Positions 1 to 56,945 of a stretch of DNA of 56,945 nt are shown here, piece after piece; the stretch's first letter is position 1; every line of letters starts with the position of its first letter. Source of the DNA: Tritonibacter horizontis (lineage in GTDB: Bacteria; Pseudomonadota; Alphaproteobacteria; Rhodobacterales; Rhodobacteraceae). A program made the translations under genes and the position numbers. Location: positions 1-56,945 of the forward strand of contig NZ_LPUY01000040.1 in the NCBI RefSeq assembly GCF_001518015.1. Direction: 5' to 3'. Below the pieces are notes generated by a model. That model saw only the letters and a program-made list of their open reading frames with translations, was not told the DNA's origin and did not search any database.

Positions 1-20
1 CGCGGGATTTTATTCCCGCG
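1..20. other. GC-rich hairpin at window edge
   Basis: CGCGGGA (1-7) pairs with TCCCGCG (14-20) around a six-base TTTTAT loop. It resembles the stem of an intrinsic terminator, but no T-run follows on the + strand, and the bases that would follow on the - strand lie outside the window. Its owner cannot be decided here. Confidence 0.4.
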
Positions 21-115
21 TGCGGAAGGCGCCGCGCAAATCAGAGGCCGGTGGGCGGCTCTCGTGATGGCAATTAAGCTCATGTTCACAGATGTTTACC
101 CGAAGAACGCCGGTG

Positions 116-139
116 CAGAAAAAAACTGAATTTTTTCTG
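116..139. repeat. A/T-rich inverted repeat upstream of tRNA-Ser
   Basis: CAGAAAAAA (116-124) is the exact reverse complement of TTTTTTCTG (131-139), separated by six bases. It sits about 50 bases upstream of the tRNA gene. As RNA it would be a weak A-U hairpin. As DNA it could be an upstream promoter element. The function is unknown. Confidence 0.35.
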
Positions 140-149
140 GGATTGGCTA

Positions 150-178
150 TTGCATTTCCCGCCCCAATACATCAGATA
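150..178 (+). promoter_or_regulatory. possible promoter of tRNA-Ser
   Basis: A -35-like TTGCAT (150-155) lies 17 bases before CAGATA (173-178), a poor match to a -10 box. This would start transcription only a few bases before the mature tRNA 5' end. It is the best candidate by eye only. Confidence 0.3.
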
Positions 179-188
179 TGCGCCTCAC

Positions 189-278
189 GGAGAGGTGGCC
201 GAGTGGTCGAAGGCGCACGCCTGGAAAGTGTGTAGGCGGGAGACCGTCTCCAGGGTTCGAATCCCTGTCTCTCCGCCA
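189..278 (+). tRNA. tRNA-Ser (anticodon GGA)
   Basis: This is a class II tRNA with a long variable arm. The acceptor strand GGAGAGG (189-195) pairs with TCTCTCC, followed by the G discriminator and an encoded CCA (276-278). The anticodon arm reads CACGC-CTGGAAA-GTGTG, giving anticodon GGA, which reads UCC and UCU codons. The T arm is CAGGG-TTCGAAT-CCCTG. The length of 90 bases and the extra arm are typical of tRNA-Ser. The gene stands alone between an empty upstream stretch and the DMT transporter gene. Confidence 0.97.
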
Positions 279-489
279 TAACCCCAGTTTGTTGTATGTT
301 TCAGGTTGCTCGTGCCAAAGACCGCGCTGCGGTTTGTCACGTCAGCCCTGATGTGGGTTCTGCGCGCTTGCTTTGTGTCCCGGGGATTAGCCGTGCACGT
401 CGTCGATGGACAGCTTGACAAAGAGGTCAGGGACAGGCTGGGTGCGGCCAGCCGCGCTGGCTCTTTCGTTACCTATCAGGAGCCCGGAC

Positions 490-1344
490 ATGCGGCTGAT
501 TTTCCTCACAATTCTTGTCATGATCGCGTTTGCCGCAAATTCAATCCTGGGACGATGGGCGATTGGGGGCGGTCATATGGACGCAACCGGGTTTGGGGTC
601 GTGCGCCTGGCCTCGGGGGCGGCGATGCTGGCGTTTTTATGCGTTCTGCAGGGCGGACGTCCGACAGAGGGGCGGCGGCGGTCGCTTGCCGGCGGAGCGG
701 CGCTGACACTCTATATCGTCGGATTTTCAGTGGCATATGTTGCGCTGGACGCGGGGCTTGGGGCCTTGGTGCTGTTTGGTGTGGTTCAAGTGTCGATGTT
801 TGGGTGGGGAATTGTCTGCCGACATCCCGTTGCACCATTGCAAATTGCCGGGGCTGCGGCAGCGCTTTTGGGGCTGGGCTATGTGGTCTGGCCGGGTGGT
901 CAGGTCGAAGCCCCGCTCTGGGCGGTGTTCTGCATGGGAGCAGGGGGGCTTGGTTGGGGGATCTACAGCCTGATCGGCCGTGGCGCGCAGGCACCGGTTG
1001 CAGCGAGCGCGGTGAATTTCGCGCTTGCAACGGTGATGATCCTGCCGGCGGTCTGGTGGTTCGGTGGCGGCAATGTGATCCAGCCATTCGGGGTGGTATT
1101 GGCCATGGTGTCGGGGGCGCTGACCTCTGGGCTTGGCTATGCGCTCTGGTATCGCGTCTTGCCACAGATCTCCGGCCCGGTCGCGGCCACGGTGCAATTG
1201 AGCGTGCCCGTCATTGCCATCCTCGCCGGCGCCCTGCTGCTGGGCGAGGCGATTGGCGGCCGCTTGATCTTTGGCTCTGCGATCGTGTTGGGCGGAATTG
1301 CGCTGGTGATCTTCTGTCCGCCGCAGGCATCGAGCGGCAGCTGA
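490..1344 (+). CDS. DMT/EamA-family transporter
   Basis: This 284-residue, almost wholly hydrophobic protein of the drug/metabolite transporter superfamily would sit in the inner membrane and export a small metabolite by secondary transport. The substrate cannot be read from the sequence. It has about ten membrane helices in two EamA-type halves. The first helix carries the family pattern AFAANSILGRWAI, and the penultimate region carries SVPVIAILAGALLLGE, a hallmark of the second half. The ATG at 490 is chosen because AGGAG lies just upstream and the protein then begins in the first membrane helix. Opening the frame earlier at 406 would add a tail without family similarity. It lies 48 bases before the lipase-like gene on the same strand. 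Confidence 0.85.
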   Translation: MRLIFLTILVMIAFAANSILGRWAIGGGHMDATGFGVVRLASGAAMLAFLCVLQGGRPTEGRRRSLAGGAALTLYIVGFSVAYVALDAGLGALVLFGVVQVSMFGWGIVCRHPVAPLQIAGAAAALLGLGYVVWPGGQVEAPLWAVFCMGAGGLGWGIYSLIGRGAQAPVAASAVNFALATVMILPAVWWFGGGNVIQPFGVVLAMVSGALTSGLGYALWYRVLPQISGPVAATVQLSVPVIAILAGALLLGEAIGGRLIFGSAIVLGGIALVIFCPPQASSGS

Positions 1345-1392
1345 CAGAACGAGGGCTTTTCCTCATTGGTTTCTGAGCCTATGTCAGGGCGC

Positions 1393-2160
1393 ATGAAAAA
1401 AATCGTCCTATCGTTTGTTTTCCTATGCTCCAGTGCATTTGCCCGCCCGGCGCTGGCGGAGGACGGCTGTGTCATTCTGTTGCATGGTCTGGCGCGAACC
1501 GAGGCATCGTTTCTGGTGATGGAAGAGGCGCTGACCGCGCGCGGCTACGTGGTCGTTCGTCCCGGGTACCCCTCGACAGAACACACGGTTGAGCGGCTCG
1601 CTGATGCGGTTCTGCCGCGTGCCTTTGACGCCTGTCACGACACCACTCCGGTGCATCTGGTCACCCATTCAATGGGGGGGATCCTTGTGCGCTATTGGCT
1701 TTCGCACACGCGTCCGGTCACCTTGGGGCGTGTGGTGATGCTCGCCCCTCCGAACAAAGGCAGCGAGCTGGTTGACGAAATGGGCGACTGGGCGGTCTTC
1801 GACCTTTTGCACGGCCCGGCCGGTCAGGAGCTGGGGACCGGCCCGACGAGCCTGCCCAACCGCCTGCCGCCTGTGGACTATCCTGTGGGGGTGATCGCGG
1901 GCAACCAGTCGCTGAACCCGATGTTCTCGGCGATGATTCCAGGCCCTGACGATAGCAAGGTTTCGGTGGAGAGCACTGCGGTTGCCGGCATGTCGGCGCA
2001 GCTGATCCTACCGGTGACCCACACATATATGATGAACAATCCACGGGTGATTGCGCAGGTCGCGCAGTTCCTCAAGACGGGTCGGTTTGAGCCCTCGCTT
2101 GGGTGGCTCGACGGCGTATTGGGGCAGAACTGGGATGGCGGGTTGAATGGAGAGGACTAG
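1393..2160 (+). CDS. secreted alpha/beta hydrolase, lipase-like
   Basis: This protein of about 255 residues begins with a Sec signal peptide (residues 1-22, hydrophobic core IVLSFVFL, likely cleavage after ALA) and so acts in the periplasm or outside. The fold is alpha/beta hydrolase: the oxyanion strand ends in LLHG (residues 29-32) and the nucleophile elbow THSMGG puts the catalytic Ser near residue 93. A histidine in PVTHTYMMNN near the C terminus probably completes the triad. It most resembles PGAP1/triacylglycerol-lipase-type esterases; the substrate is unknown. An alternative ATG at 1381 would add four residues; 1393 gives the cleaner signal peptide. Only three bases separate its stop from the phnM-like gene, so the two are probably co-transcribed. 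Confidence 0.75.
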   Translation: MKKIVLSFVFLCSSAFARPALAEDGCVILLHGLARTEASFLVMEEALTARGYVVVRPGYPSTEHTVERLADAVLPRAFDACHDTTPVHLVTHSMGGILVRYWLSHTRPVTLGRVVMLAPPNKGSELVDEMGDWAVFDLLHGPAGQELGTGPTSLPNRLPPVDYPVGVIAGNQSLNPMFSAMIPGPDDSKVSVESTAVAGMSAQLILPVTHTYMMNNPRVIAQVAQFLKTGRFEPSLGWLDGVLGQNWDGGLNGED

Positions 2161-2163
2161 AAA

Positions 2164-3330
2164 ATGGCAGTGACCGGACATGTGACGCTGCGGCTGGTGG
2201 CGGCGGATGTCCTGCACCCGACCGGGATCGAGCGGGACGGGGCGCTGACGATCGCCGACGGGCGTGTCGCAGAGGGCGCGCCTGCGGGCAAGACGCGTGA
2301 GATTGATTTGCGCGGCTATCGCATCCGACCCGGCATTATTGATTTGCACGGGGATGGCTTTGAACGGCACGTTGCACCGCGGCGTGGTGCCATGAAGCAG
2401 ATGGGCGAAGGCATTCGCGCCACAGAGGCGGAACTGGCCGCCAACGGTATCACGACCGGCGTGTTGGCCCAATTCCTCTCTTGGGAGGGGGGGCTGCGTG
2501 GGCCCGAATTCGCCGCCGAGGTGTTTGCAGGCCTCAGCCAGGTGCGCGACCAGCTGGTCACCGATCTGATCCCGCAATTGCGGTTTGAGGTTCATATGCT
2601 CGACACATATGACGCCTTGCCGGAGCTGATCGCCCAATGGGGCATTCCCTATGTGGTCTTCAACGATCATTTGCCGCATGACCGGCTGGCTTTGGGAAAG
2701 AAGCCGCCGCGCCTGACAGGGCAGGCCTTGAAAGCGGGGCGCAACCCGGACGCGCATTTTGAAATGCTCCTGGCGCTGCATGGGCGCCGCGACGAGGTCC
2801 CCGCCGCATTGGATGGTCTTTGTGCGCGCTTGCGGGAGGATGGTGTCCTTTTTGGCAGCCATGACGATCAGAGCCAAGAGGATCGTGCCGCCTGGAGGAC
2901 CCGAGGTGCCCGAATCGCAGAATTTCCTGAAACGGTGGAGGCGGCAGAGGCGGCGCGCGCGGGCGGTGACCACATTATACTCGGGTCCCCCAACGTGGTG
3001 CGCGGAGGCAGTCACAAGGGCAATGCCTCGGCTCTGGAATTGATCACGATGGGGTTTTGTGATGCGTTGGCGTCAGATTACCACTACCCCAGTCCGCGTC
3101 GTGCGGCGCTGCTGTTGGAGAAATCCGGTGTTCTGTCCCCGGAGACTGCCTGGGCGCTGTTGTCGACCGGACCGGCGCGGGTCCTTGGCCTTGCGGATCG
3201 CGGCGACCTTGGCCCCGGACAGCGCGCGGATCTGGTGATCCTGGATGAACAGGATCATGTCGCGGCAACCATATCCGGTGGCCGCGTCAGCTATATGAGC
3301 GGTGATATTGCAGCACGGTTCCTGGCCTGA
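2164..3330 (+). CDS. phnM: PhnM-like alpha-D-ribose 1-methylphosphonate 5-triphosphate diphosphatase
   Basis: This amidohydrolase-superfamily protein (388 aa) matches PhnM, which removes pyrophosphate from ribose-1-alkylphosphonate 5-triphosphate in the cytoplasmic C-P lyase pathway. Visible family marks are the metal-binding PGIIDLHGDGFERH near residue 55, FGSHDDQS in the middle, GSPNVVRGGSHKGN and the late LASDYHYPSPRRAALL, followed by a typical amidohydrolase tail (GLGPGQRADLVILD-type). The ribosome site GGAGAGGA precedes the ATG directly. No other phn gene lies within the window, and the partner is a lipase-like gene, so it may be a second PhnM paralog with another substrate. Family assignment is firm; the exact substrate is inferred. 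Confidence 0.85.
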   Translation: MAVTGHVTLRLVAADVLHPTGIERDGALTIADGRVAEGAPAGKTREIDLRGYRIRPGIIDLHGDGFERHVAPRRGAMKQMGEGIRATEAELAANGITTGVLAQFLSWEGGLRGPEFAAEVFAGLSQVRDQLVTDLIPQLRFEVHMLDTYDALPELIAQWGIPYVVFNDHLPHDRLALGKKPPRLTGQALKAGRNPDAHFEMLLALHGRRDEVPAALDGLCARLREDGVLFGSHDDQSQEDRAAWRTRGARIAEFPETVEAAEAARAGGDHIILGSPNVVRGGSHKGNASALELITMGFCDALASDYHYPSPRRAALLLEKSGVLSPETAWALLSTGPARVLGLADRGDLGPGQRADLVILDEQDHVAATISGGRVSYMSGDIAARFLA

Positions 3331-3417
3331 CCCGTTGGAAAAGTCGCGTTGAACGCTGAAAGAAAATCCCTGAGGTCAGTCAGCAAGCCCGCAGAGGCCG
3401 TTGCCGCAGGCTGCGAA

Positions 3418-3486
3418 GGGGGCCCGCCGCGCGTCAGGCCCAATGGGCCCTCCTTGCGGCGCGGTGACCCCCGCCCGAAACGGGCG
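3418..3486. other. structured convergent intergenic region
   Basis: Between the converging phnM-like and purK genes, GGGGG (3418-3422) and CCGCGC (3427-3432) pair with GCGCGG (3459-3464) and CCCCC (3468-3472), enclosing an inner GGCCC-AAT-GGGCC hairpin (3437-3449). A second hairpin, CGCCCG-AAA-CGGGCG, follows at 3472-3486. There is no clear T-run in either direction. It could help end transcription from both sides. Confidence 0.45.
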
Positions 3487-3504
3487 CGATCACCGATCGT
3501 GGGC

Positions 3505-4602
3505 CTACCAGCCGTCGCGCCCTTCGGACCGGATCACGCGATTGACATGGCCCATCTTGCGACCGGGTTTTGCCTCCGTCTTTCCGTAAAGGTGGATGGC
3601 GCAGTCCGGTTCTTTGGCAAGGTCGGCAATGCGGTCCACATCGTCACCAATCAGGTTCTCCATGACCACATCCGCATAGCGCGCACCGTTTCCGATGGTC
3701 CACCCTGCGATGGCCCGGATGTGCTGCTCGAATTGATCGATGGTGCAACCCTCTTGCGTCCAGTGGCCGGAGTTATGCACCCGTGGCGCGATCTCATTGA
3801 CCACGAGCCCATGACCGGTGACAAAGATCTCCACCCCCAGAACGCCAACGTAATCCAGTGCGTTCAGGATCTTGCCGGCCATCAGCACCGCGTCCATACT
3901 CTGCCCCGTGCTGAGGTTTGCAGGCACCGTCGAGGTGCTGAGCACCCCTTCAAGATGCACGTTCTCGGCCGGGTCGTAGCAGGCGACCTTGCCGTTCAGA
4001 CTGCGGGCAGCAATCACCGAGACCTCGTGGCTGAAGGGCACAAAACCTTCGAGAATGGCGGGCGCGCCCTGCATGGCGGCCAGCGCCGCCGGCGCCTCGG
4101 ACGGGTCCATCAGGCGCACCTGACCCTTGCCGTCATACCCAAAGCGCCGTGTCTTGAGGATTGACGGTGTGCCGACATGTTCCAGCGCGGCGTCCAGCTC
4201 TGCGGCGTCTGCCACCTCTGCAAAGGGGGCGGTGGCCAGTCCAAGATCCTGAAGAAACGTCTTTTCCGTCAACCGATCCTGCGACACCCGCAACGCCTCG
4301 CGACCGGGGCGGATGGGTTTCAGCTCCTCAAGAATGTCCAGCGCTGCGGTTGGGATATTCTCAAACTCGTAGGTGATGACATCCACGGTCTCGGCAAAGG
4401 CGCGCAGCGCGGCCTCATCTTCAAAGCCTGCCGTGGTCACCCGATCCGCGACATGGCCCGCTGGGGGCGCGGATGACGGGTCAAAGATATGGGTGGTGAA
4501 CCCCAGGCGCGCGGCCGCCACGGAGAGCATGCGACCCAGTTGGCCACCGCCGAGAATGCCAATTCTGGCACCGGGTTCTAGGATTTGGGCGGGATCAGTC
4601 AT
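3505..4602 (-). CDS. purK: 5-(carboxyamino)imidazole ribonucleotide synthase
   Basis: PurK (365 aa) uses ATP and bicarbonate to convert AIR to N5-CAIR in de novo purine synthesis. The N terminus [21 protein letters not shown] is the family signature, followed by ITYEFENIP and an ATP-grasp core with [13 protein letters not shown]. The glutamate/asparagine metal ligands lie in [15 protein letters not shown], and the protein has normal length. The ATG at 4602 is chosen because the upstream extension in the same frame is out of family. The start overlaps the purE stop by eight bases, indicating translational coupling within a purE-purK operon. Confidence 0.97.
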
Positions 4603-5083
4603 CGGTTGGTTCCTCGGGGATGGAAGCGGCAAGGGCCGTGCGCCAGGCATCCAGACGCGCGGCGAGGGCAGGGTCACTCACCGCGAGGATCCCCGCGGCC
4701 ATCAGGCCTGCGTTGGCAGCCCCGGCGGCGCCGATCGCCATGGTGGCCACCGGGAACCCCTTGGGCATCTGGACGATGGAATAGAGGCTGTCGACACCAG
4801 AAAGCGCGCGGGTCTGCACCGGGACACCGACGACGGGCACACGGGTTTTCGAGGCCATCATGCCAGGCAGATGCGCCGCCCCGCCGGCCCCGGCGATAAT
4901 CACATGCAGGCCACGGTCGGCTGCGGTCTTTCCGTAGTCCCATAGCCGGTCTGGCGTGCGGTGGGCGGAGACGATGCGTGTCTCGTAAACGACGCCCAGT
5001 TCGTCCAGAATCGTGGCGGCTTCTTTCATCGTGGGCCAGTCGGACTGGCTCCCCATGATGATCCCTACTTTGATCTCGGCCAT
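4595..5083 (-). CDS. purE: N5-carboxyaminoimidazole ribonucleotide mutase
   Basis: Class I PurE (162 aa) moves the carboxyl group of N5-CAIR to give CAIR, the step after PurK. It starts with [20 protein letters not shown] and carries SAHRTPDRL, with the catalytic histidine, and [11 protein letters not shown], all diagnostic. The start at 5083 follows AGAGGCGAG; the longer open frame to 5215 is not conserved in character. It is the first gene of the purE-purK pair on the - strand. Confidence 0.97.
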
Positions 5084-5294
5084 ATCTCGCCTCTCTGTGG
5101 AAGGAGCGCGCACCTTAGCCAAAATGGCTGAAATGGCAATGCGCTGCAACGGGTGTTTCGGCATTGTTGCAGGGGCCAGTTGGCAGAAGAAAACCAAAGG
5201 GATCCGATGCGGCACCCCGCAGCGCCTGCGCCTGTACTGGCATTCGACCGACTCCAGGGAGGAGCGGCGTCTTGCTGCTCCGCGCCAGCCTCGT

Positions 5295-5320
5295 CCCGGC
5301 TGGGAGCCCTCCCGGCCGGG
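5295..5320. other. strong GC hairpin between ydcH-like gene and purE
   Basis: CCCGGCTGGGAG (5295-5306) pairs with CTCCCGGCCGGG (5309-5320) with a single G-T wobble. No T-run follows. The rest of the 290-base stretch 5084-5373 shows no gene that I can support. The hairpin lies between two - strand genes and could be an RNA-processing or pause site. Confidence 0.4.
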
Positions 5321-5373
5321 GTTGCATGCCGACGTTCATTCGGGCGACACCCGGGCGTTCGAACGGGTCTCAC

Positions 5374-5598
5374 TCAGGCGATAATATCCGGCAACAGTCG
5401 GTCTTCGATCAGTGAAATCTTGTCCTTCAGGTTCAGTTTCTGCTTTTTGAGGCGACGGATCGTCAATGGATCTGCGGTGCCCCTCTCTTCCAGCGCGTCA
5501 ATCGCCTCGTCCAGATCGCGGTGTTCGCGACGAAAGACTTCCAGCTCTACCCGAAGCACATCTTCGGTAGCCATTGACAGATCGGACCGCTCGTTCAT
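5374..5598 (-). CDS. YdcH family (DUF465) small protein
   Basis: This 74-residue charged helical protein matches the YdcH/DUF465 family of small cytosolic proteins: RREHRDLDEAIDALEE followed by a short turn (ADPLTIRRLKKQKLNLKDKI), typical of its two-helix hairpin. The biochemical role of the family is not established. The start at 5598 has AAGAG a few bases upstream; a second ATG at 5574 lacks a ribosome site. It is divergent from hsp20 and may be read through into purEK, about 290 bases downstream. Confidence 0.85.
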   Translation of the reverse strand: MNERSDLSMATEDVLRVELEVFRREHRDLDEAIDALEERGTADPLTIRRLKKQKLNLKDKISLIEDRLLPDIIA

Positions 5599-5694
5599 TT
5601 GCGACTCTTGTTAAGGACAGTGAAACAGTAGGCACATTAGGCTCTGTCAGACCTCGGTACCAGAGGTACCTTTGCGGGAATACAGAAGCTTGGA

Positions 5695-5723
5695 CTTGTG
5701 AAACGGCAGGAACATCCCATATT
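5695..5723 (+). promoter_or_regulatory. candidate RpoH (sigma-32) promoter of hsp20
   Basis: CTTGTG (5695-5700, continued by AAA) is 15 bases from CCCATATT (5716-5723). This resembles the heat-shock sigma factor consensus of CTTGAAA and CCCATnT with 13-15 base spacing. Transcription would start near 5730, giving a leader of about 60 bases that holds the hairpins described next. The position directly upstream of hsp20 supports the call; it is not experimentally shown. Confidence 0.6.
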
Positions 5724-5733
5724 CTATACCATA

Positions 5734-5784
5734 TCGGTTGCCAGATTGGGACCGAAAGAAACCGTCGCTTTCGAATTAAGGACG
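5734..5784 (+). promoter_or_regulatory. ROSE-like RNA thermometer in hsp20 leader
   Basis: The leader can fold into two hairpins. The first pairs TCGGT (5734-5738) with ACCGA (5751-5755) and CCA with TGG inside. The second, next to the start codon, pairs CGTC (5763-5766) with GACG (5781-5784) and CTT (5768-5770) with AAG (5778-5780), leaving G5767 bulged. Thus TCGCT faces the ribosome-binding AAGGA. ROSE elements of alphaproteobacterial small heat-shock genes use exactly a U-(U/C)-G-C-U segment with an unpaired G opposite the Shine-Dalgarno, melting on heating. The structure is seen in sequence; the thermometer function is inferred from the family. Confidence 0.7.
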
Positions 5785-5792
5785 AGAAAACA

Positions 5793-6206
5793 GTGTCGAA
5801 ACTTACCTTGGGTGCATACCCGCATATGCTGGGCTTTGAGCAGCTGGAACGACTTCTGGAACGCTCTGCCAAATCCGGTAATGAGGGCTATCCTCCCTAT
5901 AATATTGAACAGACTTCCGAGGATTCCTATCGCATTACCCTGGCCGTGGCCGGGTTTGCGGAGCGGGATCTGGCGATCACGGTCGAGGATCGGCAATTGG
6001 TGATTCGGGGTCGCCAGAGTGACGAGTCCGATGGGCGGATTTTTCTGCATCGGGGGATTGCTGCCCGTCAATTCCAGCGCATGTTTGTGCTGGCAGATGG
6101 CGTCGAAGTCGGCGAAGCGGTGATGGAAAACGGGCTACTGCATGTGGATCTCACGCGGTCGCGACCGGAAACTGTCGTCCAGACAATAAACATCAGAAAG
6201 GGGTAA
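5793..6206 (+). CDS. Hsp20 family small heat-shock protein
   Basis: This IbpA-type small heat-shock chaperone of 137 residues would bind unfolding proteins in the cytoplasm during heat stress. The alpha-crystallin domain is clear: YPPYNIEQTSEDSYRITLAV begins it, GFAERDLAITVEDRQLVIRG follows, and GLLHVDLTR is the conserved late strand. The start is GTG at 5793 (MSKLTLGAYPHMLGF), preceded by AAGGACGAG. An upstream ATG in the same frame at 5574 would run through the promoter and leader. Regulation is probably two-layered: an RpoH-type promoter and a ROSE-like hairpin over the ribosome site. It is followed three bases later by the DUF1150 gene, a conserved pairing. Confidence 0.93.
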   Translation: MSKLTLGAYPHMLGFEQLERLLERSAKSGNEGYPPYNIEQTSEDSYRITLAVAGFAERDLAITVEDRQLVIRGRQSDESDGRIFLHRGIAARQFQRMFVLADGVEVGEAVMENGLLHVDLTRSRPETVVQTINIRKG

Positions 6207-6209
6207 ATC

Positions 6210-6434
6210 ATGCAGACACCAGTGAACATCGCAGAGACCGGCGGTCGTACCGTTTATGTGAAAACCGTGGACGTAGCCGATCTGCCCGAAACGGTTCAGG
6301 CCACTGTGCCGGGTCACAAACAACTTTATGCGGTGCATGACGAAGCCGGGGAACAGTTGGCTCTGGTTGCCGATCGAAACATGGCTTTCGTTCTGGCGCG
6401 TCAACACGACTACGCACCCGTCGCCGTGCACTAA
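6210..6434 (+). CDS. DUF1150 family protein
   Basis: This 74-residue protein resembles DUF1150: VYVKTVDVADLPETVQA, LYAVHDEAGEQLALVADR, AFVLARQHDYAPVAVH. The family is confined mainly to alphaproteobacteria and has no assigned biochemical function. It follows the hsp20 stop by three bases and ends before a strong terminator, so it is the second gene of a heat-shock operon. By guilt of association it may assist the chaperone; that is inference. Confidence 0.88.
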   Translation: MQTPVNIAETGGRTVYVKTVDVADLPETVQATVPGHKQLYAVHDEAGEQLALVADRNMAFVLARQHDYAPVAVH

Positions 6435-6526
6435 ATCCGGTTTGCGCCGCAGCGGTCTGGTCCCTCGCGTTTTGAGCTGTTCCAGACTGCTGCAGCGTCC
6501 AATGCGCCATTCAATGTCATAAAGAC

Positions 6527-6557
6527 CCCGTTCCGGTTGGCGGAGCGGGTTTTTTTT
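6527..6557 (+). terminator. rho-independent terminator of hsp20-DUF1150
   Basis: CCCGTTCCG (6527-6535) pairs with CGGAGCGGG (6541-6549) with one G-T wobble and a five-base loop, followed by eight T (6550-6557). It lies about 90 bases after the DUF1150 stop. Confidence 0.93.
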
Positions 6558-6706
6558 GATGCGTGCGGGGCCGACCCGGAGCCATTTGTCTTTGCAGAGA
6601 ATTTTGTATCGGCACAACGCTCCGGGCTTGAGGCGGCAGGGTGCAGATGGTTGCCTTGCGGCGATCCGGCCACCGGAGCAGCGAGAGCACAAACAGGGAG
6701 AACGAG

Positions 6707-7591
6707 ATGGCGCAATTCCAATTCGATTGGGTGGATGCGTTTAGCGACCGCCCCTTTGGCGGCAATGGCTGCGCGGTGGTCCATGGCGGCGCGGTCCTGC
6801 CCGAGACGGTTGCCTGCGCCTACGTGCGCGAGACATCCCTGGTCGAGTGCACCTTTACCGGTCCGTCGGACATTGCCGACGTCCGCGTGCGTTACTTTCT
6901 CGCCAGCCGCGAGATCCCTTTTGCAGGCCACCCGACGATTGCAACCGTGGCGGCGATGCGGGATCGGGGCATGATTTCGGGTGACCGGATCGTGCTGGAG
7001 ACCGGGGCGGGTCTGGTGCCGGTGGATCTGGTCGGAGACAGAATCGTCATGCAGCAGGTGGCGCCAACCTTTGGCGTGCAGCCCGCGCCAGAGCTGGTGG
7101 CCGCGGCGATCAACCTGCCCGTTGACCAGATCATTGGCAAACCGCAGCTGGTTTCCACCGGTTTGCCGTTCTGTATCACCCTATTGAAGGATCATGCATC
7201 CCTAAAGGCGGCCACACTCAATGCGGCGGCAATGGGGGCGCTTGGCAAGGTCCTCGGGTCGGACGGGGATGATATGATGGAGCCGTTTCTGGTCACGCTA
7301 GAGGGCTACACGCCTGCGGGAGACACGTTTTCGCGCCTGCTTCTGTTGCCGCCCAGCCCGGCCGAGGATCCTTTCACCGGATCGGCCACGGGCGCGATGG
7401 CGGCTTACCTCTGGCGGCACGGCTTTATGGAAAAGACTGAGTTCATTGCTGAACAAGGGCATTTGATGGGGCGTCCCGGTCAGGCGGTGGTCACGCGGTT
7501 GGGCCGTCCTGACGCCCCGACCGGGGTGCGGGTCGGGGGGCAAGGAACCGTTCTGATGCGGGGATCCGTAGACCTGCCCGATCAGGTCTAG
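6707..7591 (+). CDS. PhzF family isomerase/epimerase-like protein
   Basis: This 294-residue protein shows the two-fold PhzF fold: FDWVDAFSDRPFGGNGCAVV at the start, a glutamate in YVRETSLVECTF at the position of the general acid/base, IPFAGHPTIATVAA, and in the second half EDPFTGSATGAMAAYLW. PhzF relatives isomerise DHHA in phenazine synthesis, but most bacterial homologs act on unknown small molecules, and no phenazine genes are present here. The start at 6707 follows CAGGGAG. It stands alone after the hsp20 terminator and converges on the chemoreceptor. Confidence 0.88.
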   Translation: MAQFQFDWVDAFSDRPFGGNGCAVVHGGAVLPETVACAYVRETSLVECTFTGPSDIADVRVRYFLASREIPFAGHPTIATVAAMRDRGMISGDRIVLETGAGLVPVDLVGDRIVMQQVAPTFGVQPAPELVAAAINLPVDQIIGKPQLVSTGLPFCITLLKDHASLKAATLNAAAMGALGKVLGSDGDDMMEPFLVTLEGYTPAGDTFSRLLLLPPSPAEDPFTGSATGAMAAYLWRHGFMEKTEFIAEQGHLMGRPGQAVVTRLGRPDAPTGVRVGGQGTVLMRGSVDLPDQV

Positions 7592-7711
7592 CGGGGATCG
7601 GTGGCGTGTGTCGCAGCAAGGCGATCAATGACGACAGGGTCTTGAGCGCGCATTTCGTCGGCGCGTTTGCGGAGCACATCTTGTCGCCACCGACCGTGAC
7701 GTTGAGTGCGG

Positions 7712-9291
7712 TCAGGCCACGTCACGAACCTGCATCGGCGGGGCCTCGGATTGGAAAGTGAACCGTGCCACCAGGCTCCCCAATTGGCGCGCCTCATCAT
7801 CAAGCACCTGTCCGGCAGCGGTTGTCTCTTCAACCATTGCTGCGTTTTGTTGGGTCATCTGGTCCAGCTGTGCCACCGCTATGTTGATTTCACCAATGCC
7901 TGTCGATTGTTCCGCGGCGCCATTTGCGATGCCGGAAATCGATTCTGAAATCTGGTTCACCCGGGCTGCAATATTCGCGATGGAGTCGCCAGCTTGGTCC
8001 ACCAGCTTGACACCTTCGCCGACGTGGTTCGAGCTTTCGGAAATCAACGTCTTTATTTTTTGGTGGCGGAATCCGCCGACCGTTGAGCGAGGGCTTGCAC
8101 TTCAGCGGCCACAACCGCAAATCCACGCCCGGCTTCGCCCGCCCGCGCCGCCTCCACCCCTGCGTTCAGGGCGAGTAGGTTGGTCTGAAAAGCGATGTCA
8201 TCAATGACAGAGATAATCTGGCCGATCTGGGACGAAGAGGCCTCGATCTTGTTCATTGCGGCAACGGCGGTCTTGACTGTGGCGCTGCAACTGTCGGTTT
8301 CGATCCGGGCGCTGTTCATCGCGTCCTCGACTTCGCGCGCGCCACTGGCGGCGGATTTGACCGAGATTGTCATTTCTTCCAGCGCGGCGGCGGTTTGCTC
8401 CAGCGTTGCGGCCTGTCCTTCGGTGCGTTCAGACAGGTCGCTGGCGGCGCGGTTGATTTCGGCGGCGCCTGTGATCAGCGTATGGGTCTTTTCGTGAACG
8501 CGGGCCAATGTGTCGGCCATTTTATCCACGGCGACATTGAAATTCGTGTGCAGGACCTGGTATTCGTCGGCAAGGGTTTCGGTGATGTGGCAGTCCAGCT
8601 TGCCGTCCGCCAGATCGCCAAGTCGGCGACTGAGGATTTCGACAACTTCATTGGCATCCGCCTGTCGCTGTTCGGCCTCGGCCGTGGCGCGTTCGGCCCG
8701 TTCAGCCTGTTCTTCCGCTTCTGTTTGTTTCTGAACCAGGGCCAGGTCGGCCGCCGCCTTTTTAGCCAGGCTGAGCAGGAGAACACTGCTTTCCAGAACA
8801 ACAATCAGCGCGTGGACAACGGTGCGTTCGATATTGGCCAGAATGCCCCCCGACGGGTAGACCAGAGACGGCAACAGGACGCTAAAGGATACGTGGTGCA
8901 GCGCGACCAGGACCGTCGCCAGCAACAAGGCCTTGACGTTCGCCAGGGTTGAAACGATCGCCAGAACCGCGAAAAACAGCATATGGGTGTCGATCTGCCA
9001 AGCGTGACCGCTCATCGAGGAGGTCAGGACGATACAATGACCGACCAGACATGCGCTGAGCAGATAGTCATGCGCGCTTTTGTCTAGGCGCGTCGCGACA
9101 TAGCCGAGTGCACCAAGCGCGGCGCTGATCAGGCCGAAAACCCACCAGGCGTTATTGTCTTCGGCAACCATAAAGGCGGCAATGGCTGGCAAGGGGACGA
9201 GGAGCCAGCTGGTTGCTTGCTGGATGAACCGCCCCGAGTAAATAAACCTTGGCAACGAGAGCTTGGGAAGGGAGCGGGTCAAACGGCGCAT
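7712..9291 (-). pseudogene. methyl-accepting chemotaxis protein, interrupted by a frameshift
   Basis: The frame from 9291 to 8053 encodes several N-terminal membrane helices (no large periplasmic sensor loop), a HAMP-like linker ([22 protein letters not shown] split over two segments) and most of the cytoplasmic signalling coil, including the tip [20 protein letters not shown]. It stops at TAA (8053-8055) right after SADSATKK. The missing remainder continues in another frame as TLISESSNHVGEGVKLVDQAG down to 7712. The break is at a run of six A on the coding strand (8056-8061 as T on +); one extra A would restore [10 protein letters not shown]. It is either a real recent mutation or a sequencing error. 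The last residues lack an obvious CheR-docking pentapeptide. The start overlaps the small secreted protein gene by 13 bases. Confidence 0.85.
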
Positions 9292-9605
9292 AGTTCTGCG
9301 ATCCTTTTTCCATCGATAACGAACCAGGCACCCATGTCGAAGAGGCGGTGAATATCCTCCGCATCCTCGGGGATCACCAAGACCCCCATAGGGGCCTCGG
9401 CCGTGATCATCTCTGAAACCGCAGCGCGGCGAGCGATATCAACGGCGCGCGACCAGGGCGCTGCTACAACAAGTGCCGGTTCCCCTGCCATGGGCGCAGG
9501 TGCCCCTGCCAGCGCCAGAAGTGGGGCCAACAACACGGCCGATAGGCAGGACAGGGAAACAATCAGGTACGACATGGCTTTCCTTGTAGCTCGTTTAAAA
9601 GCCAT
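9279..9605 (-). CDS. small exported protein upstream of the chemoreceptor
   Basis: This 108-residue protein has an N-terminal signal sequence (basic start, hydrophobic [20 protein letters not shown], likely cleavage after ALAGA), so about 75 residues would be periplasmic. The mature part contains [18 protein letters not shown] and ends in [17 protein letters not shown] do not recognise a named family, although similar small exported proteins ending in a (D/G)G-x-x-IA-x-C pattern occur in relatives. Good ribosome sites precede both 9605 and an internal ATG at 9575. It overlaps the chemoreceptor start, so the two are translationally coupled, and it may be a periplasmic partner of that receptor (inference). 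Confidence 0.65.
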
Positions 9606-9719
9606 ACGCCCCTTTCGTTAGCAATCAGTTGATACATCGGGAAATTCAGGCGGTCCCTGATGCGATTTCAATAGTCGGTCACGACAGGCCACTGCATCAG
9701 GCCGAGGATGGCATTGAAA

Positions 9720-9750
9720 CGAAAACGGCCCGCCAATCTGGCGAGCCGTT
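9720..9750 (-). terminator. rho-independent terminator of sat-cysC
   Basis: On the - strand AACGGCTCGCCA pairs with TGGCGGGCCGTT (9750 to 9724) with one wobble and a three-base loop, followed by a T-rich tail (GTTTTCGTTT). It lies about 40 bases after the sat-cysC stop. Confidence 0.88.
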
Positions 9751-9789
9751 GAAAATGCAGATCTAAATCACGCAGGCTGTGTCAGCCGG

Positions 9790-11508
9790 TCAGGTCCCGC
9801 TGATCAAGCCCATGCTCTCCAGTTTCAAAAGAACCTGATGGGCGCAATTATCGACTTCGGTGTTTTCGGTCTCAATGCTCAGCTCAGGGTTCTGCGGCAC
9901 ATCATAAGGGTCGGAGATGCCGGTGAATTCCTTGATCTTGCCTTCACGCGCGAGCTTGTAGAGCCCTTTGCGGTCCCGGCGTTCGCATTCCTCGATGGAG
10001 GTGGCGACATGCACTTCGACGAAGGCACCGAACTGTTCGATTTCCTCGCGCACGTGGCGGCGTGTCGCCGCATAGGGGGCGATCGGCGCACAGATCGCGA
10101 TGCCACCGTTCTTGGTGATCTCGGACGCAACATAGCCGATACGCTTGATGTTGAGATCGCGGTGCTCTTTCGAGAATCCCAGCTCCGAGCTGAGGTTCTT
10201 ACGCACGATATCGCCATCCAGAAGCGTCACAGGGCGACCGCCCATTTCCATCAGCTTGACCATCAGCGCGTTGGCGATGGTGGACTTGCCGGAGCCGGAG
10301 AAGCCGGTGAAGAACACGGTGAAGCCCTGCTGAGCGCGCGGCGGCTTGGTGCGGCGCAGTTCCTTCACAACCTCGGGGAAGGAGAACCACTCGGGGATTT
10401 CCAGACCTTCGGACAGACGCCGACGCAGCTCGGTGCCGGAGATGTTCAGGATGGTGATGTCATCCTTGTCTTTGATTTCGTCAATGGCCTCGTATTGGGC
10501 GCGTTCCTGCACCCAGACCATGTGTTTGAAATCGACCATCTCGATGCCCATTTCCTCTTGATGCTCGCGGAACAGGTCCTGTGCATCATAGGGGCCATAG
10601 AAATCTTCGCCGGCGGAGTTCTTGCCGGGGCCGGCGTGGTCGCGGCCAACGATGAAGTGGGTGCAGCCGTAGTTCTTGCGGATCAATCCGTGCCAGACGG
10701 CCTCGCGCGGGCCGGCCATGCGCATCGCCAACGGCAGCAGCGACATCGTTGTGGTGGCGGCCGGGTATTTGTCCAGAACCGCCTCATAGCAGCGCACGCG
10801 GGTGAAGTGGTCCACATCGCCCGGTTTGGTCATGCCGACAACCGGATGGATCAGCAGGTTGGCCTGTGCTTCCTTGGCCGCGCGGAAGGTCAGTTCCTGG
10901 TGCGCGCGGTGCAACGGGTTGCGGGTCTGGAACGCAACCACACGACGCCAGCCCATTTTGCGCAGGAAGGTGCGCAATTCGTTGGGGGTGTCGCGGCGGG
11001 CGCGGAAATCATAGTGGATCGGCTGCTGAATGCCGGTGACCGGACCACCAAGATAGATCTTGCCCGCATGGTTGTGCAGGTAATTCACGGCGGGATGCGC
11101 TTCATCGTCAGCGCCAAAGACTTTTTCCGCTTCGACCGATTTGTTCGGTTCCCAGCGATCGGTCACGGTCATGGTCGCCAGGATGACGCCCTCTTGATCG
11201 CGCAGGGCGATGTCCTGACCAATCTCGATGGACGAGGCGAAATCCTCGGACACATCAAGGGTGATCGGCATCGGCCAGAGCGAGCCGTCGGCGAGGCGCA
11301 TGTTTTCGACGACACCGTTGTAGTCTTCCTCGGTCAGGAAGCCTTTGAGCGGGTTGAAACCACCGTTCATCAGCAGTTCGAGGTCGCAAATCTGTCGGGG
11401 TGTCAGGTCATGGCTGGTCAGTTCACCGGCTTCAACCTTTAATTTCTGGGCGGAATCATAAGATACAAAGAGTTCTGGGATGGGTGCCAAATTTCTCAAC
11501 ATAGTCAT
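9790..11508 (-). CDS. sat-cysC: bifunctional sulfate adenylyltransferase/adenylylsulfate kinase
   Basis: A 572-residue fusion makes APS from sulfate and ATP and then PAPS. The N-terminal ~390 residues are a dissimilatory-type (homomeric) ATP sulfurylase: FQTRNPLHRAHQE is the nucleotide-binding HxxH region, and VGRDHAGPG follows. The C-terminal ~190 residues are APS kinase with P-loop TGFSGSGKST, LDGDIVRKNL and the FVEVHVATSIEECERRD region. The protein is cytoplasmic and of full length for this architecture. ATG 11508 (MTMLRNLAPI) is preceded by GAAAGAGAC; the upstream extension to 11583 is unconserved. It is a single-gene unit with its own terminator. The gene name for such fusions varies between databases. 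Confidence 0.95.
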   Translation of the reverse strand: MTMLRNLAPIPELFVSYDSAQKLKVEAGELTSHDLTPRQICDLELLMNGGFNPLKGFLTEEDYNGVVENMRLADGSLWPMPITLDVSEDFASSIEIGQDIALRDQEGVILATMTVTDRWEPNKSVEAEKVFGADDEAHPAVNYLHNHAGKIYLGGPVTGIQQPIHYDFRARRDTPNELRTFLRKMGWRRVVAFQTRNPLHRAHQELTFRAAKEAQANLLIHPVVGMTKPGDVDHFTRVRCYEAVLDKYPAATTTMSLLPLAMRMAGPREAVWHGLIRKNYGCTHFIVGRDHAGPGKNSAGEDFYGPYDAQDLFREHQEEMGIEMVDFKHMVWVQERAQYEAIDEIKDKDDITILNISGTELRRRLSEGLEIPEWFSFPEVVKELRRTKPPRAQQGFTVFFTGFSGSGKSTIANALMVKLMEMGGRPVTLLDGDIVRKNLSSELGFSKEHRDLNIKRIGYVASEITKNGGIAICAPIAPYAATRRHVREEIEQFGAFVEVHVATSIEECERRDRKGLYKLAREGKIKEFTGISDPYDVPQNPELSIETENTEVDNCAHQVLLKLESMGLISGT

Positions 11509-11697
11509 AAAAGTCTCTTTCGGCTGACGTGGCGGCGATATTCGCGGGAGTAGCTCATCGCGGGGGAGAATGTCTAGTCGCACATTCTAAAAAGGAAGAA
11601 TTGGGCGTGAATTGCCGGAGGACGATCAACGGTTATCCCAAAACCGTTCAATGTGGAACAGACTGCCCGTTTTCGCGGCCCGGGCAAGACGGAGGGT

Positions 11698-13386
11698 TCA
11701 GGTCATGGCGGAAGGGTCCAGTGTGGTGATCACTGGATCGAGGCTGGATGCCCGTGGCAGGGGCAGGGCGCGAACCGGAACATCCACGCCGCGCAGCTCG
11801 AAGGTTTCGAATTCGATTCCCGGATCGGGGATCTCGGCGGCTTGGAAAACCTCGTGCGAGACCAGCAATTCGACACCGCGCTCCTTTGTCTTGGCCTCCA
11901 GGCGGCTGGCGACATTGACGGCAGAGCCGATCAGGGTGCGGGGCGCATTGTCAACGGTGCCGATTTCACCCAGTACAACAGTGCCTGCGTGCAGTCCCAT
12001 GCCGATGCGGACGGGGTCCTCGCCTTCCGAGGCCAGTACCCGGTTGAACCGGGCCAGCGCCACGCCGATATTCGATGCAGCGGCAAGCGCGGCGCGGGCG
12101 GAGGATTTCGGATCGCTTGTTTCGAACAAGGCCAGCATGCCATCGCCCATATATTTGTCGACGGTGCCGCCGACGCGGGTGACTTCGGGGACGATGGCAT
12201 CGAAAAACCGGTTCAGCAGAAACACAACGTCATAGGGCAACAGCCCTGCAGAACGCGCGGTAAAGCCGCGAATGTCCAGAAACAGGATGGCGATGGCCTT
12301 TTCTTCGCCCTGTGCTGAATGGACCTGTCGCCGCCCTTTCGGGGTATAGACCCGTTTGACCGTCAGCGCCGCAGTTGGTCGAATTTGACAGGCGAGGCGG
12401 ACATCTTCGGCGGCATTCACCGCCCTGAGGCTGCGGGTCTCGGCGGCACTGGGGGCGGGCAGCAAGTCCAGACCGTCCTGCACCGCGACCCGGCAGGTGG
12501 TGCAGCGGCCCTTGCCACCGCAGAGGGAGGGGTGCGGGATGCCCTGCATCTGCGACATTTCCAGCAGGGTCAGACCACGATCCGCTGTGATCTGTGGCCC
12601 GTCAATGTAAGTGACGCGGACCGAGCGGCTGCGCTGGACCAGCCGTCGCAGATAATAAAGACTGATGGCGGCTGCCAAGAGGCCCAGAAAAATCCAGAGC
12701 GCACTGCGGGAGACCTCTGCCAGATGGGAGGCCTCTGTCGGGTTTGGCCAGTTGTAATCGGCCATGATCTGCGCCGCGAAACCGTCGTCGTCAAAGAGGT
12801 CCCACATCCGCCGCCCTTCGGTGACCAAGCCCGCAAGCGCAAGACTGGGCACCAGCACGGCGGCACCGATCATATAGGGCGTGGTCATTCGCCACCACCA
12901 GGTCAGCCGCAGCCACATATGCAAACCAATGCAGCCGTGAATCCAGACAGCGAGCAGTAGTAGGTACTGCTGCAAAGCTTCCGGAGAAGACCAGAGCATG
13001 AGTATGACCGAGGACATGTCGTCCTCCACACCGAACACGCGCTCGGCGTAATTGGTGTGGACGATATGCTGAAAAAGTTGCAGCGGGATCAGTAGACCAA
13101 GCGCCAGTTGGAACCATTGGCTGAAGCTCATCCTCAGGGTCCGCCGGGTCGCAACCTGCCAGAGGGCCAACCCCATGTGGGTGGTAAGTGCGCCAAATAG
13201 AGTAAGCTGTCCAAGCGGATTTGCGGTGATCGCTTCGCGCCCCTTTTGGACCGCCTCCAACAGGTCTGGCGAAACAAGTCCAGCAGCCACGTTCAGGAAG
13301 TGGAAAAACGCAAACAGGAACAGAATAAGCCCGGAGACGAGCCGGCTGATTTGGATCCAGTTGCCTTGCCAAAGTGCTTGCGCCAC
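11698..13386 (-). CDS. membrane-anchored class III adenylate cyclase with ferredoxin domain
   Basis: Three modules are fused in about 562 residues. Residues 1-250 form about six membrane helices with several intramembrane histidines (near 29, 70, 107, 110, 150, 156), reminiscent of cytochrome b subunits of succinate dehydrogenase. Residues ~255-345 are a plant-type 2Fe-2S ferredoxin with cysteines near 289, 295, 298 and 333. Residues ~362-545 are a class III nucleotidyl cyclase with FLDIRGFT (first metal Asp), VDKYMGDGMLALF (second metal Asp; Lys fits ATP) and SAVNVASRLE. The likely product is cAMP, with catalysis controlled by heme/quinone or Fe-S redox state. Redox control is inferred from the modules; related heme-anchored cyclases are known in rhizobia. 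No terminator or partner gene is evident. Confidence 0.9.
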   Translation of the reverse strand: MAQALWQGNWIQISRLVSGLILFLFAFFHFLNVAAGLVSPDLLEAVQKGREAITANPLGQLTLFGALTTHMGLALWQVATRRTLRMSFSQWFQLALGLLIPLQLFQHIVHTNYAERVFGVEDDMSSVILMLWSSPEALQQYLLLLAVWIHGCIGLHMWLRLTWWWRMTTPYMIGAAVLVPSLALAGLVTEGRRMWDLFDDDGFAAQIMADYNWPNPTEASHLAEVSRSALWIFLGLLAAAISLYYLRRLVQRSRSVRVTYIDGPQITADRGLTLLEMSQMQGIPHPSLCGGKGRCTTCRVAVQDGLDLLPAPSAAETRSLRAVNAAEDVRLACQIRPTAALTVKRVYTPKGRRQVHSAQGEEKAIAILFLDIRGFTARSAGLLPYDVVFLLNRFFDAIVPEVTRVGGTVDKYMGDGMLALFETSDPKSSARAALAAASNIGVALARFNRVLASEGEDPVRIGMGLHAGTVVLGEIGTVDNAPRTLIGSAVNVASRLEAKTKERGVELLVSHEVFQAAEIPDPGIEFETFELRGVDVPVRALPLPRASSLDPVITTLDPSAMT

Positions 13387-13601
13387 GGTTGGTCACACCC
13401 CCTGTCGGTTCAGGGTTCAGTATGCGATCTCTTGGATGCTGTCACCTGTTCGCGCTGCGGGCGCGTATCTTCACGGGAGAGTGGCGCGCCCGGAACACGT
13501 CGACGCACTGCGCCGCACCAAGCCTGGCTCTTGCCGAGGCATTCGGCGCGATCTCGCGGACAGCTGCGATCCCCAGGCCCGGATCCTCTGCCCGGGAGCG
13601 C

Positions 13602-13624
13602 GGGCGAGCCATTGCTGCTCGCCC
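13602..13624. other. hairpin downstream of the 43-aa protein gene
   Basis: GGGCGAGC (13602-13609) pairs perfectly with GCTCGCCC (13617-13624) over a seven-base loop. It lies ten bases past the stop of the small - strand gene. There is no T-run on the - strand, so it may be a rho-assisted 3' end or an RNA-stabilising stem. Confidence 0.45.
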
Positions 13625-13633
13625 GTCTGTCTT

Positions 13634-13765
13634 TTATTTGCTTTTCTTCTCACCAAGAGACAGCGGCTTCATAGCGCCAGAGTTCGCTGTTGCCAGCACC
13701 TTGGGCTTTTCCTGCTTTGGCTTCTTGGCTTCCTTATTTCCACGCTTGTTATTGCCTTTTCCCAT
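13634..13765 (-). CDS. small lysine-rich conserved protein (43 aa)
   Basis: This highly basic 43-residue peptide has the sequence pattern MGKGNNKRGNKEAKKPKQ, then KPKVLATANSG and a Ser/Lys tail. Small proteins of this make-up are widespread in alphaproteobacteria and have no known function; a nucleic-acid or ribosome association would suit the charge (inference). The start at 13765 sits five bases after GAGG; the ATG immediately before it (13768) is too close to that site. A much longer open frame exists upstream (to 13948), but its composition is that of non-coding sequence. Confidence 0.75.
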   Translation of the reverse strand: MGKGNNKRGNKEAKKPKQEKPKVLATANSGAMKPLSLGEKKSK

Positions 13766-14020
13766 CATGACCTCACACAGATTGAAATTCTGCGCCGGCG
13801 ATATGCCGGGCAGATCGATCCTCAGAAAAATCAGGGTTGCCTGACCGGCATCAGGGCGATGACTTCGATGAGTCGCACGCGGCGGAATTCGAACACGCTG
13901 CGTTCTTTTAGAATGTGCCTGCGCAGGCCGTCTTGCAAGAGACCGCATCGCTGATTTGGGTGTTTTTCGGCGCAGCTTCGCCCTGGCAGGGCAGGGCGGA
14001 CGACAAAAGCCCCCGCCGCC

Positions 14021-14068
14021 AAGGCAACTCCGGAGGCCTTGCAGGATAAAGACCCCCGAAGTTGCCTT
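14021..14068 (-). terminator. probable hairpin terminator of trxB
   Basis: AAGGCAACT (14021-14029) is the exact reverse complement of AGTTGCCTT (14060-14068), with further imperfect pairing inside. It follows the trxB stop by 40 bases on the - strand. A T-run is weak (a later GGCTTTTG), so the strength is uncertain. Confidence 0.5.
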
Positions 14069-14107
14069 CGAGAGTCTTGAGGTCGTATCCGGCTTGGCGC
14101 TTTTGGG

Positions 14108-15058
<951 letters not shown>

Positions 15059-15260
15059 CTAACGTCTTGCGGTCTATTGCGGAGTGTTTGCGGTCTTGCC
15101 GCCGTCGGAGACTGCATATAACTGCGTCGCGCGCCTGCTTAAAGCCCTTCGTTGCGGCGCCGGGTGCAATGCGGCCACCCCTTTCCGGCGCAGGTCAACG
15201 AATGGGAGGGCCGCGCCTGATGGGGCTGATGACAGGAATGTTGCGGCCTTGTGAAACAAT

Positions 15261-15289
15261 ATTGCGCAATCGCGCATCGCTGCTATAAG
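15261..15289 (+). promoter_or_regulatory. candidate promoter and operator of the Lrp-type gene
   Basis: ATTGCGCAAT (15261-15270) is a perfect 10-bp palindrome. Within it TTGCGC (15262-15267) can serve as a -35 element, 16 bases from TATAAG (15284-15289). A palindrome over the -35 box between trxB and an Lrp-family regulator suggests autoregulation, which is inference. Confidence 0.5.
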
Positions 15290-15318
15290 AATTACAAAAA
15301 TGAGAAGAGGGCACTGAA

Positions 15319-15819
15319 ATGGTCACCACTCGCCTTGACCCGATTGACCGTATGATTTTGTCGGAATTACAGGCTGATGGCCGAATGACGAATGTCGAAC
15401 TGGCCAAACGGGTTGGAATATCTGCGCCGCCCTGTCTGCGGCGCGTGCGGGCGTTGGAAGAGGCAGGGTTGATCCGGGGCTACCATGCGGATGTGAACGA
15501 CCGGGAGCTGGGATTCGAGGTTCAGGTCTTTGCCATGGTCGGTCTGGAAAGTCAGGCGGAGGCGGAACTGTCTGCGTTCGAGGAAAAATGCCGCGGCTGG
15601 CCGCTTGTGCGGGAATGCCACATGCTGAATGGCGAGGTGGATTTCATCCTGAAATGTGTCGCGCCTGACCTGTCGACCTTTCAGCGGTTCCTGACCGGTG
15701 ATCTTCTGACAACGCCAAATGTGGCCAGCGTCAAGACGTCGCTGGTGATCCGGGGTGCCAAGGATGAACCGGGGGTGCCGTTTGACGTCCTGGAAGAACG
15801 TTTGGCGCGCAACGCCTGA
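15319..15819 (+). CDS. Lrp/AsnC family transcriptional regulator
   Basis: This 166-residue regulator starts with an AsnC-type winged helix (LDPIDRMILSELQADGRMTN, ELAKRVGISAPPCLRRVRAL) and continues into the RAM ligand-binding and oligomerisation domain (FAMVGLESQAEAELSAFEEK, CHMLNGEVDFILKCVA). Such proteins sense amino acids or other small molecules. The start at 15319 follows AGAGGG. It is divergent from trxB with a palindrome in the shared region. The ligand cannot be deduced. Confidence 0.93.
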   Translation: MVTTRLDPIDRMILSELQADGRMTNVELAKRVGISAPPCLRRVRALEEAGLIRGYHADVNDRELGFEVQVFAMVGLESQAEAELSAFEEKCRGWPLVRECHMLNGEVDFILKCVAPDLSTFQRFLTGDLLTTPNVASVKTSLVIRGAKDEPGVPFDVLEERLARNA

Positions 15820-16587
15820 TCAGGCCTGCATGACCCGGGCCCGGTCAAAGGCGAGCGGGCCAAAATCGCTGATCTGCTCCACATGTGGGAACATGTTCAA
15901 AAAGAGCGTCTTGATCGGATAGCTCACCAGTCGCAGCGCGTCGGGGCCAGGGTGATAGGTTTCCAGCTCAAGCCCGCCGACGCGGATCACCGCATGCTGT
16001 GCAAGGCAGAGGTGGTACATGTCGATGGGGGCTGGTGGCGCGGTTTCGACAATGTTCATCCCATCAAGAAATTCCTGCACCGGCGTCAGCAGCGGGCTGT
16101 CCCCTTCGGCGTGGCGCATATGGGCGGGCGTGCGCAGCAGACGCGCCGCTGGCCCTGTCACGACGCAGGAGGCCGGCCGTTCCATGCCCAAGGCATCCGC
16201 CATGAAACTGGTGAGCGCCTGAACCGTGCCCGTGGCAGCCTTGCGGCTGGGGATCAGCGTCGTCATGCCCTTCCAGATCAGTGGCTCGTAGGTGCCTTTG
16301 CGGGTCAGGATTCTGTCGCCGGGATACAGATCCTCGATCGCGATGGGACCGTGATCCGTCTCAACAAGCGAGCCACGGGTAAAAGCGGTGAAGGCCTGTT
16401 CAAAGAGAGGCAGCGCCGGGGCGATATGCCGGGTTTCGGCAACCTGACCGCCCGAAAGCAGGCTGCACACCTCATATCGGCGCAGCTGCGGCTTGGCAGA
16501 GCCGCGGGCACCAGAATGATCCCGCAACAGCGGTTTGGTGTCTGCAATATTCATTGCAGCGCGCTGCAACGATTGAGGTACACTCAT
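15820..16587 (-). CDS. Hint-domain protein lacking the nucleophilic cysteine
   Basis: This 255-residue protein has a C-terminal Hint_2 (hedgehog/intein) module: FTRGSLVETDHGPIAIEDLY, PGDRILTRKGTYEPLIWKGM, then LRTPAHMRHAEG and ALFN-like strands ending in PHVEQISDFGPLA. The first block reads AFTRGS, where autoprocessing Hint domains have CFTPGT, so the catalytic Cys is absent and self-cleavage is unlikely. The N-terminal ~75 residues are unassigned. The start MSVPQSLQ at 16587 follows AAGGAATA; the longer frame to 16830 looks non-coding. Hint_2 proteins are abundant in Rhodobacteraceae, but their role is not settled. It converges on the Lrp-type gene, with adjacent stops. Confidence 0.82.
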   Translation of the reverse strand: MSVPQSLQRAAMNIADTKPLLRDHSGARGSAKPQLRRYEVCSLLSGGQVAETRHIAPALPLFEQAFTAFTRGSLVETDHGPIAIEDLYPGDRILTRKGTYEPLIWKGMTTLIPSRKAATGTVQALTSFMADALGMERPASCVVTGPAARLLRTPAHMRHAEGDSPLLTPVQEFLDGMNIVETAPPAPIDMYHLCLAQHAVIRVGGLELETYHPGPDALRLVSYPIKTLFLNMFPHVEQISDFGPLAFDRARVMQA

Positions 16588-17111
16588 TATTCCTTGCCCT
16601 CTCAATTGGCGTGGCGCAGTCCCGGCCCCCACCGAGATTACGCGTGCGAGATACTCCTCGATCCGTCGCCCGAAACGGGACGTTGGGCCGGTGTCCATGG
16701 CATGCCACCCTAAAAGGCAGGATGCCGGGATCCTGTCCGGACCGTCGCCGCGTCTGTGGTGCAGGCGAGATGAGGCCTGCAACAAATTTTGCAGGATTGA
16801 CGAGTCTTCTGGTCGGCCGGTTCGGTGCAACTGGCGCAGGGAACCCTCCCGACAGCTTAGCTTTCATGTATTCTGTTTTTGACGACTATTGCGGTCTGAA
16901 TATGGCCGAGCAGTGAAAACACCGGAAAGCTCTCAGGAAAACTTTTTAAAATTAATATACCTTTGTAATCGTCTGTAAAATAAACGAAAAAATCGGACCG
17001 TTGAGGTCCGAAGGCAGCCGCATAGGGCTGTGGTCTTGCAAATGTGGCGAAATTCATTCGGCCCGGCCGCATTCGCGGCGTCCATCCTGCCTCAGCTTGG
17101 GGCCGACCGGG
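16588..17111. other. gene-free interval, AT-rich in part
   Basis: No protein gene is supportable. The right part (about 16860-16990) is markedly AT-rich compared with its neighbours and ends with the - strand terminator of the pgeF operon. The left part should contain the promoter of the Hint-domain gene; I cannot assign its boxes with confidence. Confidence 0.5.
16986..17010 (-). terminator. rho-independent terminator of lgt-methyltransferase-pgeF operon
   Basis: Read on the - strand, CGGACC (17010-17005) pairs with GGTCCG (16999-16994) around a five-base loop and is followed by ATTTTTTC. It is about 100 bases past the pgeF stop. Confidence 0.9.
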
Positions 17112-17879
17112 TCAGAGCCGAATGCAGGAAATCAGGCGTCCGTAGTCGGCTTCTTTGGCATGGGTGGTGCGTCGGTAGGAGTAGAACCGCTCTGGGTCAC
17201 TATAGGTGCAGTGGCGCGTCCATTCGCAATGCGCAAGGCCTGCCGCGCGGAGGCGACTCAGGCCAAAGGCGGGCAGGTCGAACATCATGCGATCACCTGT
17301 GCCCTGGGCAAAAAAGCGCGCGTTGTCCTGATCTTGGAGCAGGAAATCGTCAAAGAATTCCGGGCCGACCTCATAGGCGCGCTGTGAAATGCTGGGGCCG
17401 ATGACCGCGCGGATGCGGTCTCGCTGCGCGCCGAGTGACAGCATCGCCTCAACTGTGGCCTCCAGAACGCCGTCGAGCGTGCCACGCCAGCCGGCATGGG
17501 CGGCACCGATCACCCGCGCCTCTGGGTCCGCAAAAAGCACAGGCTGGCAATCGGCCGTGAGAACGGAAAGAACCAGGCCCGGCGTCGCGGTGACCAGCGC
17601 ATCCACCTTGGGGCGCGGTTCATCGGTGGGGCTCGGGACGTCAGTCACGACGCTGACCGCGGCAGAATGAACCTGATGCATGCCGATCAGCTGCTCTGGT
17701 GCGACCGTAAAGGTTTCGGCGACACGAGCCCGGTTCAACAGAACGGCCTCGCGCTGATCCGAAGAGCCGGTGCCGCAGTTCAGCCCGAGAAAAATGCCGG
17801 AAGAGGCCCCGCCCTTGCGGGTAAAGAACCCGTGTTCGATTGGGGTCAGGAGATCGGAGGCGACAAATTCAAGCGTCAT
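17112..17879 (-). CDS. pgeF: peptidoglycan editing factor PgeF
   Basis: PgeF (YfiH/DUF152, 255 aa) is a cytoplasmic Zn-dependent amidase that removes wrongly inserted residues from peptidoglycan precursors; homologs are often annotated as polyphenol oxidase or laccase-like. The conserved metal-binding pattern is complete: GMHQVHSA, TADCQPVLF and GAAHAGWRGTLDGV. EHGFFTRKGGASSGIF at the N terminus is also typical. The start at 17879 overlaps the methyltransferase stop by four bases (ATGA), so it is the third gene of an lgt-methyltransferase-pgeF operon closed by a clear terminator. Confidence 0.95.
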   Translation of the reverse strand: MTLEFVASDLLTPIEHGFFTRKGGASSGIFLGLNCGTGSSDQREAVLLNRARVAETFTVAPEQLIGMHQVHSAAVSVVTDVPSPTDEPRPKVDALVTATPGLVLSVLTADCQPVLFADPEARVIGAAHAGWRGTLDGVLEATVEAMLSLGAQRDRIRAVIGPSISQRAYEVGPEFFDDFLLQDQDNARFFAQGTGDRMMFDLPAFGLSRLRAAGLAHCEWTRHCTYSDPERFYSYRRTTHAKEADYGRLISCIRL

Positions 17880-18949
17880 GGTTCCAGTCCTGCGGGGGGA
17901 GGGGAGGATGGCGGATAGAGGCCGAGCACTTTGAACAGGTTTCCCATTTCCTGCGGATGCGTCAACCGTCGATGTGCGGCGGTCAACTGTGCAAGCGGGT
18001 CCGGGTCGAGGGCGGCGGCCAAACTGCGCGCACGTTCGGTAATTCCGAGGCGTTCCAGAAAAATCCCCTGCGGACAAAGCCGCGTATGCGCGCATCCCGC
18101 ACGGGTGGCTGCCTCGGCCAGGATTTCAAAATCCACATGCGCGGTGAGGTCGGCCGCGCCCGGGTCCTGCAGCGGGTCCGTTGGGGCATGCGCCCGCAGC
18201 GCTTGCAGGGTATCGCCCAGCGACCGCCAGTCGCCGTAATCCACAAGAAGAGCCGCGCCCCCATGTCGGGCGATCCGTTGGGCGATGGCTTCGGTCAGCA
18301 CGGCGGCGGCTTCGCAGGTTTCAACCAGATCACCGTCCTTGGTGTCCGGCAGACGATGCGCCAGTGCGGGCTGATCGGCCTGCGCCCCCAGACCGAGCCG
18401 CAATCCCGTGCCCTCCGCGTCAAGCCCGACCCGGCGCTCTCGCCACCCGGTGCCGTCGCGCTGGAACTGGCGAATGGGCAGCGCATCAAAGAATTCGTTG
18501 GCCACAAGGAACAACGGCTGTTGCGGCAGATCCTCGACCGACGGCAGCCAGCGCGGCGCGTAGGGTTTCAACGCAACCGCCTGCTGTTCGCGCATGCGGG
18601 GCGAGGCCTCGATCAGGACCAGCGTCATCGCCGCATGAAAGCCGGGGACAGCAGCCGTTGCGCGCAGCAGATCGGCCATCAGGGTGCCGCGCCCGGGACC
18701 CAGCTCCGCCAGGGTGAATGGGTCCGGGCTCCCCTGGTCGAGCCAGGCCTGCACCAGCGCCAGCCCGAGCAATTCACCAAACATCTGGCTGATCTCGGGC
18801 GCGGTGATGAAATCCCCCTTGGCGCCGATCGGGGTCGCCGTTGTGTAATAGCCATATTGGGGATTCAGCAGGCATTCGGACATATAGTCCGCCAGGCTGA
18901 GCGGCCCGTCCAAGGAGATGCGCCGGATCAACGTATCCTTCAGGGTCAT
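17876..18949 (-). CDS. MidA/NDUFAF7-like SAM-dependent methyltransferase (DUF185)
   Basis: This 357-residue class I methyltransferase belongs to the family of mitochondrial NDUFAF7/MidA, which methylates an arginine of complex I subunit NDUFS2. [20 protein letters not shown] at the N terminus is the family signature, [15 protein letters not shown] follows, and the SAM site is [18 protein letters not shown], with [11 protein letters not shown] as the acidic loop. A bacterial role in complex I assembly is plausible but not proved here. Four-base overlaps on both sides (ATGA with lgt and with pgeF) show tight operon coupling. Confidence 0.9.
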
Positions 18950-19854
18950 GCCGGGCGCTCCTTCGCGGCCTCATGCCGGGATCGGAGCACAAACCAAAGC
19001 CCGATGGCGATCATCGGCAGAGACAGCGCTTGCCCCTGGGTCAGGCCAACGCCACCAAACTGCCAGGCCAGACCAAGCGGATTGCCTTCTGTGACGAACT
19101 GCACGTCCGGCTGACGGAAAAATTCAACGATGAAACGGGCGCTGCCATAGCCCGCCATGAACACCCCGAGAACCCGGCCCGGCGCGTGAAAGGCATGGCG
19201 GCGGTAGACCATCCAGAGGATCAGTGCGCCGAGGATCAGCCCCTCCATCGCGGCCTCGTAAAGCTGGCTGGGGTGGCGTCCGCAGAGCACGCCCAGAGGC
19301 TGTCCGCAGTCCTGTGCCGCCGCAGTGGGAAAGGCAACGCCCCAGGGCAGGTCGGTCGCGCGACCCCAAAGCTCGGCGTTGATGAAATTTGCCAGCCGGC
19401 CGAGCAGCAGACCGGGCGCAACCGAGTGGGCCACAAGATCCGCCATCGCCAGTTTGTCGATCCCTTGACGCTGGGCATAGATCCAGGACGCCAGGACCAC
19501 GCCCAACAGGCCACCGTGAAACGCCATGCCGCCTTCCCAGATGCGCAGAACCTGGAACGGGTCGTCAAGATAGACGCCCGGCTGGTAGAACAGAACGTAG
19601 CCCAGCCGCCCGCCGAGGATCACCCCGAGGATGATCCAGGTCAGCAGGTCCTCGACCTGCCGGGGCTGCATCGGCGGGGTGCCACCCGGCCACAGAGCGG
19701 GCCGCCTCAGCGCCCGTGTCGCCAGCCCCCAGGCGATGAGGATACCGACGATATAGGCCAGCGCATACCAGCGCAGCGCGAACTCCATCCCGAACAAAGA
19801 GATGGAGAACAACTCGGGCGAAAGGTTGGGAAAGGGGAGCGGTCCTGCCTGCAT
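18946..19854 (-). CDS. lgt: prolipoprotein diacylglyceryl transferase
   Basis: Lgt (302 aa) moves diacylglycerol from phosphatidylglycerol to the lipobox cysteine of prolipoproteins in the inner membrane. Seven membrane segments are visible. The signature [20 protein letters not shown] contains the conserved Arg/Asn residues, and [11 protein letters not shown] carries the essential His-Gly-Gly. The C-terminal [15 protein letters not shown] is also conserved. The start at 19854 ([10 protein letters not shown]) follows GAGGCAC; the upstream frame to 19938 is unconserved. First gene of the lgt-methyltransferase-pgeF operon, divergent from the ubiK-like gene. Confidence 0.96.
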
Positions 19855-19949
19855 GGGGTCTGTGTGCCTCGTTGGGGCAAGGCCTGTCAACGGCTTGCCG
19901 TTTGTGTCTTGTGCGCCCATATAAGGAGCGAGCCTCACAGAGGTAAGAC

Positions 19950-20213
19950 ATGCAATGGGAGATGGCCATGCAGACTCGCAACAAGTTTATGGATGATATT
20001 TCACACCTGATGACCAACGCCATGGGCGTGGCACAGGGGGCCAAGGACGAAGCCGAAACCGCCATGAAGGGGGTGATCGACCGCTGGCTTGCGGATCGCG
20101 ATTTTGTCACCCGTGAGGAATTCGATGCGGTCCGCGCCATGGCGCAGAAGGCCCGTGAGGAAAACGAAACGCTCAAAGCGCGTCTTGAAGCTTTGGAAGC
20201 TGCGCAGAAATAA
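19950..20213 (+). CDS. UbiK-like accessory factor (BMFP/YqiC family)
   Basis: This 87-residue protein begins with [20 protein letters not shown], the membrane-associating amphipathic helix of the YqiC/UbiK family, and ends in a coiled coil ([25 protein letters not shown] heptads). In gammaproteobacteria UbiK aids late ubiquinone synthesis, and in alphaproteobacteria the family is conserved with presumably similar function. Starts at 19950 (after AGAGGTAAG) or 19968 (after GGGAG) are both possible. It is divergent from lgt, with only 95 bases between the two. Confidence 0.85.
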
Positions 20214-20768
20214 GCGCAGTCCCACAACCGGGTGCGATCTTCGGCGTTTCGGGCTTGGCGCGCGCGATGCGGGTCTGGCTGGAGGTGTATCTGTTGCGCT
20301 GTGCGTCCGCGCAGCCCGGTTCAATTCCCGTTAGGTAAATCTCATGCCGTCCGGGCCGTTCGGCGCGCCGGTGGCACCCGATTGCTGTGTCGCGATGGAC
20401 GGGGTGAGTCGCCTTTGTCCCGACGGCGCGCGGGGGCGGTGTGAAACCGATCCTGTCCGCGCGCAATAGGCGCAGGTCGCGTCTTCTCTGGGATCAGGTT
20501 CACGATCAAGGTTTCCTGACAGGGCCCCATATCTGGGACTCTGCGAGACCGTGTCCTGTCACTCTAGCAAAACCATCGACATTTTGCATAGTTTTTCCAT
20601 TCATCCACAACTTATTGCAGTTGTCCCCAAATAAAGGGTTGCCACGACCCGCGCAGCTGATCACCATATTTAGTATAGGGGCAGGGAAATCACCCGGTTC
20701 CTAGATCCTATAGCTAGCAATAGGGGCCATCTGCGGTTCCCCAAGCTAGAGACCAGAGAGGTGGCATC
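20214..20768. other. gene-free interval before ybjN-like gene
   Basis: About 555 bases hold no supportable gene. The segment 20570-20740 is more AT-rich than average (for example TTTAGTATAGGGG near 20670 and TCCTATAGCTAGCAATAGG near 20705) and probably contains the promoter of the YbjN gene. I could not pick a single -35/-10 pair with confidence. Confidence 0.5.
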
Positions 20769-21272
20769 ATGGCACTTTCCGAGCATCACCTGCAGGACGA
20801 CGACATTCACCCCATCGACATCGTTGAAAACCTCGCGTCGTATCACGACTGGGATTTTGATCGCATCGCCGATGACCAGATCGCGATGGCGGTCGAGGGG
20901 CAGTGGCGGACCTATTCCCTGACCCTCGCCTGGTCGGATTACGACGAAACCTTGCGGATGGTTTGCAGCTTCGAGATGGAGCCGCCAGAGGCCAAGGTGC
21001 AAAAGCTCTACGAGCTGATCAACCTGATGAACGATCAATGCTGGGCCGGCGCCTTCAGTTATTGGCCCGAGCATAAACTGATGCTCTATCGCTATGGGCT
21101 GGTTCTTTCGGGCGGGCAGATGGCGACACCGGAGCAGGTGGATGCCATCGTGCAGGCCGCCGTCAGCAACTGCGAACGCTATTATCCGGCGATCCAGCTG
21201 ATGGTCTGGGGCGAACGCCCTGCGGCCGAAGCGATGCAGGTCGCCATTGCAGAGGCCTACGGACGGGCTTAA
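20769..21272 (+). CDS. YbjN domain-containing protein
   Basis: This 167-residue protein matches the YbjN family (DUF1790, fold related to type III secretion chaperones): HPIDIVENLASYHDWDFDRI, WSDYDETLRMVCSFEME, KLYELINLMNDQCWAGAFSY, LMLYRYGLVLSGGQ. The family is linked genetically to motility, stress and suppression of temperature-sensitive mutants, but a molecular role is not known. GAGAGGTGGCATC precedes the ATG. It sits 48 bases upstream of proC on the same strand and probably leads that operon. Confidence 0.92.
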   Translation: MALSEHHLQDDDIHPIDIVENLASYHDWDFDRIADDQIAMAVEGQWRTYSLTLAWSDYDETLRMVCSFEMEPPEAKVQKLYELINLMNDQCWAGAFSYWPEHKLMLYRYGLVLSGGQMATPEQVDAIVQAAVSNCERYYPAIQLMVWGERPAAEAMQVAIAEAYGRA

Positions 21273-21320
21273 GTCTTACCCCATCAGGAACGGCAACGAC
21301 CGCAACAGATGGGGGACATC

Positions 21321-22136
21321 ATGGATATGGAACAGATCGCAGCGCGAGGGCTGGTGCTATTGGGCTGCGGCAGAATGGGGTCGGCTATGCTCGCCGGCTG
21401 GCTGGAACGCGGTATCCCGCGTGAGGCCGTCTGGGTCATGGACCCGAATCCCTCTGACTGGCTCCGCGCGACCGGGGTAAATATCAACGCCGCCGCACCA
21501 GACCGTCCGGCAATCGTTCTGGTTGCAGTCAAACCGCAGGTCATGGGCGCAGCCTTGCCGTCGCTGAAGTCTCATGGTGGCGGCGAAACGCTGTTCATCT
21601 CTGTTGCGGCGGGCACGACGATTGCCACCTACGAGGCGTTGATGGGGGCCGGGACACCGGTGATCCGTGCGATGCCAAATACGCCCGCTGCCATTGGCCG
21701 CGGAATCACCGCGCTTATCGGGAATTCCCACGCCAGTGCCGATCACATGGCGCAGGCCGAAGGCCTGATGCAGGCTGTCGGCGAAACCGTGCGGCTGGAC
21801 AGCGAAGCGCAGATGGATGCGGTCACCGGCGTCAGCGGCTCTGGTCCGGCGTATGTTTTTCACCTGATCGAGACGCTCGCGGCCGCGGGCGAGGCGCAGG
21901 GCCTGTCCGGCGAACTGGCCTTGCAGCTGGCCACGGCAACCGTTGCGGGCGCCGGGGCGCTGGCCCAGTCCTCCGACGACAGCCCGGCGCAGTTGCGGGT
22001 CAATGTCACCAGCCCGAATGGAACCACTCAGGCTGCGCTTGAGGTCCTGATGAACGAGGAAAAAGGGTTCCCGCCGCTGTTGCGCCGCGCAGTGGCCGCC
22101 GCCGCGGACCGGTCAAAGGAGCTGTCCAATGGCTGA
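21321..22136 (+). CDS. proC: pyrroline-5-carboxylate reductase
   Basis: ProC reduces pyrroline-5-carboxylate with NAD(P)H, the last step of proline synthesis. The nucleotide-binding VLLGCGRMGSAMLAGWLERG, IVLVAVKPQVM, RAMPNTPAAIGRG and the dimerisation/active-site AVTGVSGSGPAYVFHLIE are all present. The length (271 aa) is normal. The ATG at 21321 follows GGGGGA at good spacing; an ATG at 21309 lacks one. The stop overlaps the next gene by eight bases. Confidence 0.96.
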   Translation: MDMEQIAARGLVLLGCGRMGSAMLAGWLERGIPREAVWVMDPNPSDWLRATGVNINAAAPDRPAIVLVAVKPQVMGAALPSLKSHGGGETLFISVAAGTTIATYEALMGAGTPVIRAMPNTPAAIGRGITALIGNSHASADHMAQAEGLMQAVGETVRLDSEAQMDAVTGVSGSGPAYVFHLIETLAAAGEAQGLSGELALQLATATVAGAGALAQSSDDSPAQLRVNVTSPNGTTQAALEVLMNEEKGFPPLLRRAVAAAADRSKELSNG

Positions 22137-22479
22137 GATCACCTTTGACGACTTCCTCAAGGTTGACGTGCGGGTCGGGACCGTCACCCATTCCGAACCT
22201 TTCCCCGAGGCGCGCAAGCCTGCGATCAAGATGTGGATCGATTTCGGAGCTGAGATCGGCGAGAAAAAGACCTCTGCCCAGGTGACGGCGCATTACACTC
22301 CCGAGGCTCTGCTGGGCAAACAGGTGATGGCGGTGGTCAATTTCCCACCGCGCCAGATTGGCAAGTTCATGTCCGAGGTGCTGGTGCTTGGCCTGCCGGA
22401 TGAGAGCGGAGAAATCGTTTTGATCGGACCGGATGGCGCTGTGCCCGCACAGGTGCCGACCGGCGGGCGGATGCATTGA
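22129..22479 (+). CDS. csaA: CsaA-type tRNA-binding domain protein
   Basis: This 116-residue single OB-fold protein is close to CsaA, the homodimeric tRNA-binding protein related to the C-terminal domain of MetRS and to Trbp111. Visible blocks: FDDFLKVDVRVGTV, KPAIKMWIDFGAEIGEKKTS, QVMAVVNFPPRQIGKFMSEV, ending GAVPAQVPTGGRM. In Bacillus CsaA also binds preproteins, but this has not been generalised. It overlaps proC by eight bases and the next gene by one base, so all three are probably translated in a coupled series. Confidence 0.92.
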   Translation: MAEITFDDFLKVDVRVGTVTHSEPFPEARKPAIKMWIDFGAEIGEKKTSAQVTAHYTPEALLGKQVMAVVNFPPRQIGKFMSEVLVLGLPDESGEIVLIGPDGAVPAQVPTGGRMH

Positions 22480-23450
22480 TGGTGGCGCAGCACGCTGCCG
22501 GCCGGGTCTTGATCACCCGCCCGATGACCGCTGCGGTAGAGGCCCGTGCCCGCGCCGCCTTCAACGTTGAGATCCGCGCCCGGACCGCGCCGATGAGCCG
22601 GGCCGAAATGGTGGCCAGCCTGCAGGATTTTGACGTCGTGGTGGCGACCCTCGGGGACGCCTATAGCGCGGAGATTTTCGCAGAGGTTCCAGCGCCGCGC
22701 TGTCGTTTGTTGGCGAATTTCGGTGTTGGGTACAATCACATCAATGCCGAGGCCGCCCGCGCCGCCGGGATCGAGGTGACCAATACCCCCGGTGCCGTGA
22801 CCGATGCGACAGCAGATATCGCGCTGACCCTGATGCTGATGAGCGCGCGGCGCGCGGGCGAGGGGGAGCGGCTGGTGCGGTCCGGCAACTGGGCGGGGTG
22901 GCATCCAACGCAGATGCTGGGCCTGCACCTCAGCGGCAAGCGGCTGGGCGTAATCGGTCTCGGTCGGATCGGTGATGCCATTGCGCGGCGGGCGCATTTT
23001 GGGTTCGGAATGGAGATCGCGTATGTTGCCCGCAGCGACAAGGAGACGACCTATCCGGCGCAGCGCGCCCAAAGCCTGGTCGCATTGGCGGCAGAGGTGG
23101 ACATTCTGGTGGTTGCGGTGCCTGGCGGTGCCGAGACGCGGCACCTGATCAACGCGCAGGTTCTGGACGCGATGCAGCCGCATGCGCATCTCGTCAATAT
23201 CGCGCGCGGCGAGGTGGTCGATGAGGCCGCTCTGATCGCAGCCCTTCAGGCCGGCCGGATCGCCGGGGCGGGACTTGATGTCTACGAGTTCGAGCCGGAC
23301 GTCCCGGAGGCGCTGCGCGCCATGGAGCAAGTGACGCTCTTGCCGCATCTCGGAACCGCCACCGAAGACGTGCGCAGTCATATGGGCCATATGGCGCTCG
23401 ACAATGTGGCAGCCTGCCTTGAAGGACGCAAGTTGCCCAATCCGGTCTGA
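22479..23450 (+). CDS. D-2-hydroxyacid dehydrogenase (glyoxylate/hydroxypyruvate reductase type)
   Basis: This NAD(P)H-dependent D-isomer-specific dehydrogenase has 323 residues. The Rossmann motif is VIGLGRIGDAIARRA. The catalytic Arg lies in LVNIARGEVVDEAAL, Glu in YEFEPDVPEA and His in LLPHLGTAT. ANFGVGYNHIN in the substrate domain suits glyoxylate or hydroxypyruvate reductases. The ATG (22479) overlaps the preceding TGA by one base. It is last gene of the ybjN-proC-csaA run and converges on tdk; no T-tailed terminator is obvious between 23451 and 23556. Confidence 0.93.
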   Translation: MVAQHAAGRVLITRPMTAAVEARARAAFNVEIRARTAPMSRAEMVASLQDFDVVVATLGDAYSAEIFAEVPAPRCRLLANFGVGYNHINAEAARAAGIEVTNTPGAVTDATADIALTLMLMSARRAGEGERLVRSGNWAGWHPTQMLGLHLSGKRLGVIGLGRIGDAIARRAHFGFGMEIAYVARSDKETTYPAQRAQSLVALAAEVDILVVAVPGGAETRHLINAQVLDAMQPHAHLVNIARGEVVDEAALIAALQAGRIAGAGLDVYEFEPDVPEALRAMEQVTLLPHLGTATEDVRSHMGHMALDNVAACLEGRKLPNPV

Positions 23451-23556
23451 CCGTCGTGGGCCGGCCCGCCTGAACAGGTAGGGTCGGCCTGATCGGGCCA
23501 CACGCGCCGGTCGCATCTCTGCCGCCGGGGCTGGCGCGCGCGAGGGTAGGGGGTGC

Positions 23557-24153
23557 TTAGCGCGTGGCCCCGCCCGTGTCTCCCATTGCTTCTCGCCAGT
23601 GGCGGCGACAGAGGGAGACATAGGTTTCATTGCCGCCGATCTGAACCTGATCGCCTTCGGTCAGCACATTGCCCTGGTCGTCCTGCCGCACCACCATGGT
23701 GGCCTTTTTGCCGCATTGGCAGATGGTCCGGACCTCACGCATCTCATCGGCCAGCGCCAATAGTGTTGCAGAGCCTGGAAAGAGGTTGCCCTGAAAATCG
23801 ACCCGCAACCCGTAGGCCAGCACTGGAATATTGCGGTCATCCACCACGCGGGCCAGTTGCCAGACCTGATCGCGGGTGAGGAATTGCGCCTCATCGACAA
23901 AAATCGCGGCCACGTCGCCCTCGGCCAGCCGTGCGGTGATGCGTTCGAACAGATCATCATCGGGCAGGAAGACATCGGCTTCGGCGCCGATCCCAATCCG
24001 CGAGGCAATGCGCCCGGTGCCCGCGCGGTCGTCGATCCGCGCCGTAAGCAGATAGGTCTGCATATTGTTTTCGCGGTAGTTGTGGGACGCTTGCAGAAGC
24101 ACGGTCGATTTACCGGCATTCATGGTGGAGTAATTGAAATAGAGCTTGGCCAT
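23557..24153 (-). CDS. tdk: thymidine kinase
   Basis: Type II thymidine kinase (198 aa) phosphorylates thymidine in nucleoside salvage. The P-loop is NAGKSTVLLQ, VDEAQF is the Walker B and base-binding region, and structural zinc cysteines occur in CQCGKKATMVV and near SLCRRHW. The lasso loop with YVSLCRRHW supports full length. The gene is monocistronic with a 490-base divergent region upstream. Confidence 0.96.
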   Translation of the reverse strand: MAKLYFNYSTMNAGKSTVLLQASHNYRENNMQTYLLTARIDDRAGTGRIASRIGIGAEADVFLPDDDLFERITARLAEGDVAAIFVDEAQFLTRDQVWQLARVVDDRNIPVLAYGLRVDFQGNLFPGSATLLALADEMREVRTICQCGKKATMVVRQDDQGNVLTEGDQVQIGGNETYVSLCRRHWREAMGDTGGATR

Positions 24154-24646
24154 GGCGCTGATCTATCCGCTTCGGCGGAGCGAGAAAAGATAGAATTTGC
24201 GCCGCGCTGCACGGGGGCTCCATCGCCTCTGTGGACCCGGCGCGCAATGCCGTGTCATCCCCGGTCTCGGCCCCGAAACGCATGTCAGGGAACCTGCAAG
24301 AAGGCGGTCAGACCGTTGAAAAGAAAGCAGACCGTGGGAAAGCGATGCCCCCGGGTTACAGGGACCTGTTCCGGAGCACCAAGTGCTGTATCCAGAAAGG
24401 TAACCTGACCCGGAGGCACCTGTCGGGCAGATCAATTGCCCTGAAAAAGTCATTCCCCACTCACAAGGGTGACCCACACATCCCCACCATGAACAAAATC
24501 GCAACGTACACCACTCATAAATTTGAGAAGCCACAGTGGGTATGGCAAAGGTTTGCCACTTCGGCTAAGCAATCTTAATGGGAAATTAAGCGTAAGGTTC
24601 CCCCGCAGACGTGTATGAGGGTGGGCCGATTGAGTGAAAGAGCAAT
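24154..24646. other. divergent regulatory interval between tdk and the CII-like gene
   Basis: No gene is supportable in these 490 bases. The right half is clearly AT-richer and should carry the promoter of the next gene. A perfect inverted repeat CTTAAT-GGGAA-ATTAAG lies at 24574-24590, about 60 bases before the start at 24647. Confidence 0.5.
24574..24590. promoter_or_regulatory. inverted repeat, possible operator
   Basis: CTTAAT (24574-24579) and ATTAAG (24585-24590) are exact reverse complements around GGGAA. The next gene product resembles small phage-type regulators, so self-control through this site is a guess. Confidence 0.35.
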
Positions 24647-25105
24647 ATGGCGGATATCGGATCCTATCTGAAGAAGCACACAGAGGCATTGGTCAAGGAT
24701 GTGGGGATCGAAGCCGCGTGCAAGATTACCGGCAAGTCCAAGGCAACACTGGGTCGTTACTACTCTGATAACGCGGAACATTCTGACAGGTTCATTCCCG
24801 TTGACGCGGTCGCGAGACTAGAAGGCGCGGCCTCTTTTCCGCATGTGACATCGGCGCTGGCGGATCTGAAGAACATTACATTGTCCTATTCCGGCGGCGG
24901 CTCCGCCGAGTCGCGCCCAGGTGGTGTGAACACCGATGTGATCGCGCTTAGCCGCCGCTTTGCCGAGCTGATGAGCGAGTATCAGGATGCCATCGCTGAC
25001 GGCATCATTACGGTGAACGAGGCAAAACGGCTGCTGCGCGAAACGGTGTTGCTGCAACAAGTGCTGCTCGACATGAAGCTGCACCTGGAGGAAGAAAGCA
25101 CCTGA
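24647..25105 (+). CDS. conserved protein resembling phage CII-type regulators
   Basis: This 152-residue protein has an N-terminal segment IGSYLKKHTEALVKDVGIEA, ACKITGKSKATLGRYYSDN, which reads as a helix-turn-helix of the kind in phage regulatory CII (CP76-like) proteins. A linker (SGGGSAESRPGG) and a C-terminal helical region (LSRRFAELMSEYQDAIADG, VNEAKRLLRETVLLQQVLLD) follow, probably for oligomerisation. I do not recognise a named bacterial gene. No phage genes surround it, so it is more likely a chromosomal regulator. DNA binding is inference. Confidence 0.7.
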   Translation: MADIGSYLKKHTEALVKDVGIEAACKITGKSKATLGRYYSDNAEHSDRFIPVDAVARLEGAASFPHVTSALADLKNITLSYSGGGSAESRPGGVNTDVIALSRRFAELMSEYQDAIADGIITVNEAKRLLRETVLLQQVLLDMKLHLEEEST

Positions 25106-25124
25106 TCCGTCGTGGATCAGGCGA

Positions 25125-26249
25125 TCAGCTGTGACGGCGGAGCAGCACCGAGCCAACAGAATAGCCAGCACCGAAAGAGCAGATCAGACCGGTTTCCCCG
25201 TCCTTCATATCGTCGCTGTTCTGTGAAAAGGCGATGATCGAGCCGGCAGATGAGGTATTGGCGTAGTCCTGAAGGATATTGGGCTGTTCGTTGCCCTCTG
25301 GCGTGCGCCCCAGGACCTTTTTGCCGATAAAGTCGTTCATTGCCTTGTTGGCCTGATGCAGCCACAGGCGTTTGAGCGCGTCTGTTTCGATGTGCTCCGC
25401 TGCCATATGGTCGGCGATATGCTGGCTCACCATCGGCAGCACTTCCTTGAAGACTTTGCGCCCATTTTGCATGAATTGCATATCCCGACGATCCGCGACC
25501 CCATCCGGGCGCGAGCGGCGCAGATAGCCGTTGTTGTTGCGGATATTGTTGGAAAATTCGGTGGCGCAACGCGTCGAGAGAATTTCGAAACAGGGGCCGG
25601 ACGCGTCTTCTTTCCGCTCGATCAGCGTCGCCGTGGCGACATCGCCAAAGATAAAATGGCAATCCCGATCGCGCCATTCCAGATGGCCAGAGCAGATCTC
25701 CGGATTGACCACCAGCGCCGAGCGGATCGAACCGGACCGCACCATGTCTGCCGCCGCCTGGATGCCAAACGTGGCAGAGGAACAGGCGACATTCATGTCA
25801 AAGGCAAACCCCTTGATCCCGAGAAGCTGCTGAATTTCGATGGCAACCGCCGGGTAAGCCCGCTCCATGTTCGACGCGGCGCAGATCACCGCATCAACGT
25901 CGGAGGCAGTTTTGCCTGCCTTGTCCAGCGCCTGTCTGGCCGCCTTCAGCGCCATTTCTGCCATGATGCCGGGTTCGTCGTCACTGCGCTGGCGCAGCTG
26001 GGGATGCATCACCTCTGGATCGAGGATGCCGGACTTGTCCATCACATAGCGGCTCTGGATTCCGGAGGCCTTTTCGATGAAGGCTTCGGAGGAATACTCC
26101 AGCGCATCCACGTCCCCGGCGGCGATGGCCTCTGCATTGCGCGCGTTCTGCAGGTCGACATAAGCGTTGAACGCGGTGACGAGTTCTGCATTGGTGATCT
26201 GCTCTGGAGGGGTGAAGACTCCGGTGCCGGTGATGGCAGCTCTATACAT
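25125..26249 (-). CDS. beta-ketoacyl-ACP synthase III-like enzyme
   Basis: This thiolase-fold synthase (374 aa) is longer than classic FabH (~317). The active-site Cys is in DMNVACSSATFGIQAAADMV, His in WLHQANKAMNDFI and Asn in DYANTSSAGSII, so the Cys-His-Asn triad is intact. The glycine-rich end GLICSFGAGYSVGSVLLRR is typical. The N terminus MYRAAITGTGVFTPPEQITN carries an insertion (about residues 30-60) absent from FabH. Candidate roles are starting fatty-acid synthesis or condensation of an alternative acyl primer. It is divergent from the MarR/RND operon with 171 bases between. Confidence 0.88.
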   Translation of the reverse strand: MYRAAITGTGVFTPPEQITNAELVTAFNAYVDLQNARNAEAIAAGDVDALEYSSEAFIEKASGIQSRYVMDKSGILDPEVMHPQLRQRSDDEPGIMAEMALKAARQALDKAGKTASDVDAVICAASNMERAYPAVAIEIQQLLGIKGFAFDMNVACSSATFGIQAAADMVRSGSIRSALVVNPEICSGHLEWRDRDCHFIFGDVATATLIERKEDASGPCFEILSTRCATEFSNNIRNNNGYLRRSRPDGVADRRDMQFMQNGRKVFKEVLPMVSQHIADHMAAEHIETDALKRLWLHQANKAMNDFIGKKVLGRTPEGNEQPNILQDYANTSSAGSIIAFSQNSDDMKDGETGLICSFGAGYSVGSVLLRRHS

Positions 26250-26376
26250 ACTAGTTATCGTCCTACTTCACGTCTCAAGTCTCAAAGAGGCGCATATAGG
26301 GCCTCTTTCGTGGCGGGAGGTCAAGTGTCACAGCCGCGGTGCCGTAGGGGAATGTTAAATCGGCCCCTTTAAATAT

Positions 26377-26389
26377 TTCACCCAGTGAA
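26377..26389. promoter_or_regulatory. candidate MarR-type operator
   Basis: TTCAC (26377-26381) and GTGAA (26385-26389) are exact inverted arms with a three-base centre, 31 bases before the MarR gene and inside the AT-rich TTTAAATATTTCACCC region. MarR proteins usually bind such short palindromes next to their own gene. Sequence evidence alone. Confidence 0.4.
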
Positions 26390-26420
26390 CTATCTGCGGT
26401 GAGGCAACTGGGATTGGGAC

Positions 26421-26903
26421 ATGAGTTCAGACACTTCGGAAAACTGGGACCTATACACGCCTGAGGTCCAGGCGATCATGGGGGTCTTTACACTCCATTG
26501 GCAATTGGAGCAGCGACTGAACGAAATCCGACTGGAAGGGCAGCTGGGACGGCCAGAGTGCCAGCTGCTGCTGATTCTCGCCATGCCCCGCCGCATGGGG
26601 GAACTGGCGCGATTGACGATGAAGGCCCCCTCGGCCGTCACCGCGGCCGCGGCCACGCTGGAACGTCTGGGGCTGGTGCGGCGCGTGCGCGATGCGCAAG
26701 ATGGTCGCGCCTGGCTGCTGGAATTGACATGCGAAGGACGAAAACGCCGCGAGACTTTGGTCACGGACGCGGCGCAGCTGTTTTATGACACAACCGGCCT
26801 TAGCCGCGCAGAAGCGGAAACGCTCGCGGTCCTGGCCCAAAAAATCCACAACAAGGCCGTTCAATCGGGCGCGGTGGGACCCTGTGAAGGAGATCAGACA
26901 TGA
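26421..26903 (+). CDS. MarR family transcriptional regulator
   Basis: This 160-residue winged-helix regulator has the MarR layout: LEQRLNEIRLEGQLGRPECQ, LLLILAMPRRMGELARLTMK, APSAVTAAAATLERLGLVRR (recognition helix) and VRDAQDGRAWLLELTCEGRK, the wing. It precedes an RND pump and overlaps it by four bases (ATGA), so it is probably the local repressor of that pump, released by a drug-like or phenolic ligand. The ligand is unknown. Confidence 0.92.
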   Translation: MSSDTSENWDLYTPEVQAIMGVFTLHWQLEQRLNEIRLEGQLGRPECQLLLILAMPRRMGELARLTMKAPSAVTAAAATLERLGLVRRVRDAQDGRAWLLELTCEGRKRRETLVTDAAQLFYDTTGLSRAEAETLAVLAQKIHNKAVQSGAVGPCEGDQT

Positions 26904-27964
26904 CATTTTCAATTTTTCGAGCCGCAGGGGTCCGCGCGGCGGCGCTGGCCGTGGCCGTGGCGCTGCCCTCTCTCGGTCAGGCACAGGACGCCGCGCCGCT
27001 AAAGCCGGTCAAACTGATGACGGCAAGCGCAGGCGATGCGCTTCTGGAGCGGCAGTTCTTTGGTCAGGTCGCCGCAAAGCGAACCGTTGACCTTGCCTTT
27101 CAGGTTGGCGGTCAGGTCATGCGGTTGCCGGTCACCGAAGGCGAAGTGATCCCCAAGGGCGAGCTGATCGCGCAATTGGATCTGGTCCAGTTCGAATTGC
27201 AGCTGGAACAAGCGGTCCTGAACAAACAGCAGGCCGACAGAGCGAAAGAACGCAACGCGCGTTTGGCGGGAACTGTCAGTCAGGTCGCAATCGAAGATGC
27301 CGAAACCGCGGCCAGCCTGGCAGAGGTCGCCGTCCGCAATGCGCAGACCGACCTCAACCACGCCACGCTCTACGCTCCGTTTGACGCATTGGTGGCCCGC
27401 CGCGAGGTGGCCCTGTTCACGACCGTCTCGGCCGGGACGCCGATCACGCGCCTGCATGATATGTCGGAATTGCATGTGGAGATTGACGTACCGGAGCTGC
27501 TGTTCCAACGCGCCAGCGAAAGCGATGAATTCCGTATCGTCGCCACCTTTCCCGGGTCAGACAAACAATATCCGGCGGAGATTCTGGAATACGCAGCCGA
27601 GGCGTCTGCTGTGGGGCAGACCTATCGCGTGACCCTGCGGATGGAGCCGCCAGAGGACCGGCAAGTGCTGCCCGGCGCCTCGACGACGGTGAAAATCAGC
27701 GTCAAGACCGGCGCGCGCCGCATTGCCCTGCCTGTGACGGCGATCATCACCGATCCGTCGGGCAAAACCGGCGTGATGATCTTCACTCCGACCGGCGCTG
27801 ACCGGGGGGCGGTGCAATGGACTGAGGTCACGTTGGAGCCGAACCAGTTTGGCAGTTTCGACGTACTGTCTGGCGTCAATGATGGCGACGAGGTGGTGCT
27901 GACGGGTGGTGCCGCGCTGGAAGACGGTCAGCCGGTTCGCCGGTTCACCGGCTTCAGCAACTGA
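26900..27964 (+). CDS. RND efflux periplasmic adaptor (membrane fusion protein)
   Basis: This 354-residue adaptor links an inner-membrane RND pump to an outer-membrane channel. A signal peptide (AAALAVAVALPSLGQAQ) precedes the mature chain. Then come the lipoyl half-motifs (FQVGGQVMRLPVTEGEVIPK and LYAPFDALVARREVALFTTV) flanking a helical hairpin (LEQAVLNKQQADRAKERNAR), a beta-barrel domain and the membrane-proximal domain (RRIALPVTAIITDPSGKTGV). It has HlyD/AcrA family length and order. Second gene of the MarR-MFP-RND operon; no outer-membrane factor follows, so a shared TolC-like channel must be used. Confidence 0.95.
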   Translation: MTFSIFRAAGVRAAALAVAVALPSLGQAQDAAPLKPVKLMTASAGDALLERQFFGQVAAKRTVDLAFQVGGQVMRLPVTEGEVIPKGELIAQLDLVQFELQLEQAVLNKQQADRAKERNARLAGTVSQVAIEDAETAASLAEVAVRNAQTDLNHATLYAPFDALVARREVALFTTVSAGTPITRLHDMSELHVEIDVPELLFQRASESDEFRIVATFPGSDKQYPAEILEYAAEASAVGQTYRVTLRMEPPEDRQVLPGASTTVKISVKTGARRIALPVTAIITDPSGKTGVMIFTPTGADRGAVQWTEVTLEPNQFGSFDVLSGVNDGDEVVLTGGAALEDGQPVRRFTGFSN

Positions 27965-27975
27965 GGTCGCGACAC

Positions 27976-30900
27976 ATGGATATTGCACGCGGATCAATCC
28001 AACGGCCACTTTATACCTGGCTTATCATGCTCTTCGCCCTGTTCGGGGGCATCTGGGGCTTTATGACCCTCGGCCGGCTCGAAGACCCGGCCTTTACCAT
28101 CAAACAGGCTGTGATCCAGACCACCTATGCCGGCGCCAGTGCCGAACGGGTGGCGCTGGAAGTGTCAGAGCCGCTGGAATCCGCCATCCAGAAGATGGCA
28201 GAAGTCAAAATGATCACCTCGATGAACCAACCGGGGGTCTCGGTGATCGAGGTGGAAATGCAGGACACCTATGACGGTTCTGAACTGCCCGAGATCTGGA
28301 CCAAGCTGCGCGCCCGCGTCCGGGATGCGGCGCGCGGTCTGCCGGATGGGGTTGGCGAACCTCAGGTCAATGACAGTTTCGGCGATGTCTTTGGCATTTT
28401 CTATGCGGTCACGGCGGAGGGGTTCTCCGACAAGGAAAAATACGAGCTGTCCACCTTTCTACGGCGCGAATTGCTGACCGTGGAGGGGGTCGCGGATGTG
28501 GATATTGCCGGCCTGCGCAATGAAACGATCTATGTCGAGCCGGACATGCCTGTCGCCACCAACCTTGGTGTGTCGGTCGATGCAATTGCCAATGCGATTG
28601 CGACCTCGAACTCTGTCAGCTCGTCCGGCGAGATCAAGGCGGGGACGGTGAATACCCGGCTCCAAACCCCAGAAGGGACCGATTCCGTCAATGAAATCGC
28701 CGGTTTGACCGTCGGCGTCGGCGGCGAGACGATCAATATCATTGATATCGCCCATGTCTGGCGCGGTCGCGAACTGGACCCAAGCGAATTGATCCGTTTT
28801 AACGGGGTCGAGGCCTTTACCCTGGGCGTGTCCGGCGTTGCCAACGAAAACATCGTTGATGTGGGGCACCGGGTTGACGCCAAATTGGCCGAGCTGGACA
28901 GCGAAATCCCCTTTGGCGTCGAGCTGCAACCGATCTACCAACAGCACGTCGTGGTCGAAAAGGCGTCGAACGATTTCCTCGTCAACCTTGCCATGTCCGT
29001 GGCAATCGTCATCGTCGTACTGGCGGTTTTCATGGGCTGGCGCGCGTCAATCGTGGTGGGGTCGACACTGTTGCTGACGGTGGTGGGCACCGTGTTTTTC
29101 ATGGCGCTTTTTTCGATTGAAATGGAGCGGATTTCGCTCGGGGCGCTGATCATTGCCATGGGGATGCTGGTGGACAATGCCATCGTCGTCGCCGAGGGCA
29201 TGCAGATCTCTATGCTGCGCGGTAAATCTTCGCGCGAGGCCGCGCATGAGGCGGCGTCGAAGACACAAATCCCGCTGCTCGGCGCGACGGTCATCGGTAT
29301 CATGGCCTTTGCCGGGATCGGGCTCAGCCCGGATGCGACCGGGGAGTTCCTGTTCTCACTGTTTGCCGTGATTGCCATCTCGTTGCTGCTGAGCTGGCTG
29401 TTGGCGCTGACCGCCACACCGCTTCTGGCGCATTACTTCTTCAAGCGCGGCACGGGCGAGGTTCACGAGAGCTATAATGGTTTCCTGTTTCGCGGCTATG
29501 CGGCCGTTCTGCGGGCCGCGCTCAAACTGCGCTGGTTGGTGGTGATCGGGCTGACGGCCATCACGGTGGTCTGTTTCATGGGCTTTGGCATGCTGAAACA
29601 GCAGTTCTTCCCGAACTCCAACACGCCGCTGTTTTACGTGCACTACAAACTGCCCCAAGGCACGGCGATTGAAACCACGTCGGCCCATATGGCCGTGGTC
29701 GAGGACTGGCTGGGCCAGCGCGATGACGTTGTGTCGGTGGCCACATTTGTCGGGCAGGGCGCGACGCGGTTCCTGTTGACCTATGCCGCGGAGAAAGCGA
29801 ACCCGAGCTATGGTCACCTGATCATCCGCACGGAAACGCTTGATCAGATCCCGCCGATCCAGGCGGAACTCGAAGCCTTTGGCAAAGAGCGTTTTCCGGA
29901 AGGCGAGTTTAGAACGGAGCGATTGGTCTTTGGTCCTGGCGGCGGTGCTCCGATCGAAGTGCGCTTCTCCGGCTCTGACCCGGCGGTGTTGCGGGCCCTG
30001 GCCGAACAGGCCACGGTGGCGCTCAAGACGGCCACCGATCTGACCCGCGACATCCGCCACGACTGGCGCGAACAGGAAATGGTGCTGAAACCGGTCTATG
30101 CCACCGACCGGGCCCAGACCGCGGGGGTCACCCGCGATGCGGTGGCCGGTGCGCTGCAGTTCTCGACGGATGGCATAACCACGGGCGTTTTCCGGGAACG
30201 CGAACGCCTGATCCCGATTGTCATGCGGCGCCCGCCGCAAGAGCCCTACAACCTGATGAACCAGGTGGTGTTCTCTGAAACCGCAGGCAGTTGGATTCCG
30301 ATCGAACAGATGCTGGACGGGATCACTTACGAGGTGCAGAACACGCTCGTGCATCGCCGTGACCGGGTCTACACCATCACCGTCGGCGCCGACGTGGTGG
30401 CCGATGTGACGGCGGCAACCGCCTTTGGCGAGGTCAAGGCCGCGGTCGAGGCGATCAAGGTCCCGGTTGGCTACAAGATGGAATGGGGCGGCGAGCATGA
30501 AAACTCTGCCGATGCCAATGCCAGCCTCGGCAAGCAGCTGCCGCTGTCGCTGCTGATCATGGTGCTGATTTCGGTGCTGTTGTTCAATGCGATCCGTCAG
30601 CCGATCATTATCTGGCTCCTGGTGCCGATGAGCGTGAACGGTGTGGTGATCGGCCTGCTGGGCACGGGCATGCCCTTTACCTTTACCGCGCTGCTTGGCC
30701 TGCTGAGCCTGTCGGGGATGCTGATCAAGAACGGGATCGTGCTGGTCGAGGAAATCGACATCGTGCGGCGCGAAGAAGACCTGCCGCTGCGCGAGAGCAT
30801 CGTCAAGGCTTCCGTCTCGCGTCTGCGGCCGGTGATGCTGGCTGCGGTGACCACGATCCTTGGCATGGCTCCGCTGATGAGCGACGCCTTCTTTGTGTCG

Positions 30901-31026
30901 ATGGCGGTGACCATCATGGGGGGGCTTGCTTTTGCCTCCGTGCTGACGCTGGTGGCGGCGCCGGTGTTCTACCTGATCTTCTTTCGCGGGGTGGAACGCC
31001 GGGAGCAAAAAACGGCAGCGGCCTGA
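27976..31026 (+). CDS. RND efflux transporter, inner-membrane permease (AcrB/HAE1 type)
   Basis: At 1016 residues this is a complete proton-driven RND pump. TM1 (LYTWLIMLFALFGGIWGF) is followed by the first porter domain, then the TM2-6 block with GALIIAMGMLVDNAIVVAEG, the conserved proton-relay region of TM4. A second porter domain leads to TM7-12 with ALLGLLSLSGMLIKNGIVLVEEID. Substrates are typically hydrophobic drugs, bile acids or metabolites. It starts 11 bases after the adaptor stop. A MarR-type gene at the head of the operon suggests induction by ligand. Confidence 0.96.
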   Translation: MDIARGSIQRPLYTWLIMLFALFGGIWGFMTLGRLEDPAFTIKQAVIQTTYAGASAERVALEVSEPLESAIQKMAEVKMITSMNQPGVSVIEVEMQDTYDGSELPEIWTKLRARVRDAARGLPDGVGEPQVNDSFGDVFGIFYAVTAEGFSDKEKYELSTFLRRELLTVEGVADVDIAGLRNETIYVEPDMPVATNLGVSVDAIANAIATSNSVSSSGEIKAGTVNTRLQTPEGTDSVNEIAGLTVGVGGETINIIDIAHVWRGRELDPSELIRFNGVEAFTLGVSGVANENIVDVGHRVDAKLAELDSEIPFGVELQPIYQQHVVVEKASNDFLVNLAMSVAIVIVVLAVFMGWRASIVVGSTLLLTVVGTVFFMALFSIEMERISLGALIIAMGMLVDNAIVVAEGMQISMLRGKSSREAAHEAASKTQIPLLGATVIGIMAFAGIGLSPDATGEFLFSLFAVIAISLLLSWLLALTATPLLAHYFFKRGTGEVHESYNGFLFRGYAAVLRAALKLRWLVVIGLTAITVVCFMGFGMLKQQFFPNSNTPLFYVHYKLPQGTAIETTSAHMAVVEDWLGQRDDVVSVATFVGQGATRFLLTYAAEKANPSYGHLIIRTETLDQIPPIQAELEAFGKERFPEGEFRTERLVFGPGGGAPIEVRFSGSDPAVLRALAEQATVALKTATDLTRDIRHDWREQEMVLKPVYATDRAQTAGVTRDAVAGALQFSTDGITTGVFRERERLIPIVMRRPPQEPYNLMNQVVFSETAGSWIPIEQMLDGITYEVQNTLVHRRDRVYTITVGADVVADVTAATAFGEVKAAVEAIKVPVGYKMEWGGEHENSADANASLGKQLPLSLLIMVLISVLLFNAIRQPIIIWLLVPMSVNGVVIGLLGTGMPFTFTALLGLLSLSGMLIKNGIVLVEEIDIVRREEDLPLRESIVKASVSRLRPVMLAAVTTILGMAPLMSDAFFVSMAVTIMGGLAFASVLTLVAAPVFYLIFFRGVERREQKTAAA

Positions 31027-31036
31027 TGGCCTGCGC

Positions 31037-31073
31037 GTGACCCAAACCCAGTTGGGGGCGGGGTTCGGGTCAC
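31037..31073 (+). other. imperfect hairpin after the RND gene
   Basis: GTGACCC (31037-31043) pairs with GGGTCAC (31067-31073), with partial pairing of AAACCC to GGGTT inside. It lies 11 bases past the RND stop and lacks a T-run. It may be an RNA 3'-end stabiliser ahead of the strong terminator at 31141. Confidence 0.4.
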
Positions 31074-31140
31074 GTTGAGGTCAAAAGCCAGCTGTGCCCG
31101 AAATCATGTGGGGGCGCACACAGCCGACTGACGCACAATA

Positions 31141-31177
31141 GAAAAGCCCCGGGGAAGGATAACCCTCGGGGCTTTTC
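31141..31177 (+). terminator. bidirectional rho-independent terminator
   Basis: GAAAAGCCCCG (31141-31151) is the exact reverse complement of CGGGGCTTTTC (31167-31177), with inner GGG-CCC pairing. Each strand therefore carries the stem followed by TTTT. It can end the RND operon on + and transcripts from the lipoprotein gene on -. Confidence 0.85.
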
Positions 31178-31465
31178 GATATGAGGAGAGATCATAGATT
31201 GGCCATCGCGAGGGGTGAGAGAGCAAATATGGCCGGAGGGAACATGATCTACCGCAGCCCTTCTGAGCTGATCTTTGCCCCACCACATTGCCGTCAACAG
31301 TGAGTCGCCGCAATCTTGCCTTAATCTCCGGGCGTGAAGCTGGCGCAAAACTGGAATTCAATTTCGCGAAAATTGGCTTGTTTTCGAAACCTTTGCGCAG
31401 GACAGGGCCGCGCCGGGCGATGGCTGATGGCGCTGGCAGGGACTGCGGTGCAAAGGGCGGTCGGA

Positions 31466-31540
31466 TCAGATCAAGGGAACGAACGGCACGCCGCAGGCCG
31501 TGAGACTGAGGAGGGCAAGAAAGCAGAACAAGCGGGTCAT
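31466..31540 (-). CDS. 24-residue lipoprotein
   Basis: A tiny reading frame of 24 codons encodes a charged start (MTRL), a hydrophobic stretch FCFLALLSL and the lipobox LTAC, followed by only nine residues (CGVPFVPLI counted from Cys). Lgt and Lsp would leave a lipid-anchored nonapeptide. The GGAG site lies seven bases before the ATG. Similar minute lipoproteins ending in CGVPFVPL/I occur in other Rhodobacteraceae as I recall, but they are too short for most gene finders. The gene lies 180 bases beyond the carB terminator and before the bidirectional terminator at 31141-31177. Role unknown; entericidin-like membrane activity is one possibility. Confidence 0.65.
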   Translation of the reverse strand: MTRLFCFLALLSLTACGVPFVPLI

Positions 31541-31718
31541 GACAGAACTCCGGTAGGTTTGGCCACAAGGGCATTGGGTCTGTTCTGCACCATGACGGGC
31601 GAAGGTTGCAATCTTCTGAAGCTGTCCGCTCTCGACGCAGGTCCGGGCGCGGTGGCAAGGACAGCACCCCGGAGCCGAACGAGAGCCAACCCAGAGCGCC
31701 CCTCAGATCCGGCGCCCC

Positions 31719-31751
31719 AAAACGACCAGAGGCCCCGAAAACGGGACCTCT
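31719..31751 (-). terminator. rho-independent terminator of carB
   Basis: Read on the - strand, AGAGGTCCCG pairs with CGGGGCCTCT (31751 to 31728) with one wobble and a TTTT loop, followed by GGTCGTTTTG. It lies 70 bases after the carB stop. Confidence 0.85.
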
Positions 31752-31820
31752 GACAGTTCAGTCAATTCGTGTCGGGCTGGTCGGCGGCCGGTTGCGGGCG
31801 CCCCCCAAGCCTGATCCGGT

Positions 31821-34800
31821 TCAGCCCTGCAGGCTTTTGACCTCAACCTCGCCCTCGGCTTGCGCCTCGATGGCGCGGGCGGCTGCATGGGCACCCGCCG
31901 CCGTGGTGAAATACGGGATCTTGTCATAGAGCGCGACCGAGCGCATCGGCTTTGAATCCTCGACCGCCTGACTGCCCTCGGTGGTGTTCAGCACCAGCTG
32001 GATTTCACCATCCTTGAGCATATCCACCACATGGGGGCGGCCCTCATAAACCTTGTTGACCACAGCGCAGGCCACGCCATGACCGGTCAGCCAGCCCTGG
32101 GTGCCCCGCGTCGCGACCAGGTCAAACCCCTGTGCGATCAGGATCCGGGCGGTGTCGAGCATCACTTCGGTCTTGTCGGTGTCCCGGATCGAGATAAAGG
32201 CGCGGCCCTTGCGGGGCAGCACCATGCCCGCCCCCATCTGCGCCTTGAGGAAGGCGCGGGCAAAGCTGCGATCCCAGCCCATGACTTCACCGGTCGACCG
32301 CATCTCCGGCCCGAGGATGGTATCGACACCGGGGAAGCGGGCAAAGGGCAGCACCGCTTCCTTGACCGAGAACCAGGGCATGTCCGGGTCGGCCAGGGTC
32401 ATCGGGTCCGCCATGGGCGTGTTGACGTCATAGCCGGCGTCCGGTTCATAGGGCGCGCGTTTGGGGAAGTTCGACAGCGGCTCCCCCGCCATGACGCGGG
32501 CGGCGATCGACGCGATGGCGCTGTCGGTGGCCTTGGCAACAAACGGCACCGTGCGCGAGGCACGCGGGTTGACCTCGATCAGATAGATGTCGCCATCCTT
32601 GACCGCGAACTGGATGTTCATCAGCCCGACCACGTTGAGCGCCCTGGCCAGCGCGTTGGTCTGCACCTTGATCTCTTCGATGATCGCCTTGTCGAGCGAG
32701 TAGGGCGGCAGCGAACAGGCGCTGTCACCGGAGTGCACCCCGGCCTCTTCGATGTGCTGCATGATGCCGACCACATGCACGTCGGTGCCGTCGCAAATGG
32801 CATCCACATCCAGTTCGACCGCGCCGGAGAGATAGCTGTCCAACAGCACCGGGCTGTCGCCGGAAACCACCACGGCCTCGTTGATATAGCGTTTCAGTTG
32901 ATCCATATCCCGCACGATTTCCATGGCGCGCCCCCCCAGCACGTAGGACGGGCGGATCACCAGCGGAAAGCCGATTTCCTCGGCGATTTTCAGCGCCTGT
33001 TCGCCCGTGGAGGCGATGCCGTTATGGGGCTGCTTGAGGCCGAGAGAGGTCACAAGCTCCTGGAACCGCTCGCGGTCTTCGGCCAGGTCGATGGCGTCGG
33101 GTGTGGTGCCGAGGATCGGGATCCCTTCGGCCTCCAGCGCGCGGGCCAGCTTCAGCGGGGTCTGGCCGCCGAACTGCACGATGACGCCGTGCAGGGTGCC
33201 CTTGTCCTGCTCGACCCGCAGGATTTCCATCACATGCTCCATGGTGAGCGGTTCGAAATAGAGCCGATCCGAGGTGTCGTAGTCGGTCGACACCGTCTCC
33301 GGGTTGCAGTTGACCATGATGGTCTCATAGCCCGCGTCCGTCAGCGCATAACAGGCGTGACAGCAGCAGTAGTCGAATTCGATCCCCTGACCGATCCGGT
33401 TCGGGCCACCGCCGAGGATGACGACCTTCTTGCGGTCAGAGGGGCGCGCCTCGCATTCGACCTCGCCCATCATCGGGGACTCGTAGGTGGAGTACATATA
33501 GGGCGTCTGCGCCTCGAACTCGGCCGCGCAGGTGTCGATGCGCTTGAACACCGCCTTGACGCCAAGGTTGTGGCGGGCCCGGCGCACGTTGTCCTCGTCG
33601 CGCCCCGTCAGCAGGCCGAGGCGGGCGTCGGTGAAGCCGAGCATCTTCAGCTGGCGCAACCCGTCTTCGCGCATCGGCAGGCCGTTCTTGCGGATGTCGC
33701 GCTCCGCGTCGATGATTTCGCGGATGCGGGCCAGGAACCAGGGGTCAAACTTGGTGACGCCAAAGATCTCGTCATCGGACAGGCCATGGCGCATCGCCTG
33801 GGCAATGGTGCGCAGCCGGTCGGGGGTCTGCTGGCTGATCGCCTTGATGACGGCGGCCTTGTCGGTGCTGCCGACATCTTCCCACAGGCCGGCAGACACG
33901 CCGGGGATGGTGACCTCGTCAAAACCGGTGAGGCCGGATTCCATCGAGGCCAGCGCTTTTTGCATCGATTCGTGGATGGTGCGGCCAATCGCCATCGCCT
34001 CGCCGACGGATTTCATCGCCGTGGTCAGGAAGGGTTCGGAACCGGGGAATTTCTCAAAGGCGAATTTCGGGATCTTGGTGACGACATAGTCGATGGTCGG
34101 CTCGAAGGAGGCCGGTGTCACCTTGGTGATGTCGTTGTCCAGCTCGTCCAGCGTATAGCCGACCGCCAGCTTGGCCGCGATCTTAGCAATCGGGAAACCG
34201 GTCGCCTTGGAGGCCAGCGCCGAAGAGCGCGACACCCGCGGGTTCATCTCGATCACCACCATGCGGCCATCGTCGGGGTTCACCGCCCATTGCACGTTGG
34301 AGCCGCCGGTTTCGACACCGATTTCACGCAACACCGCAATCGAGGCGGTGCGCATCATCTGGTATTCCTTATCCGTCAGCGTCAGCGCGGGCGCCACGGT
34401 GATGCTGTCGCCGGTATGCACGCCCATCGGGTCGATGTTCTCGATGGAGCAGACGATGATCGCATTGTCCGCTTTGTCGCGGACCACTTCCATCTCGTAT
34501 TCCTTCCAGCCCAGCAGGCTTTCATCGACCAGGATCTGGTTCACCGGAGAGGCATCCATGCCGGAGCGGCAGAAATGGATGTAATCCTCGCGGTTGTAGG
34601 CCACACCGCCGCCGGTGCCGCCCAGGGTAAAGGCGGGGCGGATGATCGCCGGCAGGCCAATATCCTCAAGCGCTTCAAGCGCGATCTGCACACCGGCCTC
34701 GAGATCGGCATTGCCGTTGGGCTTTTTCGGTGCGGTGACGATGGTGGCGCGGGGGTTTTCAAGGCCGAGACGATCCATCGCCTCGCGGAACAGTTTGCGG

Positions 34801-35183
34801 TCTTCGGCCATCTCGATGGCTTCGCGCTTGGCGCCGATCATCTCGACGTTGTATTTCGCCAGCACGCCCATTTCCTCAAGCGCGAGCGAGGTATTGAGGC
34901 CGGTCTGGCCGCCCATGGTCGGCAACAGCGCGTCGGGACGTTCCTTTTCGATGATCTTGGCGACCACCTCGGGGGTGATCGGTTCGATATAGGTGGCATC
35001 GGCGAGGCCGGGATCGGTCATGATCGTCGCCGGGTTGGAGTTCACCAGGATGACCCGGTACCCCTCTTCCCGGAGCGCCTTGCAGGCCTGAGCACCGGAA
35101 TAGTCAAATTCGCAGGCCTGCCCGATGACAATCGGCCCCGCGCCAATGATCATGATCGACTGGATATCGGTTCTTTTGGGCAT
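31821..35183 (-). CDS. carB: carbamoyl-phosphate synthase, large subunit
   Basis: CarB (1120 aa) makes carbamoyl phosphate for pyrimidines and arginine, with CarA (not in the window) supplying ammonia. Two homologous ATP-grasp halves are visible. The first starts [20 protein letters not shown] and contains [19 protein letters not shown]. The second starts [20 protein letters not shown] and contains [17 protein letters not shown]. The C-terminal ~140 residues form the MGS-like allosteric domain ([20 protein letters not shown]). Two internal stretches of extra sequence relative to E. coli fit alphaproteobacterial CarB. The start at 35183 follows AGGA; the open frame runs further to 36161 but opposite pabB and is not coding. 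Divergent from pabB. Confidence 0.97.
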
Positions 35184-35387
35184 GGCGTGCGGTCCTTTGG
35201 AGTTCTTGCGGGGCGTGGCAGTCTGAATCGGGCGCAGGCGGGCACCCAAATTGTCCTGCGTTATAGGCAGCGAGACGAAAGGTGCAAGGGGGATCGGCCC
35301 TGCGGTGCAAATTGCCGTTTTCGGCCCTTCCGTGCGCGGCGCAAACCGGTATAGGCGGGGCGTCGAGAGCCCAAGGAGACCCTGACG

Positions 35388-36515
35388 GTGCAAATCCGCT
35401 TTGACAATGGCCCAGATGGGGGCGTGGCCCTGTTTCAGGCCGCCGAAGGACTGATCCGCGCTGAAACCCCGGCCGAGGTGCGCCCGGCGCTGGCGGAACT
35501 GGATGCGGCGCGGGCGGCCGGCTATTGGGTTGCGGGCTTTGCCAGTTACGAGATGGGCTACGCGCTGGAGCCGCGCCTTGCGGCGCGCATGCCGGAGCAC
35601 CGGCGTCTGCCGTTGCTGCAATTTGGCCTGTATCGCGCGCCGGTGGCGGCAAGGATTGCGCCCTGGGCGGGCGATGCAGGGCTTGGCGGGGCGACGCCGC
35701 GCTGGGATTTTCACCGCTACGAGCAGGCGTTTGACCGGGTGAAGGCGCTGATCGCCGCCGGCGATATCTATCAGGCCAATCTGACCTTTCCGATTGAGGC
35801 ACAGGCTTTTGGCGGCGCAGAGGCGCTTTATGCGGCGCTTGCCCAGCGTCAGCCTGTTGGCCACGGAGCCTTGATCCATCAGGCGGAGGGGCCAACCATC
35901 CTGTCGCGCAGTCCGGAGCTGTTTTTTCGCACCACGGCCGAGGGGATCATTGAAACCCGCCCGATGAAGGGCACCCAGCCGCGCAGCGCGGATCCGGCAG
36001 AGGATGCGCGGCGCCGGTCCTTCCTGGCCGAGGATGAGAAAAACCGGGCTGAGAACCTGATGATCGTTGACCTTCTGCGCAATGATATCAGCCGGGTCGC
36101 CCAGATTGGATCGGTACATGTGCCAGAGCTGTTCGCGGTCGAAAGCTATGCCACCGTGCATCAGATGGTCTCGCTGGTGCGCGCGCGTCTGGCGGCGGGT
36201 GTCGGGCTCGCGGAGATTTTTGCCGCGCTTTATCCCTGCGGTTCGATCACGGGCGCGCCGAAGATGCGCGCGATGGAGGTGTTGGCAGAGCTGGAGCCGT
36301 GGCCGCGGGAGATTTACTGTGGCACCATCGGCTGGGCAGCTCCGGATGGGCGTTCGGAATTCAGCGTGGCGATCCGGACCGTGATCCTGGACGCGGAGCT
36401 GGCGCGGTTCAATGTCGGCGGTGGCGTGGTCTGGGACAGCACCGCGGCATCGGAATATGAGGAAGCTTTATGGAAAACCCGCTTTGCGCAGGTGACGACC
36501 CGGATTTCCGCCTGA
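35388..36515 (+). CDS. pabB: aminodeoxychorismate synthase component I
   Basis: PabB-type chorismate-utilising enzyme (375 aa) forms 4-amino-4-deoxychorismate for folate. Signature blocks: [70 protein letters not shown] and the C-terminal [20 protein letters not shown]. The RPMKGT lysine distinguishes aminodeoxychorismate synthases from anthranilate synthases. The start codon is GTG at 35388 after AAGGAG. The next gene begins within its last 46 bases in another frame, a tight coupling of two consecutive folate steps. A short N-terminal domain relative to E. coli PabB is common in this subgroup. Confidence 0.94.
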
Positions 36516-37144
36516 TTGAGACCTTTGCCTATGCGCCAGTGTTGGCGGGGCAGAACAGCTCGGACAAAGGCGTGGCCCGATTGCGGTTGCATCTGGCGCG
36601 GCTGTCCCGGTCCGCCGCTGCCTTTGGCATCCCCTTCGATCCGAACGGGGTTGCGCGTTTGCTGGCGGGGCTGCGCGGCCAAGAGATGTTGCGCTGCCGG
36701 TTGACCCTGTCCGCGACCGGCACGCTGGAATTGACGACATCGGCGATGCCTGAAGCGGCGTCCTCTTGGGTTTTTGCCATCGCGGCGGAGCGGCTGGATC
36801 AGGCTGATCCTTATCTGCGGCACAAGACCACGCGACGGGCGCGCTATGACCGTGCCCGCGCACACCTGCCGCAGGGGCTGCAGGAGTTGGTTTTCCTCAA
36901 TGAGCGGGACGAGCTGTGTGAAGGCACGATCACCAACATCGCGGTTACGACCTGTGATGGCGTCGGGCTGACGCCGCCATTGGCCTCAGGCTGTCTGCCG
37001 GGGGTGTTCCGTCAGAGCCTGCTTGACCGAGGCGCGCTGCGCGAGGCGGTTCTGACGCTGACGGATCTGCAGACGGCGCGGGATGTTCACCTGATGAACG
37101 CCGTCAGAGGCAAGATCCCCGCGATCCTTCAGGCAGCGGGCTGA
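36470..37144 (+). CDS. pabC: aminotransferase class IV, aminodeoxychorismate lyase-like
   Basis: This 224-residue fold-type IV PLP protein would convert aminodeoxychorismate to p-aminobenzoate and pyruvate. The PLP lysine lies in LRHKTTRRARYD near the middle, and the glutamate in NERDELCEGTITNIAV. SGCLPGVFRQSLLDRGALRE is the phosphate-binding loop, and a family-typical end MNAVRGKIPAIL follows. The N terminus is short compared with PabC of E. coli (~269 aa). Its start overlaps pabB by 46 bases. The lyase activity is inferred from position and family; branched-chain aminotransferase-like activity is the alternative. Confidence 0.85.
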   Translation: MENPLCAGDDPDFRLIETFAYAPVLAGQNSSDKGVARLRLHLARLSRSAAAFGIPFDPNGVARLLAGLRGQEMLRCRLTLSATGTLELTTSAMPEAASSWVFAIAAERLDQADPYLRHKTTRRARYDRARAHLPQGLQELVFLNERDELCEGTITNIAVTTCDGVGLTPPLASGCLPGVFRQSLLDRGALREAVLTLTDLQTARDVHLMNAVRGKIPAILQAAG

Positions 37145-37488
37145 ACCGACCCAGGCCGGCGATCCAGCACAGAGGCGTGGGCGCGGGACGAGAGGGGCGC
37201 GGGGGGCCTCCCGCCCGTCGCGCGCTGCATTGAAAATGCGCCCGCTCCCGTTGGGCCGGGCCGCGCTACGCGCGGCGCCACGTCCACCCCCAAGCCTGTC
37301 GCTCTGCGCAGGCAGAGTGGTCGTTGGGGGCGGCAGCCAGCGGCGGCGGGAAAATCACGTCCGATCCGGCGCGCGGAGGGTTGGTTTGCTTGACAACCGG
37401 GCGCGAACCCTGTGTACGGGAGCGTACAAATTTTGCCCGGCCTTCTTGCAAGCAAACCCGCCGGCCGCAGCCGAAAGAGACCTGACCC
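37145..37488. other. gene-free interval before aspS
   Basis: No supportable gene. The first 200 bases are very GC-rich (CGGCGGCGGG and similar runs); the last 110 contain the candidate aspS promoter with an inverted repeat. Confidence 0.55.
37390..37428 (+). promoter_or_regulatory. candidate aspS promoter with overlapping inverted repeat
   Basis: TTGACA (37390-37395) is a perfect -35 box, and 17 bases later TGTACG (37413-37418) is a weak -10. That hexamer and CGTACA (37423-37428) are exact inverted arms around GGAG, so a regulator or an RNA hairpin at the transcript start could control aspS. Seen in sequence; function inferred. Confidence 0.5.
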
Positions 37489-39273
37489 ATGCACGCTTAC
37501 CGCAGCCACACCTGTGCCGAATTGAACAAATCCAACGTTGGCGAAACCGTTCGCCTGTCTGGCTGGGTCCATCGGGTCCGCGACCATGGGGGGCTGTTGT
37601 TCATCGACTTGCGCGACCACTACGGCATCACCCAGGTCATGGCCGACCCGGACAGCCCGGTGTTCTCCGAGATCGAAAAGGTCCGCTCCGAATGGTGCAT
37701 CCGGATCGACGGCGAGGTGAAGGCCCGTGACGAGAGCCTGGTAAACGCCAAGATCCCCACCGGCGAGATCGAGGTCTTTATCCGCGACATCGAAGTGCTC
37801 GGCAAATCCGAAGAGCTGCCGCTGATGGTCTTTGGCGAGCAGGAATACCCGGAAGAAACCCGCCTGCGGTATCGCTACCTCGACCTGCGACGCGAGAAGA
37901 TGCAGACCAACATGGTGCTGCGCTCCAACATGATCCAGTCGATCCGCAAGCGGATGTGGGACAAGGGGTTCAACGAATACCAGACCCCGATCATCACCGC
38001 CTCCAGCCCCGAAGGCGCGCGCGACTTTCTGGTGCCGTCCCGCCTGCATCCGGGTAAATTCTACGCGCTGCCGCAGGCGCCACAGCAGTTCAAACAGCTG
38101 ATGATGGTGTCGGGATTCGACAAGTATTTCCAGATCGCGCCCTGTTTCCGCGACGAGGATCCGCGCGCCGACCGCTCGCCGACCGATTTCTACCAGCTCG
38201 ACCTGGAGATGTCCTTTGTCACCCAGCAGGATGTGTTTGACACCATCGCGCCGGTGATGGCGGGCGTGTTTGAGGAATTCGGCAAGGGCCGCAAGGTGGA
38301 CGCGGCGCAGGACTGGCCGCAGATCTCCTACAAGGACGCGGCTCTGTGGTACGGCTCTGACAAGCCTGACCTGCGCAACCCGATCAAGATGCAGGTGGTG
38401 TCCGAACATTTCGCAGGCTCCGGCTTTGCGATCTTCGCCAAGCTGCTGGAGCAGGACGGCACCGAAATCCGCGCCATTCCGGCCCCCACCGGCGGCTCAC
38501 GGAAGTTCTGCGACCGCATGAATGCCTTTGCCCAGAAGGAAGGTCTGCCCGGCATGGGGTATATCTTCTGGCGCGATCAGGGCAACGGCATGGAAGCCGC
38601 AGGCCCCCTGGCCAAAAACATCGGTCCCGAGCGCACCGAGGCCATTCGCCAGCAGCTGGGCCTGGGTGTCGGCGATGCGGCCTTCTTCCTTGGTGGCAAG
38701 CCGAAAGCGTTTGAAAGCGTCGCGGGCCGCGCCCGGAACGTGATTGGCGAGGAACTTGGCCTCACCGACAAGGACCGCTTTGCCTTTGCCTGGATCGTGG
38801 ATTTCCCGATCTATGAAAAGGACGAGGAAACCGGCAAGATCGACTTTGAACACAACCCGTTTTCGATGCCGCAGGGCGGGATGGAGGCGCTGCAGGGCGA
38901 TCCGCTGGCCGTGCGCGGCTTCCAGTATGATCTGGCCTGCAACGGTTACGAGCTGGTGTCGGGCGCGATCCGGAACCACAAGCCGGAAATCATGTTCAAG
39001 GCCTTTGAAATCGCCGGCTATGGCAAGGATGAGGTCGAAAAGCGCTTTGGCGGTATGGTCAACGCCTTCCAATACGGCGCTCCGCCGCACGGGGGCTGCG
39101 CGGCCGGTATCGACCGGATGGTGATGCTGCTGGCGGATGAGGCGAATATCCGCGAGGTCATCATGTTCCCGATGAACCAGCGTGCCGAGGATCTGATGAT
39201 GTCCGCCCCGAGCGAGCCGCTGAGCGAACAGCTGATGGAACTGGGCCTGCGCGTGATCCCGCAGGACAGCTAA
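37489..39273 (+). CDS. aspS: aspartyl-tRNA synthetase
   Basis: AspRS (594 aa) of the bacterial type charges tRNA-Asp (and often tRNA-Asn in alphaproteobacteria). The N-terminal OB-fold reads [20 protein letters not shown]. Class II motif 2 is [19 protein letters not shown], and motif 3 is [22 protein letters not shown]-type insertion domain lies between. The C-terminal [20 protein letters not shown] is typical. The protein has full length. It is preceded by a TTGACA promoter and ends in a strong terminator, so it forms a single-gene unit. Confidence 0.98.
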
Positions 39274-39324
39274 GGCCCTGCTAACGGACCGCAGCGCGCA
39301 ATTGAAACGCGCGGCGTGACAGAT

Positions 39325-39354
39325 CGCCCTCGAAGTTATCTTCGGGGGCGTTTT
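39325..39354 (+). terminator. rho-independent terminator of aspS
   Basis: CGCCCTCGAAG (39325-39335) pairs with CTTCGGGGGCG (39340-39350) with one wobble and a TTAT loop, followed by TTTTC. It is about 50 bases past the aspS stop. Confidence 0.92.
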
Positions 39355-39456
39355 CATGACCTACAGGGCGCGCGTCCGGTGGCAGGTTGTAGGCTGGCGT
39401 TGCACAGAACAACGGGTGTCGTCGGTCAGGTTGCGGTGTCAGCCGCCGAAACGAGC

Positions 39457-39522
39457 GGGGGTAAAACGCGGCGGTAACGGGTGGCGTTAAAGCGCCGCGG
39501 TAACGGGCGGCTGTAAAACGCT
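39457..39522. repeat. 26-bp tandem repeat, about 2.5 copies
   Basis: Units at 39471-39496 and 39497-39522 start GCGGTAACGGG and share the following TAAA-x-CGC core with a few changes; a half unit (GGGGGTAAAACGCG, 39457-39470) precedes. It lies just past the 3' end of the small membrane protein gene. It is probably a slippage duplication. No coding role is evident. Confidence 0.7.
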
Positions 39523-39526
39523 GTGA

Positions 39527-39655
39527 TCAGGAAAACCAGCGCCGGGCCCGACCTGCCTGTTCGGTCATCGCCCGTCGGTCGCGGGCGCCAAGCCCGGCCT
39601 GAAGACCCAACACGATCACAAGCGTCGCAGCGGTGACAACAATGGCTTCGACCAT
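39527..39655 (-). CDS. 42-residue single-pass membrane protein
   Basis: A short frame of 42 codons begins two bases after the TGA of the response regulator gene (TGA-CG-ATG). The product is one hydrophobic helix, AIVVTAATLVIVLGLQAGLG (residues 4-23), followed by a basic tail RDRRAMTEQAGRARRWFS. Topology by the positive-inside rule would put the tail in the cytoplasm. No recognised family. It has no strong Shine-Dalgarno of its own, which suits translational coupling to the regulator gene. It could modulate a partner sensor in the membrane; that is speculation. Confidence 0.5.
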   Translation of the reverse strand: MVEAIVVTAATLVIVLGLQAGLGARDRRAMTEQAGRARRWFS

Positions 39656-39657
39656 CG

Positions 39658-40377
39658 TCAAATCGCGATCTTGCGTTCGAGCCGCTCTTGCACCAGATCC
39701 GCGATATGCGCGGTCTCCACCGCGATCGGACCGCCATCCTTGCGGATGCGCGCAAGGCGATCAGCCGCCGTGGCAAGCGGCGCGTCACCGACGCTGCGGG
39801 CCACCCCGGCCAGAAATTGCGCAAGATAATCAAGCGAGCGCTCGTTGTCGGCCTCCCCCAGGACGTCAGCGGCATGGGCCATGTCGTCGCGGAAGGCCAG
39901 GATGTCAGGCACCACCGCTTCGTCCGTTACGGACCGTGGCCCCACCGGCTGCCGCTCTGCGGGCAGGTTGGTCAGGATGGCATTCTGAAAGGCCGCGAGA
40001 GAGGTGATCGGTTTGGCCAGGAACCCGTCGGCGCCGGCCTCAAGCGCGGTGGTCTGGGTATTTTCATCGCCGGAAATCCCCAGGATCACCGAAACCCGTG
40101 GCGTCGTGCTCGCCAGGCTGGCAATCAATTCACTGCCGGACCCATCCGGCAGCCCAAGGTCGATGATGGCGACAGAGGGCCGATAGACCTGAAGATGCTT
40201 TCGCGCTGATTTCAGACTGTCAGCGCGTCGGATTCGGGCACCGCTGCGCAAACACAAAAGTCGCAGCGCTTCACACGCGTAACGGCTGTCTTCGACCACA
40301 AGAATGGTCAATCCCAGAAGGGGGCGGCGACCATTGCCTAGCCGTGTTGCGGAGGCAAAGAGATCCGAATCATCCAT
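39658..40377 (-). CDS. response regulator receiver-domain protein
   Basis: In 239 residues there is a CheY-like receiver: LTILVVEDSRYACEALRLL (acidic pair), PSVAIIDLGLPDGSGSELIA with the phospho-acceptor Asp, and GADGFLAKPITS with the conserved Lys. After residue ~145 a helical region of ~90 residues follows (VVPDILAFRDDMAHAADVLG, DYLAQFLAGVARSVG), which carries no DNA-binding motif that I recognise. No histidine kinase adjoins; the nearest is the hybrid kinase at 44.2-46.3 kb. A 42-aa membrane protein is coupled downstream. Confidence 0.85.
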   Translation of the reverse strand: MDDSDLFASATRLGNGRRPLLGLTILVVEDSRYACEALRLLCLRSGARIRRADSLKSARKHLQVYRPSVAIIDLGLPDGSGSELIASLASTTPRVSVILGISGDENTQTTALEAGADGFLAKPITSLAAFQNAILTNLPAERQPVGPRSVTDEAVVPDILAFRDDMAHAADVLGEADNERSLDYLAQFLAGVARSVGDAPLATAADRLARIRKDGGPIAVETAHIADLVQERLERKIAI

Positions 40378-40562
40378 GTCCTGATCCTCACTATTGGATA
40401 AACCAAAGTTATGGAGTCTGGGCTAACAATGCCTTAACAGGCCGTTCTGTGACGTCTGGACGCAGGTATAGGTGGCTGCGATCCGTCGGGTTGGCCTTGA
40501 AATATACGTGCGAATTTGATCTCTAACGCGTAATTTCATAACCCTACATAAGGACTTTGCTC

Positions 40563-40967
40563 ATGATCGGACGATTGAACCATGTCGCCATCGCGGTGCC
40601 TGATCTGGAGGCCGCCATGGCCCAATACCGCGATGCATTGGGCGCCGACGTCGGTGCGCCGCAGGACGAACCGGATCACGGCGTGACTGTGGTGTTCATC
40701 GAGCTGCCGAACACCAAGATCGAACTGCTCTATCCCCTGGGCGAGGGCTCTCCGATACAGGGGTTTCTGGACAAGAACCCCTCTGGCGGCATCCATCATG
40801 TCTGCTACGAGGTCGAAGACATCCTTGCGGCGCGGGATCATCTGCGGGATCAGGGGGCACGGGTGCTGGGAACGGGCGAGCCGAAAATCGGTGCCCATGG
40901 CAAGCCGGTGCTCTTCCTCCATCCCAAAGATTTCAACGGCTGCCTGGTGGAACTCGAACAGGTTTGA
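40563..40967 (+). CDS. mce: methylmalonyl-CoA epimerase
   Basis: This 134-residue vicinal-oxygen-chelate protein interconverts (2R)- and (2S)-methylmalonyl-CoA in propionate metabolism. Metal-binding residues are in IGRLNHVAIAVPD (His), IELLYPLGE (Glu), GIHHVCYEVED (His) and FNGCLVELEQV (Glu). The ATG at 40563 follows AAGGA. It is 54 bases before the DUF1467 gene, a pairing common in Rhodobacteraceae. Confidence 0.95.
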   Translation: MIGRLNHVAIAVPDLEAAMAQYRDALGADVGAPQDEPDHGVTVVFIELPNTKIELLYPLGEGSPIQGFLDKNPSGGIHHVCYEVEDILAARDHLRDQGARVLGTGEPKIGAHGKPVLFLHPKDFNGCLVELEQV

Positions 40968-41021
40968 GGCTAGACCGGCGCGGAGCCGGCAGACCCCGGT
41001 ACAGAACAGAAGGAACGGCAC

Positions 41022-41297
41022 ATGGGTATCACCTCGGGCCTGGTATTATACGCGGTCATCTGGTTTTTGACCTTTCTGATCGTGATCCCGATCCGTCTGG
41101 AAACCCAGGGTGACCGGGGCAAGGTGGTGCCGGGCACCCACGCCGGTGCGCCGGAACGGCATTTCCTGAAGGCCAAGGCCTGGATCACCACGGGCGTGGC
41201 GGCGCTGATCTGGGTCGTTCTGGCTGGGGTGATCCTGTCCGGGGTGATTTCGGTCAATGACTTTGACTGGTTCAACAGGCTGCCAGACCGCCCCTGA
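41022..41297 (+). CDS. DUF1467 family membrane protein
   Basis: This 91-residue protein has two membrane helices (LVLYAVIWFLTFLIVIPI and WITTGVAALIWVVLAGVILS) separated by a loop RLETQGDRGKVVPGTHAGAP, the family hallmark. Its function is unknown. AAGGAAC precedes the ATG. It follows mce and is probably co-transcribed with it; the conserved link gives no clear functional hint. Confidence 0.9.
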   Translation: MGITSGLVLYAVIWFLTFLIVIPIRLETQGDRGKVVPGTHAGAPERHFLKAKAWITTGVAALIWVVLAGVILSGVISVNDFDWFNRLPDRP

Positions 41298-41305
41298 TAG
41301 CGCGT

Positions 41306-41332
41306 CTTGCGACGCCCGCCTTGCGACGCCCG
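41306..41332. repeat. 13-bp direct repeat between converging genes
   Basis: CTTGCGACGCCCG occurs at 41306-41318 and again at 41320-41332 with one base between. It lies in the 42-base gap between the DUF1467 gene and the EI24-type gene. Confidence 0.75.
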
Positions 41333-41339
41333 GGGCAGG

Positions 41340-42032
41340 TCAGCTCCGCCGGGCAACCGCGTGAAAGATATGAGTAAAGGTCGCCGCCCCGAGGATCGGG
41401 ATCAGCAGGTTGACCAGCGGCACCGAGAGCGGCATGGCCATCAGCACCCCCGCCGCCCAGATCATCGCGCCATGGCGGCGGCGCAGGCGCTTTGCCTCTA
41501 CCAGACCGACCCGACGCGCGGCGGCCAGGGTGAAATACTCCCGCCCGAGCAGAAAGCCGTTCAAGCCCCAGAAAATGAACAGCGCCGCCGGTGCAAACAG
41601 CACGTAAAAGATCAGTGCCAGAATATTGGCGGTGATCAGCACGCCGAGAAAATTCACCGTGTCCTTGAACCCGTCCCAGAACGACAGTCCGGGCACGGGG
41701 GGCAGATGGGGGTAGTGTTTGGCCTCGACCGCCTCGGCCACCTCATCCAGAAACATCGATGTGATCGCCGAGGCCACCGGCACCATCAGGAAAACCGACA
41801 GCAGCATCATCAAGAAGAACGACCCGACCGACAGCAGGTCATTCAGCCAGGTGACTTCACCCAGGAACGGCAGGGCCGTGTCGGGGCCAACCAGCCATTG
41901 GATCAGCATCAACAGCGCCGCATAAGCGGCAATCAACAATGCAAAAGTCAGCCCGATACCGAGAAACAGCACCCGACGGAACCGCGGATCTCCGAACTGC
42001 CCCAGAGCCTTGGCAAACGCGGTGAAGATCAT
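41340..42032 (-). CDS. EI24 domain (CysZ-like) membrane protein
   Basis: This 230-residue inner-membrane protein of the EI24/CysZ superfamily has about six hydrophobic segments; FWGLNGFLLGREYFTLAAAR and VPLVNLLIPILGAATFTHIF are the conserved C-terminal blocks. CysZ transports sulfate in E. coli, but most family members are uncharacterised, and no cysteine genes adjoin (sat-cysC is 30 kb away). The start overlaps the nitroreductase stop by four bases (ATGA), so they share an mRNA. Confidence 0.85.
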   Translation of the reverse strand: MIFTAFAKALGQFGDPRFRRVLFLGIGLTFALLIAAYAALLMLIQWLVGPDTALPFLGEVTWLNDLLSVGSFFLMMLLSVFLMVPVASAITSMFLDEVAEAVEAKHYPHLPPVPGLSFWDGFKDTVNFLGVLITANILALIFYVLFAPAALFIFWGLNGFLLGREYFTLAAARRVGLVEAKRLRRRHGAMIWAAGVLMAMPLSVPLVNLLIPILGAATFTHIFHAVARRS

Positions 42033-42607
42033 GCATCGACCCAGGTCGTAAGCGCATCGAGGTCCGGCCTTGGCCGGTCCGGCGGAACCGCGCCTTCGGT
42101 GGCAATATGGATCAGCCCGGCGATGCGTTCATGGGGCGCCAGGTCAAAAGCCGCCTCGCAGAACCCCCGGTCATGGCTCATCCAGCCCGACAGCCAATTG
42201 GCGCCCCAACCGGCTGCCAGCGCGGCGTTGAGCAACGCCAGACAGACGGCACCGGCGGAATAGGTCATCTCCAGCGCGGGCACCTTGGGGCTGTCCTTCT
42301 GGATTTCGACCACCACCACGGCGAGCTGTCCAAGGTCGAACTGGCTGCGGCCCTTGGCGATCTCCTCGGCGGGTTTGCCGAGCCGCTCTCCGGCCTCTTC
42401 GGTCAACTGGGCAAGCCGTGCCATGGCGCCTTTTTCGACCACGATAAACCGCCAGGGCTCCAGCTTGCCATGATCCGGCGTCCGTGCGGCGGCGGTCAGC
42501 AGCGGCCTCAATTCGGCACGGCTGGGGGCGGGCGCGACAAGCGTCTTGGCAGGACGGGACCGGCGGGACAGCAGAAAATCCAGGGCAGCATCATTGCGGG
42601 TCAGCAT
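42029..42607 (-). CDS. nitroreductase family protein
   Basis: This 192-residue FMN-dependent oxidoreductase resembles the YdjA-like nitroreductases: FLLSRRSRPAKTLVAP at the FMN phosphate site, ARTPDHGKLEPWRFIVV in place of the usual APS-x-x-N-x-x-W, and GAVCLALLNAALAAGWGANW. The substrate is unknown. The ATG at 42607 (MLTRNDAALDF) is within the family; the upstream extension is not. Coupled to the EI24-type gene. Confidence 0.9.
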   Translation of the reverse strand: MLTRNDAALDFLLSRRSRPAKTLVAPAPSRAELRPLLTAAARTPDHGKLEPWRFIVVEKGAMARLAQLTEEAGERLGKPAEEIAKGRSQFDLGQLAVVVVEIQKDSPKVPALEMTYSAGAVCLALLNAALAAGWGANWLSGWMSHDRGFCEAAFDLAPHERIAGLIHIATEGAVPPDRPRPDLDALTTWVDA

Positions 42608-42690
42608 ATGTAAAACCTCTTTACATCTTTGCTGCCCTATGTCGGACGGCAAAGGAGAGAGTTCAAGGGGTAAGATGCCGACCTGCCACG

Positions 42691-42933
42691 CTAACCATCG
42701 GATTGCAGCGCCAGCCGATAGACCCCTTCGGGCAGATCCAGCGCCGCGGCGAGGTCGCGCAATTGTTCTGGCGACAGGGTGAGCCGCTGGACCGTATTGG
42801 TCCGGGCATCGAACTGCTCGACAGTGATACATTCGGAAAACGCATTGATGATCACATCTTCGTTGAGCGGGGAATCGCCCTCGTCAACAAGCGTGATCAC
42901 GGTGGAATCGAATTCATGCTCGATGGTAAACAT
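42691..42933 (-). CDS. conserved hypothetical protein (80 aa)
   Basis: This small acidic protein starts MFTIEHEFDSTVITLVDEG and continues with SPLNEDVIINAFSECITVEQ, then LTLSPEQLRDLAAALDLPEG and VYRLALQSDG. It is predicted cytosolic with mixed alpha/beta content. I recognise no domain. It lies 80 bases upstream of the nitroreductase on the same strand and may be the operon leader. The frame has coding-type composition and a plausible start. Confidence 0.7.
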   Translation of the reverse strand: MFTIEHEFDSTVITLVDEGDSPLNEDVIINAFSECITVEQFDARTNTVQRLTLSPEQLRDLAAALDLPEGVYRLALQSDG

Positions 42934-43077
42934 AAGCCCAGTTTGCCACCGGTTTCAAAGCGCTGGCAAGCGGTCTTCGCGCGGCTGGGGCGAAACAGAG
43001 ACGCCAAGCGGCGTCACTTGATTGCACCTGCAGCAAAAACCGGTCTAGCCTGCCGCCATGCCCAACCGGAAAGTCCC

Positions 43078-43737
43078 ATGCGCCGCGTCTTGATTCTCTT
43101 TTTCCTCGGTCTCGCAGGCTGCGCCAGCCTTGCGCCGGTCGATCCCAGCTTCCGCAGCTTTGCGGAGGTGGCAGAGCGGGTCGAGCCGGTGGCCAGGGCC
43201 GAGTGTCTGGACAAAGACCCCAGCCGGAACTGCGATTTTCAGGTGCAGGTCGACCTGGACCCGGACCAGCCGCCGAACGCGTTTCAGACCGTGGATCGCA
43301 AGGGGCGTCCTGTGGTGATCTTTACCGCCTCCATGATCCAGAGTTTTCGCAACCGGGACGAAATGGCCTTTGTGATGAGCCACGAGGTCGCGCATCACAT
43401 CCTGGGGCATCTGGACAAACAACGGCGCAACGCCATGCAGGGGGCGGTGTTCCTCGGGGAACTGGTCTCGCTCGAAGGGGGCACGGCGGAGGAAATCGCC
43501 AATGCGCAATATGTCGGCGCCGTGGTGGGGGCCCGCAGCTATTCCAAATCCTTCGAGCTGGAAGCCGATGCTATGGGGACCGTGATCACCCATCTGGCCG
43601 GCTATCGGCCCAGCATCGGCGTGCGGTTCTTTGAGGAAATTCCCGACCCGGGCGACAGTTTCCTCGGCACGCACCCCGCCAACCCGGACCGGATTTTGGT
43701 GGTCACCGAAACGATCCGCAAATTTCAGCTGAACTGA
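43078..43737 (+). CDS. M48 family metallopeptidase, lipoprotein
   Basis: This 219-residue zinc protease is anchored as a lipoprotein: LILFFLGLAGC is a type II signal with lipobox LAGC at residues 13-16. The zinc motif HEVAHHILGH (HExxH) and the third ligand in FELEADAMG are in place. YRPSIGVRFFEEIPD and THPANPDRI are typical of the BepA/LoiP-like M48 group that degrades misfolded envelope proteins. The start at 43078 is chosen for the signal sequence. It is followed nine bases later by the IMPACT-domain gene. Confidence 0.92.
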   Translation: MRRVLILFFLGLAGCASLAPVDPSFRSFAEVAERVEPVARAECLDKDPSRNCDFQVQVDLDPDQPPNAFQTVDRKGRPVVIFTASMIQSFRNRDEMAFVMSHEVAHHILGHLDKQRRNAMQGAVFLGELVSLEGGTAEEIANAQYVGAVVGARSYSKSFELEADAMGTVITHLAGYRPSIGVRFFEEIPDPGDSFLGTHPANPDRILVVTETIRKFQLN

Positions 43738-43745
43738 GGTCGCGA

Positions 43746-44123
43746 ATGGCATCCCCCAAGCCCCCCGCGCCAGAGCTGTGCAAGCTCGGTGTGGTGCTGA
43801 CAGATCGCGGGTCCAAATATGCCGTGACCGGTGCCGCCGTGTCCAGCCGGGCAGAGGTGGACGCCGTTTTGGCCACATTGAAACAGGACCGGTCCTATGC
43901 CAAGGCGACGCACAACAGTTGGGCCGCGCGCCTTCCCACCGGCGGGCTCAAGGCCGATGATGGCGAAAACGGTGCCGGGATGGTGATCCTGCGGATGATG
44001 GAACGGGACAATATCGAAGATCACGTAATCATCGTAACCCGTTGGTACGGTAGTAAAAAGCTTGGTGGAGACAGGTTCCGGCGGGTGCAGGACGCGGTGC
44101 GCGCCTATCTGACGCCGCGCTAG
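43746..44123 (+). CDS. IMPACT N-terminal domain (YigZ/UPF0029) protein
   Basis: This 125-residue protein is a stand-alone UPF0029 N-terminal domain: KATHNSWAARLPTGGLKADD, GENGAGMVILRMMERDNIED and VTRWYGSKKLGGDRFRRVQD are the conserved blocks. In eukaryotes IMPACT binds GCN1; in bacteria YigZ has unknown function. The second YigZ domain (~80 residues) is missing, as in other alphaproteobacterial versions. GAGG lies six bases before the ATG. Co-directional with the M48 gene. Confidence 0.9.
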   Translation: MASPKPPAPELCKLGVVLTDRGSKYAVTGAAVSSRAEVDAVLATLKQDRSYAKATHNSWAARLPTGGLKADDGENGAGMVILRMMERDNIEDHVIIVTRWYGSKKLGGDRFRRVQDAVRAYLTPR

Positions 44124-44140
44124 CGCGCACTCCCCGGGCT

Positions 44141-44182
44141 CCCATGCCCATGCCCATGCTCATGCCTGTGCCACTGCCTGTG
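44141..44182. repeat. degenerate hexamer tandem repeat
   Basis: CCCATG occurs three times in a row (44141-44158), followed by CTCATG and the related CCTGTG, CCACTG and CCTGTG. It lies between the converging IMPACT-domain and histidine kinase genes. Probably a microsatellite-like slippage tract. Confidence 0.7.
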
Positions 44183-44239
44183 AAGGCGGCTGTGGCGCAG
44201 GGGGACTGGCGTGCGGGCAGATGCACCACGCCGACGACC

Positions 44240-46309
44240 TCAGCGCGCGACGGCGCGCCGGATGGCACGGCGCAGGTCGCTCTGTTCGATCGGTTTTCTC
44301 AACACCTGGCCACTGAACCGCTGGCTGAGATCATCGCGTACCTCGTTGGAAATATAGCCAGACATCAGAATGGCCGGGATCGTGGGGTGATTTTCAGCGA
44401 AGAGGCCAACCAGGTCGTTGCCCTGGATATGGCCGGGCAGGGCAATATCGGACAGCAACAGGTCCGGAAGGTAGTCGCCGCTCAGAAGCGACAAGGCTTC
44501 CTCGGCCGTGTCGGCAAGAACGACCTCATGCCCGTCGCGGCGCAACTGACGCGCGATGACCAGCCCCACTTCGCGCATATCTTCGACGACAAGAATGCGG
44601 AGCGCGGGCGCCGCCGAGATCTCGGCCTCCTGGGGCGGCGCAGAGGACGGCGCGGCAGCGGTGCGGACAAAGGGCAACAGCATGGTGGCCACCAGCCCGC
44701 CTTCGGGATGGCAGCGCAGCGTCAGGTCTCCGCCGGATTGGCGGCAGAACCCCTCGACGACAGAGAGGCCAAGGCCCGAGCCATCGCCAAATTTCTTGGT
44801 GGTGTAAAAGGGTTCGGTGACGCGGGCGATCTCTTCGGGTTTCAGGCCCGGCCCGGTGTCCTTGACCTTGATCGCGACATATCGGCCCGACATCAGGTCG
44901 GACTGGGGGAATTTATCCAGGAAATCTTCCCGGTTCAGGTCCGTCACACAGGTTTCCACGTGAATGCTGCCGCCGTGGGGCTGGGCGTCGCGGGCGTTGA
45001 TCAGCAGATTGAGCAGCGCCTGTTGGAAACCGGTGCCATCGACATGGACAATGGCGTTGCGCTCCCTGATTTCGACGCTCAGGGCCAGATTGGCGGGGCG
45101 CAAACGGCTGAACATGCGCATCGCAGAGTCGATCAGATCCTCGGATCGTGCCTCGACCGGATTGAGCATGGACTTGCGCCCATAGGCCAGCAGCTGACTG
45201 GTCAGGTCGGCCCCTTGCCGTGCGGCGTTGATTGCGGCCTGCAGGTATTCCTTGTGTTTGTCGTCATCCGGGTCTTCGTCAAACAGCTGCAGGTTGCCCA
45301 TGATGACCGCCAGTGTGTTGTTGAAATCATGGGCAACCCCACCGACCAGTTTGCCCAACCCCTCGGCGTGTTGCGACCTCAGGGTGGCAATTTGCTGCTC
45401 CTTGTGGGCGCGTTCGATCTCGCGCAATTTGCGCCGGACGGCGTCCGCTTCGATCTGACCCGCGTTGCTCTGACGCGCGAAAATCACTGCGGCGGCAAAG
45501 GTCGTTGCGATCATGATATAGGTCAGGATCGCGGCGCGCATGTCGGGGTTGAAGATGTCGTGTCGCGAGGCGATCAGCGCTGTCATGGTAAAGGTGATCG
45601 GACCAGTCACAATGACCGGGATCAGATGTCTGATCATCTCGCCGCCGATCTGATCGGCCAGGATTGTTCTGACCCACCCCTTGTTCGGCTGCGCCAGCAA
45701 CAGCGCCAGATTGAGCAGGAACAGGGTGATCGCGGTATGCAACGCCATTTCCGTGTAAATCGTCGTCGCAAACAGCGCATCGGCATTGAACAGATAGCCC
45801 AGCATGGGCACCGCCGAGATTGTGATCCCCAGCGTGCCCAACAGGGTGATGGTGTGTCGGCCAAATGCATTCGGAAGGCACATCGCCAGCAGCCCGGTGG
45901 CCAGGGTCAGACTGGCGCCCGCAGTCGCAAGCGACATTGCATCGCGCGTTGCTCCGTTGCCCATGGCGAGCGGATGGAAAACGCGACTAAGCCCCACCAG
46001 CACGATCAGCCAGATGAAACCGGCAAGGAGCGCTGGGACAATTCGTAATTTGCGCGCAAGTCTTCCATGAATGGCCACGCCGCCCGCAATGACGCAGAGC
46101 GCGGTTTCCGGAACCATGGCGGGGTAGCCCGGTTGAATACGCTTGAAAACATCCAGGTCGAAGAGCCAGCCAAGGATCAGCGTGGCCAGACCGATTGCAA
46201 CACACAAGAGGGACAGACCCAGACCGATACGACGGGATGTTCTTTGTCGTGCGTAGGACGTGCCGTCGCCATTCTGCAGCAGGCTGGGGACAGAATCTTG
46301 TTGTCGCAT
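44240..46309 (-). CDS. membrane hybrid histidine kinase with C-terminal receiver
   Basis: The kinase has about 689 residues. The N-terminal ~280 residues contain about eight membrane helices (SLLCVAIGLATLILGWLF, LLAGFIWLIVLVGLS and others), without a recognisable extracytoplasmic sensor domain. The phospho-accepting His is in LVGGVAHDFNNTLAVIMGN. The ATPase lobe shows NLLINARDA, KDTGPGL and GSGLGLSVV. The C-terminal receiver begins LRILVVEDMREVGLV and has Asp in LLLSDIALPG and Lys in VLRKPIEQ. No PAS domain is seen. The start MRQQDSVPS at 46309 is preferred; an ATG at 46381 adds 24 residues. No cognate regulator adjoins. Confidence 0.92.
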   Translation of the reverse strand: MRQQDSVPSLLQNGDGTSYARQRTSRRIGLGLSLLCVAIGLATLILGWLFDLDVFKRIQPGYPAMVPETALCVIAGGVAIHGRLARKLRIVPALLAGFIWLIVLVGLSRVFHPLAMGNGATRDAMSLATAGASLTLATGLLAMCLPNAFGRHTITLLGTLGITISAVPMLGYLFNADALFATTIYTEMALHTAITLFLLNLALLLAQPNKGWVRTILADQIGGEMIRHLIPVIVTGPITFTMTALIASRHDIFNPDMRAAILTYIMIATTFAAAVIFARQSNAGQIEADAVRRKLREIERAHKEQQIATLRSQHAEGLGKLVGGVAHDFNNTLAVIMGNLQLFDEDPDDDKHKEYLQAAINAARQGADLTSQLLAYGRKSMLNPVEARSEDLIDSAMRMFSRLRPANLALSVEIRERNAIVHVDGTGFQQALLNLLINARDAQPHGGSIHVETCVTDLNREDFLDKFPQSDLMSGRYVAIKVKDTGPGLKPEEIARVTEPFYTTKKFGDGSGLGLSVVEGFCRQSGGDLTLRCHPEGGLVATMLLPFVRTAAAPSSAPPQEAEISAAPALRILVVEDMREVGLVIARQLRRDGHEVVLADTAEEALSLLSGDYLPDLLLSDIALPGHIQGNDLVGLFAENHPTIPAILMSGYISNEVRDDLSQRFSGQVLRKPIEQSDLRRAIRRAVAR

Positions 46310-46448
46310 CGGATTCCAGACAATTTTTGACTCAGAAACAGCAGCGGTAAGCGAATCTTTAAAAATTAGTCTACGATACAACTTAAATCCGTATCAGTCA
46401 GCAGGTCAAACACGGTGGAGGCGATGCCCCCCCGGCAAACAGGCCCTG

Positions 46449-46493
46449 CGCAACCCGCGCCCAATCCGCGCGCAACCCCGCGCCCAATCCGCG
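46449..46493. repeat. 22/23-bp tandem duplication
   Basis: CGCAACCCGCGCCCAATCCG (first 20 bases of the unit) at 46449 is repeated at 46471 with one inserted C, both ending in CG. It lies in the gap between the upstream end of the kinase gene and the 3' end of mtnA. Confidence 0.75.
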
Positions 46494-46507
46494 TGCAGCG
46501 CGTGCCT

Positions 46508-46534
46508 GTCCCGCGCAGATGGTGCGCGCGGGAC
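46508..46534 (-). other. perfect hairpin after mtnA
   Basis: GTCCCGCGC (46508-46516) and GCGCGGGAC (46526-46534) are exact complements around a nine-base loop, 29 bases beyond the mtnA stop. There is no T-run, so it is likely an RNA 3'-end stem rather than a classical terminator. Confidence 0.55.
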
Positions 46535-46562
46535 CAAAGCGTGGCGATTTTGCGGGCCTGCG

Positions 46563-47657
<1,095 letters not shown>

Positions 47658-47894
47658 GACCTGTCTCTCCTGTTGTCGGCCCGATGGGCGCCGGCGGCCC
47701 ATGGGGGCACTGCGGCGCCGGACCGCGACCGTTGCCATGTGATAGTTGCCCGGTTGCGGCGCGAAAAGAAGGAATTCGCCACGCTTTATCGGGCCTGTCG
47801 TCAAAACTTCACACAGAGCCGCCGAGTTGCGCGTGAACTTTCCACGCCAAGGGACTAGAACCACTGCAAAGATCCGAACAAGGAAGGTGCAGCC

Positions 47895-48725
47895 ATGCGG
47901 TTGGAACGGGATATTGAACTGGCGCTGATCGAACTGGTGCGTGCCGCGGCGCGGGCTGAAATCATGCCGCGCTTTCGCAATCTGGGGGCAGGGGCGATCA
48001 AGGCGAAATCCTCGGCCATTGACCTGGTGACCGATGCGGATGTCGCTGCCGAGGCGCATATGTCCCGCGCAGTGTCACAGATCCTGCCCCAGGCCGTGGT
48101 GATCGGCGAGGAGGCCGTTTCGGAGGATCCGGGGCTGCTGGATCAGCTGCCCGGTGCCGATGTTGCTGTGATCCTCGACCCGATTGATGGCACCTGGAAC
48201 TACGCCAACGGTCTGGCCACCTTTGGGGTGATTCTGGCCGTGACAGTGCGCGGGCAGACCGTGTTCGGCCTGCTCTATGATCCGGTGATGGACGATTGGG
48301 TGGAGGCCAGCCTGGGCGGTGGCGCTTGGTTTGCCGCGCCGAACCGAAGCCCGCAACGGCTGCAGGTCGCAGCGGAGCGCCCGTTTGAAGAGGCAACGGG
48401 GTTCCTGCCGCATTACCTCTTTCCCAAGGCCGAACAGCCACGGCTGACGCAGGGCATGGTCGCGGCGCGCCGGGTCAATGCCCTGTGCTGTTCCTGCCAT
48501 GAATATCGGATGATGGCGCAGGGCCATGCGGATTTTGTCCAGACCGAGGGGCTGAACGCCTGGGACCATGCGGCCGGCGTGCTGGCCGCGACAGAGGCGG
48601 GGGGCTTTGCCCAGCTGGCCGATGGCCGCGCCTATGCCCCGACCCTCAGCCAGGGGCGGCTGACCGTCGCCACCAGCGCCAGCATGCGGGACGAGGTGAT
48701 CGCCGCCTTTGGTCTGGGCACCTAG
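47895..48725 (+). CDS. inositol monophosphatase family phosphatase
   Basis: This Mg-dependent phosphatase has 276 residues. Metal ligands are the Glu-Glu in [24 protein letters not shown] (DPxDGT signature) and the late [15 protein letters not shown]. The substrate could be inositol phosphate, histidinol phosphate (HisN-like) or 3'-phosphoadenosine phosphate; sequence alone does not decide. AAGGAAGGTGCAGCC precedes the ATG. It is followed by the enoyl-CoA hydratase gene after 63 bases. Confidence 0.9.
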
Positions 48726-48788
48726 TCCCCCCTTGGCGGGCGGATGCCGCTGATCTAGGCTCCGCAGAACACAAGGGAGGCGCATTTC

Positions 48789-49601
48789 ATGACGGAGCCC
48801 GGCACCACCGAGCCATTGGTCACGCGGCAGGACGAGGCCGCAGTTGCCATTCTGACACTGGCGCAGCCCAGAAGCATCAATGCCCTGTCGGAGGCGATGC
48901 TGATGGCGCTGCACGCCCGGCTGGATGAGATCGCGCATGACCGCAGCGTGCGGGCGGTGATCCTGCGCGGGGCTGGCGATCACTTCTGCGCGGGGCACAA
49001 CCTCAAGGAAATGACGGCGGCGCGGGCCCAACCGGATGGCGGGTTCCAGTATTTTCAGGACCTCTTCGCGACCTGCTCTGGTGTGATGCAACGTCTTGTG
49101 GAACTGCCCCAGCCCGTGATCGCCGAAGTCTCCGGCATTGCCACGGCAGCGGGCTGCCAGTTGGTGGCCAGCTGCGATCTGGCCGTTGCCTCTGACGACG
49201 CGCGGTTTGCCACGTCTGGCGTCAACATCGGCCTGTTCTGTTCCACCCCGATGGTGGCGCTGTCGCGCAATGTGACACGCAAACACGCGATGGAAATGCT
49301 GCTGCTGGGCGATTTTATTTCCGCCCCCCGCGCGGCCGAGATGGGGCTTGTCAACCGGGTGGTGCCCCTGTCGGAGCTGGCCGCCGAAAGCCGCGCTCTG
49401 GCACGCCGGATCGCCGACAAATCCCCCGCCGCGGTGAAGATCGGCAAGCGCGCCTTTTACCAACAAGCGCAGATGCCCCTGGCCGAAGCCTATGCCTATG
49501 CGGGGCAGGTGATGGCCGAAAACATGATGGCGCAGGATGCCAAGGCCGGTATCAGTGCCTTCATTGACAAGACCGCAATGCCGGATTGGACCGGCGAATA
49601 G
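48789..49601 (+). CDS. enoyl-CoA hydratase/isomerase family protein
   Basis: This 270-residue crotonase-fold protein is closest in style to the ECHDC3-like group: INALSEAMLMALHARLDEIA, the oxyanion-hole FCAGHNLKEM and the second hole block IAEVSGIATAAGCQLVASCD, then GVNIGLFCSTPMVALSRNVT and PRAAEMGLVNRVVP. The catalytic glutamates of classic hydratases are not evident at the usual positions, so the reaction is uncertain. It may act in fatty-acid or CoA-thioester turnover. Confidence 0.85.
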   Translation: MTEPGTTEPLVTRQDEAAVAILTLAQPRSINALSEAMLMALHARLDEIAHDRSVRAVILRGAGDHFCAGHNLKEMTAARAQPDGGFQYFQDLFATCSGVMQRLVELPQPVIAEVSGIATAAGCQLVASCDLAVASDDARFATSGVNIGLFCSTPMVALSRNVTRKHAMEMLLLGDFISAPRAAEMGLVNRVVPLSELAAESRALARRIADKSPAAVKIGKRAFYQQAQMPLAEAYAYAGQVMAENMMAQDAKAGISAFIDKTAMPDWTGE

Positions 49602-50323
49602 ACGCCCGTGGCGCGCGCCAAAACGTCGCGCCATTGTTAACAAACCGGTTCCAACAGAGCGCCTTTCACCGCGGCGACCTCCCCTGTAGCAGAGCGATTC
49701 GCAGCCCCGGGGAGGCCATCCGGCCCGGGTTTTGCGAAACGGTTCTCGGGATCCATCGCGGATTGTGGCCAGAAGCGCGACAATTTCCGTCTCACAGGGC
49801 ACTGGCCGTGGCGCCGCGCCGGGCGGATCATGGCCTGACGACTGTTTTCCCGATGGAAACAATGATACGTCGCAAGGTGGCTGTTCCGTACAATTTTCAG
49901 CTTTTTGTGTTAAAATTCGCCATCCTTTTGCTCTGAGTGCTATCCGTTCGATAGGAAATCAGAAACAATCCGCCGGGCGGGGCCGTGTTTCTGGCCAGAG
50001 AGAGCCGTTTTGTGTCCAGACGGGGCGAGCGTTAACTTTAAATTTGTCTTTGTCGGGGTCGGCCGCTTCGCTACTTCTAATTATGCGGTTTTGGAGAATA
50101 TGTTGTTAACCTCTCCAGTCAGGTGCCGGGATCATCAAGGGAATTTCCCCGTTGCTCCCGGAGTAGGCGCCGCGTGTTAAGTCGTCGAGCAAAGGATCGA
50201 CTGGTTTTTTGCTCGACGGTTTTTTTGAGATCGATACGGCACAGCCTGTTGGGCGGTCGTGAATAAATTAACTCTGTCCAGGGCTGGGCCGAGTGCCGGT
50301 ATGCGGCCGAAGGAGTGAGCGGT
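49602..50323. other. gene-poor interval with an orphan terminator
   Basis: About 720 bases without a supportable protein gene. The section 49890-50110 is AT-rich (for example TTAACTTTAAATTTGTC near 50034 and TTCTAATTATGCGG near 50077), suggesting promoters. A 26-codon frame at 50100-50180 (GGAGAAT before ATG) ends three bases before the terminator hairpin; it may be chance. The strong + strand terminator at 50183-50227 implies a short transcript made here. Confidence 0.5.
50183..50227 (+). terminator. strong rho-independent terminator upstream of the RTX/Hint gene
   Basis: CGTCGAGCAAA (50183-50193) is an exact complement of TTTGCTCGACG (50208-50218), followed by GG and seven T. It lies 580 bases after the nearest upstream gene and 97 before the RTX/Hint start, so it either ends a small RNA or attenuates a long leader. 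Confidence 0.9.
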
Positions 50324-53300
50324 ATGGCTAAGAATTTTGATAATCCATATTCTGCAGACGTTGTGGGTCTATGGGATTTCCGCTCGGGGTATGAAACCGA
50401 TGACAGTGGTCTGGGCGACGGGATCGCGCAGGATGGCACCCCGTCAGCGGATGCAACATTCGGCGGTGGCTGGCTCTTTACCAATGGCGGCAGCGGGCGG
50501 ATGGATGTCGACGACGGCGACGACGCCTCCTTTGATCTGACCGAGGGCAGCCTGACCACCAGTTTCCGCCCCTATAGCTTTGGCCCCGGCGACCAGACGG
50601 TCGTTAGCCGTGGACTCGCCGATACGCCGGATGAATTCTTTGAAATCCGCGTCACGCCAGAGGGCGCGGTGGAGCTTTATCACGGCGATGACGGCGCCAG
50701 CGTGACGCTCGCGACCGACCCATCCTTTCTTGTCGTCGGCGATATCGTCAATGTGACCTACGGCTGGGGCGACGATGGCGTCACCCTGATCGTCGAGAAC
50801 GAAACCCAAGGCACCAGCACCACGGTGTCCTCGGATGTTTCGGGCCTGTCCTTTGACATCACCGGCGACGATGAACAGAGCTTTGTCTTTGGCGCCCGCG
50901 AGACGACGGAAGGTACCTTTGATCAGGGGCTGGACGGCTCCATCGATTATGTCGCGGTGCTGAATGCGGATGTCACCGGCGAAGGGCTCGATGGGATTGT
51001 CGAAGGCACCGAGGGCGACGACCTGATTGATACCGCCTATCTTGGCGACCCTGAGGGCGACCGGATCGACGCCGGCGATGCCATTGATCCAACGGTTGGC
51101 CCGGACGATGATCTCGTCCATGCGGGCGGCGGCGATGACACCGTCGAGGCGGGGGCCGGCGACGACACGGTTCATGGCGGATCGGGCAGCGACAGCCTTG
51201 TGGGCGGCGCGGGCGACGATGTGCTAGAAGGTGACACCGACGCGCCGGGCGCGGGGGCAACCACCCGTGAAGTGTTCAAATGGGATCTGGCGCCGGATCC
51301 GGACGATGCCTCGCTGGTTGACAATGGCGACGAGTTGGACGGCGGATTTGACCAGGACACTGGCAACGTCAACGTCAGCTATAGCGTCACCGAATCCGAG
51401 GCGAGCCTCGAAAGCGCCTTTGACGATCGCGACCAATATGTCGGCAACATCGACACTGGCGGCGATGCCGCAGATGCCAACAGCAGCCTCCGGTCCAACC
51501 TGTTGACCGATGGCCAATCGGCTGAACATGCGCTGGATTTCTCTGATCCGGTCGAAAACGTTTCGTTCCGCGTCAACGACATTGACGGCGGCGGGGTGGT
51601 GCATGTCACGGCGTTTGACGCCAATGGCGACCCGGTCAAGGTCGTGCTGGCCGGTGGCCCGGCGCTGACAATGTCGGATGACGACAGCGTTGCCGGCGAC
51701 GACACCGCGCGTGCGTCTGGAAACTATGCAGAGGCCACCAACACGACGACCTCGCTTCTGGTGACCATTCCGGGGCCGGTCTCGCGCATTGTCGTGCATC
51801 ATTCCCAGGACGGCGATTCCGACTCGGGCGTGTTCCTGACGGATGTCTTCTTTGACGCGACCGTCGCGGACAGCAGCGTCAGCACACCCGGCGACGATAC
51901 GCTGGATGGCGGCGAAGGCGATGACACGCTGATCGGCAACGAAGGTGACGACTCGCTCACCGGCGGCGACGGCAGAGATTCCGCCGATGGTGGTGACGGC
52001 GATGACTATATCGACACCTCCGGTTCTGCGCCGGCCGTCGACCGTGGCTTTCCCGGCTATGATGGCACCACACCGGCGATCCCGGCCATCACCCCGGATG
52101 CGGATCCGTTGGACGACCGTGATACGGTCACCGGCGGCGCGGGCAATGACACGATCTATACCGGCGATGACAATGACCTGATCGACGGCGGCGCGGGCGA
52201 CGACTTTATCGACGCCGGGATCGACGACGACACGGTCACCGGTGGTGATGGAAATGACGAAATCATCGGCAGCGAAGGCTCTGACAGCCTGATGGGCGGC
52301 GCCGGTGATGACACCATCTATGGCGGGCTTGACCCCGACTTCCCGGATGGGCTGAACATCACCGATGATGGATCTGACGGGCGCGATGCCGATCCCGATC
52401 CGACCAATGGCAGGGATACCATCGACGGCGGCGACGGCAACGATCTGATCTACGGTCAGGACGATGACGATCTGATCTCTGGCGGCGCGGGCGATGATAC
52501 CATTGACGCCGGGATTGACGACGACACCGTCGATGGCGGTGCGGGTGCGGATGTGATCACCGGCGGCCACGGGGCGGACAGTCTCAGCGGCGGCGATGAT
52601 CGGGATACCTTCATGGGGGCGACCGATGGTGACACGATCGACGGCGGCTCTGGTGGTGACGATTATGACATTCTCGACCTGACAGGTCAGAACTTTGAAT
52701 ATGTGTCCCGGACGGCGGATGCGGATGGTAACAGCTACTCCGGCACCATCAACCTGCTGGACGGTGACGACAGCGTCATCGGCACCTTTGAATTCTCGGA
52801 AATCGAGCAGGTGATCCCCTGTTTCACGCCGGGCACGCTGATCGCCACGCCACAGGGCGAACGTCGGGTCGAAGAGCTGCAGGTCGGCGACCGGATCATC
52901 ACCCGCGACAATGGCATCCAAGCGATCCGCTGGGTCGGTCATCGGGAACTGGATCGCGCTGATCTTGCCGGTGCGGGACATCTGCAGCCGGTGCTGATCC
53001 GCCAGGGTGCGCTTGGCAATGGCCTGCCGGAACGCGACATGATGGTCAGCCCGAACCACCGTGTTCTGGTCGCCAATGACAAGACGGCGCTGTATTTCGA
53101 GGATCGCGAAGTTCTGGTTGCGGCCAAGCATCTGACTGGCCTCAAGGGTGTCGATGCGGTCGAGACCTCTGCCGTCACCTATATCCACTTCATGTTCGAT
53201 CAACACGAGGTGGTGCTGTCCGATGGAGCCTGGACCGAAAGCTTCCAGCCGGGTGATCTGACCTTGCGGGGGCTGGACAACGCCCAACGCAACGAGATTT

Positions 53301-53401
53301 TCGAGTTGTTCCCGGAGTTGAAAACCGACCAGGGCCGCGCGGCCTATTCTGCGGCGCGTCGCTCGCTGAAGAAACACGAAGCGAAGTTGCTGCTCCACTA
53401 A
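50324..53401 (+). CDS. secreted RTX-type protein with LamG-like and Hint domains
   Basis: This acidic, 1025-residue, probably exported protein has four parts. Residues ~10-220 look like a laminin-G/concanavalin-type beta-sandwich. Glycine-aspartate RTX calcium repeats (GGAGDDT/GGDGNDE type) occur around ~235-300 and again ~515-780. Residues ~305-510 are an unassigned beta-rich domain. From Cys833 a Hint_2 module starts (CFTPGTLIATPQGERRVEEL, MVSPNHRVLV, FDQHEVVLSDGAWTE). Calcium repeats favour type I secretion without an N-terminal signal peptide, and none is seen. The Hint Cys is intact, so self-cleavage near residue 832 is possible and would release the RTX part. The ATG at 50324 follows AAGGAG. 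The export partner is not in the window. Confidence 0.9.
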   Translation: MAKNFDNPYSADVVGLWDFRSGYETDDSGLGDGIAQDGTPSADATFGGGWLFTNGGSGRMDVDDGDDASFDLTEGSLTTSFRPYSFGPGDQTVVSRGLADTPDEFFEIRVTPEGAVELYHGDDGASVTLATDPSFLVVGDIVNVTYGWGDDGVTLIVENETQGTSTTVSSDVSGLSFDITGDDEQSFVFGARETTEGTFDQGLDGSIDYVAVLNADVTGEGLDGIVEGTEGDDLIDTAYLGDPEGDRIDAGDAIDPTVGPDDDLVHAGGGDDTVEAGAGDDTVHGGSGSDSLVGGAGDDVLEGDTDAPGAGATTREVFKWDLAPDPDDASLVDNGDELDGGFDQDTGNVNVSYSVTESEASLESAFDDRDQYVGNIDTGGDAADANSSLRSNLLTDGQSAEHALDFSDPVENVSFRVNDIDGGGVVHVTAFDANGDPVKVVLAGGPALTMSDDDSVAGDDTARASGNYAEATNTTTSLLVTIPGPVSRIVVHHSQDGDSDSGVFLTDVFFDATVADSSVSTPGDDTLDGGEGDDTLIGNEGDDSLTGGDGRDSADGGDGDDYIDTSGSAPAVDRGFPGYDGTTPAIPAITPDADPLDDRDTVTGGAGNDTIYTGDDNDLIDGGAGDDFIDAGIDDDTVTGGDGNDEIIGSEGSDSLMGGAGDDTIYGGLDPDFPDGLNITDDGSDGRDADPDPTNGRDTIDGGDGNDLIYGQDDDDLISGGAGDDTIDAGIDDDTVDGGAGADVITGGHGADSLSGGDDRDTFMGATDGDTIDGGSGGDDYDILDLTGQNFEYVSRTADADGNSYSGTINLLDGDDSVIGTFEFSEIEQVIPCFTPGTLIATPQGERRVEELQVGDRIITRDNGIQAIRWVGHRELDRADLAGAGHLQPVLIRQGALGNGLPERDMMVSPNHRVLVANDKTALYFEDREVLVAAKHLTGLKGVDAVETSAVTYIHFMFDQHEVVLSDGAWTESFQPGDLTLRGLDNAQRNEIFELFPELKTDQGRAAYSAARRSLKKHEAKLLLH

Positions 53402-53430
53402 GGTGCAGTCCACTTTCAGAACACAGAGTG

Positions 53431-53456
53431 AGGCAGGTCCCGGGACCTGCCTTTTT
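53431..53456 (+). terminator. rho-independent terminator of the RTX/Hint gene
   Basis: AGGCAGGTCCC (53431-53441) meets its exact complement GGGACCTGCCT (53442-53452) followed by more T (to 53456). It starts 29 bases after the stop. Confidence 0.93.
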
Positions 53457-53479
53457 CTGTTCCGCGCTCTCAGCTCAGG

Positions 53480-53515
53480 GTGCCCGTGCCCGCGTTCGTG
53501 TCTATGTCTGTGACT
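53480..53515. repeat. degenerate hexamer tract at the 3' end of the MobA-like gene
   Basis: GTGCCC, GTGCCC, GCGTTC, GTGTCT, ATGTCT and GTGACT run in series and overlap the end of the - strand gene (stop at 53502). The layout resembles the hexamer tract at 44141-44182. Confidence 0.5.
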
Positions 53516-54107
53516 GGCGGTGACGCCAGGCAGACCAGGCTTCGGGTGTGTCGAGATCGGTCAGAGCCTGGGCTGCGGGCAGGGGAACCAACTGGACGCG
53601 TTCGCCCTGCAGGACAGCGCGCGCGCCGGTGTCGCCGCGCAGGGCTGTCAGTGCCGCGAAACAGCGGTGCGGAAACAATACCGGATGACCGGGACGGATC
53701 TCGCCATCGGCGTCCGTCCCGGTTGCTCGCAAAATCGGCCCCTCCGGCCCGTCAAAACGATCAGCAAGTGCCAAAAAACTATCGCAGGTCAATTCGGGCA
53801 TATCCGCCGGCAACAGAAGGACGCCCTGCGTCGTTGCAGGGAGCGCAGCAACCCCGCGTCGGATTGATGCCGCCATCCCCTCGGCGGCGTCGGGGACCAC
53901 GACCCTCCGTGCGTCTGACGCTGCGGCGGCACGAGGATGGTCGAGCGCGGGAAGCGTGACCCAGACCGGCAGCGTCGTCGCCCGCGCCTCGCGGATCAAA
54001 TGGGTCAGGAGCGGACGCCCCGATATGTCCTCCAAGAGCTTGTCGCCCCCGCGCATCCGCGAAGAGGCGCCCGCCGCAAGAAGAAGAATGGCAAGGTCTT
54101 GGGGCAA
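53502..54107 (-). CDS. MobA-like NTP transferase (nucleotidyltransferase family)
   Basis: This 201-residue nucleotidyltransferase resembles MocA/MobA-like molybdenum-cofactor cytidylyltransferases: LAILLLAAGASSRMRGGDK is the nucleotide-binding loop, GMAASIRRGVAAL and GVLLLPADMPELT follow with the metal-binding Asp, and GHPVLFPHRCF is the substrate region. The start is a TTG at 54107, eight bases after AGGA; the next ATG would cut the nucleotide loop. A 13-bp tandem duplication spans this start. No other molybdenum genes adjoin, so the substrate is uncertain. Confidence 0.85.
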   Translation of the reverse strand: MPQDLAILLLAAGASSRMRGGDKLLEDISGRPLLTHLIREARATTLPVWVTLPALDHPRAAAASDARRVVVPDAAEGMAASIRRGVAALPATTQGVLLLPADMPELTCDSFLALADRFDGPEGPILRATGTDADGEIRPGHPVLFPHRCFAALTALRGDTGARAVLQGERVQLVPLPAAQALTDLDTPEAWSAWRHRQSQT

Positions 54108-54115
54108 GGTCTTGG
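54090..54115. repeat. 13-bp tandem duplication over a start codon
   Basis: GGCAAGGTCTTGG occurs twice without spacing (54090-54102, 54103-54115). On the - strand the repeat covers the TTG start and the ribosome-site spacing of the MobA-like gene. Since 13 is not a multiple of three, the duplication changed the upstream frame. Confidence 0.85.
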
Positions 54116-54216
54116 TCCTGCTGGCTGCGGTTTGTGGCGGTGCGCGGTGGTGGCACTGCCGGGGCCAGATTGCGCAATTGCGCGTGTCCTGCCAACCACA
54201 AAGGTCAGCATTTCTG

Positions 54217-54246
54217 CCCTATTGTTTCGCGCGCGAAACAATAGGG
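54217..54246. promoter_or_regulatory. perfect 30-bp palindrome
   Basis: CCCTATTGTTTCGCG (54217-54231) is followed directly by its exact reverse complement to 54246. The centre is GCGCGC. It lies 110 bases upstream of the MobA-like gene and 100 bases past the stop of the FAD/GcvT gene. No T-run follows, so it looks more like an operator for a dimeric repressor than a terminator. Seen directly; function unknown. Confidence 0.6.
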
Positions 54247-54320
54247 AACCGGTTCTGTCGCAAACGTTGCGCCCGCCCTTGGGGCAATCGCACGGTGGGG
54301 CGGCAACAGGGGGCGAAACA

Positions 54321-54337
54321 GGTCAGTAACTCTGACC
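54321..54337 (-). terminator. weak hairpin after the FAD/GcvT gene
   Basis: GGTCAG (54321-54326) and CTGACC (54332-54337) are exact complements around five bases, 12 bases past the stop. On the - strand TGTTTCG follows, a poor T-tail. Confidence 0.4.
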
Positions 54338-54348
54338 TTCTTTGCTGT

Positions 54349-56766
54349 TCAGCCCCGCATCCGAGTGCCATCGGTGTCAAACAACGGCTCTGCCAGCAGC
54401 CTGGCGGCGTGCCTCTTGCCGAGAATTTCGATTTCGACCTCCAGCCCGTCGGCAATACGATCAACGGGCAGGAAGCCCAGCGCAATGGATTTTTGCGCAT
54501 AGTGGCTGTAGCCGCCGGAGGTACAGAACCCAACCACGTCGCCGTCGAGCCAGATCGGCTCGTAGGCGACCACATCGGCGTCCTCGGCGGAGACCTCAAA
54601 GGCGCAGAGCTTGCGGTTCACACCGGTAACACGCTCGGCCTCGGCGGCGGAACGGCCAATGAAATCAACGGGTTTCTTGAAGGATATAAAGCGATCCAGA
54701 CCGGTCTCGGCTGCGGTGTAATCCGGTGAGAACTCTGACAGCCAGGAGCCAAAGAACTTGTCCAGACGCAAGCTCATCATCGCCCGCATCCCGAAGGGTT
54801 TCATGCCGTGGCTTTGACCCGCGCCCCAAAGCGAGGTCCAGAGTGCGCGCTGGCTGGGCAAATCGCAGTAGATCTCATAGCCCAGATCACCGGTATAGCT
54901 GACCCGTTGCACCAGGCAGTCCACCATGCCCACCGTCAGGCGACGCACATCGAGGAAGCGCATATCGGAGATGTCGCTGCGCGTGCAGGCCTGTAGCACC
55001 TCGCGTGCCTTGGGGCCTGCAATCTGAAAGCCGTTCACCTGATCCGAGACATTGTCGATGGTGACACCTGCGTCGCGGTTCTGCAGGAACCAGCGCATGT
55101 GGTAGGCCTGCGCGCCATAGGAGGCGGTCAGCTGGAAGTCATCCTCTGCCAGACAGGAGATGGTGAAATCCCCGATCAGGCGGCCCTTGGGCGACAGCAT
55201 TGGCGTCAGGCTGAGGCGGCCCTGCTGCGGCACCCGTCCGGCCATGATCCGGTCGAGCCAGGCACGTGCCCCGGCGCCCTTGACGCGATACTTGCCGAAG
55301 TTGTGAATCTCATTGATTCCAACAGCTTCACGGACGGCCTTTACCTCGCGCGCGGTGGCGTCAAAGGCGTTGGAGCGACGGAACGACGGGGTCTCGTAGC
55401 GGGCCTCGCCCTCGGCGGCGAAGTAGTTTGGGATCTCGGTGCCGTATTGGTGGCCCCAGACCGCGCCCATGCTGTCAAAGATGTCGTACATCGGCGTGGT
55501 GCGGAAGGGGCGCGCGGCGGGCAGTTCCTCGTTCGGATAGGCGATGGAGAACCGTTTCTGGTAGTTTTCAACCACCTTGGGGCGGGTATAGCCCGGTGTG
55601 ATCCAGGTGCCGAAGCGGGCCACATCCATCGCCGCCGTGTCGCGTTCGCATTCGCCCTCGACCATCCATTGCGCCAGCATCAGGCCAACGCCGCCGCCTT
55701 GCGAAAAGCCCGCCATCACGGCGCAGGCCGACCAATAGTTGCGCACCCCCGGCACCGGCCCCACCAGCGGGTTGCCATCGGGGGCAAAGGTGAAGGGGCC
55801 GTGGATCACCGATTTGACGCCAGCTTCGGCCAGGGCCGGGAAGCGTTTATACGCGAATTCAATGCTTTCTTCGATCTTGTCAAAGTCGTCGGGCAGCAGC
55901 TCATGGCCAAAATCCCAAGGTGTGCCATCGACGGCCCAGGGGCGGCAGGGCTGTTCGTAAAACCCGATGCAGAGGCCGCGACCTTCTTGCCGCAGATAGC
56001 TTTCGCCTGCCGGGTCCATCACATGCGGATGCTCACCGCCGCCGTCGATGATCTCAGCAACCATCGGCACCTCGTCGGTGACGATATACTGGTGCTCCAT
56101 CGGGTGCAGCGGGAAGTAGATGCCCGCCATCGCGCCGACCTCGCGCGCCCAAAGCCCACCGGCGTTGACAATATGTTCGGCGTGAATGGTGCCCTTGTTG
56201 GTGACCACATCCCAGGTGCCGTCGGGGCGCTGGTTGGTCTCGATCACCTTGCAATGGGTCTCGATCGTGGCGCCGCCCATGCGCGCGGCCTTGGCATAGG
56301 CGTGGGTGGTGCCGGAGGGATCAAGATGCCCATCCAGCGGATCATATAGGCCGCCGACAATGCCGTCGATATTGGTGACAGGGGCGATTTTCTTGATTTC
56401 CTCGGGGCTTACGATCTCTGTCTCAAGCCCCATGAAGCGGTGCTTGGCGCGCTCCGCCTTGAGCATGTCGAAGCGCTCCTGCGTGTCTGCCAGCGTCACG
56501 CCGCCCACGTGGTGCAGGCCGCAGGACATGCCGGTGATGGCTTCCAGCTCCTTGTAGAGCTTGATGGTATAGCCCTGAAGCGCCGCCATATTGGTGTCGC
56601 CGTTGAGGGTGTGAAAGCCGCCTGCCGCGTGCCAGGTGGAGCCGGAGGTCAGCTCGGACCGCTCGATCAGCATCACATCGGACCAGCCGAGTTTCGTCAG
56701 GTGATAAAGGACGGAGCAGCCGACGACGCCGCCGCCGATGACGGCCACTCGGGTGGTGGTTTTCAT
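54349..56766 (-). CDS. FAD-dependent oxidoreductase with GcvT domains (dimethylglycine/sarcosine dehydrogenase-like)
   Basis: This 805-residue protein has two halves. Residues ~1-400 form a DAO-type FAD domain: VAVIGGGVVGCSVLYHLTKL at the start, TSGSTWHAAGGFHTL, whose TWHA is shared with dimethylglycine and sarcosine dehydrogenases, and FSQGGGVGLMLAQWM. Residues ~430-805 form GcvT and its C-terminal barrel (FGKYRVKGAGARAWLDRIM, YTGDLGYEIYC, ALGFLPVD), which bind folate and accept a one-carbon unit. The likely reaction is oxidative N-demethylation of a methylated amine with transfer to tetrahydrofolate; the exact substrate is unknown. The start at 56766 follows AGGGAG. Such genes are numerous in marine Rhodobacteraceae. 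Confidence 0.92.
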   Translation of the reverse strand: MKTTTRVAVIGGGVVGCSVLYHLTKLGWSDVMLIERSELTSGSTWHAAGGFHTLNGDTNMAALQGYTIKLYKELEAITGMSCGLHHVGGVTLADTQERFDMLKAERAKHRFMGLETEIVSPEEIKKIAPVTNIDGIVGGLYDPLDGHLDPSGTTHAYAKAARMGGATIETHCKVIETNQRPDGTWDVVTNKGTIHAEHIVNAGGLWAREVGAMAGIYFPLHPMEHQYIVTDEVPMVAEIIDGGGEHPHVMDPAGESYLRQEGRGLCIGFYEQPCRPWAVDGTPWDFGHELLPDDFDKIEESIEFAYKRFPALAEAGVKSVIHGPFTFAPDGNPLVGPVPGVRNYWSACAVMAGFSQGGGVGLMLAQWMVEGECERDTAAMDVARFGTWITPGYTRPKVVENYQKRFSIAYPNEELPAARPFRTTPMYDIFDSMGAVWGHQYGTEIPNYFAAEGEARYETPSFRRSNAFDATAREVKAVREAVGINEIHNFGKYRVKGAGARAWLDRIMAGRVPQQGRLSLTPMLSPKGRLIGDFTISCLAEDDFQLTASYGAQAYHMRWFLQNRDAGVTIDNVSDQVNGFQIAGPKAREVLQACTRSDISDMRFLDVRRLTVGMVDCLVQRVSYTGDLGYEIYCDLPSQRALWTSLWGAGQSHGMKPFGMRAMMSLRLDKFFGSWLSEFSPDYTAAETGLDRFISFKKPVDFIGRSAAEAERVTGVNRKLCAFEVSAEDADVVAYEPIWLDGDVVGFCTSGGYSHYAQKSIALGFLPVDRIADGLEVEIEILGKRHAARLLAEPLFDTDGTRMRG

Positions 56767-56805
56767 AGGTGAGGACTCCCTGTCAGGATCGCGTTGGCCT
56801 TCATT

Positions 56806-56831
56806 CTGGACACTTATGCCCAGTCGTCCAG
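56806..56831 (-). promoter_or_regulatory. inverted repeat upstream of the FAD/GcvT gene
   Basis: CTGGAC (56806-56811) and GTCCAG (56826-56831) are exact inverted arms 14 bases apart, about 40-65 bases upstream of the start. A regulator binding two half-sites about two helical turns apart would fit. The remaining bases to the window end hold no gene. Confidence 0.35.
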
Positions 56832-56945
56832 TCAAAAAGCGACCATAGATGTCGTCACCCCGCTTCGAGGGGGTGTCTCCCGCCCGTTTGCTGACCCTTT
56901 GGGGCCAGTCTCCGGTTGGGCATGGCGCCGCGCGCCCCGGAGGGG

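Follow-up and report, generated by a model that had tools for sequence, protein, structure and literature searches.

A candidate compact two-hairpin ROSE-like RNA thermometer in the hsp20 leader of Tritonibacter horizontis

Between the promoter and the start codon of the small heat shock protein (sHsp) gene hsp20, the Shine-Dalgarno (SD) sequence lies within a short hairpin, which raises the question of whether this leader itself responds to temperature. The stretch of 56,945 nucleotides analyzed here (the window) is contig C40 of a genome (G000) of 4.86 Mb. In an initial annotation, an RpoH-type promoter followed by a ROSE-like hairpin masking the SD had been proposed, and this core claim is now supported by conservation, covariation, a covariance model match and precedent. 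At a probability of about 85%, we consider the leader, which would be transcribed from an RpoH-type promoter, to be a compact two-hairpin ROSE-like RNA thermometer.

Layout of the hsp20 locus

The following features were located in the window.

5695..5700, plus strand: -35-like element CTTGTG of an RpoH (sigma-32)-type promoter (from sequence and conserved CTTG spacing)
5716..5723, plus strand: -10-like element CCCATATT (from sequence and a string search in leaders)
5729..5731, plus strand: predicted transcription start (from the distance to the -10 element)
5734..5755, plus strand: hairpin 1, GC-rich, near the predicted 5' end, with CGGTT[G]CC..GGGACCG at 5735-5754 (pairs covary)
5740, plus strand: single bulged G in the 5' arm of hairpin 1, flanked as Y-G-C (128 of 132 leaders have G here)
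5763..5784, plus strand: hairpin 2, putative ROSE-like sensor, anti-SD CGTC[G]CTT (5763-5770) with AAGGACG (5778-5784) (from sequence, fold and conservation)
5767, plus strand: bulged G of the U(U/C)GCU motif in hairpin 2 (G in 132 of 132 leaders)
5778..5782, plus strand: SD sequence AAGGA, masked by hairpin 2 (from sequence)
5793..6206, plus strand: hsp20, small heat shock protein of 137 amino acids, GTG start (PF00011, E 9.5e-18)
6197-6203, plus strand: SD sequence AAAGGGG of the DUF1150 gene (from sequence)
6210..6434, plus strand: DUF1150 protein (PF06620), beginning 3 nt past the hsp20 stop codon
6527..6549, plus strand: terminator-like stem-loop with T-run, possible end of an hsp20-DUF1150 unit (consensus scan)

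The deduced Hsp20 shows 47% identity to E. coli IbpA across 119 residues, and among the best titled matches its identity amounted to 96% for an alphaproteobacterial MAG, 94% for Tritonibacter mobilis, 92% for Leisingera, 91% for Phaeobacter and 88-89% for Ruegeria; these values most likely place the organism in the Roseobacter group. When 149 genomes of the family were searched with the protein, matches were obtained in 147, 10 of which were weaker and IbpA-like only; the remaining 137, including that of the window, were treated as orthologues. The start codon had been thought to belong to the heat control as a GTG, a view we reject because 121 of the 137 orthologues start with ATG and 16 with GTG.

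The DUF1150 gene was found directly 3' of hsp20 in all 30 of the nearest loci tested (window counted), and this constant neighborhood suggests that DUF1150, a protein of unknown function, is linked functionally to the chaperone; none of the papers listed in a literature search mentions DUF1150. That the hairpin control would extend to DUF1150, as had been claimed, is unsupported at the level of translation, since the gene has its own SD, which hairpin 2 leaves uncovered, so that control could reach it only via the shared mRNA or possible coupling. The terminator-like element is weak evidence alone (1 found by the consensus scan, with a shuffle mean of 1.7). Divergent from the hsp20 promoter, on the minus strand (5374-5598), lies a gene for a small DUF465 protein (PF04325).

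The promoter layout can be read directly as CTTGTG, a 15-nt spacer and CCCATATT, in the arrangement first annotated, and it is conserved across the family leaders. A CATAT, CATGT or CATCT string was found in 136 of the 137 orthologue leaders, though a stretch of 110 nt would yield some such strings by chance. Ahead of this anchor, and outside the search string, lie two bases that are C in 121 and 130 of the 136 leaders, respectively. Also, the distance from CTTG to the anchor is 24 nt in 121 of the 136 and 23 nt in 7, the window having 23. A TTG-containing -35, a CCCATAT-like -10 (which we take to be the RpoH-type consensus) and sigma-32 spacing are thus all present, and from these letters we infer that the hsp20 promoter is probably an RpoH promoter. 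By sequence, the leader is the 5' UTR of an sHsp gene behind a putative heat-shock sigma promoter. In the case of RpoHI from R. sphaeroides, changes in the -35 TTG lower the activity by at least 80% according to the available text of PMC3441632. With a predicted start at 5729..5731, the leader would be about 63 nt long.

The minimum free energy fold of 5729-5810 consists of hairpins 1 and 2 plus a weak third one in the coding sequence. Both direct reading and this fold agree with the earlier description of two hairpins, the second of which masks AAGGA by TCGCT with a bulged G5767, and UCGCU (5765-5769) pairs with AGGA, as expected for a U(U/C)GCU anti-SD in the 3' hairpin. The bulged G5740 of hairpin 1, which occupies the position equivalent to that of the bulge in hairpin 2, is absent from that description.

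Conservation and covariation of the leader in the family

An alignment by sequence alone was made for 134 leaders; L137 was omitted for having no -10 string and L022 and L136 for their odd spacing. L135 and L138 were force-aligned among the 134 though they lack the element, and counts for 132 leaders exclude both. In all 132 element-bearing leaders the position of G5767, the bulged G facing the SD, is a G, and the anti-SD letters are TCGCT in 131 (window counted) and CTGCT in one. The GG at 5780-5781 is kept in 133 of the 134 leaders. The two hairpins are conserved in distinct ways. For hairpin 1, outer pairs are swapped freely: just outside 5736-5753, 37 leaders have G-C and 36 have C-G, and the two positions are paired in 100 of 134, compared with 56.5 expected from shuffling. 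Hairpin 2 is near-invariant and shows few compensations, its pair 5764-5783 being G-C in 127 and A-T in 3 of 132 lettered rows. The percentage of paired cells was 92.4 and 93.4 for hairpin 2 and 75.4 and 80.9 for hairpin 1 in the unfitted and in the fitted alignment, respectively.

Double-change cells, whose counts are inflated by the relatedness of the leaders, numbered 21 versus 7.4 after shuffling in the unfitted 47-sequence alignment and 57 versus 20.7 in the fitted 100-sequence alignment. For four of the five covariation measures, none of the 500 shuffles came up to the real value in either alignment, and for the fifth 2 or 3 did. When the structure was slid along the alignment, pairing and covariation scores were lower in 6 of 6 slides in both alignments; in the unfitted one, the +1 and +3 slides each gave 24 double-change cells compared to 21 for the real structure, and the +3 slide gave 8 double-change pairs compared to 7. 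Most pairs of hairpin 2 are too invariant to covary, so that the signal could stem in part from a conserved SD region. A comparison with related hsp20 leaders had been suggested with the initial annotation, and compensatory changes that keep the structure are indeed present, mainly in hairpin 1, for which the evidence is strong, and to a limited extent in hairpin 2. Judged from these alignments, the compact two-hairpin leader is conserved across nearly all of the family.

By eye, hairpin 1 and the SD hairpin are separated by a third hairpin in leaders L022 and L231, and hairpin number may therefore vary.

Covariance models and known thermometers

The Rfam ROSE models had been named as a check, their silence counting as refutation. 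No Rfam ROSE match was obtained in the window even at E<=10, and RF00435 gave none in the own genome; the leader thus reaches neither gathering cut-off, 45 bits for RF00435 (ROSE) and 65 bits for RF01832 (ROSE_2). This result says little about the element, because a search of relatives, run with stricter filters, covered 61 genomes and in none did either model exceed its cut-off; as a positive control, RF01832 recovered E. coli ibpA with 100.4 bits. Seven sub-threshold ROSE matches (L153, L154, L157-L161) all adjoin an hsp20-like gene whose product is 43 to 52% identical to that of the window, which indicates that the missing match reflects narrow models. One match, lying on the other strand and belonging to a plant-virus pseudoknot family, came from a low-threshold Rfam search and was judged to be due to chance.

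Model R1 was built from 47 leaders, that of the window among them. All 100 relatives scored with it (L033-L132) were matched at the start codon, 46 of them being R1 training sequences. Beyond the window, R1 gave 10 matches in the own genome, and the 7 with assigned loci (L170-L176) have no hsp20 nearby and were taken as noise. Model R2 was built from the 100 relatives, aligned through R1, without the window. Among the 37 orthologue leaders outside its training set (window counted), 33 were matched at the start codon. L135-L138, 4 of the 137 orthologue leaders, gave no match to the leader model; these are diverged orthologues with 55 to 61% identity. In the 4.86 Mb of the own genome, the sole R2 match at E<=0.05 is the window leader (31.2 bits, E 0.0024), and the same search gave matches in 15 of 17 further genomes from the genus and in 6 of 7 further family genomes. 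R2 also matched 80 of 80 leaders from the best 80 titled public records kept, a set that overlaps with its training sequences (L281 and L048, at least, are one record). Class-wide, 12 of 190 genomes were matched, nine of them outside the family, and 7 of these nine matches lie upstream of hsp20; L182 and L184, likewise outside the family, are not near hsp20. The genome-wide search misses some existing leaders, as in genome G005, and absence there therefore means little. In summary, the curated Rfam models miss a thermometer candidate that is found family-wide, and a simple covariance model catches such leaders.

The closest precedents are the short ROSE-like thermometers of Pseudomonas ibpA, which in the available text of PMC3669281 likewise consist of two hairpins in front of an sHsp gene with an RpoH-type promoter, in a leader of 61-62 nt compared to about 60 nt here, and in which hairpin 1 is stable and hairpin 2 masks the SD by U(U/C)GCU. 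Unlike those, the element described here is a predicted one with an alphaproteobacterial sequence, and its gene is followed by DUF1150. For Nautella sp. R11, a member of the Roseobacter clade, typical ROSE-like motifs at ibpA and hspD are mentioned in PMC3230580; clade, gene type and claim are the same, and in the text available to us the motifs are stated without sequence or structure. In view of these two precedents, the window leader belongs to an already known kind of element.

The rhizobial type of ROSE (RF00435) shares with the window leader an SD hairpin with a bulged G and a first hairpin with a lone G before CC, and differs in that it spans 94 positions with three hairpins, of which the middle one is bulge-free. 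ROSE_2 of E. coli ibpA (RF01832) resembles it in its UCGCU anti-SD with a bulged G and in a bulged G in hairpin 1; however, RF01832 has no match in the window and R2 misses the E. coli ibpA leader. When 10 kb of E. coli were searched, R2 matched nothing but the SD hairpin of ibpB (L198, 4908-4923; 8.0 bits, E 0.68). ROSE-G elements have a bulged G in the anti-SD strand, as here, and differ by CUGCU, by another bulged G in the strand of the SD and by their location at ABC transporter genes, as far as described in the available part of PMC12857270. In leader L122, read by eye, the strand facing the SD has CTGCT for TCGCT, as in the anti-SD of ROSE-G.

The own genome contains a second sHsp gene, which is IbpA-like (L001, contig C95, around 105,700) and has a ROSE-like leader of its own; there, ATC[G]CTC..GAGGAT covers the SD, and bulged-G hairpins lie upstream.

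Melting, rival explanations and the bulged G

Heat induction, melting and repression by the leader are what we infer for hsp20. Heat shock would act through RpoH to raise hsp20 transcription. In hairpin 2, the UCGCU anti-SD strand would pair with the SD and the single bulged G would keep the helix weak; at growth temperature hairpin 2 would block the ribosome, and upon warming it would open and allow Hsp20 to be made. The far more stable hairpin 1 should remain closed; its role is probably to insulate, fold or protect the 5' end. Hairpin energies are in line with these roles. Family medians are -4.2 kcal/mol for hairpin 2 and -11.4 kcal/mol for hairpin 1 (-5.9 and -9.1 in the window), and hairpin 1 is the more stable one in 131 of 132 leaders. 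The window value for hairpin 2 falls within the range of -4.1 to -7.6 kcal/mol given for Pseudomonas sensing hairpins in the available text of PMC3669281. At 37°C, the median predicted SD opening is 0.0017 for leaders and 0.044 for shuffled sequences, which is about 26-fold lower, and 116 of the 134 leaders are below their own shuffles.

Upon folding at 25 and 42°C, a check put forward with the initial annotation, the predicted SD opening changes little in the window, and here the thermometer reading is at its weakest. For the window leader, the opening increases from 0.0031 to 0.0073, i.e., about 2.4-fold, for isolated hairpin 2 from 0.0003 to 0.003, and with the first 20 bases of the coding sequence added it is near flat (0.15 to 0.17). 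The temperature response of this leader is therefore proposed on account of its kinship with known thermometers. The small change would also suit a hairpin that simply lowers translation at every temperature and leaves heat control to transcription, a reading we regard as improbable, as the family median of predicted opening rises 7.6-fold between 25 and 42°C and the invariant bulged G fits ROSE-like elements. Nearest-neighbor models are weak for such imperfect helices, which also counts against a constant dampening of translation. In ROSE-like elements, deletion of the bulged G lowers heat induction, as stated in the available text of PMC11342760. That hairpin 2 is a chance fold around an ordinary SD is very hard to believe: by single-sequence stability alone the leader would pass for one (z = -0.09, with 83 of 200 shuffles folding at least as well), and the bare TCGCT-N2-11-AAGGA motif is not rare (46 in the genome compared to 69 in the reversed control), but such a hairpin would not show the family-wide conservation and covariation reported above.

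By analogy with E. coli, Hsp20 might itself be the main regulator, binding both bulged-G hairpins and blocking translation until aggregates draw it off, with melting being secondary. In its favor, IbpA of E. coli represses both itself and IbpB and binds to the 5' UTR of its own mRNA, according to the parts of that work available to us, and the bulged G recurs in hairpins away from the SD. As such autorepression is compatible with a thermometer and does not exclude one, and as a primary mechanism seems unlikely to us, we retain the ROSE-like thermometer as the preferred reading.

The recurrence of the bulged G was quantified in scans that count a hairpin only if its 5' arm has a single bulge, whatever the base, bulge-free hairpins being left uncounted. 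In the orthologue leaders the bulged base was G in 127 of 127 cases (125 in Y-G-C context) versus 141 of 362 in shuffled sequences, and in 14 leaders of IbpA-type paralogues it was G in 25 of 26 versus 24 of 82. Also in the 13 hsp20 leaders of a further set (nine from outside the family), G was found in 20 of 21 cases, 19 of them as Y-G-Y; start positions of L153, L154, L157, L158 and L160 are a few bases off, and their upstream stretches are therefore approximate. As a background, the bulge base was G in 27-31% and Y-G-Y in 9-10% for the window at large, and G in 19-33% and Y-G-Y in 0-22% for 10 kb of E. coli, where hairpins were few. With looser thresholds, a bulged G was present in all three hairpins found for E. 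coli ibpA and in two of three for ibpB, the third having an A. The 3'-arm control leans to G as well in the orthologues (43 of 63), which counts against specificity; 38 of these 63 bulges are in G-G-C context and perhaps represent other registers of the same G-run, and in the paralogues the control gave G in 1 of 6. Moreover, the leaders are related by descent, so that these occurrences are not independent events. The first hairpins of both RF00435 and RF01832 contain a lone unpaired G; the middle hairpin of RF00435 has none, and the module is thus not part of every ROSE hairpin.

Across the leaders, the stem of hairpin 1 varies freely and its bulged G hardly, which suggests that the bulged G kept in upstream hairpins is a recognition feature, perhaps for sHsp autorepression. 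In a more far-reaching and quite tentative version, to which we would give rather low odds, repeats of one module, a hairpin whose 5' arm has a single bulged G in Y-G-Y context, would make up the ROSE leaders of sHsp genes; the module would be kept even away from the SD as a recognition site, most likely for a self-repressing sHsp, and its copy at the SD would double as thermometer. In the available texts of PMC11342760, PMC9450479 and PMC12857270 the bulged G is placed in the SD hairpin, the word 'bulge' is absent from that of PMC3669281, and among the papers listed in a literature search of freely accessible texts there was none on a bulged G in upstream hairpins. The function of the 5' hairpins in ROSE-like elements 'is not fully understood', in the words of PMC3669281 as available. 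This gap becomes testable if one asks why a hairpin that does not sense temperature keeps a bulged G from Rhodobacterales to E. coli. The residues named in the available part of the E. coli autorepression work align with R92 and Y33 of the window Hsp20, and the link between the bulged G and autorepression of the IbpA type is drawn by analogy.
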